Origin: an uncultured Prevotellaceae bacterium
Lineage (GTDB): Bacteria > Bacteroidota > Bacteroidia > Bacteroidales > Bacteroidaceae
Assembly: GCA_947167515.1 (NCBI GenBank)
Contig: CAMVIM010000035.1
Location: 1-36,202 of the forward strand
DNA: 36,202 nucleotides
Direction: 5' to 3'
Shown piece after piece: positions 1 through 36,202 of the stretch; position 1 is the first letter of the stretch, and the number at the start of each line of letters is the position of its first letter. A model generated the notes under the pieces. The model was not told the origin of the DNA and did no database searches. It saw only the letters and a list, made by a program, of their open reading frames with translations. A program made the translations under genes and the position numbers.

Positions 1-553
1 TTGCCGTGATGACACCGCCATGAATGACGAGGGTGCCCATGCCGCCTGGTGAGCCGTTGACCTCATAGCCGTCTATACAGCCGATGGCAGCATTGTACTT
101 GAATTTTGACTGGCTCAACTTTGCCTCAAGCCTGCCCTCCTGGTCGTCCGACGACTGGCTGTAGATGCTCAGTGAATTGCCGTCGCCCTGCAGCACTACG
201 CCGTCGGAACACACCAGACGGCAACCGTCGGTCAGGATGAGGTGTCCCTCGCCTTTGACAATAAGGCGGCTAATAGTCACTTCGCCCTTGACCACCACCC
301 ACTTGTAGCCTCCGTTGTCCCACTCGGGGTTGTCGCCCACACCAAACTCGTGGCTGTCGCTGAGCGAAGTGGAGGCATCGAGCACCTTGTATTTGGTGCA
401 GAGGCTGCTGGAGTTGGTAACACGGTTTTGGCCACTTACGTTTTCCCAACTATGGTGCCAGTACTGTACACTCTGTGCCATCACCGTCTGCACCAGCAGA
501 GTCAGCAGGGCCATCATCATGACTCTTTTCATGTTCATGTTCTTCACTTTCAT
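1..553 (-). CDS. Secreted protein of unknown function, N-terminal part only (runs off the left edge)
   Basis: Reading the minus strand from 553 gives an open frame to the window edge (about 184 residues). It begins with a typical signal peptide, whose hydrophobic core MMMALLTLLV is followed by QTVMAQ and a probable cleavage after MA. In-frame ATGs lie at 553, 538 and 532; I took the longest, but 532 (MKRVMM...) is equally possible. The mature part is rich in Gly, Asp, Ser and short beta-like stretches such as GEVTISRLIVKGEGHLIL, DGVVLQGDGNSLSIYS and GTLVIHGGVIT. This resembles the parallel beta-helix style of the 23406-25724 protein in the same window, so a secreted beta-helix protein is plausible (inference). 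A promoter box on the minus strand at 830-837 gives it an unusually long leader of about 270 nt. Confidence 0.75.
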   Translation of the reverse strand, partial: MKVKNMNMKRVMMMALLTLLVQTVMAQSVQYWHHSWENVSGQNRVTNSSSLCTKYKVLDASTSLSDSHEFGVGDNPEWDNGGYKWVVVKGEVTISRLIVKGEGHLILTDGCRLVCSDGVVLQGDGNSLSIYSQSSDDQEGRLEAKLSQSKFKYNAAIGCIDGYEVNGSPGGMGTLVIHGGVITA

Positions 554-604
554 TTCTACAAATCTATTATTGTACGTCAGTTCGACGCAAGAAAAGTTTT
601 AATG

Positions 605-791
605 ATACGCCTTCGGCGGACGTGTAAAGTGACTGAATGTCACTTTGAAAAAAAACAAATAAAAACAAGTAAAAACAAATAAAAACAAGTTCTTCTTTGT
701 TGTGATAGCGAAGATGTTGTGGACGAAGAAAAGGTTTTTATTTGTTTTCATCGGTTTTTATTTGTTTTTTCTTCGTCCGCCGAAGGCGTAT
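605..791. repeat. Large palindromic A/T-rich element with GC-rich 18-bp ends
   Basis: The ends are a perfect 18-bp inverted repeat, ATACGCCTTCGGCGGACG at 605-622 and its complement at 774-791. Inside, the 15-mer AAAACAAATAAAAAC occurs twice in the left half (about 650-689) and twice inverted in the right half (about 732-770), so the halves can pair almost fully. Two local hairpins are also possible: AAAGTGAC/GTCACTTT at 626-633/639-646 and GGACGAAG/CTTCGTCC at 721-728/771-778. The element lies wholly within the predicted leader of the left-edge gene. It could be a non-autonomous mobile (MITE-like) element or a regulatory RNA structure; no clear target-site duplication was seen. Confidence 0.7.
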
Positions 792-829
792 ATCTTACAT
801 CGAACTCACGTTATTGTATATTTCGGCTG

Positions 830-861
830 CAAAGTTACATTGAAAATGTGAAATATACAAG
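830..861 (-). promoter_or_regulatory. Promoter for the left-edge secreted protein gene
   Basis: On the minus strand TAACTTTG (plus-strand 830-837) matches the Bacteroidetes -7 box TAnnTTTG. A CTTG (858-861) lies 20 bp upstream, the usual distance for the -33 box. Transcription would start near 823 and read through the palindrome at 605-791 before the gene. Confidence 0.55.
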
Positions 862-928
862 ACTTGCGAGATGAAAAAACAAATTCCGTCTTCGCCTCAC
901 ACGCAACGCCGTGCAAATTGCAATAGGA

Positions 929-1024
929 ACGGCATACAATATACAATAAGTACGCCGTACAATTTAGAATAGCAACGACGTTGAGTAGAGAGAGGTAACG
1001 GCGCTACGCAGAGAGAGGTAACGG
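929..1024. promoter_or_regulatory. Candidate operator sites upstream of the GH2 gene
   Basis: Two sets of repeats sit just upstream of the GH2 promoter. AGAGAGAGGTAACGG occurs exactly twice as a direct repeat (987-1001 and 1010-1024, 23 bp between start points). Further upstream ACGGCATAC (929-937) and GTACGCCGT (950-958) form a 9-bp inverted repeat with one mismatch. Their position before the -33 box at 1049 is where an activator would bind; that they are protein-binding sites is inference. Confidence 0.35.
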
Positions 1025-1048
1025 ATTTTTGTTTTTTTCTCACTGAAA

Positions 1049-1080
1049 TTTGCATATTTTCCAAATTGGTGTTACATTTG
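1049..1080 (+). promoter_or_regulatory. Promoter of the GH2 gene
   Basis: TTTG at 1049-1052 and TACATTTG at 1073-1080 are separated by 20 bp, matching the Bacteroidetes sigma-ABfr consensus. The expected start of transcription near 1087 lies after the ATG at 1066 and before the ATG at 1102, which settles the start codon of the next gene. Confidence 0.75.
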
Positions 1081-1101
1081 TGGCCTCAACACAACACGCA
1101 C

Positions 1102-3546
1102 ATGAAAAAACTGCTACTGAGCGCACTCGCGCTGTGCTGTGCTGCCACCCTGTGGGCACAGGTCTCCTTCGGCCATGCCGAACGGTTGAATGACAACTGG
1201 CTCTTCCTCAGAGCTGACTCCAGCTGGAACATCTACGAGAGTCCACGGATGAAGGAGGTGGGCTTCGACGATTCGCGATGGCGGCACGTCGCCCTGCCTC
1301 ACGACTGGGGTGTGGAACTGCCCATGTCGCCCGATAAAGGCTCCTGCCAAGGCTATCTGCCTGGCGGCATCGGCTGGTATCGGAAGCACCTGCAACTCAC
1401 CCCTGGAGATGGTGAGGACGGCAAACGCTGCTACATCTACTTCGAGGGAGTGTATAACCATTCAGAGGTGTATCTGAACGGTCACTTGCTGGGCAAGCGC
1501 CCCAGCGGTTTCGCCTCGTTCCTCTATGACATGACACCCTACATGCAGGATGGAGAGAACGTGTTGGCTGTCAGAGTGGACCACTCGGCGGAAGCCGACT
1601 CACGCTGGTACACGGGTAGCGGCATCAACCGTAACGTATGGGTCATCACTGCTCCTGCCATCCATCTGGCACAGTGGGGCACCGCCTATCGGCTGAAAAG
1701 CATCTCAACAAACAAGGCAGAGGTGGACTTGGACGTGGAAACCTGCGACACCCGTGTGGACAGAGGGAGGACTCCTTCGCTGCAAGCCGTGGTGAGCCTG
1801 AAGGATGCCAATGGAAAGACGGTGGCTGTAGGCAAGACCAACATGGGTGCCCAAGAGAAGAAGACCGTGAGGCTCTCAGTGCCTAACCCACAACGATGGA
1901 CCCTGAAGCAGCCTTATCTCTACACGCTGACCACCCTGCTGCTCAGCGACGGCGAAGAAACCGACCGCTCGGAGGTGAAGGCAGGACTGCGCACTCTGGA
2001 GTTCTCAGCCGACAAGGGGTTTGCACTGAACGGACGATGGATGAAGGTGAAGGGTGTATGTGTACATGACGATGCGGGGGTGCTGGGCACTGCCGTGCCT
2101 GCCGAAGTGTGGCGCAGGCGGCTTGTCGAACTGAAAAGCCTCGGCACCAATGCCGTGCGCCTGAGTCACAACCCCCATGCGCCTGAGTTCTACGACCTGT
2201 GTGACGAACTGGGACTGCTGGTCATGGATGAGGCTTCGGACGAATGGGAGTTTCCGAAACGTAAATGGATGAAAGGATGGAACCAAGGCAAGCCTGCCTT
2301 TGAGGGCACTTACACCTATTTTGAAGAATGGATAGACCGTGATGTAGCCGACATGGTGCGCCGCGACCGCTGCCATCCGAGCGTGTTCCTGTGGTCGATA
2401 GGCAACGAGGTCGATTACCCCAACGACCCCTACTCCCACCCTGTGCTCGATGGAGGCACAAATGGATTCACGCAGCCCATGTATGGCGGCTACAAGCCCG
2501 ACCAGCCGAACGCTGAGCGCATCGGACTCATCGCCCAGCGACTGGCCAAGATTGTGAAGGACATCGACCCCTCGCGACCCACCACGGGAGCACTGGCTGG
2601 CGTGGTGATGTCGAACGAGACGGCTTATCCGGGAGCCATCGACGTGGTGGGCTATAATTACACCGAGAGCCGCTATGGGGAAGACCATAAGACCTACCCG
2701 AAGCGTATCATCTATGGCTCGGAGAACCGTCACGACCTGGCGGCATGGAAAGCCGTGAGAGACAACGCACACATCTTCGGTCAGTTCCTTTGGACAGGTA
2801 TCGACTATCTGGGCGAGAGCGGTGTGTGGCCTGCCCGTGGCAGCAGCGCGGGACTGCTCGACCTGGCTGGTTGGCGCAAGCCGAACGGATGGTATCGTGC
2901 TGCCTTGTGGAGCGAAAAGCCCGTGTGCTACATCGGCACCTATCCAGTGGGGCCACAACGCTATGGATCGCGCAACAACAACCAGCGCACCACCAACGTG
3001 TCGCCATACGCCAACGACACATGGAACTACACGGAGGGACAGCGCATCCGAGTGGTGTGCTATACCAATGCCAAGACGGCGCATCTGACCCTCAACGGAC
3101 AGTCCATCGGCGGTGAACCGCAACGCGACGCAAACACAGGCATCCTCTATTGGGACATCGACTATGCTCCTGGCACGTTGCGCTGCGAGGCTGACAACCA
3201 AGCCGTCTATGAGGTGAAGACCACAAAGGCTCCCCACGCCATTCGACTCACGACCGACGGCGGAATGCACGTGTTTGTGGAAGTGGTGGACGAGGAAGGG
3301 AACCTCGTGAAACAGGCCGATAACGAAGTGACCCTGATGGTGCGTGGAGGACGGCTCTTAGGCATGGAGAACGGTTCGATGCAGGGCGGCAGTCAACCCT
3401 TCAGCCAGCGCACCCCCCGACTGCGAGTGCAGGGCGGGCGGCTGGTGGCATACATTGTGCCACAAGGCAAGGAAGCCGTTCGTGTGACAGCCACCTCCCC
3501 CTTCCTGCAGGAGGCCACACTTACCTTGAACGGCGGCACTCAATAG
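1102..3546 (+). CDS. Secreted GH2 glycoside hydrolase, beta-galactosidase-like
   Basis: The protein is 814 aa. It has a signal peptide (residues 1-20, ending LWAQ), an N-terminal sugar-binding jelly roll (about 25-190, with LPHDWGVE and GGIGWYRK), an Ig-like domain (about 195-300), a TIM barrel (about 305-600) and two C-terminal beta domains of the DUF4982 type (about 620-810). The acid/base Glu is E436 in WSIGNE and the probable nucleophile is E541 in YGSEN. Later GxDYLGE and RGSSAGLLDLAG stretches are typical of Bacteroidetes GH2 enzymes. The family contains beta-galactosidases, but also beta-glucuronidases and other exo-beta-glycosidases, so the substrate is not certain. A frame extending up to ATG 1066 is rejected because it would begin upstream of the transcription start. 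It is its own transcription unit, followed by a terminator, next to the fucose genes with which it may cooperate on galactosylated, fucosylated glycans. Confidence 0.88.
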   Translation: MKKLLLSALALCCAATLWAQVSFGHAERLNDNWLFLRADSSWNIYESPRMKEVGFDDSRWRHVALPHDWGVELPMSPDKGSCQGYLPGGIGWYRKHLQLTPGDGEDGKRCYIYFEGVYNHSEVYLNGHLLGKRPSGFASFLYDMTPYMQDGENVLAVRVDHSAEADSRWYTGSGINRNVWVITAPAIHLAQWGTAYRLKSISTNKAEVDLDVETCDTRVDRGRTPSLQAVVSLKDANGKTVAVGKTNMGAQEKKTVRLSVPNPQRWTLKQPYLYTLTTLLLSDGEETDRSEVKAGLRTLEFSADKGFALNGRWMKVKGVCVHDDAGVLGTAVPAEVWRRRLVELKSLGTNAVRLSHNPHAPEFYDLCDELGLLVMDEASDEWEFPKRKWMKGWNQGKPAFEGTYTYFEEWIDRDVADMVRRDRCHPSVFLWSIGNEVDYPNDPYSHPVLDGGTNGFTQPMYGGYKPDQPNAERIGLIAQRLAKIVKDIDPSRPTTGALAGVVMSNETAYPGAIDVVGYNYTESRYGEDHKTYPKRIIYGSENRHDLAAWKAVRDNAHIFGQFLWTGIDYLGESGVWPARGSSAGLLDLAGWRKPNGWYRAALWSEKPVCYIGTYPVGPQRYGSRNNNQRTTNVSPYANDTWNYTEGQRIRVVCYTNAKTAHLTLNGQSIGGEPQRDANTGILYWDIDYAPGTLRCEADNQAVYEVKTTKAPHAIRLTTDGGMHVFVEVVDEEGNLVKQADNEVTLMVRGGRLLGMENGSMQGGSQPFSQRTPRLRVQGGRLVAYIVPQGKEAVRVTATSPFLQEATLTLNGGTQ

Positions 3547-3574
3547 GCGACTGCCCTGCGTTCTTCAACGAGAA

Positions 3575-3611
3575 GGGCTGCACATACGTAGGAAGATGTG
3601 CGGTCCTTTTT
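3575..3611 (+). terminator. Rho-independent terminator after the GH2 gene
   Basis: An 11-bp stem (3575-3585 with 3596-3606, core GCACAT/ATGTGC, two G.U pairs) with a 10-nt loop is followed directly by a T-run. It separates the GH2 unit from the fucose operon. Confidence 0.6.
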
Positions 3612-3665
3612 ACATATCCAAAAGTTTTTGTACGCTATCTGCAACTTTTTCTGCCCCAAATTTCG

Positions 3666-3673
3666 TAACTTTG
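3666..3673 (+). promoter_or_regulatory. Promoter of the fucose-utilisation operon
   Basis: TAACTTTG matches the Bacteroidetes -7 box. No good TTTG is found 19-21 bp upstream, so a weak or activator-dependent promoter is possible. The first gene starts at 3706. Confidence 0.55.
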
Positions 3674-3705
3674 TGGCGAAATAGCAATATCTAAAAACTT
3701 TTTCG

Positions 3706-4656
3706 ATGATGAGATATACAGAATTGGGCAAAACTGGAATGAAGGTGTCCCACTTGGCGTTCGGCGCATCGTCGCTGGGCAGCGTGTTTCACGAGACAAA
3801 AGAGGCTGAAAGCATAAAGGCGGTGGAGGCGGCCATCGAGGGCGGCATCAACCTGATTGACGTGAGTCCTTACTATGGTCACTACAAGGCAGAGACGGTG
3901 TTGGGCAAAGCGCTGAAAATCATCCCTCGCGACAAGTATTTTCTGAGTACGAAGGTGGGACGCTACGGTAAAGATGGCGTGAACACTTGGGACTATTCAG
4001 GCAAACGTGCCACGGAGAGTGTGTACGAGAGCATGGAACGACTGAACATCGACCATATCGACCTGATCAACGTGCATGACATCGAGTTTCAGGCTGCGAT
4101 GGAGGGGGGATTGCAGAAGGTGGTGGATGAGACGCTGCCTGCGCTGGTGGAACTGAAGAAGAAGGGTGTTGTGGGTCATGTGGGCATCACGGACTTACAG
4201 CTGGAGAACCTCAAATGGGTCATCGAGCACTCGGAGGAAGGCACCGTGGAGAGTGTGTTGAACTTCTGCCATTACTGTCTGAATGATGACAAGCTGGTCG
4301 ATTTCCTCGACTTCTTCGAGGCCAAGGGTGTGGGTGTCATCAGTGCATCACCCCTGAGCATGGGTCTGTTGTCACAACGTGGTGTGCCAGCATGGCATCC
4401 TGCTCCGAAGCCACTGGTGGCGGCTTGTGCCAAAGCTGCAGCATACTGCACAGAGAAAGGTTACCCGATTGAGAAGCTGGCCATACAGTACGCTGTCAGC
4501 AACGAGCGCATCGCTGGCACCCTGTTCTCATCGGCCAATCCCGAGAACGTGAAGCGTAACATCCAATGGGCCAACGAAGAACCCGACTGGCAACTGGTGA
4601 AGGAAGTGCAGGAAATCATTGGTGACCAAAAGCGCGTAAGCTGGGCGAATTCCTGA
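3706..4656 (+). CDS. Aldo/keto reductase, probable L-fucose (L-galactose-type) 1-dehydrogenase
   Basis: The protein is 316 aa, cytoplasmic, and the length of a normal aldo/keto reductase barrel. The tetrad is visible: D52 and Y57 in IDVSPYYG, K83 in STKVG and H124 in INVHDIE. The C-terminal phosphate-binding loop region has SSANPENVKRN. The sequence style is that of the plant L-galactose dehydrogenase / D-threo-aldose 1-dehydrogenase group, which oxidises the C1 hydroxyl of L-fucose or L-galactose to the lactone with NAD(P)+. First gene of the operon; the lactone would be the substrate of the lactonase encoded 12 bp downstream. ATG 3709 is an equally good start (loses one Met). The exact sugar is inferred from the FucP permease and fucosidase in the operon. 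Confidence 0.85.
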   Translation: MMRYTELGKTGMKVSHLAFGASSLGSVFHETKEAESIKAVEAAIEGGINLIDVSPYYGHYKAETVLGKALKIIPRDKYFLSTKVGRYGKDGVNTWDYSGKRATESVYESMERLNIDHIDLINVHDIEFQAAMEGGLQKVVDETLPALVELKKKGVVGHVGITDLQLENLKWVIEHSEEGTVESVLNFCHYCLNDDKLVDFLDFFEAKGVGVISASPLSMGLLSQRGVPAWHPAPKPLVAACAKAAAYCTEKGYPIEKLAIQYAVSNERIAGTLFSSANPENVKRNIQWANEEPDWQLVKEVQEIIGDQKRVSWANS

Positions 4657-4668
4657 AAACTAAAAACT

Positions 4669-5553
4669 ATGACTATTATAGACTCTCACACCCACCTGTG
4701 GAAGAAGCAAGACACATGGGTGGACGGAAAAAGGATTCTGTCGATGAAGAACGGCAGGAGCATCTTCATGGACGAAGAGGTGCAGATGATGCCTCCGTTC
4801 ATGACCAGTGAGCAGAACTCGGCTGAGGTGCTGTTGTCAAACATGAATTATGCACAGGTGGGTGCTGCCGTGGTGGTACAGGAAGTCATCGATGGCAACC
4901 AGAACGCCTACCTGACAGAGGTGCAACAGCAATACCCTGAGCGGTTCTTCTGCATGGGAATGGCTTGGAACCTGGACGAGGCGAAAGCGGTGCATGATGC
5001 AGGTCTGAAAGGCATCGCGTTCCCTGGGCATCGCATGAAGGAGTCGCTCCAGACGCTCATGCCTGTCTTCAAATACATGGAGGAACAGGGCATGGTGCTG
5101 TCCATGTGTCTGGGCGATGACGAACACCAGATTGGCGAGATGAAGGAGGTGATTGAGGAATGTCCTGCGCTGAAAGTGGCGATAGGTCATTTCGGCATGG
5201 TCACCACCCCATCGTTCAAGAGCCAGGTGCTGTTGGCAAGGGCTGGCAAGAACGTGATGGTGGAGTCAGGTGGCATCACTTGGCTGTACAACGCAGAGTT
5301 CTACCCCTACCCCTCTGCCATCCGAAGCATCAAGGAGGCTGCCGACTGGGTGGGCATGGACAAACTGATGTGGGGAAGCGACTATCCCCGCACCATCACT
5401 GCCATCACCTATAAGATGTCGTATGACTTCGTGTCGAAATCGAAGGAACTGACAGAAGACGAGAAGGCGCTGTTCCTCGGACAGAATGCCGAACACTTCT
5501 ACGGATTCAAAAACTTACCAGAACTACCATACATTAAAAATATGTCCGAGTAA
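4669..5553 (+). CDS. Amidohydrolase-2 family lactonase, probable L-fucono-lactone hydrolase
   Basis: The protein is 294 aa with no signal peptide. It is a metal-dependent TIM-barrel hydrolase of the amidohydrolase_2/COG3618 type: the metal-binding HxH is in DSHTHLW (H7, H9), a further ligand is H174 in IGHFG, and the catalytic Asp is D238 in WGSDYPR. Known members of this group hydrolyse sugar lactones such as L-fucono-1,5-lactone and L-rhamnono-lactone. Placed directly after the aldo/keto reductase and before the FucP permease, hydrolysis of L-fuconolactone to L-fuconate is the best reading. Gaps are 12 bp upstream and 25 bp downstream, consistent with one mRNA. Substrate is inferred from context, not from the sequence alone. 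Confidence 0.82.
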   Translation: MTIIDSHTHLWKKQDTWVDGKRILSMKNGRSIFMDEEVQMMPPFMTSEQNSAEVLLSNMNYAQVGAAVVVQEVIDGNQNAYLTEVQQQYPERFFCMGMAWNLDEAKAVHDAGLKGIAFPGHRMKESLQTLMPVFKYMEEQGMVLSMCLGDDEHQIGEMKEVIEECPALKVAIGHFGMVTTPSFKSQVLLARAGKNVMVESGGITWLYNAEFYPYPSAIRSIKEAADWVGMDKLMWGSDYPRTITAITYKMSYDFVSKSKELTEDEKALFLGQNAEHFYGFKNLPELPYIKNMSE

Positions 5554-5578
5554 AAAGGAATAAACAAATAACAATCAA

Positions 5579-6889
5579 ATGAAGAAACCTTTAGTATCGA
5601 AGAAATATCTCTTCACATTTATATTGATTACGTCGTTGTTTGCCTTGTGGGGCTTTGCCAACGACATCACCAACCCGATGGTGGCTGCATTCCAGACTGT
5701 GATGGAGTTGTCAGCAGCAAAAGCATCGCTGATTCAGTTTGCGTTCTATGGCGGTTATGCCACCATGGCGATTCCCGCAGCCTTGTTCATCCGCAAGTAT
5801 TCGTACAAGAGCGGCATCTTGTTGGGCTTGGCACTCTACGCCATTGGTGCATTCCTCTTCATCCCTGCGGCTGAGTGGCAGGAGTTCTCGTTCTTCTGTG
5901 TTTCGCTCTACATCCTCACCTTCGGTTTGGCGTTCTTGGAAACTACTGCCAACCCCTTCATCCTCTCGTTGGGTGACAAGGAGACTTCCACCCGTCGTCT
6001 GAACCTGGCACAGGCATTCAACCCTGTGGGTTCGTTGAGCGGTATGGCAGTCGCATCCTTCATCGTATTGCCTCACCTGCTGTCCGACAAGCGTGATGCA
6101 GCAGGACAAATCATCTTCCCTCTCTTGTCTGAAGCCGAGAAAGCGGACATCCGCCTGCACGACTTGGCTGTTATCCGCAACCCTTACGTAGCCATTGGCC
6201 TCGTGGTGGTGGCTGTGCTGGTGATTATCGCCATCACGAAGATGCCAAAGACGGAGAGTGAGGAACAGAAAGCGGCAGGTCAGACCCATACGCTCAGCGA
6301 GACGATGCACAATCTCTGGCACAACACCATCTATCGTGAGGGTGTGTTTGCACAGGTATGCTACGTGGCTGCGCAAATCATGGTGTGGACCTTCATCATC
6401 CAGTACGCCGACCACCTCGGCATCAACAAGGCAACGGCTCAGGTGTACAACATCGTGGCGATGTCGATGAACCTCTTGGGACGTTTCCTCGGTACGTACA
6501 TCATGCGTTTCGTGAACACACGCAAACTGTTGACCATTTTCGGTGTGGGTGCATCCATCTGCACGTTCGGTGCCATCTGCATCGAAGGCATGTGGGGACT
6601 CTATTCATTGGTGGCTATCAGCCTCTTTATGTCCATCATGTTCCCCAGCATCTACGGCATCGCTTTGGAGAATGTCGATACGAAGGACACCCATCTGGGT
6701 GCTGCTTTCCTCGTGATGGCAATTGTAGGTGGTGCGCTGATGCCCCCTCTTCAGGGTTTGATGATTGACCAAGAGGTCATCTGGGGTAGGCCAGCGGTGA
6801 ACATGTCGTTCATGCTCCCCTTGGCTTGCTTCCTGTTCATTATCGTGTACGGATATCGTTCTTATAAAAAAATGAAGATTGAAAATTGA
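5579..6889 (+). CDS. fucP: FucP-type sugar:H+ symporter (MFS, FHS family)
   Basis: The protein is 436 aa with 12 predicted membrane segments. Family hallmarks are QFAFYGGYATMAIPAALF, YSYKSGILLGL, the FLETTANPF segment and RRLNLAQAFNPVGS. It imports L-fucose, or possibly galactose or glucose, by proton symport across the inner membrane. From memory of the E. coli FucP alignment, E121 matches the essential Glu135, but the position of E. coli Asp46 is Asn32 here, with an Asp three residues earlier (D29 in FANDITN). Proton coupling may therefore be arranged differently, or the sugar range may differ. Third gene of the operon, between the lactonase and the zinc dehydrogenase. The fucose assignment rests mainly on context. 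Confidence 0.85.
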   Translation: MKKPLVSKKYLFTFILITSLFALWGFANDITNPMVAAFQTVMELSAAKASLIQFAFYGGYATMAIPAALFIRKYSYKSGILLGLALYAIGAFLFIPAAEWQEFSFFCVSLYILTFGLAFLETTANPFILSLGDKETSTRRLNLAQAFNPVGSLSGMAVASFIVLPHLLSDKRDAAGQIIFPLLSEAEKADIRLHDLAVIRNPYVAIGLVVVAVLVIIAITKMPKTESEEQKAAGQTHTLSETMHNLWHNTIYREGVFAQVCYVAAQIMVWTFIIQYADHLGINKATAQVYNIVAMSMNLLGRFLGTYIMRFVNTRKLLTIFGVGASICTFGAICIEGMWGLYSLVAISLFMSIMFPSIYGIALENVDTKDTHLGAAFLVMAIVGGALMPPLQGLMIDQEVIWGRPAVNMSFMLPLACFLFIIVYGYRSYKKMKIEN

Positions 6890-6902
6890 AAAATAGAAGA
6901 AA

Positions 6903-7922
6903 ATGAAAGCGATTCAAATCACTCACTCTCAGGAGTTGAACATCATTGAGATGGAGAAGCCTGCTGCACTGAAGGCAGGCGAAGTTCTGTTGAAATTGGA
7001 ATATGTCGGTTTTTGTGGTTCCGACCTGAACACGTTCTTGGGACGCAACACCATGGCGCTGAACCCTGTCATCCCAGGACACGAGATTGGTGCTGTCATC
7101 GAAGCAGTGGGCAGCGAGGTGCCTGAAAACCTGAAGGTGGGTATGGTGGTGACTTGCAACCCCTACACCAACTGCAACAAATGCGCATCGTGCCGTAATG
7201 GTCGTGTGAATGCTTGTCAGCACAATGAGACTTTGGGTGTACAGCGCAATGGTGCAATGAAGGAGTACATCGTGATGCCTTGGGAGAAAATCATCCCCGC
7301 AGGCACCCTCTCAGCCAAGACCAGCGCCTTGATTGAGCCGATGAGTGTGGGCTTCCATGCAGTCAGTCGTGCGCAGGTGACAGATGTAGATACCGTCATG
7401 GTGATTGGTTGCGGCATGGTGGGCATGGGCGCTATCGTGCGTGCTGTCACTCGTGGGGCAACTGTCATTGCTGCCGACCTGGACGATGAGAAGTTGGAAC
7501 TCGCCAAGCAGATGGGTGCCACTTATGCCATCAACACGAAGACAGAGGATGTGCATCAGCGTCTGGCTGACCTCACAAGCGGCTTTGGCCCCGATGTCAT
7601 CATCGAGGCAGTGGGTAACCCCTTCACCTATCAGATGGCTGTGAACGAAGTGGCCTTCACAGGACGTGTGGCTTGTATAGGTTATGCGAAGTCAGATGTG
7701 ACCTTCACGACGAAACTCTTCGTGCAAAAGGAGCTCGACATACGTGGTTCCCGCAATGCCACCCCAGAAGATTTCCGCGCTGTCATCCGCTACTTGGAGA
7801 GAGGCACCGCACCTGTGGACAAACTCATCACGAAGGTCATCCAGCCCGAGGAAGCATTGGAGACCATGCAATGGTGGAGCGAGAATCCAGGAAAGGTGTT
7901 CAGAATACTTACTAAGTTTTAA
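6903..7922 (+). CDS. Zinc-dependent medium-chain alcohol dehydrogenase, probable sugar-acid or polyol dehydrogenase
   Basis: The protein is 339 aa. Catalytic zinc ligands C38 (GFCGSD) and H60-E61 (PGHEIG) are present, and the structural zinc site has four Cys (C91, C94, C97, C105). The NAD-binding Rossmann turn is GCGMVGMG (about 169-176). It belongs to the threonine/sorbitol/L-galactonate dehydrogenase type, with a KELDIRGSRNA stretch comparable to that region in E. coli L-galactonate 5-dehydrogenase. In this operon it could oxidise L-fuconate at C5, or a later fucose intermediate; neither can be read from the sequence. It starts 13 bp after the permease gene. The short spacer between them has a TTGAAAATTGAAAAAT stretch, similar to repeats elsewhere in the window. 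Confidence 0.83.
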   Translation: MKAIQITHSQELNIIEMEKPAALKAGEVLLKLEYVGFCGSDLNTFLGRNTMALNPVIPGHEIGAVIEAVGSEVPENLKVGMVVTCNPYTNCNKCASCRNGRVNACQHNETLGVQRNGAMKEYIVMPWEKIIPAGTLSAKTSALIEPMSVGFHAVSRAQVTDVDTVMVIGCGMVGMGAIVRAVTRGATVIAADLDDEKLELAKQMGATYAINTKTEDVHQRLADLTSGFGPDVIIEAVGNPFTYQMAVNEVAFTGRVACIGYAKSDVTFTTKLFVQKELDIRGSRNATPEDFRAVIRYLERGTAPVDKLITKVIQPEEALETMQWWSENPGKVFRILTKF

Positions 7923-7930
7923 TAAGGTGT

Positions 7931-7984
7931 ATGGGGCTAATGGGTCGGATGGGCAAGATGACCCATCTACCCCCATTCAGCCTA
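7931..7984. repeat. Imperfect inverted repeat between the dehydrogenase and fusion-protein genes
   Basis: The left arm (7931-7953) with GGGCTAATGGGT and GGATGGG faces a right arm (7962-7984) that is nearly its complement, with a bulge or two and an 8-nt loop. It fills most of the 101-bp gap, by far the longest gap inside the operon. In RNA it would form a long hairpin without a T-run. It may act as an mRNA-stabilising or processing structure, or be a dispersed palindromic repeat. Confidence 0.5.
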
Positions 7985-8023
7985 TTCAACCCAGAACAAA
8001 ATAAAGAAAGAAAAGTTGCATTT

Positions 8024-9223
8024 ATGAAGGTCTTTGTCAGTGGTTGTTACGACTTGCTCCACAGCGGTCATGTGGAGTTCTTCCGACAGGCGAGTCAGTA
8101 TGGTGACTTGTATGTGGGCATCGGGTCGGATGCAACCATTCTCCACTATAAGCACCACAAGACGCTGTACCCTGAGCAGGAACGTCTCTTCATGGTGAAG
8201 AGCATCCGCTACGTGAAGGATGCCTTCATCAATCAAGGCGATGGTGTGATGGACTTCATCCCGACGGTAGAAGCCCTGAAACCTGACCGCTTTGTGGTGA
8301 ATGCAGATGGTTCCAGCGAGGAGAAACGCCAATTCTGCCAAGAACGCGGTATCGAATACATCGTGCTTGACCGCACTCCTGCCGACGGGTTGGAAGCAAG
8401 AAGCAGTACCAGCATCAAAGCCACCTTGGGACAGGGAAAAGGTCAGATAGAAAAATCGCCCAGCGCAGGCATCCCCACCCGTCTCGATTTGGCTGGCACT
8501 TGGATTGACCAACCCTACGTAAGCACGTATGCACCAGGATGGGCTATCACCATTTCCTTGCAACCCACGTTCGAGATTCGTGAGCGTTGTGGACTCTCCA
8601 CTTCGACACGTAACCAAATCAAGCGCATCTGGCCTGTGCATCTGCCTGACATGGATCCTGAGATGTTGGCAAAACTGGTGTTCTGCTTCGAGAACGACCC
8701 TGAACGCACAGACGGCATCATCAGCGGTGCGCAGGATGCCATCGGCATCTGTATGCCAGGCCTTTGCCGCCACTACTACAATGCCCACTACTGGCCAGAG
8801 CGAATCGAGTCATGCACAGACGAGCACACCCTCAGTTGGCTGGAACGTCACCTCTGCATGATTCCCATGTTCCCACGTCGTCCAGGGTGCTCGGTCGTAG
8901 ATGGAAAAGATATCACCGAAGCCCACGTGAAGGCTTTGGCAGACGCTGCAGCAAAGTGTTGGGATGCCATCATGTGCACCGACCTCGAGGCCTTCGCTGC
9001 CACCTATCGGGCTTCGTTCGAGGCACAAATCACCCTCTTCCCTGCGATGATTCAGCCAGGAGTGCAGGACTACATCGACCAGTACGCATCCATGAAGGAG
9101 GTGCTCGCGTGGAAGATGCCCGGTGCTGGAGGAGGTGGGTACTTGGCGCTGGTGGTGAACGATGCCAGCACCTTCTGCCAAGCACACGAAGAAGCAATAC
9201 CATTGGTCATCAGACGACCCTAA
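8024..9223 (+). CDS. Cytidylyltransferase-like domain fused to a divergent GHMP-kinase-like domain
   Basis: The protein is 399 aa. Residues 1-135 are a nucleotidyltransferase of the TagD/RfaE type: HSGH at 13-16 in CYDLLHSGH and an end motif ARSSTSIK at 124-132. Residues about 145-399 resemble GHMP sugar kinases: IPTRLDLAGTWIDQP (150-164, compare RIDLAGGWTDTP of fucokinase/heptokinase types), SGAQDAIG (234-241) and the glycine-rich third motif PGAGGGGY (366-373). The usual second motif (PxGxGLGSSAA) is absent; the only similar stretch is CGLSTSTRNQ at 189-198, so ATP binding is doubtful or altered. The longest open frame starts at 7931, but its extra 31 residues come from the intergenic repeat, so ATG 8024 (MKVFVSG) is chosen. 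It sits between sugar dehydrogenase and fucosidase genes in the fucose operon. An activity on fucose or a fucose-derived acid is inference; the function is unknown. Confidence 0.8.
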   Translation: MKVFVSGCYDLLHSGHVEFFRQASQYGDLYVGIGSDATILHYKHHKTLYPEQERLFMVKSIRYVKDAFINQGDGVMDFIPTVEALKPDRFVVNADGSSEEKRQFCQERGIEYIVLDRTPADGLEARSSTSIKATLGQGKGQIEKSPSAGIPTRLDLAGTWIDQPYVSTYAPGWAITISLQPTFEIRERCGLSTSTRNQIKRIWPVHLPDMDPEMLAKLVFCFENDPERTDGIISGAQDAIGICMPGLCRHYYNAHYWPERIESCTDEHTLSWLERHLCMIPMFPRRPGCSVVDGKDITEAHVKALADAAAKCWDAIMCTDLEAFAATYRASFEAQITLFPAMIQPGVQDYIDQYASMKEVLAWKMPGAGGGGYLALVVNDASTFCQAHEEAIPLVIRRP

Positions 9224-9235
9224 ACGTTACACAAT

Positions 9236-10903
9236 ATGACAATCAGACAACTAACTTTTGCAACCTTGACGCTTGTCACAACAAGCATGTCTGCACAGCA
9301 GACCTACAAAATTCCTGTGCTGGAGAATGACGAACCGATGGCAACAGGACAGTTCACACCCGATTGGGAGTCACTCCGTACCTACGAGGTGCCTGAATGG
9401 TTCCGTGATGCCAAGTTCGGCATCTGGGCACACTGGGGGCCTCAGTGCGTAGAAGGTTCGGGTGACTGGATGGCTCGTGAACTCTACATCGAGGGAACCT
9501 ACAAGGCCAACTACCACCGTGAGCACTACGGACACCCATCTGAGGTGGGATTTAAGGACATTCTTCCCCTTTTCAAGGCTGAGAACTGGACTCCCGACGA
9601 GTTGGTGAAATTCTACAAGGAAGAGTGCGGTGCCCGCTACTTCTTCGCCCTTGGCAACCACCACGACAACTTCGACCTTTGGGATTCCAAGTATCAGGAG
9701 TGGAATTCTCAAAACATTGGCCCACACAAGGACATTCTGGCTGGATGGGCACAGGCTGCCAAGAAGGCTGGACTGCCCCTCGGCATATCCTTCCATGCCG
9801 ACCACGCATGGACATGGTACGAACCTTCACGCCGCTTTGACCTCAAAGGCGAGAAGCGCGGTGTGAAATATGATGGCTGGCTGACGAAAGAAGACGGCTA
9901 CAAGCCCAATCCCGACGGTACCGAGAAATGGTGGAAAGGTCTTGACCCTCAGAAGCTCTATGCCCAGAATCATGACTTCAGCGACAACACATGGGACAAC
10001 GGTGCCATTCATCGCCAATGGGGATGGGAAAACGGTGCTTGTCTGCCCACGCAGGAGTTCGTGACCAACTTCTACAACCGCACCCTCGATGCCATCAACC
10101 GCTACAATCCCGACCTCATTTATTTCGATGTGACCGTGCTGCCCTTCTACCCCGTCAGCGATGCAGGCATGAAGATTGCAGCCCACATGTACAACCACAG
10201 CGCCGCCACCCACAAGGGCAAGAACCAAGCTGTCGTCTTCGGCAAAATTCTGGAAGAAGACATGAAGGACGCCCTCGTATGGGATGTGGAGCGCGGTGCG
10301 CCTAACAAAATCATGGAACGTCCTTGGCAATGCTGCAACTGCATCGGTGACTGGCACTACAACACCGGCACCTACGAGCGCAATCACTACAAGAATGCCC
10401 ACACCATTGCCAAGCTGCTGGTAGACATCGTATCCAAGAACGGCAACATGCTCCTGTCTGTTCCTCTCCGTGCCGACGGCACACCCGACGAGAAGGAACT
10501 CGCCATCATGAAAGAGTTTGGCGCATGGATGAAGGTGAACAGCGAAGCCATCTACAAGACTCGTCCTTGGAAAATTTTCGGTGAAGGTCCCATCGCTAAT
10601 GCCGACATCAAGATTAACGACCAAGGTTTCAACGATGGACAGTACATCAAGGCTGGCAGTGAGGAAATCCGTTTCACACAGACTGAAAAGAATCTCTATC
10701 TGGCAGCTTTGGGATGGCCTTCCGACCGCACCCTCCGCGTGAAATCCTTGGCTGAAGGCTCCACCCTCTTCCCAGCCCACATCAAGCAAGTAGAACTGCT
10801 CGGCTACGGCAAAGTGCAGTTTGAGCGCACCAAAGAAGCCCTCATCGTCCATTTGCCAGAACCCACCAACAAGATTATGCCGGTGTTACGCATCAAGAAA
10901 TGA
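9236..10903 (+). CDS. Secreted GH29 alpha-L-fucosidase
   Basis: The protein is 555 aa, with a short signal peptide (about 1-20, ending SMSAQ). The family start PEWFRDAKFGIWAHWGPQ (53-70) is clear, followed by GNHHDNFDLWDS (140-151) and NPDLIYFDVT, where D298 is the probable nucleophile. The catalytic (alpha/beta)8 barrel ends near 440 and a beta-sandwich follows to the end. It releases terminal L-fucose from oligosaccharides or glycoproteins in the periplasm or at the surface. Last gene of the operon, 12 bp after the fusion protein. No lipobox Cys is seen, so periplasmic rather than lipoprotein. The general acid/base cannot be assigned by eye. Confidence 0.92.
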   Translation: MTIRQLTFATLTLVTTSMSAQQTYKIPVLENDEPMATGQFTPDWESLRTYEVPEWFRDAKFGIWAHWGPQCVEGSGDWMARELYIEGTYKANYHREHYGHPSEVGFKDILPLFKAENWTPDELVKFYKEECGARYFFALGNHHDNFDLWDSKYQEWNSQNIGPHKDILAGWAQAAKKAGLPLGISFHADHAWTWYEPSRRFDLKGEKRGVKYDGWLTKEDGYKPNPDGTEKWWKGLDPQKLYAQNHDFSDNTWDNGAIHRQWGWENGACLPTQEFVTNFYNRTLDAINRYNPDLIYFDVTVLPFYPVSDAGMKIAAHMYNHSAATHKGKNQAVVFGKILEEDMKDALVWDVERGAPNKIMERPWQCCNCIGDWHYNTGTYERNHYKNAHTIAKLLVDIVSKNGNMLLSVPLRADGTPDEKELAIMKEFGAWMKVNSEAIYKTRPWKIFGEGPIANADIKINDQGFNDGQYIKAGSEEIRFTQTEKNLYLAALGWPSDRTLRVKSLAEGSTLFPAHIKQVELLGYGKVQFERTKEALIVHLPEPTNKIMPVLRIKK

Positions 10904-10913
10904 AAATAATCAC

Positions 10914-10921
10914 TATCTTTG
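10914..10921 (+). promoter_or_regulatory. Promoter of the HD-domain exoribonuclease gene
   Basis: TATCTTTG matches the -7 box and starts 11 bp after the fucosidase stop. It shows that the next gene is a separate unit and rules out a start at 10821, inside the fucosidase gene. Confidence 0.6.
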
Positions 10922-10949
10922 CGCCCAACATCAAATTTTTTTTGACATC

Positions 10950-11843
10950 ATGAACAAAGAATACATCGTGTTGAGCCGTCAAGACAATGTGGCTCGCAAC
11001 AACTCTCCCTACATCAATCTGAAGGTGGCCAATCTGGAGGGTGTGGAAAACGTCTGTGTGTTCGACGTGCCGAAGACCAGCGGTCCCAAGGTGGGGCAAC
11101 TGGTACGCTTCATCACCATCCGCGACAACCAAGGCAAGAAATCGGCCACCAACATGGACATGCTGGTGAGCACTTTCCCCGACGAGAAGCATCCGCTCTA
11201 CCATCTGGTGCCACGTCCCGTGAAGCGTGAGGTGTGGGATGCCACCATACGCCAGTTGCTCTCCTTCTGTCAAAACGAAGACCTCGCCCATTTCATCGAG
11301 CAACAGGCCGCAGCCCTCTTTCCACTATATAGCCGCTACCCTGCCGCCACCAGTGTACACCATGCCTTCCCAGGTGGATTGCTTAACCACACTTGGCAGA
11401 TGCTGCACCTGCTGGAAGGCATCTACCCCGTCTATCCCTACCCCGACGACATCAAGGTGGAGCGGGTCATCATCGGCATTCTCTTCCACGACTGGGGCAA
11501 AATCTGCGAATACAACGTGGAGGGAGAAAAGACAGAGAACGGCTATCTGCTGGGACACATCTACATGTCGGCCAACTACCTGAACAACCTGCTACGCGAC
11601 CACTTCACCGAAGTTGGTGGTGGCAAGCTCTCCGAGGACAGAAAGCGCGAAATCAACCTGATTATCCACTGCATCCTTGCCCACCACGGACAGCTGGAAT
11701 TTGGTAGTCCCGTACTGCCCTGCATTCCCGAAGCGCAACTCATCAACTACCTTGACAACATCTCAGCCAAGGCTGACATCTTCAACACCAGCGGGAATAT
11801 GGAAAAAGCCTTTGCACTGAACACTACGGTGGTGAAAGGATAG
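10950..11843 (+). CDS. YhaM-like 3'-5' exoribonuclease (OB fold plus HD domain)
   Basis: The protein is 297 aa and cytoplasmic. Residues 1-75 look like an OB-type nucleic-acid-binding fold. The HD phosphohydrolase domain has VHHAFPGGLLNHT (136-148), the HD pair H180-D181 in FHDWGKI, H203, the doublet H245-H246 in LAHHGQLEFGSP and D269 in YLDNISAKAD. This order and the GSPV..P.EA..L..LDN ending are those of B. subtilis YhaM, a 3'-5' exonuclease acting on RNA and single-stranded DNA, about 310 aa. Start 10950 is chosen because the promoter at 10914 lies downstream of any longer start. Convergent with the M13 peptidase gene. Housekeeping RNA turnover, unrelated to the fucose operon. Confidence 0.85.
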   Translation: MNKEYIVLSRQDNVARNNSPYINLKVANLEGVENVCVFDVPKTSGPKVGQLVRFITIRDNQGKKSATNMDMLVSTFPDEKHPLYHLVPRPVKREVWDATIRQLLSFCQNEDLAHFIEQQAAALFPLYSRYPAATSVHHAFPGGLLNHTWQMLHLLEGIYPVYPYPDDIKVERVIIGILFHDWGKICEYNVEGEKTENGYLLGHIYMSANYLNNLLRDHFTEVGGGKLSEDRKREINLIIHCILAHHGQLEFGSPVLPCIPEAQLINYLDNISAKADIFNTSGNMEKAFALNTTVVKG

Positions 11844-11857
11844 ACAGATTCTTCATC

Positions 11858-11915
11858 CATAACAAGTGTGCCCCTCGATGACAATGAACCGTCATCGAGG
11901 GGCACACTTGTTATG
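11858..11915. terminator. Perfect 25-bp hairpin between convergent genes (probable bidirectional terminator)
   Basis: Arms 11858-11882 and 11891-11915 are exact complements around the 8-nt loop AATGAACC. The stem core is GTGCCCCTCGATGAC. There is no long T-run, so it may stop transcription as a strong structure or protect 3' ends. It lies 15 bp after the plus-strand gene and 18 bp after the end of the minus-strand gene. Confidence 0.65.
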
Positions 11916-11932
11916 TCATGCTGAAAAATTTC

Positions 11933-13957
11933 TCACCAAATCTTCACCCGCTTGTCGGCTGGCACGAACATGGGGTCAGCCTCGGTGATGCCGAAAGCTT
12001 CGTACCAAGCATCAATGAGTGGCAAGGCACCGTTGACACGCCATCTGCCCAATGAGTGGGGGTCAGCTGTGGTTTGCTGACGGATGGCTTCCTCGGTGAT
12101 ATTTTCTGCCCACACACCTGCATAGGCAAGGAAGAAACGCTGTTCGGGCGTGAAACCATCTTTCATGGGCAGAGGATTGTCCTTGGTCGCATTCTTGAAG
12201 GCTGTGTAAGCAAATTTCAGACCTCCGTGGTCGCCCAGATTCTCGCCACAGCAAAGGTCGCCATTGGCATTGAGGTCGGGCAAAACCTTGATGGCAGAGA
12301 AGAAGTCCTTGATGACTTGGGCACGCTGGTTGTACTTCTCACCGTCGCCATCCACCCACCAGTCGCGGAAATTGCCATTCTTGTCGAACTGACGGCCCTG
12401 GTCATCGAAACCATGCGACATCTCATGACCGATGACCACGCCAATGGCACCGTAGTTGAAGGCATCGTCGGCCTCCATGTCGAAGAAAGGATATTGCAGG
12501 ATGCCGGCAGGGAAGCAGATTTCGTTGGTCGTGGGGTTGTAGTAGGCATTCACCGTATGAGGGTTCATCAGCCACTCGTCGGGGTCAACAGGCTTCTTCC
12601 ACTTGCGGGCGAGCATGTCTGCATGTGCCCACTTCGCCACCTCCTTCATGTTTTCGTAGAGGGACTTAGCAGGATCAATGCTCAGTTTAGAGTAGTCGCG
12701 CCACTTGTCGGGATAACCAATCTTCACACGAAAGGCATCCAGCTTCTCATGGGCAGCCGCCTTGGTGGCAGGACTCATCCATTCCTGTGCGTCGATGCGC
12801 TGCCCCAGCGCCACCTGCAGATTTCTGATGAGCTGTTCCATGCGCGCCTTGTTGGCAGGCGGGAAGTATTTCTCCACATAGAGCTGTCCCACAGCCTCGC
12901 CCAGCACAGAGTTGACCACCCCCACACTGCGCTTCCATCGTGGACGCGGCTCCTTGGCTCCTGTCATGATGCGTCCGTTGAAGTCGAACACCTCCTCATA
13001 CACCTCATCGCCCAGCATCGAACCTGCAGCATCCAGTATCTGCCACTGCATCCAGTCCTTCAACACCTCAACAGGCGTGTCCTTCAGCACCGTCAAGGCC
13101 TCCTTCACAGCCTCGGGCTGACCCACTGAGAGAGAGTCAATCTCCGTCAAGCCCTGCACATCGAAGTAGGTCTTCCAGTCAAAGCCGCCATACTCTTTGG
13201 TGAAATCGGCAAAAGACATCTTGTGGTAGTTGCTGGCAGGGTCGCGCAGCGCCACATTGTCACGTCCCACCTTGGCCATGCGGGTTTCGATAGAAAGAAT
13301 GTTCTCCATCTTCTTCTGTGCATCGGCAGGTGTCTCGCCCACCAGCTGGAACATCTTCACGATGTGTGCCTTGTAGGCCTCCAGTATCTTCTTGTTGGCT
13401 TCGTCATCCTTCACATAATAGTCACGCTCGATGCTATAGCCCCCCTGCGAAATCTCCAGCAGGTTCTGCGTCGAGGCCATCATGTCGGCACCGACATAGC
13501 TGCCCCAGAGTTCGCCAAAGCTCACTCCCTCCGTGTTCATCTGGTTGACGAGCTGGATGAGTTCGGGCGTGTCCTTCACCTTCGCCACACGCTCCAAGTC
13601 GCCCATCACAGGCTTCACGCCCTCCCTGTTCTGACGCACGGAGTCCATGCGCAAGGCATAGAGGTCGCCAATCTTCTGCGCCAGCGACCCCTTCTGCTGC
13701 GGTTGAGCCGCCATTTCCTCCACGAGGGAGCGCACACGTTTCTGGTTCTCCTCCACCACCACGTCGAAACTGCCGTAGCTGGCAAATTCGGGTCGCAGAG
13801 GGTTGTTCACCATCCAGCCGCCACAGGCATACTGATAGAAGTCCGTGCCAGGCTTGGCGGTCTTGTCCATGTTCTCCAGTCGGATGCCCATCGTCTGGGC
13901 GTTCACAGTCATCGATGCTGCCATAGTCATCATCATCAAAAAGTTTCTTTTCTTCAT
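11933..13957 (-). CDS. pepO: Secreted M13 (neprilysin/PepO) zinc endopeptidase
   Basis: The protein is 674 aa with a signal peptide ending VNAQ (about 1-21). The N-terminal M13 domain starts with PGTDFYQYACGGWM. The zinc site is HEMSH (H511, H515) with E572 and D576 in ENLGD, and the substrate-backbone motif VNAYY is upstream. The C-terminus ends with the conserved basic-Trp pattern (KRVKIW). The full family length and all metal ligands are present, so it should be active on oligopeptides and small proteins in the periplasm. The best known relative in the order is PepO of Porphyromonas gingivalis. Monocistronic, behind its own promoter at 13989-13996 and convergent with the exoribonuclease gene. 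Confidence 0.93.
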   Translation of the reverse strand: MKKRNFLMMMTMAASMTVNAQTMGIRLENMDKTAKPGTDFYQYACGGWMVNNPLRPEFASYGSFDVVVEENQKRVRSLVEEMAAQPQQKGSLAQKIGDLYALRMDSVRQNREGVKPVMGDLERVAKVKDTPELIQLVNQMNTEGVSFGELWGSYVGADMMASTQNLLEISQGGYSIERDYYVKDDEANKKILEAYKAHIVKMFQLVGETPADAQKKMENILSIETRMAKVGRDNVALRDPASNYHKMSFADFTKEYGGFDWKTYFDVQGLTEIDSLSVGQPEAVKEALTVLKDTPVEVLKDWMQWQILDAAGSMLGDEVYEEVFDFNGRIMTGAKEPRPRWKRSVGVVNSVLGEAVGQLYVEKYFPPANKARMEQLIRNLQVALGQRIDAQEWMSPATKAAAHEKLDAFRVKIGYPDKWRDYSKLSIDPAKSLYENMKEVAKWAHADMLARKWKKPVDPDEWLMNPHTVNAYYNPTTNEICFPAGILQYPFFDMEADDAFNYGAIGVVIGHEMSHGFDDQGRQFDKNGNFRDWWVDGDGEKYNQRAQVIKDFFSAIKVLPDLNANGDLCCGENLGDHGGLKFAYTAFKNATKDNPLPMKDGFTPEQRFFLAYAGVWAENITEEAIRQQTTADPHSLGRWRVNGALPLIDAWYEAFGITEADPMFVPADKRVKIW

Positions 13958-13988
13958 TTTTTTCTCTGTCCTTTAAAAAAATTGTGCA

Positions 13989-13996
13989 CAAAGGTA
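13989..13996 (-). promoter_or_regulatory. Promoter of the M13 peptidase gene
   Basis: The minus strand reads TACCTTTG, matching TAnnTTTG, about 32 bp before the ATG at 13957. It is back to back with the plus-strand box at 14020-14027. Confidence 0.6.
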
Positions 13997-14019
13997 CGGA
14001 AAAAGTGGGGAAAAATCCC

Positions 14020-14027
14020 TAACTTTG
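14020..14027 (+). promoter_or_regulatory. Promoter of the 65-aa small gene
   Basis: TAACTTTG is a perfect -7 box, 37 bp before ATG 14065. It forms a divergent pair with the M13 peptidase promoter in a gap of only 107 bp. Confidence 0.6.
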
Positions 14028-14064
14028 CGCCAAAACTTATTAACCTACAAAAAATCTCTTCCCT

Positions 14065-14262
14065 ATGACAACGAAAAAGAAGCTCGACCGCCTCCAGCGG
14101 CTCGTCAACCTCATCGCCGACGACAATGAACTGCTCAGCCGTGCCAACGACTTCATGCAGACCCTCGTGGACAATAACGTTAATGTGCATGGCCAGCATG
14201 ACCTATCCACCCAACTGGGACAGAAGATGCGCCACAGCAAAACTTCAACACCCAACCAATAG
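14065..14262 (+). CDS. Small protein of unknown function (65 aa)
   Basis: A 65-residue, charged, soluble protein: a basic start (MTTKKKLDRL), a probably helical stretch to about residue 37, and a polar His/Gln/Ser-rich end. It has no signal peptide, Cys or recognised motif. It is supported as a gene by its own promoter 37 bp upstream and a hairpin terminator right after its stop, not by similarity. I do not recognise the family. Confidence 0.6.
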   Translation: MTTKKKLDRLQRLVNLIADDNELLSRANDFMQTLVDNNVNVHGQHDLSTQLGQKMRHSKTSTPNQ

Positions 14263-14264
14263 AA

Positions 14265-14300
14265 GAAGGGGGCACCATTCAGTGCCCTCCTTCCTATCTT
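14265..14300. terminator. Hairpin terminator between the small gene and the 1232-aa gene
   Basis: GGGGCAC/GTGCCCTC with loop CATTCA (14265-14275 and 14282-14293, one bulge) is followed on the plus strand by a T-rich run. It can serve the small plus-strand gene and, from the other side, the convergent large gene ending at 14329. Confidence 0.5.
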
Positions 14301-14328
14301 TATTTACTTTTACTTCACTACTTTATTT

Positions 14329-17300
14329 TTACTTCACGACCACTTTGCGACCCTTGCGGAGGTAGATGCCGCGAAGCGTAGGCTTGCTGTCCAGACGAAC
14401 ACCCTGCAGGGTATACCAGCTCTCGTCCGCTGCCAGACTCCTGTCCTCCACAGAAGAGATGCCCGTCACCAACCCATCGCCAAAGTTCAGGACGATGTCA
14501 CGCATCTGGGCAAGGCCGATGCCAGCGTCAAGATGGAAGTAGGCACGGAAGGCATTGATGGTTAGGTTATCTGCTGCAGGATAATAGAGCTTGTTGTCTG
14601 AGCCCAAGTAGAGTCGGGACTGGTCATCTTTCGTTAATGTTTCAGGAGCATAGACACCGTGGAAGGTGAGCAGCCCATCCTTGCTTGTCACATCAACAGG
14701 ATCCTTTGCATCTATCGTGACACCCCTAAAGACTGGATTGCTGATGTCCTCACCGCTTTCCCACTTCACGAGGTAAGGCTTACCAGCCTCAATGCTGGCA
14801 GCATCCTTGAAAAAGAGGTAGAGGATGCCATTTTCCGCATCGAAGCCCGTCCGCTTGCCTGTATAAATGCCATCGATGTCGAGTTCCTTCAGTGCTGAAG
14901 GCGCCAACTGAGCAGCCACCTGATCCACGGTCATACTGAAGGGCAGACATAGTGTATTCCACGAATTGTCTTTCTCAAGGATACGATTCTGTAAAGTGAC
15001 CACACCACGAATGTCATTGTATGTGTTAAGCGTTGCAGTGTTGTCGCTACCGTCGGCAAGACTGATATTGGTGGCCAAGTAGGTCAGCGTAACATCATCA
15101 GCAACAATCTGAGCAGGAGTATTGCCCGTGCCCTGCTTCTGGAAACCAATGATAACGTCAAAAGGCGTAGGCTCGCTAACGGTGAAGTCGTAGGTCAAAG
15201 TCCCAGCCGTAGCCTTGCCTATGGGGGTGCTGACATCACCTAACTTGTAGCAGGAGAGGTTCTTCATGTTATTCAGATTGCTGTCCCAAGAAAGTGACAA
15301 ACGATACTTGCCTATGGGCAGCATCTTCTCCTTAGTGACTGTGAGCGTGGTGGCTGCACTACCCCAGTTCTTACGAATATAGAGCTTATCCATATTATCA
15401 GACTGCTTGGTCTGCAACACTGCCCAAGTGTCAGCATCAGCATAGTCCACCTCCCAACCTGTTACTTCATGAATATCATTACTATTGTCGGTATTCATGG
15501 CGTCACCTCCTGCTGCACTGAAGTCAAGGTTCTCGCCAAGGAAAGCAGAAACAGAGAAGTTTTTCGTCTGTGCAGTGGCGTAATCGTCAAAGGCTGTGTT
15601 AAGGGCAACAATGGCAGTCTGTTCAGTAACATCTGTGTCCATGTTGCTGTCTGCGTCATAACCGCCCACGATGTTGAGTGCCGTCGTTCCTGCCACCATC
15701 GCCTTATAGCTCTTGAAGAGGCGCAGTGAGGCATCGGTGGCATCCATCTGTGCGATGAGTTCGTCCTTCTTGGTGCCGTAGCTGGATGCCTGTGATACAT
15801 CGTCGAGGGCTGTGGACACAGCGTTCACCTTGGTCAGCAGCGTTGCCCATGCATCGGCACTCATCGTCATGCGGCGGTAGTCGGTGCCATCAGCAAGATT
15901 GTAGTCGTTCTCGAAGCGTTCGAGAGCGGCAATCATCTGCACACGATTGTCCTTAACGGTCTGAATCTGCTGCTGCGCTGTTTGGATGGCATTGGGCAGA
16001 GTGGTCTTCGTCACCTCCATCAAGGCATCGAATGTGTTGGCGGCCTCGGCAGTGCTGATGGCTGTGGAGAGGGCGTTCTGCTGCGCTGTAGTGAGCATAC
16101 CTGCGTCTTCGCTGGCCAACACGCCGTTAGCCTCAGCAACGAGGGCATCACGGTCGGCCTTCAGTACCGTCAGGTCAGGGTCTTTGCTGTAGGTGATGGT
16201 GTAGATTTGTGCCACATGCCAGTTGGAGCCAGCTTGTTCTTTCATTATGCCGTATGTCAGTGTGCCCGCACTTGTCAGTTGAACGCTGACATTCACAGGT
16301 GTCGGGGCATCAATCTCAGAGGCATGGAAAATAGGAAGGCCAACCTTCTGATTATTAGCGAAACCGAAGGTACGGTTGTTGTCACCGACATTGCCCACCT
16401 CGGTCATGCCACGGCCAGGGGTGAAGCAGGCTGCACCGTAAAGGGCTACGGTATAATAGCCTGACGGCATGCCGCTGAGCGTCTGAGTGAGGATGTTGCC
16501 TGTGCGCCCTACGGCTTGGTCGTTCTGCTCGTAGGCTTCAACAAATTTATAGGGGGTGGGGTTGCTCTTCAATGCCCAACCTACGTATCCTGCCACATGG
16601 TCGCCATCCACTGCAGTCCAGTCGGATGCATCGCGTGAGGCTAAGAATGTCAGGTCGAACGGATGGCCGTCCTCTGCCGTGACGCTGCTCACAAAGCTAA
16701 GGGCGGCAGCACGGAGGTTAGCCGTCTGCGTTTTGATGGTAGCGGCATCGGTGGTAGCCTCAACTACACTATTTGCCGTGTTAATAGCGTTTTCAAATGT
16801 TGTCTTTGCCCCACTGTTGTCTATATATTGATATGTGTTGTTGTCTTTCAACTGCTCCACATTTCCCAACAGTTCATTATATTCATCGTATGCAGTCCGA
16901 AAGGCACTCTTTCCCTTGTAAGTGAGTTTGAATGTGTCGAAAATCATCCAGTTGCCATCCTGTCCTTGGTCTATGCCCATCTCCAACGTGCCGTCGGTCA
17001 CTTCTATGTCGAGCGAGACCCGTGCGTATGTGCCACCTTCAAGAGCTGTTTTCATATTGGCGTATGTGCTTTCACCATCGTCTGTGACACGAATGGTTGC
17101 AGGGGCGGTGATAGTCTCTGTAGCGTTCTTGGCATACAGGAAGGCTTTGGAAACTTCGTCTGTAAGTTGCACGGACAGGGTGTAGCTGCCGTTGGGCAAG
17201 CCGTTGATGGTCTGGCTGAACTTAAATCCAGTCTGGTGCCAACTCTCCACAATGCCATTGGAACATTGGAAGTTGCCGCCAGTGCCAGTTTTTGTCCATC

Positions 17301-18027
17301 CTCCATAATAGTTGTCAGTGCCCCAGTTGCTCCCGTTGCCGTCATCGAATGTCGGGTTGATGATGGCTATCGTGGCATCCTCGGGTGACGCACTGGTTGC
17401 GCCTGCAAGTTTGTTGGCAAAGACTAACGAGCGGGGGATGGAATAGATATAGAACTCACCTTTGTTGGCATCCGTCTTGTTGCCTGCACACTCGGCTCCA
17501 TTGGTAAAATTGTTTGTATCCCATGGGCCGATGTATTTCTCCGAACTTTCCGCGGCACGGCTATTCTCAAGCGTGAATTTTCCATCATTTAAGTGGAAGT
17601 TCAGTTTGGAATAGGAGTTTTCCCCACCTTTCGTATCAGCAATATCTGTGGGTCGATAAATCCAATGTGCGTTGTAGTCTGTATTGAACTGAACGGGCGC
17701 ATAACTTACATTGCGGAGTGCGTAGCCCGAACCATTGGCTTCTATATACCACAGTTTACCCAAGTCCGTCGTAGGGTCAGCACACGTCTGATAATAGACG
17801 CCCTTGCGGTCGCTTCCTTGGTGATTGCCTGTGGCAATGCCTAACATGAGGTCGCGGTTGACATCCACAAAAACATAGCAGTTGGCCTCCATTTCTGAGG
17901 CTGTCGGCATGGTTGTCACTTTCGTCCATCCCTCAGAGAGGGCAAAAATAGAGGTGTTATCTGCCCATGCATTACTACCCAGACAGGTCAGCGCGAGGGC
18001 TGCGAGAAGAAATCTTGTTGTTTTCAT
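14329..18027 (-). CDS. Large modular secreted protein with repeated sugar-binding-like and helical modules
   Basis: The protein is 1232 aa with a signal peptide ending NAWA (about 1-22). A beta-rich N-terminal domain (to about 195) is followed by three jelly-roll modules of galactose-binding style (about 215-375, 455-625, 800-990), recognised by repeated L(P/S)xGxYxLxxx lines such as INGLPNGSYTLSV and LSGMPSGYYTVALYG. They alternate with helical FIVAR-like stretches (about 380-445 and 630-790). A further beta domain runs to about 1190. The tail SWYTLQGVR ... RGIYLRKGRKVVVK resembles a C-terminal sorting signal. No catalytic domain is seen; surface adhesion or glycan binding is inference. It follows the phosphoesterase gene by 34 bp, so both probably share an mRNA. 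It is of the same build as the 28869-31685 protein. Confidence 0.78.
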   Translation of the reverse strand: MKTTRFLLAALALTCLGSNAWADNTSIFALSEGWTKVTTMPTASEMEANCYVFVDVNRDLMLGIATGNHQGSDRKGVYYQTCADPTTDLGKLWYIEANGSGYALRNVSYAPVQFNTDYNAHWIYRPTDIADTKGGENSYSKLNFHLNDGKFTLENSRAAESSEKYIGPWDTNNFTNGAECAGNKTDANKGEFYIYSIPRSLVFANKLAGATSASPEDATIAIINPTFDDGNGSNWGTDNYYGGWTKTGTGGNFQCSNGIVESWHQTGFKFSQTINGLPNGSYTLSVQLTDEVSKAFLYAKNATETITAPATIRVTDDGESTYANMKTALEGGTYARVSLDIEVTDGTLEMGIDQGQDGNWMIFDTFKLTYKGKSAFRTAYDEYNELLGNVEQLKDNNTYQYIDNSGAKTTFENAINTANSVVEATTDAATIKTQTANLRAAALSFVSSVTAEDGHPFDLTFLASRDASDWTAVDGDHVAGYVGWALKSNPTPYKFVEAYEQNDQAVGRTGNILTQTLSGMPSGYYTVALYGAACFTPGRGMTEVGNVGDNNRTFGFANNQKVGLPIFHASEIDAPTPVNVSVQLTSAGTLTYGIMKEQAGSNWHVAQIYTITYSKDPDLTVLKADRDALVAEANGVLASEDAGMLTTAQQNALSTAISTAEAANTFDALMEVTKTTLPNAIQTAQQQIQTVKDNRVQMIAALERFENDYNLADGTDYRRMTMSADAWATLLTKVNAVSTALDDVSQASSYGTKKDELIAQMDATDASLRLFKSYKAMVAGTTALNIVGGYDADSNMDTDVTEQTAIVALNTAFDDYATAQTKNFSVSAFLGENLDFSAAGGDAMNTDNSNDIHEVTGWEVDYADADTWAVLQTKQSDNMDKLYIRKNWGSAATTLTVTKEKMLPIGKYRLSLSWDSNLNNMKNLSCYKLGDVSTPIGKATAGTLTYDFTVSEPTPFDVIIGFQKQGTGNTPAQIVADDVTLTYLATNISLADGSDNTATLNTYNDIRGVVTLQNRILEKDNSWNTLCLPFSMTVDQVAAQLAPSALKELDIDGIYTGKRTGFDAENGILYLFFKDAASIEAGKPYLVKWESGEDISNPVFRGVTIDAKDPVDVTSKDGLLTFHGVYAPETLTKDDQSRLYLGSDNKLYYPAADNLTINAFRAYFHLDAGIGLAQMRDIVLNFGDGLVTGISSVEDRSLAADESWYTLQGVRLDSKPTLRGIYLRKGRKVVVK

Positions 18028-18061
18028 AATCGTAGTGATATTGTCTTGTTAGTAATGTGGA

Positions 18062-19441
18062 TTAGAACTGAGTCTGGATGACTTCCTTCACGCCCTCGCC
18101 GCGCTTGAGGAGGACAACGAATGCATTGTTTGACTGCGCTGTATTGCCGGGAGCGGCCACGGTGTAGTCATGCACCTTGTTGTTGGAGTTGACGGTTGAT
18201 GTGTAGGTTCTGTCGTCGAAGCGGTGGTAGTGGCCAGAGAAGTGCTGTACCTTCCCGTCCACCTTGCCCGCAGCCTTCATCATGATGGCGGACAGTGGGT
18301 CTTTCTTCTTTGTGTTGGCAAAGTCTCCATCGTTCTTGCCAACGCCTGAGGTGCAGGAGCCATAGTCCGAAGTACCTGAAGCGGCAATATAATTACCACT
18401 TTCATTTTGGTCAAGCCACCAGCGGTTGCAGTCGCTGCCAGCCAACCACGGATAGTGCTGCATCCACACGGAAGCTTCGTCAGCATGACTCTCCACGAAT
18501 GTGTTGAGAGCGGAGATGATGCCATCTGGCGCATAATATGTGGCAGAAGATAACAGACCGGGCTTGTTGTAAGGCTTCTGGAACCAGTAACAGTTTGAGC
18601 AGTAGAAACGCACGTCCTTGAACTTAAAGGTGAAGTGGCTAGGTTGCCATGCTCCGCTACCGCCGGTGAAATACTGAATTTCTTCATCGAACATGCTGCT
18701 CCAATATGAATTATTGTTTTTAATGGCCGTAATGGTCTTGTCATCAGCATTTGAGCCACCACTACTACCAAACGTAACACCTTTTGAGCCATCGTTCCAG
18801 TAGTCAGGGCTAATGTCGTGGTTGCCCGCGATGAAGATAAACGGTATGCCTGCGGTCTTTGCCACCTCGGCTGTGCAGTTCAGAAAGTTATCATGTTCAC
18901 CCTTACTACCGTCGTCGCCCTTGTCTTGGTCGATGTCGCCAAGGCAGAAGATGATGCTGGTCTTTGGCACAAAATTCGGTGCGGATTTGAAAGTGGGAGT
19001 ATAATCGGGGTCTTTACCCATGTTGATGATATGGTTCATGATGGTGGTCATGTCGGCAGCACTTGTACCGTCATGCCCACTACCCTGATTGATATGGCAG
19101 TCGGAGAAGAACACCGCGCAGAACCATACGTCCTCAACGAAGCGGAAGCCGTAGGCCTTGTTGTCGTAGGTGAACACCTTCAGCTCGTCATAGTTGAGTT
19201 TGGTGGTGGTGGGGTTGGGGGTGACTAGTGAAGCGTCGATGGGGGAACCATCGACCGCAACAGCGGTGATGAGTCCGCTGAGGTCTGTGCCAGCGGGCAG
19301 GGTGACGGTGGTGAAACCTTTACTGTCACGATTAGCCACACTGCTGTAGTCCACACCGTTGAGCGTAAAGGTCATCTGTGCAAAAAGACTTGTGGCGGCC
19401 AGCCATAGGAAGGCGCACATAGCCGCTAATCGCTGTTTCAT
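18062..19441 (-). CDS. Secreted calcineurin-like metallophosphoesterase
   Basis: The protein is 459 aa with a signal peptide ending LFAQ (about 1-22). After a beta domain of about 80 residues the full two-metal phosphoesterase signature appears in order: D114-x-H116 in FSDCHIN, GD at 168-169 in CLGDID, GNHD at 206-209, H329 in MQHYPW and GHYH at 403-406. It should hydrolyse phosphate mono- or diesters outside the cytoplasm; the substrate is unknown. It lacks the sorting-type tail seen on neighbours. Its ATG lies 3 bp after the stop of a 46-aa ORF, and the 1232-aa protein gene follows 34 bp downstream, so these three look like one transcription unit from the promoter at 19617-19624. Confidence 0.85.
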   Translation of the reverse strand: MKQRLAAMCAFLWLAATSLFAQMTFTLNGVDYSSVANRDSKGFTTVTLPAGTDLSGLITAVAVDGSPIDASLVTPNPTTTKLNYDELKVFTYDNKAYGFRFVEDVWFCAVFFSDCHINQGSGHDGTSAADMTTIMNHIINMGKDPDYTPTFKSAPNFVPKTSIIFCLGDIDQDKGDDGSKGEHDNFLNCTAEVAKTAGIPFIFIAGNHDISPDYWNDGSKGVTFGSSGGSNADDKTITAIKNNNSYWSSMFDEEIQYFTGGSGAWQPSHFTFKFKDVRFYCSNCYWFQKPYNKPGLLSSATYYAPDGIISALNTFVESHADEASVWMQHYPWLAGSDCNRWWLDQNESGNYIAASGTSDYGSCTSGVGKNDGDFANTKKKDPLSAIMMKAAGKVDGKVQHFSGHYHRFDDRTYTSTVNSNNKVHDYTVAAPGNTAQSNNAFVVLLKRGEGVKEVIQTQF

Positions 19442-19444
19442 AAG

Positions 19445-19585
19445 CTACCGAATTAAGTGAGTGTTAATATGAATTGTTACTTTTTTTCTTTTCACGATAT
19501 AGAGTCCTGGCGAGACGGGACGCTGGGGGTGTTTCACGCCCTGCAGGCTGAGCAGCAGCACCCATGATAGTGTTTCTTGCTTCAT
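19445..19585 (-). CDS. 46-aa ORF carrying a C-terminal sorting-like tail, leader or gene remnant
   Basis: ATG at 19585 lies about 32 bp after a good promoter box and the stop is 3 bp before the phosphoesterase ATG. The short product starts MKQETLSWVLLL and continues with SLQGVKHPQ and then PGLYIVKRKKVTI, which matches the pattern of the secretion tails at the ends of four other proteins here (LQG... kGlYI..gkKv). There is no room for a preceding domain. It is either a remnant of a larger secreted protein, or a real short protein or translated leader coupled to the phosphoesterase gene. A longer reading from 19711 would start upstream of the promoter and is rejected. Confidence 0.4.
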   Translation of the reverse strand: MKQETLSWVLLLSLQGVKHPQRPVSPGLYIVKRKKVTIHINTHLIR

Positions 19586-19616
19586 AGTGGGTGGGTAAAA
19601 GATGGCGATGACTGGG

Positions 19617-19624
19617 CAAAGGTA
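19617..19624 (-). promoter_or_regulatory. Promoter of the phosphoesterase / surface protein unit
   Basis: The minus strand reads TACCTTTG, matching TAnnTTTG. It is about 32 bp before the 46-aa ORF and about 176 bp before the phosphoesterase start, so the ORF is inside the leader. It is divergent from the box at 19668-19675. Confidence 0.6.
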
Positions 19625-19667
19625 CAAATTTGTTGGGAATTGGGAGTGAGAAATGGGGAAAATTTTG

Positions 19668-19675
19668 TATCTTTG
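19668..19675 (+). promoter_or_regulatory. Promoter of the DUF1460 gene
   Basis: TATCTTTG is a perfect -7 box, 28 bp before ATG 19704. Confidence 0.6.
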
Positions 19676-19703
19676 CAGGCAAATGAACTTTTGAAACAGG
19701 AAA

Positions 19704-20606
19704 ATGGACATTCGGCGTATGAGGTATCAAACAATGAAGGGCATGGCGGTGGCGCTGGCCATGCTGTCAGCTACAGGAGGAATGAAGGCGCAGTCGGTGG
19801 AATATACGGCACAGGACAGTGCGCGAGTGGTGAACCTGCTGAAAGAGGCGAAGACGGGACGGGGCAAGGAGAACCGCATGATGTATTTCGGCAAGAAGTT
19901 CTTAGGGATTCCCTACGTGGCGCACACGCTGGAACTGGGCGACAAGGAGCACCTCATCGTGAACCTGCACGGACTGGACTGCACCACGTTTGTGGAAACG
20001 GTGGTGGCGCTCTCGATGTGCGACCTGCAGGATAGGCGCACGTTCGACGACTATTGCAAGAACCTGACGAGGGTGCGTTTCCGCGAGGGAAGGATGAAAG
20101 ACTACACCTCGCGCCTGCACTACTTCACCTGGTGGGCTGAGGACAACGAGCGATTGGGCATCGTGAAGGACATCAGCATCGATGATGCACCTTTTCTGGG
20201 CTTGCAGACCGTCCACATCAACTACATGTCGCAGCATCCCACTCTGTACAAGCAACTGAAGAATCACCCTGAGTTTATCCCTGCCATCAGAGGCTATGAG
20301 CAGGCCAGCGAGGGCAAGCAGTTCCGCTACATCCTGAAGCAGGACTTATCGTGGCAGGCAGGAACCCCTCTGAGCATGGTGAAGGACGGTGACATCGTGG
20401 CGATGCTGACCGACAGCGACGGACTGGACACACGCCACATCGGCATTGCCTTCTGGCAGAACGGACGGCTGCACCTGCTCCATGCCTCCAGCCTCTACAA
20501 GAAGGTGCTTATGAGCAAGGAAACGTTCTACGAATATGAAATGAAACAGCCGAAACACACGGGCATCAGGGTGTTCAGATTGGTGGAAGGTCAAGGGAAG
20601 TTGTAG
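19704..20606 (+). CDS. Secreted DUF1460 protein, N-acetylmuramoyl-L-alanine amidase-like
   Basis: The protein is 300 aa with a signal peptide ending MKAQ (about 1-30). It shows the NlpC/P60-type arrangement of the DUF1460 family: C93 in LHGLDCTTFVET and H245 in LDTRHIGIAFW, separated by about 150 residues. Members are thought to cleave amide bonds in peptidoglycan or its fragments in the periplasm. Other starts at 19719 (MRYQT) and 19734 (MKGM) would also give a signal peptide; 19704 fits the promoter spacing. The flavodoxin/ferredoxin gene follows after 43 bp without a clear terminator, so they may be cotranscribed. Confidence 0.83.
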   Translation: MDIRRMRYQTMKGMAVALAMLSATGGMKAQSVEYTAQDSARVVNLLKEAKTGRGKENRMMYFGKKFLGIPYVAHTLELGDKEHLIVNLHGLDCTTFVETVVALSMCDLQDRRTFDDYCKNLTRVRFREGRMKDYTSRLHYFTWWAEDNERLGIVKDISIDDAPFLGLQTVHINYMSQHPTLYKQLKNHPEFIPAIRGYEQASEGKQFRYILKQDLSWQAGTPLSMVKDGDIVAMLTDSDGLDTRHIGIAFWQNGRLHLLHASSLYKKVLMSKETFYEYEMKQPKHTGIRVFRLVEGQGKL

Positions 20607-20649
20607 GAAAGTTGAATCAATAGTAAATCGTCAAATAGTAAATAAAACA

Positions 20650-21354
20650 GTGATTTATTGTTTTTCCGGTACGGGTAACAGCCAGTGGGTGGCCGACAAG
20701 TTGGAGGGGCTACTCACAGATGAGGGAGATGTCTTTGGCATGGTCTTTCCCGTCTACGGATGGGGACTGCCCAAAGTTGTCACTGCCTACATCACGGAGC
20801 ATCAGCAAGACATCGCTGCTGCCAAATATGTGTGGGCTGTACTGACCTGCGGCGATGACATCGGCTACACGGACAAAATTCTGAACCAAGCCTTAGGACG
20901 TGAGGCTGACCTCGTCATCTCCGTCCACATGCCCAACACCTACGTCTGCCTGCCTGGGTTCGACATTGACAAGGACGAAGTGGCACAGGCCAAGGTGCAA
21001 GAGACCCTCCAACGCATCCCTGCCATTGCCGAAAGCATTAAGAATAGAGAACACAAGACCGAGGTGGTGCGAGGCTCCTTCGCATGGCTGAAGACCTACG
21101 TGCTACGTCCCCTCTTCAACCGCTTCCTCGTCACCGACAAGTATTTCCACACCAACAAACGCTGCATCTGTTGCAAACGCTGTGTGCGTGGCTGCCCCCA
21201 AAACAACATCACCACCGACCCACAAGGCAAAATCGTCTGGAAACACGAGAACTGCACCGGTTGTCTCCGCTGCTACCATCGCTGCCCCTGCATCGCCATT
21301 CAATTCGGCAGGTTCACCAAGAATAAGGGGCAGAAGATTCACGACTTCGAGTAA
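20650..21354 (+). CDS. EFR1-type flavodoxin/ferredoxin fusion protein
   Basis: The protein is 234 aa and starts at a GTG codon. The N-terminal part is flavodoxin-like with the FMN phosphate loop SGTGNS at 6-11. The C-terminal part has two complete CxxCxxCxxxCP motifs, Cys 172/175/178/182 and 202/205/208/212, for two 4Fe-4S clusters. This domain order is that of EFR1-family proteins found in anaerobes; the electron partners are unknown. A basic stretch (about 140-170) links the halves. It follows the DUF1460 gene by 43 bp, but no functional link is evident. It is convergent with the LytTR regulator, with only 36 bp between them, a gap filled by TTCAATTTTT-type repeats. Confidence 0.85.
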   Translation: MIYCFSGTGNSQWVADKLEGLLTDEGDVFGMVFPVYGWGLPKVVTAYITEHQQDIAAAKYVWAVLTCGDDIGYTDKILNQALGREADLVISVHMPNTYVCLPGFDIDKDEVAQAKVQETLQRIPAIAESIKNREHKTEVVRGSFAWLKTYVLRPLFNRFLVTDKYFHTNKRCICCKRCVRGCPQNNITTDPQGKIVWKHENCTGCLRCYHRCPCIAIQFGRFTKNKGQKIHDFE

Positions 21355-21390
21355 CCTTATGGCAACTTCAATTTTTCAATCCTTCAATTT

Positions 21391-22119
21391 TTATTTCCCC
21401 AGAAATTTGGTGTTGAGATAGGTTTGGAAGGTTTCTCTGTAGAGGTCGCCGATGGGAAGGGCTGTATCGGCAGCCATGATGACACGGTTTTTGTTCACCT
21501 CCTGAATCTTCGTGAGGTTGACGATGTAGGAGCGGTGGATGCGCATGAAGTAGTCGGGCAACCGCTCTTCCATTTTCTTCATTGACAGGAGGGTGATGAT
21601 GGGTTTCGCCTCACCCTCTGTCCACACTTTCAGATATTCACTCATAGCCTCGACATAACGGATGTCGGGGATGTTGACCTTCACGATGCGGTAGTCGGTC
21701 TTGAGAAAAAGGGTGTCATCCTGAGTGTTGGAAGCAGAGGCATCGGCCACTGGCGCCTTACTCTCCAACCGCTCACGCAGCCGATTGGCAGCCCGCAGGA
21801 AGTCTTGCAGTCCGAAGGGCTTCAGCAGATAGTCAACGGCATTCACCCTGAAACCTTCGACAGCATATTCCGAGTAGGCAGTGGTGAAGACCACGAGGGG
21901 CGGAACGGCGAGCGACTTCACAAAGTCCATGCCGTTGAGGTCGGGCATGTTGATGTCGCAAAAGATGGCATCGGCCGTGTCACGTTCCAAGAATGCACGG
22001 GCTTCGAGCGCACTCGAACACTGGGCGGCGAGTTCGAGGAAGGGTACTTTCCGAATGTAGGCAACGAGTTGTTGCAGAGCCAGTGGCTCATCGTCGATGG
22101 CAAGACAGCGTATCATCAT
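21391..22119 (-). CDS. LytTR-family response regulator
   Basis: The protein is 242 aa. A receiver domain occupies about 1-120: the acidic pair in AIDDEP, the phosphorylated Asp D55 in FCDINMPDLNG, the FTTAY switch region and the conserved Lys in YLLKPF. A linker follows, then a LytTR DNA-binding domain (about 140-242) with YRIVKVNIPDIRYVEAMSEY and FMRIHRSYIVN. It overlaps the histidine kinase stop by 4 bp (ATGA), so the pair is translationally coupled. No obvious target operon is adjacent apart from the unit ending at 23406 upstream. Confidence 0.93.
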   Translation of the reverse strand: MMIRCLAIDDEPLALQQLVAYIRKVPFLELAAQCSSALEARAFLERDTADAIFCDINMPDLNGMDFVKSLAVPPLVVFTTAYSEYAVEGFRVNAVDYLLKPFGLQDFLRAANRLRERLESKAPVADASASNTQDDTLFLKTDYRIVKVNIPDIRYVEAMSEYLKVWTEGEAKPIITLLSMKKMEERLPDYFMRIHRSYIVNLTKIQEVNKNRVIMAADTALPIGDLYRETFQTYLNTKFLGK

Positions 22120-23303
22120 AATGGGATGTTAAGTTCAACTATATAGACATCGGCATCATCGTGGATGTGGAGGGCGTAGCGATTGCCATAAAGCAGATTG
22201 AGACGCTTACGGACATTGGCAAGGCCCACGCCGCCTTTCATTCCCGACGTGCCGTCACCTACCCGTAGCTTTTCCTCTTGAGATTTTTCTGATTGAGAGT
22301 TGCGGCAAGAGAATTTGAGTTCATCACCCTCCATACAGACCCTCACCTCGATGAACGATTCACGCTGATACGAGACCCCGTGCTTGAAGGCATTCTCGAT
22401 GAAAGTGATGAGAATCAGCGGCGGAATCTGGCGATCTGGCACTTCATGGGGCAGGTCAAGGGTGATGCGCACCCTATCCGTATAGCGCAACTGCATCAGC
22501 GTGACATAGTGCCGGATGAAGTCGAGTTCGCGAGAGAGCGGAACGCCCTGTTTATTACCTTCATACAGTACGAAGCGCATCATCTTCGACAGCTCCACAA
22601 TGGTTTCCTTCGCCTTCTCAGGGTCTATATCGACAAGGGCATGGATGTTGTTGAGCGTGTTCATGAAGAAGTGCGGGTTGATCTGATAGCGCAGATACTC
22701 CAGCTGCTGCTCCAGGTTCTCGCGCTCCAACTCGACCAGTCGCTTGCTGTCTTCACGGCCTCGGAAATACCCCTTGACGCCAAGATTGGCACCAAATATC
22801 AGGATAAGCACCAAAACAGCCAGAATATCGTGTTCGCCGATGATGGGAGGCGGAACGTCACGATGACGTCTCTGTGGACGGGGCTTGTCAAATTGTGAAC
22901 CCTCGCCATCGCCTCTCCTTGGCAGTTTGTCAAAGTGGGGCGGACGATGTCGGCCTTGCTGTTCCATGGGTAGCCTGTGCCGGTGGGGGTCTTCGGGGCG
23001 GCTGTTGCATTGATAAATCGTAAACGCCGTCAGCACGACAGCCACAATGGAGAAGTAGGCCACGCGCCTACGCCCATGTGTCAGCAAAGGGGCCAGCAGA
23101 AAATTATGGACAAGAAACAGCAACAGATAGACCACGAATGTTCGCCACACGACGAACATTTCTGCCCAGTCGAACGTGGCAGTCGAGTTGCCCGCGGTGC
23201 GCACATAAAGACTCAGTAGTGGGGCTGCAAAGAGCAAGCCCCATACTACTAAGTAGATGACATTCTCCTGTCGCGATTGCTTCATCCAATACGTTCTTAT
23301 CAT
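22116..23303 (-). CDS. LytS-type sensor histidine kinase with a His-rich periplasmic loop
   Basis: The protein is 395 aa with four membrane segments (about 15-35, 50-72, 80-97, 160-178). A loop at 98-158 between segments 3 and 4 should be periplasmic. It is rich in His, Arg and Pro (EDPHRHRLP, GRHRPPHFDK, RRHRDVPPP; six His). A coiled stretch (183-205) leads to the phosphoacceptor domain with H211 in YQINPHFFMNTLNNIHAL, then a HATPase_c domain with N-box IENAFKHG and GVGLANVRKRL. It pairs with the LytTR regulator downstream. The His-rich loop could bind metal ions (inference). A start at 23285 (MKQSRQ) is possible. The 102-bp gap upstream shows no perfect promoter box. Confidence 0.9.
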   Translation of the reverse strand: MIRTYWMKQSRQENVIYLVVWGLLFAAPLLSLYVRTAGNSTATFDWAEMFVVWRTFVVYLLLFLVHNFLLAPLLTHGRRRVAYFSIVAVVLTAFTIYQCNSRPEDPHRHRLPMEQQGRHRPPHFDKLPRRGDGEGSQFDKPRPQRRHRDVPPPIIGEHDILAVLVLILIFGANLGVKGYFRGREDSKRLVELERENLEQQLEYLRYQINPHFFMNTLNNIHALVDIDPEKAKETIVELSKMMRFVLYEGNKQGVPLSRELDFIRHYVTLMQLRYTDRVRITLDLPHEVPDRQIPPLILITFIENAFKHGVSYQRESFIEVRVCMEGDELKFSCRNSQSEKSQEEKLRVGDGTSGMKGGVGLANVRKRLNLLYGNRYALHIHDDADVYIVELNIPL

Positions 23304-23405
23304 AGATGATAACGCAAAAAACAGTATTTTATTGTATCAGTGCTTGTGGTCAAGAGGGTCGTCTGGGGGTGAGAGTGTGAGCATGTCAGGGTATGAGCAT
23401 GTGCC

Positions 23406-25724
23406 TCATCTTCCCGAATAGCTGGTGGCAGCCTTGCACGTGGTTGACGTGGAACCGATGGTCACGGTGTAACTGCTGCCAGACGTGAGGCCTGGGCAAC
23501 TGAGCAGATAGCTAAAGCCTGAGCTGGAGTTGCCACCGCCACCGGGGCCTCCTCCACCACCAGGACCAAAGCCCCCGCCACCACCAGGACCAAAGCCACC
23601 GCCACCACCAGGGCCACCCCCTCCGCCATTTGTCGGCGAGTAACCTGTTGGCACAGTGAACGAAGCCAATGTGGTCGAACCATTCTTCACGCTGACCGCT
23701 GTGCCTGCTGTGGCACTGCCCGAAGTGCTGAGCACGCACTGCGCCCCTGTAGTCGAGGTGACGGTGTTGTTGCCGCCGCCTATGCCGAGCACGGTGCCGC
23801 CCGTGATGTAGAGGCTATAACGCTCGGCTGCATCGAGGCCACACTCAGGAGTGCCGGCGCCACAAGCGATGATGGTGCCGCCTGAGATGGTCATGTTGCC
23901 ATTGCTGTCGATGCCGTCGTTGCCATTGCTCACGCCCGTCACAGTGCCACCTTCCAGAAACATGTGACTGGCCGAATTGATGGCATCGTCCGACGAACTG
24001 AAAGCATATACAGTACCACCGCTGATAGTCATTTCGCCCTTGGTCTCAATGGCCTCGTGACCACTCGATGTGGCACTGACGGAGCCACCCGTCACGGTCA
24101 ATTTGCCGTTGCTCTTGATGGCCTTGGGCTGTGCCTTGCTGTTGTTGTAGGAGTAGGTGGAACCTGTCGTGGTGGCCGTGATGTTGGCATTGTCGCTGAT
24201 GGTCAGCGTGCCGTCGGCCTTGATGCACTTGCCACCCGTACCAGTGCTCTTCAGGGTGAAGGTGCCTCCACTGATGGCCATATTGCCATCGGCATTCAGA
24301 CAGCTGGCACCCTTAGAGTCCTTTTCAATACCATCGTATGCGCCTGCACCGCTGGTTGTGATGTTGATGGTGCCACCCGTGATGGTCATGTTGCCATCGT
24401 CAGCCTTGATGCCCTTGCTGGCCGCACCACTGGAAGTGACGGTGATGGTGCCGCCATTGATGAAGACATGAGCGGCCTTCAGTCCCTTGGCGGTACAGAA
24501 ATAAGCGGCGGTGCTGGCTGCACTCGATGCACTGGCCTTGGTGGCGGCGGTGCTGGTCACCTTGACGGTGCTGCCGTCGTTGATGGTCAATGTGTTTTCA
24601 GCCGCAATGCCACGTCCAGCCGCTCCCTTCACGTTGGCCGTGATGTCGCCGCCATTCTGCACGAAGTCTTCCGCCTTGATTCCTGCCGTGTAAGACGGGT
24701 CAATGTAGCCATTGGAGTCAGTTCCGCTCAAGTCCACATCACCGTTGGCATTAAGCGTGAATGTCCCACCGCTGACCGTCACCGTGCCGTCAGCCTTGAT
24801 GCACTTGGCAGCGGCTGCAGTAGCGGTGATGTTGAGCGTTCCGCCCTCAATGTACATATTACCGCCATCCTCGTCTTCGTGGGCATCCACCTCGTCTGTC
24901 TTGACGATTTCGCCCGTCTGCTCCTCATCAATGTCACACTGTATGCCATCGTCACCCGCACCGCTGATGGTCACCGTACCGCTCTTCATCAGGAAGTATT
25001 CCTCGCAGTTAATGCCATCACTAATCGTTGAGGTGAGGTTGAGGGTGAGGTTCTTCACCGAAATGTAAGATGCGCTCTTGATGCCGTGCTTGGTGTTGCC
25101 CACCACATTGAGTGTGCCATTGCCTTGCAACTGAAGTTGTCCCTTGCTGTAGATGCAGGCTTTCTGTTCGCCATTGGCGCAGTCGGTGAGCGTGTTCTCC
25201 GTGCCTTTCTTGGCACTGAGCTGAATGCGCTTCTTATTGCTGATGTTGATGGCAGAGCCACTGGGATTGGTCAGCGTCACACCAGCCAGCGAGACGGTAC
25301 ACTTATACGAGCCTGAAAGGTCGAGCGCACCATCGGTGGAGGTGCCGGTCAACACGTAGGTGATCTCGTCATCATCCACCGCATCGGTGTTACTTTGAGC
25401 GATGCAGACATGAGCACCGCTGAGCGTCGGTGTGACATACTGTGCCACATTGCCGGCCACCGTCACTTGAGCTCTTGTGCCACTATAGGCCACGGCCACC
25501 TCGTTGTTGGTCACCTCGGTCTCGTCCACATAGATTCGGGTGATGTCGCTGATAGTGAATGTCTTGCCACAGATGGTGAGTGTGGTGCCATCGGCATAGG
25601 TCATGTCGCCAGCCTGGGCAGCAGGAAACTGCCATGTCACATCGCCAGTCACGACATTGAGCGTCTGAGCCTGTGCTGCTATCGTCAGAACCAAGGCTGC
25701 TAAAAGGGCATCTATCTTTTTCAT
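23406..25724 (-). CDS. Secreted beta-helix protein (DUF4353-like, carbohydrate-binding annotation) with Gly-rich tail
   Basis: The protein is 772 aa with a signal peptide ending AAQAQ (about 1-20). A short domain (20-95) contains FTISDITRIYVDETE, similar to the partner protein encoded upstream (FTLSNLSKMYFTETD). From about 110 to 680 there are many coils of a parallel beta-helix, with lines such as NGNMTISGGTI, ADGTVTVSGGTF and SAKGIK/DGIxSNG, as in DUF4353 proteins often labelled carbohydrate-binding. At about 699-731 lies a low-complexity (GGGGxGPGGGG) stretch, then a short C-terminal domain with two Cys. Its ATG overlaps the stop of the upstream gene (ATGA). It lacks the sorting tail of its partner. 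A surface or matrix role is inferred. Confidence 0.8.
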   Translation of the reverse strand: MKKIDALLAALVLTIAAQAQTLNVVTGDVTWQFPAAQAGDMTYADGTTLTICGKTFTISDITRIYVDETEVTNNEVAVAYSGTRAQVTVAGNVAQYVTPTLSGAHVCIAQSNTDAVDDDEITYVLTGTSTDGALDLSGSYKCTVSLAGVTLTNPSGSAINISNKKRIQLSAKKGTENTLTDCANGEQKACIYSKGQLQLQGNGTLNVVGNTKHGIKSASYISVKNLTLNLTSTISDGINCEEYFLMKSGTVTISGAGDDGIQCDIDEEQTGEIVKTDEVDAHEDEDGGNMYIEGGTLNITATAAAAKCIKADGTVTVSGGTFTLNANGDVDLSGTDSNGYIDPSYTAGIKAEDFVQNGGDITANVKGAAGRGIAAENTLTINDGSTVKVTSTAATKASASSAASTAAYFCTAKGLKAAHVFINGGTITVTSSGAASKGIKADDGNMTITGGTINITTSGAGAYDGIEKDSKGASCLNADGNMAISGGTFTLKSTGTGGKCIKADGTLTISDNANITATTTGSTYSYNNSKAQPKAIKSNGKLTVTGGSVSATSSGHEAIETKGEMTISGGTVYAFSSSDDAINSASHMFLEGGTVTGVSNGNDGIDSNGNMTISGGTIIACGAGTPECGLDAAERYSLYITGGTVLGIGGGNNTVTSTTGAQCVLSTSGSATAGTAVSVKNGSTTLASFTVPTGYSPTNGGGGGPGGGGGFGPGGGGGFGPGGGGGPGGGGNSSSGFSYLLSCPGLTSGSSYTVTIGSTSTTCKAATSYSGR
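23532..23628. repeat. Tandem 27-bp coding repeat (Gly-rich segment)
   Basis: The unit includes CCACCACCAGGACCAAAGCC and encodes GGGGGFGPG on the minus strand, with two close copies and flanking partial ones. Repeat number may vary between strains. Confidence 0.65.
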
Positions 25725-26116
25725 TTCACGGCGATTTTATAAGTTTTATCCTTGGTCTTGACAATGTACACACCCTTGGGTAGTTGACGAACCTGCGAGT
25801 GGGCTGTGGGGAGTTTCTTGCCTTGCAGGTCGTAAATTTCAGTGGCCTCATCAAGCGCAGCACTGGACAGGGACTCGATGCCTGTTGTCATACTTTCGTC
25901 GGTTTCCGTAAAATACATCTTCGAGAGGTTCGAGAGGGTGAACGACTGCTGTCCAGCCGTCAACGTGGTTCCGCTGATGGCCAGCGTCAGCGATTCGACA
26001 GGCACCGAAGCCTTTGCCCCGTCTGTGGTCTCAAAGGTCAGATAGGTGTAGCCCTCGGCACGTGCAGTCAGCACTCCTATCAAAACCATCAATAATAAAA
26101 CAATTTTCCTCATCAT
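25721..26116 (-). CDS. Small secreted protein with C-terminal sorting-like tail
   Basis: The protein is 131 aa. Signal peptide MMRKIVLLLMVLIGVLTARA; the mature part has one beta domain (about 22-75: TYLTFETTDGAKASVPV, then FTLSNLSKMYFTETD) and a tail EIYDLQGKKLP ... KGVYIVKTKDKTYKIAVK, close to type IX-like secretion tails of Prevotella. A longer frame from 26173 is rejected because the extra residues look like leader and the promoter at 26182 leaves a normal 5' region for 26116. Its stop overlaps the start of the beta-helix gene, and the shared small domain suggests that the two proteins work together on the cell surface. Function unknown. Confidence 0.72.
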   Translation of the reverse strand: MMRKIVLLLMVLIGVLTARAEGYTYLTFETTDGAKASVPVESLTLAISGTTLTAGQQSFTLSNLSKMYFTETDESMTTGIESLSSAALDEATEIYDLQGKKLPTAHSQVRQLPKGVYIVKTKDKTYKIAVK

Positions 26117-26181
26117 ACAGATTTGTTTGAGTTGTTGGTTAATTATTAGCAGTTTGTGAATCATCATGAACAATTTTGCGG

Positions 26182-26214
26182 CAAATTTACAACATGAATG
26201 CCCAATATGCCAAA
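26182..26214 (-). promoter_or_regulatory. Promoter of the two-gene surface protein unit
   Basis: On the minus strand TAAATTTG (26182-26189) and TTTG (26211-26214) are 21 bp apart, a full Bacteroidetes promoter. The leader is about 60 nt. Confidence 0.65.
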
Positions 26215-26272
26215 TCTATTCAACAAAACCCTCATTTCTTTCAACAAACACCACACACTGCCTCCCCAAGCC

Positions 26273-26304
26273 ACGACCACTCATACACGACCACTCATAC
26301 ACGA
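26273..26304. repeat. 14-bp tandem repeat upstream of the surface protein promoter
   Basis: ACGACCACTCATAC is repeated exactly (26273-26286 and 26287-26300), followed by ACGA. It lies 60-90 bp upstream of the minus-strand promoter, where an activator could bind; function is unproven. Confidence 0.5.
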
Positions 26305-26383
26305 ATAACCCCGACATGCGTACCCCAATACGACAAAGGTGCATACGGCACAACGACAAAAGTGTGTAGCCGTTATCAATTAG

Positions 26384-26466
26384 AATTGTAAACTTTGAGT
26401 TCTAAAACTCAAGGTTTAGGTTTTAGAACTCAAAGTTTGAATTTTACAACTCAAACTTTAGAATTT
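26384..26466. repeat. AT-rich block of nested inverted and tandem repeats
   Basis: An 18-bp perfect inverted repeat (AACTTTGAGTTCTAAAAC at 26391-26408, complement at 26420-26437, 11-nt loop) overlaps three roughly 21-bp imperfect direct repeats containing AACTCAAGGTTT, AACTCAAAGTTT and AACTCAAACTTT. The 520-bp gap 26174-26692 otherwise holds only the promoters noted and no convincing gene. The block could be a protein-binding array or a mobile palindrome. Confidence 0.6.
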
Positions 26467-26615
26467 ATGTGGATGTGCTTGTTGGAGTGAAGTAGATGTT
26501 CCATATTTGCAGCTGTAGAGATGGCGCAGAGGGGGGAAGTGATCACTCATGGCGGTGGAAAATGGAAGCCACAAGGTGTATGTGAAGGGATGAAAAGCAA
26601 TAAAAAAGCCTTTTT

Positions 26616-26647
26616 CTTGCTTATGTACTCGCTTACCCGTAACTTTG
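26616..26647 (+). promoter_or_regulatory. Promoter of the ABC-F gene
   Basis: CTTG at 26616-26619 and TAACTTTG at 26640-26647 are 20 bp apart. The gene begins 46 bp downstream. Confidence 0.6.
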
Positions 26648-26692
26648 CACAGAAAATGGAACGAGTGTTCCTCCGATTGATAAAAAGGATTC

Positions 26693-28711
<2,019 letters not shown>

Positions 28712-28798
28712 ACGAATAAAAAAGTTCATTAGTGACTATTTTAGAAACAAACAATTAAGTTTTTTTTAGAAAAATATGTTCATTTCATTTTTTTTGCG

Positions 28799-28806
28799 TA
28801 ATTTTG
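28799..28806 (+). promoter_or_regulatory. Promoter of the 938-aa surface protein gene
   Basis: TAATTTTG matches the -7 box, 63 bp before the ATG at 28869. The upstream stretch is strongly AT-rich, with T-tracts. Confidence 0.6.
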
Positions 28807-28868
28807 CCGCCAAGAAAGAATTACTATACATCTTTTTATTACTAACTATTTAATTAAATCCATTTTTT

Positions 28869-31685
28869 ATGAAGAAAATCTTTACTCTTTTAGCGATGGC
28901 TCTGCTGACCTTCGCCGGTGCCAATGCACAAGAGGAAGTACCTCCTGTTGTTTACACCAAAACATTCAATGCAGTTTTGGCAGATGCCAAGTTCTTGGTG
29001 GCAAGTGACCACTACCCAGAAGGACGAACTGACTTGCAGACAGCCATTGAAGCTGCAGAAAAAGCCATCACTGATGGACCAGACCCTGGAAGTGATGACA
29101 TTTTCGACAACACTTATGTACGTGACCGACTGCTCGAACTGCAGATGGCCATTGACGAGTTTGTGTTTGCCAATAAGCATGCGGATGCAACAGAGATGAT
29201 TGCCAACCCCAGCTTCAACAAGGATGCCACCAACTCTAAGACTGTCACATCGTGGACTGTGAACAACTTCAAACAGAATCGCCGTAGTGTGAGCTACAGC
29301 AGTACCCGCATGAACGAGAACAACTTGAGATACACAATGACCGACTTCGTAGAGCAATGGGCTGCAACCAGCGTTGGTCAGCTTTCTGGTTCAGGCAGCA
29401 TTGAGCAGGTTGTCAGCAAGTTGCCAGCAGGACACTACCGTCTCACTGCTGACATTTTGGTAGTCAATCAAAAGGAGGTTGACGACAACGAAGAAGCTGT
29501 AGGTGTACAGCTCTATGCTAATGATGTTGTCCGTGAAATAGGTCTGACAGATGTTAAGACCGGCACCAACGCCGCTGCCTTCAGCGTTGACTTCGACATC
29601 GCAGAGAACGAAGATGCCACCATCGGCCTCCGTTTCGAGAACGTGAACTTTAACTGGATGGGATGGGACAACGTGACGCTCTTCTACATTGGCGACCCCG
29701 ACAACTATAACAGCGTGGTGGATGCCCAGAAGCTGGTGGAAGCCAAAGAAGCACTGGGAGCTTCGTTGACAGCAGCCCGCAACGCTCTTGATGGTGAAGA
29801 TACACCTCTCTATCGTTCAGAACTGCAAACGGCTATCACGAATGCAGAAACTGCATTAACTGAAGTGACCACTTATCAAGAAGCAGAAGAAGCCAAGAGC
29901 ACCTTGGATGCTGAGGTTACCGCATTCAACAACAACAACAAGCACTACACCAACCTGAAGACTGCTATTGCCGATGCTGAGGCACTCGTTGCTTCGGGTG
30001 AACTGGAAGCAGGCACCGCTGACTACCAAACAGCCATCGGCATAGCCAAGGGAGTATTGGAAACAGCTATTCTCAGCACTACCGATGAGGCCATTGCTCA
30101 GCTGCAAAGCGCACTGGCTGACCTGAAGGTAGCAGAGTTAGTTTACCGTACAGCCAATGCCAGCTATGCTCACCCAGCCAATGTTATCACGAACGGCAAG
30201 ATGAGTAGCACTGACGGATGGGAAATTCTGGTGCCCGGTTCAAATCCTGGTCTCCACATTAACACATCTGGTAATGTCACCAATTTCAGCAAGCCATTCA
30301 TGGAATGCTGGGTGAACAACACCAACTACGGTCAGGAGAACTATGCACGTCAGACGGTTACAGCTCTGCCTAATGGTATGGAGCTGCCCAAGGGCTTATA
30401 CGTGCTAAAGGCCGCCGCATTGGCCACTCGCCAAGATCAGGCTGACCTTGAAGTGTCAGGTGTTACGCTGAAACTGGGCGACGAGGAAGTGGCTGTACAC
30501 ACTGCAAATGGTGTGGGTGAAATCTACAGAATTGAATTTGAGAAGACCACTGCCGGCGGTGAACTCACTTTCGGTCTGTTCATCGATGCAAGCACGGATG
30601 CCAACTGGATTGCATGGGACGAAGTGGAACTGCAATTTGTAGGTGATGCCGACAAATACTACGAAGACTATACAGAAGCCGTACTGGGTGAAAGCATGAA
30701 ACAGCTGAAAGAGGCGGTGGCTGATGCCAATGCGTTGGTACAGAGCGTTGACCCGAATGGCATTGATATAGAATACACCGACCTTGTTTATTATATAGAG
30801 GAAGCTCAAGGGATTATTGAAAACCCCACCAGCGCGGAAGCTACCAAGGAAAACATTGAAGAGTTGCTGAAGAATCTTGCAACTGCAAAAGAAGAATTCT
30901 ATACCAGTGGAGTGTCGCCAAAAGACGGGCTGTTCTTTGACTTCACTTCCTTCATCAAGAATGCAGACTTCGACGTGGCAGCTGGCGATGAATGGGAGTT
31001 GGACACTGAAGTTAATTCAGACAAATTGCCTGATGGCACCGACTGCGCTTATTGGTGGTTTGGCAGCAGCACAACCTTCTCTCTCGTCCAAGACTTCAGC
31101 CAGACAATCAGCAACCTGCCAGCAGGTAATTATCTGCTCGACGTGAGGGCTGCCATCCGCGTGGACATGAACTATGCAGTTGATGGCTATACCGAAGCGA
31201 ATCTGCCCAACAACTTGACATCATGCAAAGTGTATGCCAACGAGGAAAGCACAGATGTACATCCTTTCTTCTATATAGACGAAGCTAAGGGGCTGACACT
31301 GGAAAGCATGCTGGCCATGACTAACGACTACGACTACCGCCACGGAAATGGCACCCTCATCGACTATATGCTGAAGGGGACTGACTATTTCCACAGCTAC
31401 GTGCCATTCAGCATCGAAGGAGGAGAAGATGTAAAGGTTGGATTCCACCTCGAATTGCCTAAGCGTGGAGGTCAGATGCCATTCATCGACTACTTCCACC
31501 TCACATACTACGGAAATCAGGATGTTGAAGAGATGGTAGGCATTGCTTCACCTGAGATGAAGGCCGCCGTTGCTCCAAGAGGCATCTACAACCTCAACGG
31601 TCAGCTGGTACGCCGCAGCAACTCTACAGAAGGTCTGGCTAAGGGTCTGTACATCATCGACGGCAAGAAAGTGTCTGTTCGCTAA
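28869..31685 (+). CDS. Modular secreted protein with FIVAR-like helical and jelly-roll modules
   Basis: The protein is 938 aa with a signal peptide ending GANAQ (about 1-21). A helical stretch (about 30-105) is followed by a jelly-roll module (about 110-275, SKLPAGHYRLTADI), a FIVAR-like helical region rich in Ala, Glu and Thr (about 285-420), a second jelly roll (about 430-590, ELPKGLYVLKAAA), more helices (about 595-690) and a third jelly roll (about 700-880, SNLPAGNYLLDVRA). The end, IYNLNGQLVRR ... KGLYIIDGKKVSVR, is a sorting-like tail. No catalytic signature is seen. It shares its plan with the 14329-18027 protein, and both probably bind glycans or other ligands at the surface (inference). 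Single-gene unit ending at a strong hairpin. Confidence 0.78.
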   Translation: MKKIFTLLAMALLTFAGANAQEEVPPVVYTKTFNAVLADAKFLVASDHYPEGRTDLQTAIEAAEKAITDGPDPGSDDIFDNTYVRDRLLELQMAIDEFVFANKHADATEMIANPSFNKDATNSKTVTSWTVNNFKQNRRSVSYSSTRMNENNLRYTMTDFVEQWAATSVGQLSGSGSIEQVVSKLPAGHYRLTADILVVNQKEVDDNEEAVGVQLYANDVVREIGLTDVKTGTNAAAFSVDFDIAENEDATIGLRFENVNFNWMGWDNVTLFYIGDPDNYNSVVDAQKLVEAKEALGASLTAARNALDGEDTPLYRSELQTAITNAETALTEVTTYQEAEEAKSTLDAEVTAFNNNNKHYTNLKTAIADAEALVASGELEAGTADYQTAIGIAKGVLETAILSTTDEAIAQLQSALADLKVAELVYRTANASYAHPANVITNGKMSSTDGWEILVPGSNPGLHINTSGNVTNFSKPFMECWVNNTNYGQENYARQTVTALPNGMELPKGLYVLKAAALATRQDQADLEVSGVTLKLGDEEVAVHTANGVGEIYRIEFEKTTAGGELTFGLFIDASTDANWIAWDEVELQFVGDADKYYEDYTEAVLGESMKQLKEAVADANALVQSVDPNGIDIEYTDLVYYIEEAQGIIENPTSAEATKENIEELLKNLATAKEEFYTSGVSPKDGLFFDFTSFIKNADFDVAAGDEWELDTEVNSDKLPDGTDCAYWWFGSSTTFSLVQDFSQTISNLPAGNYLLDVRAAIRVDMNYAVDGYTEANLPNNLTSCKVYANEESTDVHPFFYIDEAKGLTLESMLAMTNDYDYRHGNGTLIDYMLKGTDYFHSYVPFSIEGGEDVKVGFHLELPKRGGQMPFIDYFHLTYYGNQDVEEMVGIASPEMKAAVAPRGIYNLNGQLVRRSNSTEGLAKGLYIIDGKKVSVR

Positions 31686-31720
31686 CATACAATGATGCCA
31701 CCCTAAAAAGAGGGCATCAC

Positions 31721-31776
31721 CCTAAAAACCAGGGGCGAACGCTGTGTACAAGCAGCGTTCGCCCCTGGTTTTTAGG
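31721..31776. terminator. Perfect 24-bp hairpin between convergent genes (probable bidirectional terminator)
   Basis: Arms 31721-31744 and 31753-31776 are exact complements around the 8-nt loop TGTACAAG. The stem has AAAAACC at its base and GTTTTTAGG on the other side, so it provides a short T-run in both directions. It lies between the 938-aa gene and the RlpA-like gene. Confidence 0.7.
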
Positions 31777-31795
31777 ATAATGTCTCATCAGCTGT

Positions 31796-32326
31796 TCACT
31801 CCATTACCCACACCTCCACAGGCACCACCCCTGCACTCAGCATGCCCAGCACTTCTGCCGCTTTGTTGCTGAGATCGACAATGCGACCTTTGGCAAAGGG
31901 GCCTCGGTCTTTCACCGTCACGACGACTTCCTTGCCATTCTTCGTGTTCACCACTCGAAGCTTGGTGCCAAAAGGTAATGTCTTGTGCGCACAAAAAAAG
32001 CCGTTTTTGTCATAGCGTTCGCCCGAAGCCATCATCCGCCCATGCGTCTTGGCCGAATAGTAAGTGGCCAGCCCCGTTTCATGCAAGGTGCCTTTCGAAG
32101 CCTTCTCCGACAAGTCTTTCTCTGAGGAAGCTGCCGACGATGCACCCTTTGAGGAAGGGTTCTCTTCTTCCGAAGGACAGACAAATACAGGCAACACCTC
32201 CCCTTCTCCCCAATGCACAGGGCTGGCGAGATTCCTCGATGGATGCAACTCCTGACTGTAGCACCGCAGCGAGGGCATCACAAGACACAGGCAAGCAAAA
32301 GCATGACGAAAGGCATGATTGGACAT
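31796..32326 (-). CDS. rlpA: RlpA-like double-psi beta-barrel protein (septal ring / cell-wall)
   Basis: The protein is 176 aa. An N-terminal signal region (about 1-25) ends CYSQ; the Cys at 22 is in PSLRC, which is a poor lipobox, so secretion by signal peptidase I is as likely as a lipoprotein. A Ser/Glu/Lys-rich linker runs from 50 to 80. The RlpA barrel runs from 84 to 176 with GLATYYSAKTHGRMMASGE, CAHKTLPFGTKLRVVN and VKDRGPFAKGRIVDLSNKAA. Relatives bind or cleave peptidoglycan strands lacking stem peptides. There is no SPOR domain, usual for short Bacteroidetes members. Divergent from the tRNA genes. Confidence 0.88.
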   Translation of the reverse strand: MSNHAFRHAFACLCLVMPSLRCYSQELHPSRNLASPVHWGEGEVLPVFVCPSEEENPSSKGASSAASSEKDLSEKASKGTLHETGLATYYSAKTHGRMMASGERYDKNGFFCAHKTLPFGTKLRVVNTKNGKEVVVTVKDRGPFAKGRIVDLSNKAAEVLGMLSAGVVPVEVWVME

Positions 32327-32359
32327 AAGAAAAGGTATTTTCTGGTTGGATAAGAGTTA

Positions 32360-32391
32360 CAAAGTAACGGAAAAATCCCGACTCTCACAAT
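32360..32391 (-). promoter_or_regulatory. Weak promoter of the RlpA-like gene
   Basis: On the minus strand TTACTTTG (one base off TAnnTTTG) and ATTG 20 bp upstream. The -7 box is inside the small palindrome GTTACaaaGTAAC. Confidence 0.4.
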
Positions 32392-32416
32392 TTTTCCGCA
32401 AAAAAAAACCGAAATG

Positions 32417-32448
32417 TTTGGCTGCATCGTCAAAAAGCCGTACCTTTG
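32417..32448 (+). promoter_or_regulatory. Promoter of the tRNA genes
   Basis: TTTG at 32417-32420 and TACCTTTG at 32441-32448, 20 bp apart: a full consensus promoter, with the first tRNA starting 50 bp later. Confidence 0.7.
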
Positions 32449-32498
32449 CACTCGCAATTGAGAGATACCCCTCACTCCAGTTGCCAAAGACACTACAT

Positions 32499-32571
32499 CG
32501 CGGGGTGGAGCAGTTGGTAGCTCGCCAGGCTCATAACCTGGAGGTCGCATGTTCGAGTCCTGCCCCCGCAA
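32499..32571 (+). tRNA. tRNA-Met (CAT), initiator type
   Basis: A complete cloverleaf of 73 nt with acceptor CGCGGGG/CCCCGCA, leaving a C1.A72 mismatch typical of bacterial initiator tRNA. Position 11:24 in the D stem is A:T, also an initiator sign. The anticodon loop is CTCATAA. Odd points: the anticodon stem has CCAGG/CCTGG, not three G:C pairs next to the loop, and the T stem has one T.C mismatch. CCA is not encoded. Confidence 0.88.
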
Positions 32572-32577
32572 CTAATT

Positions 32578-32690
32578 CAATTGAAAATTGACAATTGAAA
32601 ATTGATAATTGGCTCCGCCGAGCTAAAGGTTGCCATCCGGCTTATGAACAATGCAGTCTAATTATCAATTATCAATTGTCAATTATCGAT
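32578..32690. repeat. AT-rich palindromic element between the tRNA genes
   Basis: A left arm of repeated ATTGAAAATTGA/CAATTGAAAATTGATAATT units (to 32610) faces its near-perfect complement at 32660-32688 (about 26 of 28 positions). The 49-nt centre holds the short hairpin GCTCCGCCGAGC. Similar TTGAAAATTGA stretches occur at 6879-6897 and, inverted, at 21369-21393, so it may be a dispersed repeat family. Confidence 0.6.
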
Positions 32691-32704
32691 TTAACAGCCA
32701 CCGT

Positions 32705-32788
32705 GCCGGAATGGTGGAATGGTAGACACGAGGGACTTAAAATCCCTTGGGCATTGCGCCCGTGCGGGTTCGAGCCCCGCTTCCGGTA
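32705..32788 (+). tRNA. tRNA-Leu (TAA)
   Basis: An 84-nt class II tRNA with a long variable arm. Acceptor GCCGGAA/TTCCGGT (G1.T72 wobble), anticodon arm GGGACTTAAAATCCC with anticodon TAA, and T arm GCGGGTTCGAGCCCCGC. CCA is encoded at 32789-32791. It shares the promoter with tRNA-Met and is followed at once by a terminator. Confidence 0.93.
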
Positions 32789-32798
32789 CCACAAAAAG

Positions 32799-32844
32799 AG
32801 AAGTGCGTCGCTGACCAGAAGGTTTGCGACGCACTTCTTTTTTA
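32799..32844 (+). terminator. Rho-independent terminator after the tRNA genes
   Basis: A 13-bp perfect stem AGAAGTGCGTCGC (32799-32811 with 32826-32838) and a T-run of six. It ends the tRNA unit and faces the GH30-GH43 gene coming from the right. Confidence 0.85.
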
Positions 32845-32892
32845 TGCGGTTTTTACTCGATGGTATGCATACTCATTTGATGCATGCGGTTT

Positions 32893-35838
32893 TCACTTGA
32901 TGATGACCTTTGCGCCGTTGCGGATGTACACACCTTTCTCTGCTGGTCGGCCAGACAGTTTCACGCCTGTCAGGGTGTGCCACTCGTTGGGCACAGCGTG
33001 TCCTTTCTCGGCCAATGGCACCGAGATGCCCGTAGCAACCTCCTCTGCCGAGAGCGGAGAGAATTGCCAAGAAAGCACTTGGGCATCAGTGTTGTTGGCA
33101 TACATGAAATAGAGATATTGCTGGATGGCACTCACCTCTTGGGTCAAGGGCACCACAACCGTCTGCTCTTCAGCACCCTCGAATTCAGCCGTGGCGATGG
33201 GCTCGGATTCGTTATCGCCCAGACGCACTTCCAGCGTTCCTGTACCTTTCCCCTTCAGGATGAGGCTACGAGCCACGTTTTGGCCAGCATCGAAATTGAC
33301 GCCACGCACCATCCACCAATCGCGGGTTGAGATAGCCGACATGCTGCCCGGCTGCTCGTCATAAGGATTGATGCGAGCGGACGCCAGTTGCGACAGACCT
33401 TCGATGGTGGCTGTCGAGGCGGTCATGGGACTCACCTTCACAGTACTCTCGATCAAGATGAAACGGTTCATCTGCAAGTTGCGGTAGCCTCCCGTGTAAC
33501 CCATTTGATTTTCCAGCCATTGCGTGTGATACAGCAGATAGTACGCCGTACCTGCCCCAAACTTCTGGAGGTGGGTGTGATTGTTGCTGTATGGATAGCC
33601 CAATCGTCCTGGGTTCGGCATGATTTCGCCCTGATAAGTCCAATCATCTTCCAGAGGATTACCTCTGGTGGTCATATAGACGATAGCACATGCCGTCGGA
33701 GCGGTCTTCCGGCTATAAGCGGCCCATTCTGTTTCCGAAGGGAGAGACCATCGTGTGCAATAGCTATACACCCAACGCGAGCCGATGTAGTTCAGTTCGT
33801 TCGCCTCGAAATGGCAAGGTGCCGAAATGGGCACGATGTCGCTGGCAAGGCTAATCATGTCATCGCCCAGCTTCACGATGCGGGCATTCCCTGGCTGAAG
33901 TTCCGTGCCTATCACATCGCCACCGCCAAAAGTCAAGTATGCCTCTGAGCCATCAGGCTTGATGCACACGCCCGGGTCGATGATGTTGGAAATCCTGCCA
34001 AGCCCCGTTGTATTCTTGTCAATGAGCGCCTTGCCCAGGGGGTCGGTCCAAGGACCTGTGGGCGAGGTGGATGTCAACACGCCGATGCCCGAAGCCGAAT
34101 TGGTGAAGTAGAGGTAGAAGTGCGTCTTGCCATCGGCCTCCTCGCGACTCACCACAGAAGGAGCCCATGAGGTGCTAATCCAAGGAGCCGCAGCCTTCAC
34201 ATCGATGGTGCCATGATTCGTCCAGTTGACCAAGTCGGCAGTTGACAGACAAACCAGCGACGTGATTTTGCTGTAATCGTTGGTAGAGACACCTTGGCAG
34301 TAGTCGAACTGCTGCTGGTCGTTCGTGGCATAGACATAGAGACGGCCATTATACTCCACCGATGTCGGATCAGCCATGAACTGGTTGGCTGAGAGCGGAT
34401 TGCCGTAAGTTGGCTGTTTCGGCGAAGAAGCCACTTCCTCTTCCCCACCCTCTGGCTCGGTCTTGACAAACTGGAACGTGTAGAACGCATTGGGCTGGAG
34501 TTGCAAGGTCACTATCTTGGTTCCTTTCACATACTGCGCCGACACGTCCGTCTTCAGCATGTTGACCGCATCGCTCGTGACCACTTGAGTCGCCTGCAGA
34601 GGAGTGAATGGCAACTGAGTCGTCACTTTATAGGTGTCGGTGGTGGAAGTGTTGAGCAGGAACACGGTGACCGTGTCACCACTTGCAGAGAGGTAAGTGG
34701 AACTACCCACCAACTTTCCGTTCGAATCGGTCAGTGTTGCTTGCACGCGCGTCTTGCCCGTCGCATACTTGGCATAATGGCCAAACACATAGGCACGTTT
34801 CCACAGTTCCGTTTCGCTGCCACCATGATTGACGGAGAAGAAGTCGCTGAGCATGTTGTAGTAAACGTAGGCACTATAGCCGCTGGCCATTGCCTGTTCG
34901 ATGCTCCTAATCATCTCATGCTCCGCGCTGAACTGCCCCGTGTAATCACTATTGGAATAGTCAATCAGGAACTCGGTCATCCACATGTGCTTTTGGGTTT
35001 TGTCGGTCACACTCTTCACAAACGACCAGTCATTCGTACCATAGAGGTGATTGCCCCAAACGTCGATGTTATCGACAGCATCCTTGATGTTCACCAAAGT
35101 GTTGTTGTAGTTATGCTGTCCCCAGCCGAAGCACTCTGGCCCCATAATTTTACATTTGGGATCAACGGCAGCACGTGCCGCCTTCACCATCGCCGCCATC
35201 TCCTTGGGCGAATAGATGCAGCTCTCGTAGCTGGCATGCTCCCCTGTTCCATCAGTAGCCGTCGGTGTGTAATCACTTTCGTTCTGGATAGAAATCATGT
35301 CAATGGGACAGCCTTTCTGCTCCATCGTCTTGCGATAACGCTCCAGAAAGTCGGCATACTCATCATAACATTCCGGATTGATGGCACCACCATTAGAACC
35401 CTGTCCGCCCCACGAATGCTCCACCAAGGGCCACACGTTTGTGCCGAAATCATTCTGGTAGATGGTAGATTTGCTGGTCTTATACTTCTTCGGAGGTGTC
35501 CAAGGCGTGGCAAACACCTTCAAATCGGGACACACGGCACGTGCCCATCGGACAGGGTTACCATACTCACCCCAGTTACCCTCGTTGGGGTTGATACGGA
35601 TACGCATGATGTTCAGACCTATCTGTCCGTCACCCTGCCCCCACAGTTTGTTCACCTTGGCTTGAGTATAGACATCGCCCCATTGGCCGTTCATGCCCGT
35701 GCCACCAAAGCCATCAATGTACTGATACTTTACATTTTGTTTGATGATGAGTGTCGCTGTCTTCGTCTGAGCCAGCGCCAAACCCGTTCCTGCCACGCCA
35801 AAGCAGAACATGGTTGCTGTCAGTAATAACTTTTTCAT
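32893..35838 (-). CDS. Secreted GH30-GH43-CBM fusion enzyme, probably xylan-active
   Basis: The protein is 981 aa with a signal peptide ending LALAQ (about 1-24). Domain one (about 30-460) is GH30: FGGTGMNGQWG, acid/base E187 in SIQNESD, nucleophile E289 in WMTEF, plus the beta domain typical of GH30. Domain two (about 475-800) is a GH43 five-blade propeller: base D490 in FMADPTS, D621 in IIDPG and acid E678 in CHFEAN. A CBM6-like jelly roll follows (about 830-945), then a sorting-like tail WHTLTGVKL ... KGVYIRNGAKVIIK. GH30 xylanase plus GH43 xylosidase/arabinofuranosidase would attack decorated xylan. The start 35838 is chosen over 35874 because the upstream residues (QRKKKKGKR) overlap the promoter box. 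Single-gene unit. Confidence 0.9.
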   Translation of the reverse strand: MKKLLLTATMFCFGVAGTGLALAQTKTATLIIKQNVKYQYIDGFGGTGMNGQWGDVYTQAKVNKLWGQGDGQIGLNIMRIRINPNEGNWGEYGNPVRWARAVCPDLKVFATPWTPPKKYKTSKSTIYQNDFGTNVWPLVEHSWGGQGSNGGAINPECYDEYADFLERYRKTMEQKGCPIDMISIQNESDYTPTATDGTGEHASYESCIYSPKEMAAMVKAARAAVDPKCKIMGPECFGWGQHNYNNTLVNIKDAVDNIDVWGNHLYGTNDWSFVKSVTDKTQKHMWMTEFLIDYSNSDYTGQFSAEHEMIRSIEQAMASGYSAYVYYNMLSDFFSVNHGGSETELWKRAYVFGHYAKYATGKTRVQATLTDSNGKLVGSSTYLSASGDTVTVFLLNTSTTDTYKVTTQLPFTPLQATQVVTSDAVNMLKTDVSAQYVKGTKIVTLQLQPNAFYTFQFVKTEPEGGEEEVASSPKQPTYGNPLSANQFMADPTSVEYNGRLYVYATNDQQQFDYCQGVSTNDYSKITSLVCLSTADLVNWTNHGTIDVKAAAPWISTSWAPSVVSREEADGKTHFYLYFTNSASGIGVLTSTSPTGPWTDPLGKALIDKNTTGLGRISNIIDPGVCIKPDGSEAYLTFGGGDVIGTELQPGNARIVKLGDDMISLASDIVPISAPCHFEANELNYIGSRWVYSYCTRWSLPSETEWAAYSRKTAPTACAIVYMTTRGNPLEDDWTYQGEIMPNPGRLGYPYSNNHTHLQKFGAGTAYYLLYHTQWLENQMGYTGGYRNLQMNRFILIESTVKVSPMTASTATIEGLSQLASARINPYDEQPGSMSAISTRDWWMVRGVNFDAGQNVARSLILKGKGTGTLEVRLGDNESEPIATAEFEGAEEQTVVVPLTQEVSAIQQYLYFMYANNTDAQVLSWQFSPLSAEEVATGISVPLAEKGHAVPNEWHTLTGVKLSGRPAEKGVYIRNGAKVIIK

Positions 35839-35871
35839 AGAATCTCTTTTTCCTTTTTTCTTTTTCCTCTG

Positions 35872-35879
35872 CAAAGTTA
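35872..35879 (-). promoter_or_regulatory. Promoter of the GH30-GH43 gene
   Basis: The minus strand reads TAACTTTG, a perfect -7 box, about 34 bp before ATG 35838. No clear -33 box, so activator dependence is possible. Confidence 0.6.
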
Positions 35880-36017
35880 CACATTATATATATAAGAGCA
35901 TTTGTGTGAATGTTACATCCACTTTCATTTACGTTACTTTTTCGGAAAAACGTGGGGTGCGTACCGAATAAGAAAATAAATGAAACATAAGAGAAAAGCG
36001 GAACGTAAAAAAGTCCG

Positions 36018-36025
36018 TAACTTTG
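36018..36025 (+). promoter_or_regulatory. Plus-strand promoter at the right edge
   Basis: TAACTTTG matches the -7 box. It is followed by an AT-rich stretch with repeated TTAG/GTTAGTAAA units (36038-36104) and then a terminator-like hairpin; no gene starts before the window ends. Confidence 0.5.
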
Positions 36026-36031
36026 CATCAG

Positions 36032-36150
36032 AAAAAATTAGTAATAAAAGTTAGTAAAGTTAGTAAAGCATAAATAGGTTAATAATTAGTTAGTTAGTTA
36101 ATTAGTCGAGAAAGGGTTCCCTTCGTGAGAAGTGAACCCCTTTTTTATTT
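36032..36150 (+). ncRNA. Candidate small RNA or attenuated leader
   Basis: Between the promoter at 36018-36025 and a strong hairpin there is no ORF with a usable start. The RNA would be about 120 nt, with TTAG repeats in its 5' half. It would end in the stem GGGTTC-CTTC / GAAG-GAACCC (36114-36124 with 36129-36139, GTGA tetraloop) and a T-run. It may equally be the leader of a gene beyond the right edge. Confidence 0.3.
36111..36150 (+). terminator. Terminator-like hairpin at the right edge
   Basis: CTTC-GTGA-GAAG closes the loop, one C.T mismatch follows, then GGGTTC pairs with GAACCC, then six T. The 3' half with the T-run (from TCGTGAGAAGTG) is repeated at 36173-36195 without an equal 5' half. 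Confidence 0.6.
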
Positions 36151-36202
36151 TCATTCTTTAGCTGAAGGCTCCTCGTGAGAAGTGAACCCCTTTTTATTTT
36201 TT

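Follow-up and report, generated by a model that had tools for sequence, protein, structure and literature searches.

The 36,202-nucleotide stretch of DNA analyzed here (the window) encodes a 399-amino-acid protein, NT-GHMP, which joins a nucleotidyltransferase to a GHMP kinase-like domain and whose gene lies among fucose genes. The locus raises the question of what this protein does with a sugar, and the first-pass annotation had offered two answers, a separate kind of sugar activation or a sugar sensor. We consider it fairly probable (about 0.66) that NT-GHMP replaces Fkp, the Bacteroides L-fucokinase/GDP-fucose pyrophosphorylase, as a smaller enzyme assembled independently, and converts L-fucose to nucleotide-fucose. 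A literature search, whose coverage takes in few subscription papers, found no paper on a protein of this type.

Domain architecture of NT-GHMP

The features of the protein are given below, with conservation counted in 86 sequences (the window and 85 loci) and Fkp residues numbered as in PMC11982464.

8024..9223, + strand: NT-GHMP protein, 399 aa; open frame, relatives align from the same ATG
8024..8419, + strand: nucleotidyltransferase domain, residues 1-132, cytidylyltransferase-like
8060..8071, + strand: HSGH motif, residues 13-16; H13, G15 and H16 in 86/86 sequences
8399..8413, + strand: RSSTS motif, residues 126-130; R126 in 83/86, S127 in 85/86, S128 in 84/86
8420..8464, + strand: linker, residues 133-147; predicted with low confidence
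8465..9220, + strand: shortened GHMP kinase-like domain, residues 148-399
8480..8515, + strand: motif 1, residues 153-164; R153, W160 and D162 equal Fkp R592, W599 and D601, 86/86 each
8591..8611, + strand: altered motif 2, GLSTSTR, residues 190-196; about 86 fewer residues ahead of it than in Fkp
8723..8737, + strand: SGAQD, residues 234-238; Q237 and D238 equal Fkp Q761 and the proposed general base D762
9119..9142, + strand: motif 3, PGAGGGGY, residues 366-373; G367, G371, G372 and Y373 in 86/86

The frame is far beyond chance, as Pfam CTP_transf_like matched at residues 5-102 (E value of 3.6e-13) and other genomes contain long relatives with identities as low as 40%. All motifs named in the first-pass annotation are present: HSGH at residues 13-16, RSSTSI at 126-131, RLDLAGTWIDQP at 153-164, GLSTSTRNQ at 190-198 and PGAGGGGY at 366-373. 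The N-terminal domain scored above the curated cut-off of the cytidylyltransferase-like superfamily PF01467, with the HxGH motif present, and above that of the generic NCBIfam domain TIGR00125. In fold comparisons, read without the alignments that start at residues 43-46, it was nearest to CTP:glycerol-3-phosphate cytidylyltransferase, and HldC matched too. Nucleotidyltransferases of the TagD/GCT and HldC types share this fold and the HxGH motif but, unlike NT-GHMP, use other substrates and have no fused sugar-binding domain. HldE, a heptose kinase/adenylyltransferase, likewise joins a sugar kinase to an HxGH transferase, and the transferase part of NT-GHMP matched it weakly (28.5 bits versus a cut-off of 521); in HldE, however, the transferase is C-terminal and the kinase belongs to the ribokinase type. 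In the model of NT-GHMP, pLDDT is below 50 at residues 129-147, and residues 143-147 are a gap in 76-78 of the 86 aligned sequences; since the linker is of low confidence, the domain orientation in the model (pTM 0.65) was left out of our reading.

The C-terminal part was also compared with profiles. The GHMP N-terminal family PF00288 gave no match in NT-GHMP, nor at the locus in the search of genome G000, and the C-terminal family PF08544 (cut-off, 21) reached 13.1 bits in the window protein and 20.4 bits in the relative at L027. The Fkp model NF009948 matched the C-terminus with 27.7 bits (E value of 5.4e-7), short of its equivalog cut-off of 721, and a PDB sequence search matched the same region to Fkp (best chain 9iip, E value of 1.4e-5). 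A profile built from five sequences found Fkp at 37 bits, then HddA at 32 bits. By hhalign, the GHMP part aligned with Fkp at a probability of 97.3 (E value of 2.1e-11), while controls named by their motifs as galactokinase-like, homoserine-kinase-like and IspE-like stayed below 2 (control rows L172, L176 and L177 in both runs and L169, L170 and L173 in one were not counted). When five HddA-like and GGWTD kinases were combined in one profile, however, it reached 98.2, compared with 97.1 for a set of five Fkp sequences; a query of greater diversity gave 98.8 and 98.1, respectively. When this set was split, the two GGWTD kinases reached 96.1 and the three HddA-like proteins 72.5 and 93.6 in local mode, and 97.3-97.8 and 85.0-97.5, respectively, in global mode. 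After this control we dropped the view that Fkp is clearly the nearest relative; judged by its sequence, the GHMP domain is a member of the Fkp/HddA group. The fucose-stacking Trp of Fkp is also present in NT-GHMP and the GGWTD kinases but absent from the three HddA-like proteins, which carry GGGTD instead. HddA/WcbL heptose kinases differ from NT-GHMP also in their complete motif 2 and in having no fused transferase. When the short GHMP domain was used as the query against 335 genomes of the phylum, six matches in 5 genomes were strong, all within transferase-carrying proteins; there were 19 other matches (E values of 2e-9 to 1e-5) in open frames of 254-364 aa; the five of these 19 that we looked at were all single-domain kinases. 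Loci L211 and L214 each encode a single GHMP kinase, about 350 aa long and not fused to another domain, whose motif 1 contains GGWTD like that of fucokinases.

Sugar site and nucleotide site of the GHMP domain

Fkp resembles NT-GHMP in its order of domains, an N-terminal transferase followed by a C-terminal GHMP sugar kinase domain, but is about 950 aa long instead of 399, and its transferase is of the PF07959 type, which matched neither NT-GHMP nor genome G000, rather than HxGH. The earlier analogy with Fkp, drawn with a different transferase fold in mind, thus held. In the published Fkp study, fucose is surrounded by Arg592, Trp599, Asp601, Thr602, Gln761 and the proposed general base Asp762, the phosphates by the loop 712-720, and the modelled adenine by Asp644, Met645, Pro666, Ile669 and Leu722 (PMC11982464). 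This numbering fits three Fkp sequences, except for Leu at 645. Five of the L-fucose contacts so described (Arg, Trp, Asp, Gln and Asp) correspond to R153, W160, D162, Q237 and D238 of NT-GHMP, identical in 86/86 sequences, and Thr602 is replaced by Q163. Within SGAQD, G235, Q237 and D238 are kept in all 86 sequences, and E223 (Fkp E751) in 85.

The nucleotide side of the domain has changed. The PxGxGLGSSAA form is absent from the translation, and the first-pass annotation had regarded motif 2 as lacking. It had placed GLSTSTRNQ correctly; yet alignment with Fkp identifies this stretch as an altered motif 2, because Fkp GLGTSS aligns with GLSTST (residues 190-195) and the distance from there through the catalytic Asp is nearly the same (49 residues versus 48 in Fkp). 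GLSTSTR thus occupies the place of PxGxGLGSSxA, the PxGx ahead of it is lost, and the deletion precedes it: since only 37 residues separate the motif 1 Arg from the loop, compared with 123 in Fkp, about 86 are missing. The missing segment takes in Fkp 644-669 with D644, M645, P666 and I669, most of the adenine-site residues named for Fkp, so that the loss of part of the ATP site was borne out. What is left of motif 2 hardly varies (G190, S194 and R196 in 85/86 sequences, with a gap in the alignment at L031) and stands at the start of a predicted helix, residues 193-202. Across residues 150-238, dN was 0.017-0.048 and dS 1.0-1.4 against the six nearest of the eight loci tried; against L067 the values were 0.104 and 1.75, and against L071 dS was saturated. 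This region is under strong purifying selection. As modelled, residues 150-399 are a shortened version of the GHMP sugar kinase fold of the Fkp/HddA group.

Gene neighborhood and distribution

NT-GHMP lies between a Zn-dependent dehydrogenase and a GH29 fucosidase, preceded by further genes for sugar metabolism:

3706..4656, + strand: aldo-keto reductase, L-galactose dehydrogenase group (PDB 7lh6, E value of 3.7e-155)
4669..5553, + strand: amidohydrolase, perhaps a sugar lactonase (PF04909, E value of 1.5e-40)
5579..6889, + strand: FucP, L-fucose:H+ symporter (TIGR00885, 539 bits, cut-off 280.4)
6903..7922, + strand: Zn-dependent dehydrogenase (PF00107 and PF08240 above cut-off)
9236..10903, + strand: GH29 alpha-L-fucosidase (PF01120, E value of 6.8e-81), starting 12 bases past NT-GHMP

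The amidohydrolase matched FuconLaconase weakly (25.4 bits versus a cut-off of 400) and had no PDB match at an E value of 1e-5; the best NCBIfam match of the dehydrogenase was PRK10083 (194.6 bits versus a cut-off of 376). The four genes at 3706-7922 are arranged like an operon and might form an oxidative route for L-fucose or L-galactose. Elsewhere in the window, on the negative strand, lie a carbohydrate-binding protein of the Cthe_2159 type, which is rich in Gly and Pro over a stretch close to its end (23406-25724), and a secreted-looking protein of 1,232 aa with no Pfam match at an E value of 0.001 (14329-18027).

To what extent this setting is shared was assessed in the best 80 of at least 530 confirmed relatives in named genomes, a total that may include transferase-only proteins. 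The record titles of the 80 refer to Bacteroidales, Prevotellaceae, Bacteroidaceae and other Bacteroidota, many of them from the rumen or other gut sites. Within about 10 kb, these best 80 had FucP in 40 cases, a rhaM-family mutarotase in 39, and Gmd and the GDP-fucose synthase GMER in 27 each; GH29 and Zn-dependent dehydrogenase genes were found in 6 each, and the aldo-keto reductase and lactonase in 4 each. At least one of FucP, mutarotase, Gmd and GMER was present in 63/80 (37/46 for loci above 19 kb), FucP or mutarotase in 51/80 and Gmd or GMER in 28/80, still among the best 80 of at least 530. To check the family names, we scored one member of each: fucP, gmd and rhaM exceeded their cut-offs, and GMER reached 481.9 bits versus a cut-off of 500. 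The linkage to fucose genes proposed in the first-pass annotation therefore has to be restated: the catabolic genes accompany the closest relatives only, whereas a wider linkage connects NT-GHMP with genes for fucose uptake, for the mutarotase and for GDP-fucose synthesis, so that its homologues lie mostly away from degradative genes but not from fucose genes. Near 20 Fkp loci from the 81 Fkp genomes described below, 19 of which are all those of the five mixed genera, we counted FucP 3 times, Gmd and GMER 4 times each and the mutarotase 0 times. The gene context of NT-GHMP points to fucose activation. A linkage to LicD, which we take to be a CDP-choline type transferase, was raised by locus L182 and rejected, as it recurred in 1/80 of the best 80 of at least 530 and in 1/12 further loci.

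Of five loci in distant genomes, L027 carries Gmd, GMER and mutarotase, L028 FucP and mutarotase, L029 Gmd and GMER, and L030 mutarotase and GH95; L031 has none of FucP, mutarotase, Gmd and GMER, with GH95 directly after NT-GHMP. Directly upstream of NT-GHMP, L029 (8285-9247) and L030 (8332-9330) encode an SDR whose motif resembles that of plant GDP-mannose 3,5-epimerase. This hints that L-galactose may also be a substrate.

NT-GHMP and Fkp were then compared across 201 genomes of one family. NT-GHMP (E value of ≤1e-20) occurred in 55, a few of the matches being partial (such as those in G476, G538, G552 and G580), and Fkp (PF07959) in 81, 80 of them above cut-off; no genome carried both (0/201, p = 6e-16). 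Each of the genera g1, g3, g176, g179 and g181 has some genomes with NT-GHMP and others with Fkp, and within these five mixed genera the chance of zero overlap is 4.7e-6. Because the genus totals derive from 185 of the 201 genomes plus two known Fkp genomes, we also assumed two more empty genomes per genus, which gave 1.5e-4. Gmd, used as a control, was present in 44/55 NT-GHMP genomes, 72/81 Fkp genomes and 49/65 others. Being often near fucose genes and, among the 201 genomes, never together with Fkp, NT-GHMP probably does the job of Fkp. When 395 genomes were sampled evenly across the phylum, 23 matched, and beyond the transferase domain only G000, G035, G078, G176 and G135 did so; no Fkp above cut-off was found in the last four, distant genomes. 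In the class of G035, NT-GHMP matched in 18/294 genomes and PF07959 (E value of 0.001) in 86, including several NT-GHMP genomes; 85 of these 86 matches were below cut-off and only that in G014 above, too few for an exclusion comparison. A plasmid collection held no full-length relative, only 2 records covering ≤34% of the query.

Proposed function and alternatives

In the favored reading, fucosidases would free L-fucose, FucP would import it and the rhaM-family mutarotase would interchange its anomers. The C-terminal domain would hold fucose while D238 activates the anomeric hydroxyl to yield fucose-1-phosphate, which the N-terminal HxGH domain would then join to a nucleotide, and the product would most likely enter the same GDP-fucose pool as that of Gmd and GMER. 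Fucose is the presumed substrate and GTP the presumed nucleotide; the gene context speaks for GTP, and the relatives of the transferase domain for CTP or ATP. A separate kind of sugar activation, as first proposed, is thus the likely role, given the gene linkage and the zero co-occurrence with Fkp in 201 genomes.

Phosphorylation is the weak step of this scheme, because most of the adenine pocket known from Fkp is gone; we nevertheless expect kinase activity, perhaps through a different mode of nucleotide binding or with the aid of the transferase domain. It seems unlikely that the GHMP part is non-phosphorylating and only holds L-fucose or fucose-1-phosphate, with a separate kinase or with the anomeric hydroxyl attacking an NTP directly. 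Just as doubtful is a related scheme, a one-piece fucose-activating enzyme in which the kinase nucleotide site was discarded and GHMP-held fucose is activated with the HxGH-bound nucleotide, the site being shared or the substrate handed over; such chemistry is not known for either superfamily. A non-phosphorylating domain would agree with the position of most known adenine-site residues in the missing segment, with the retained sugar site and general base, and with the presence of a transferase domain in all six strong matches among the 335 genomes. However, the near-invariant altered motif 2, its near-unchanged spacing to D238 and its place at a helix start are as expected if phosphates are still held, and to our knowledge no HxGH enzyme uses a sugar hydroxyl.

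A product other than GDP-fucose, such as CDP-fucose, ADP-fucose or nucleotide-L-galactose, made for a pathway of its own, is less probable than the favored reading, though likelier than a non-phosphorylating domain; it overlaps the Fkp stand-in except in the product. The likeness of the transferase domain to CTP:glycerol-3-phosphate cytidylyltransferase and HldC, the epimerase-like SDR in L029 and L030 and the L-galactose dehydrogenase group reductase of the window all speak for it, whereas zero co-occurrence with Fkp and linkage to Gmd and GMER are expected of an enzyme with the product of Fkp. The sensor that had been suggested, regulating fucose genes without catalysis, is very improbable despite the partial loss of the ATP site, since the HxGH histidines and the catalytic Asp of the kinase are invariant in 86 sequences; Pfam also found no DNA-binding domain in NT-GHMP.

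If NT-GHMP stands in for Fkp, many Bacteroidales (55/201 genomes in one family) and some members of another class would salvage fucose through a protein that Pfam and NCBIfam name merely as a generic nucleotidyltransferase. The protein would further reveal to what extent the nucleotide-binding lobe of GHMP kinases can be lost and provide a short enzyme for nucleotide-fucose production; the zero co-occurrence with Fkp makes its function directly testable.

Fucosyltransferases were sought in genomes without Gmd, covering all 11 with NT-GHMP, 4 of 9 with Fkp and 8 of 16 with neither. GT10 or GT11 was present in 7/11, 2/4 and 3/8, respectively, a difference that was not significant (p = 0.37); the nearly complete genomes G411 and G440 were among the positive NT-GHMP genomes. 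Genome G000 has one GT11 and one Gmd, and in G520 a GT11 gene shares its strand with NT-GHMP at a distance of about 10 kb, in an apparent polysaccharide cluster.
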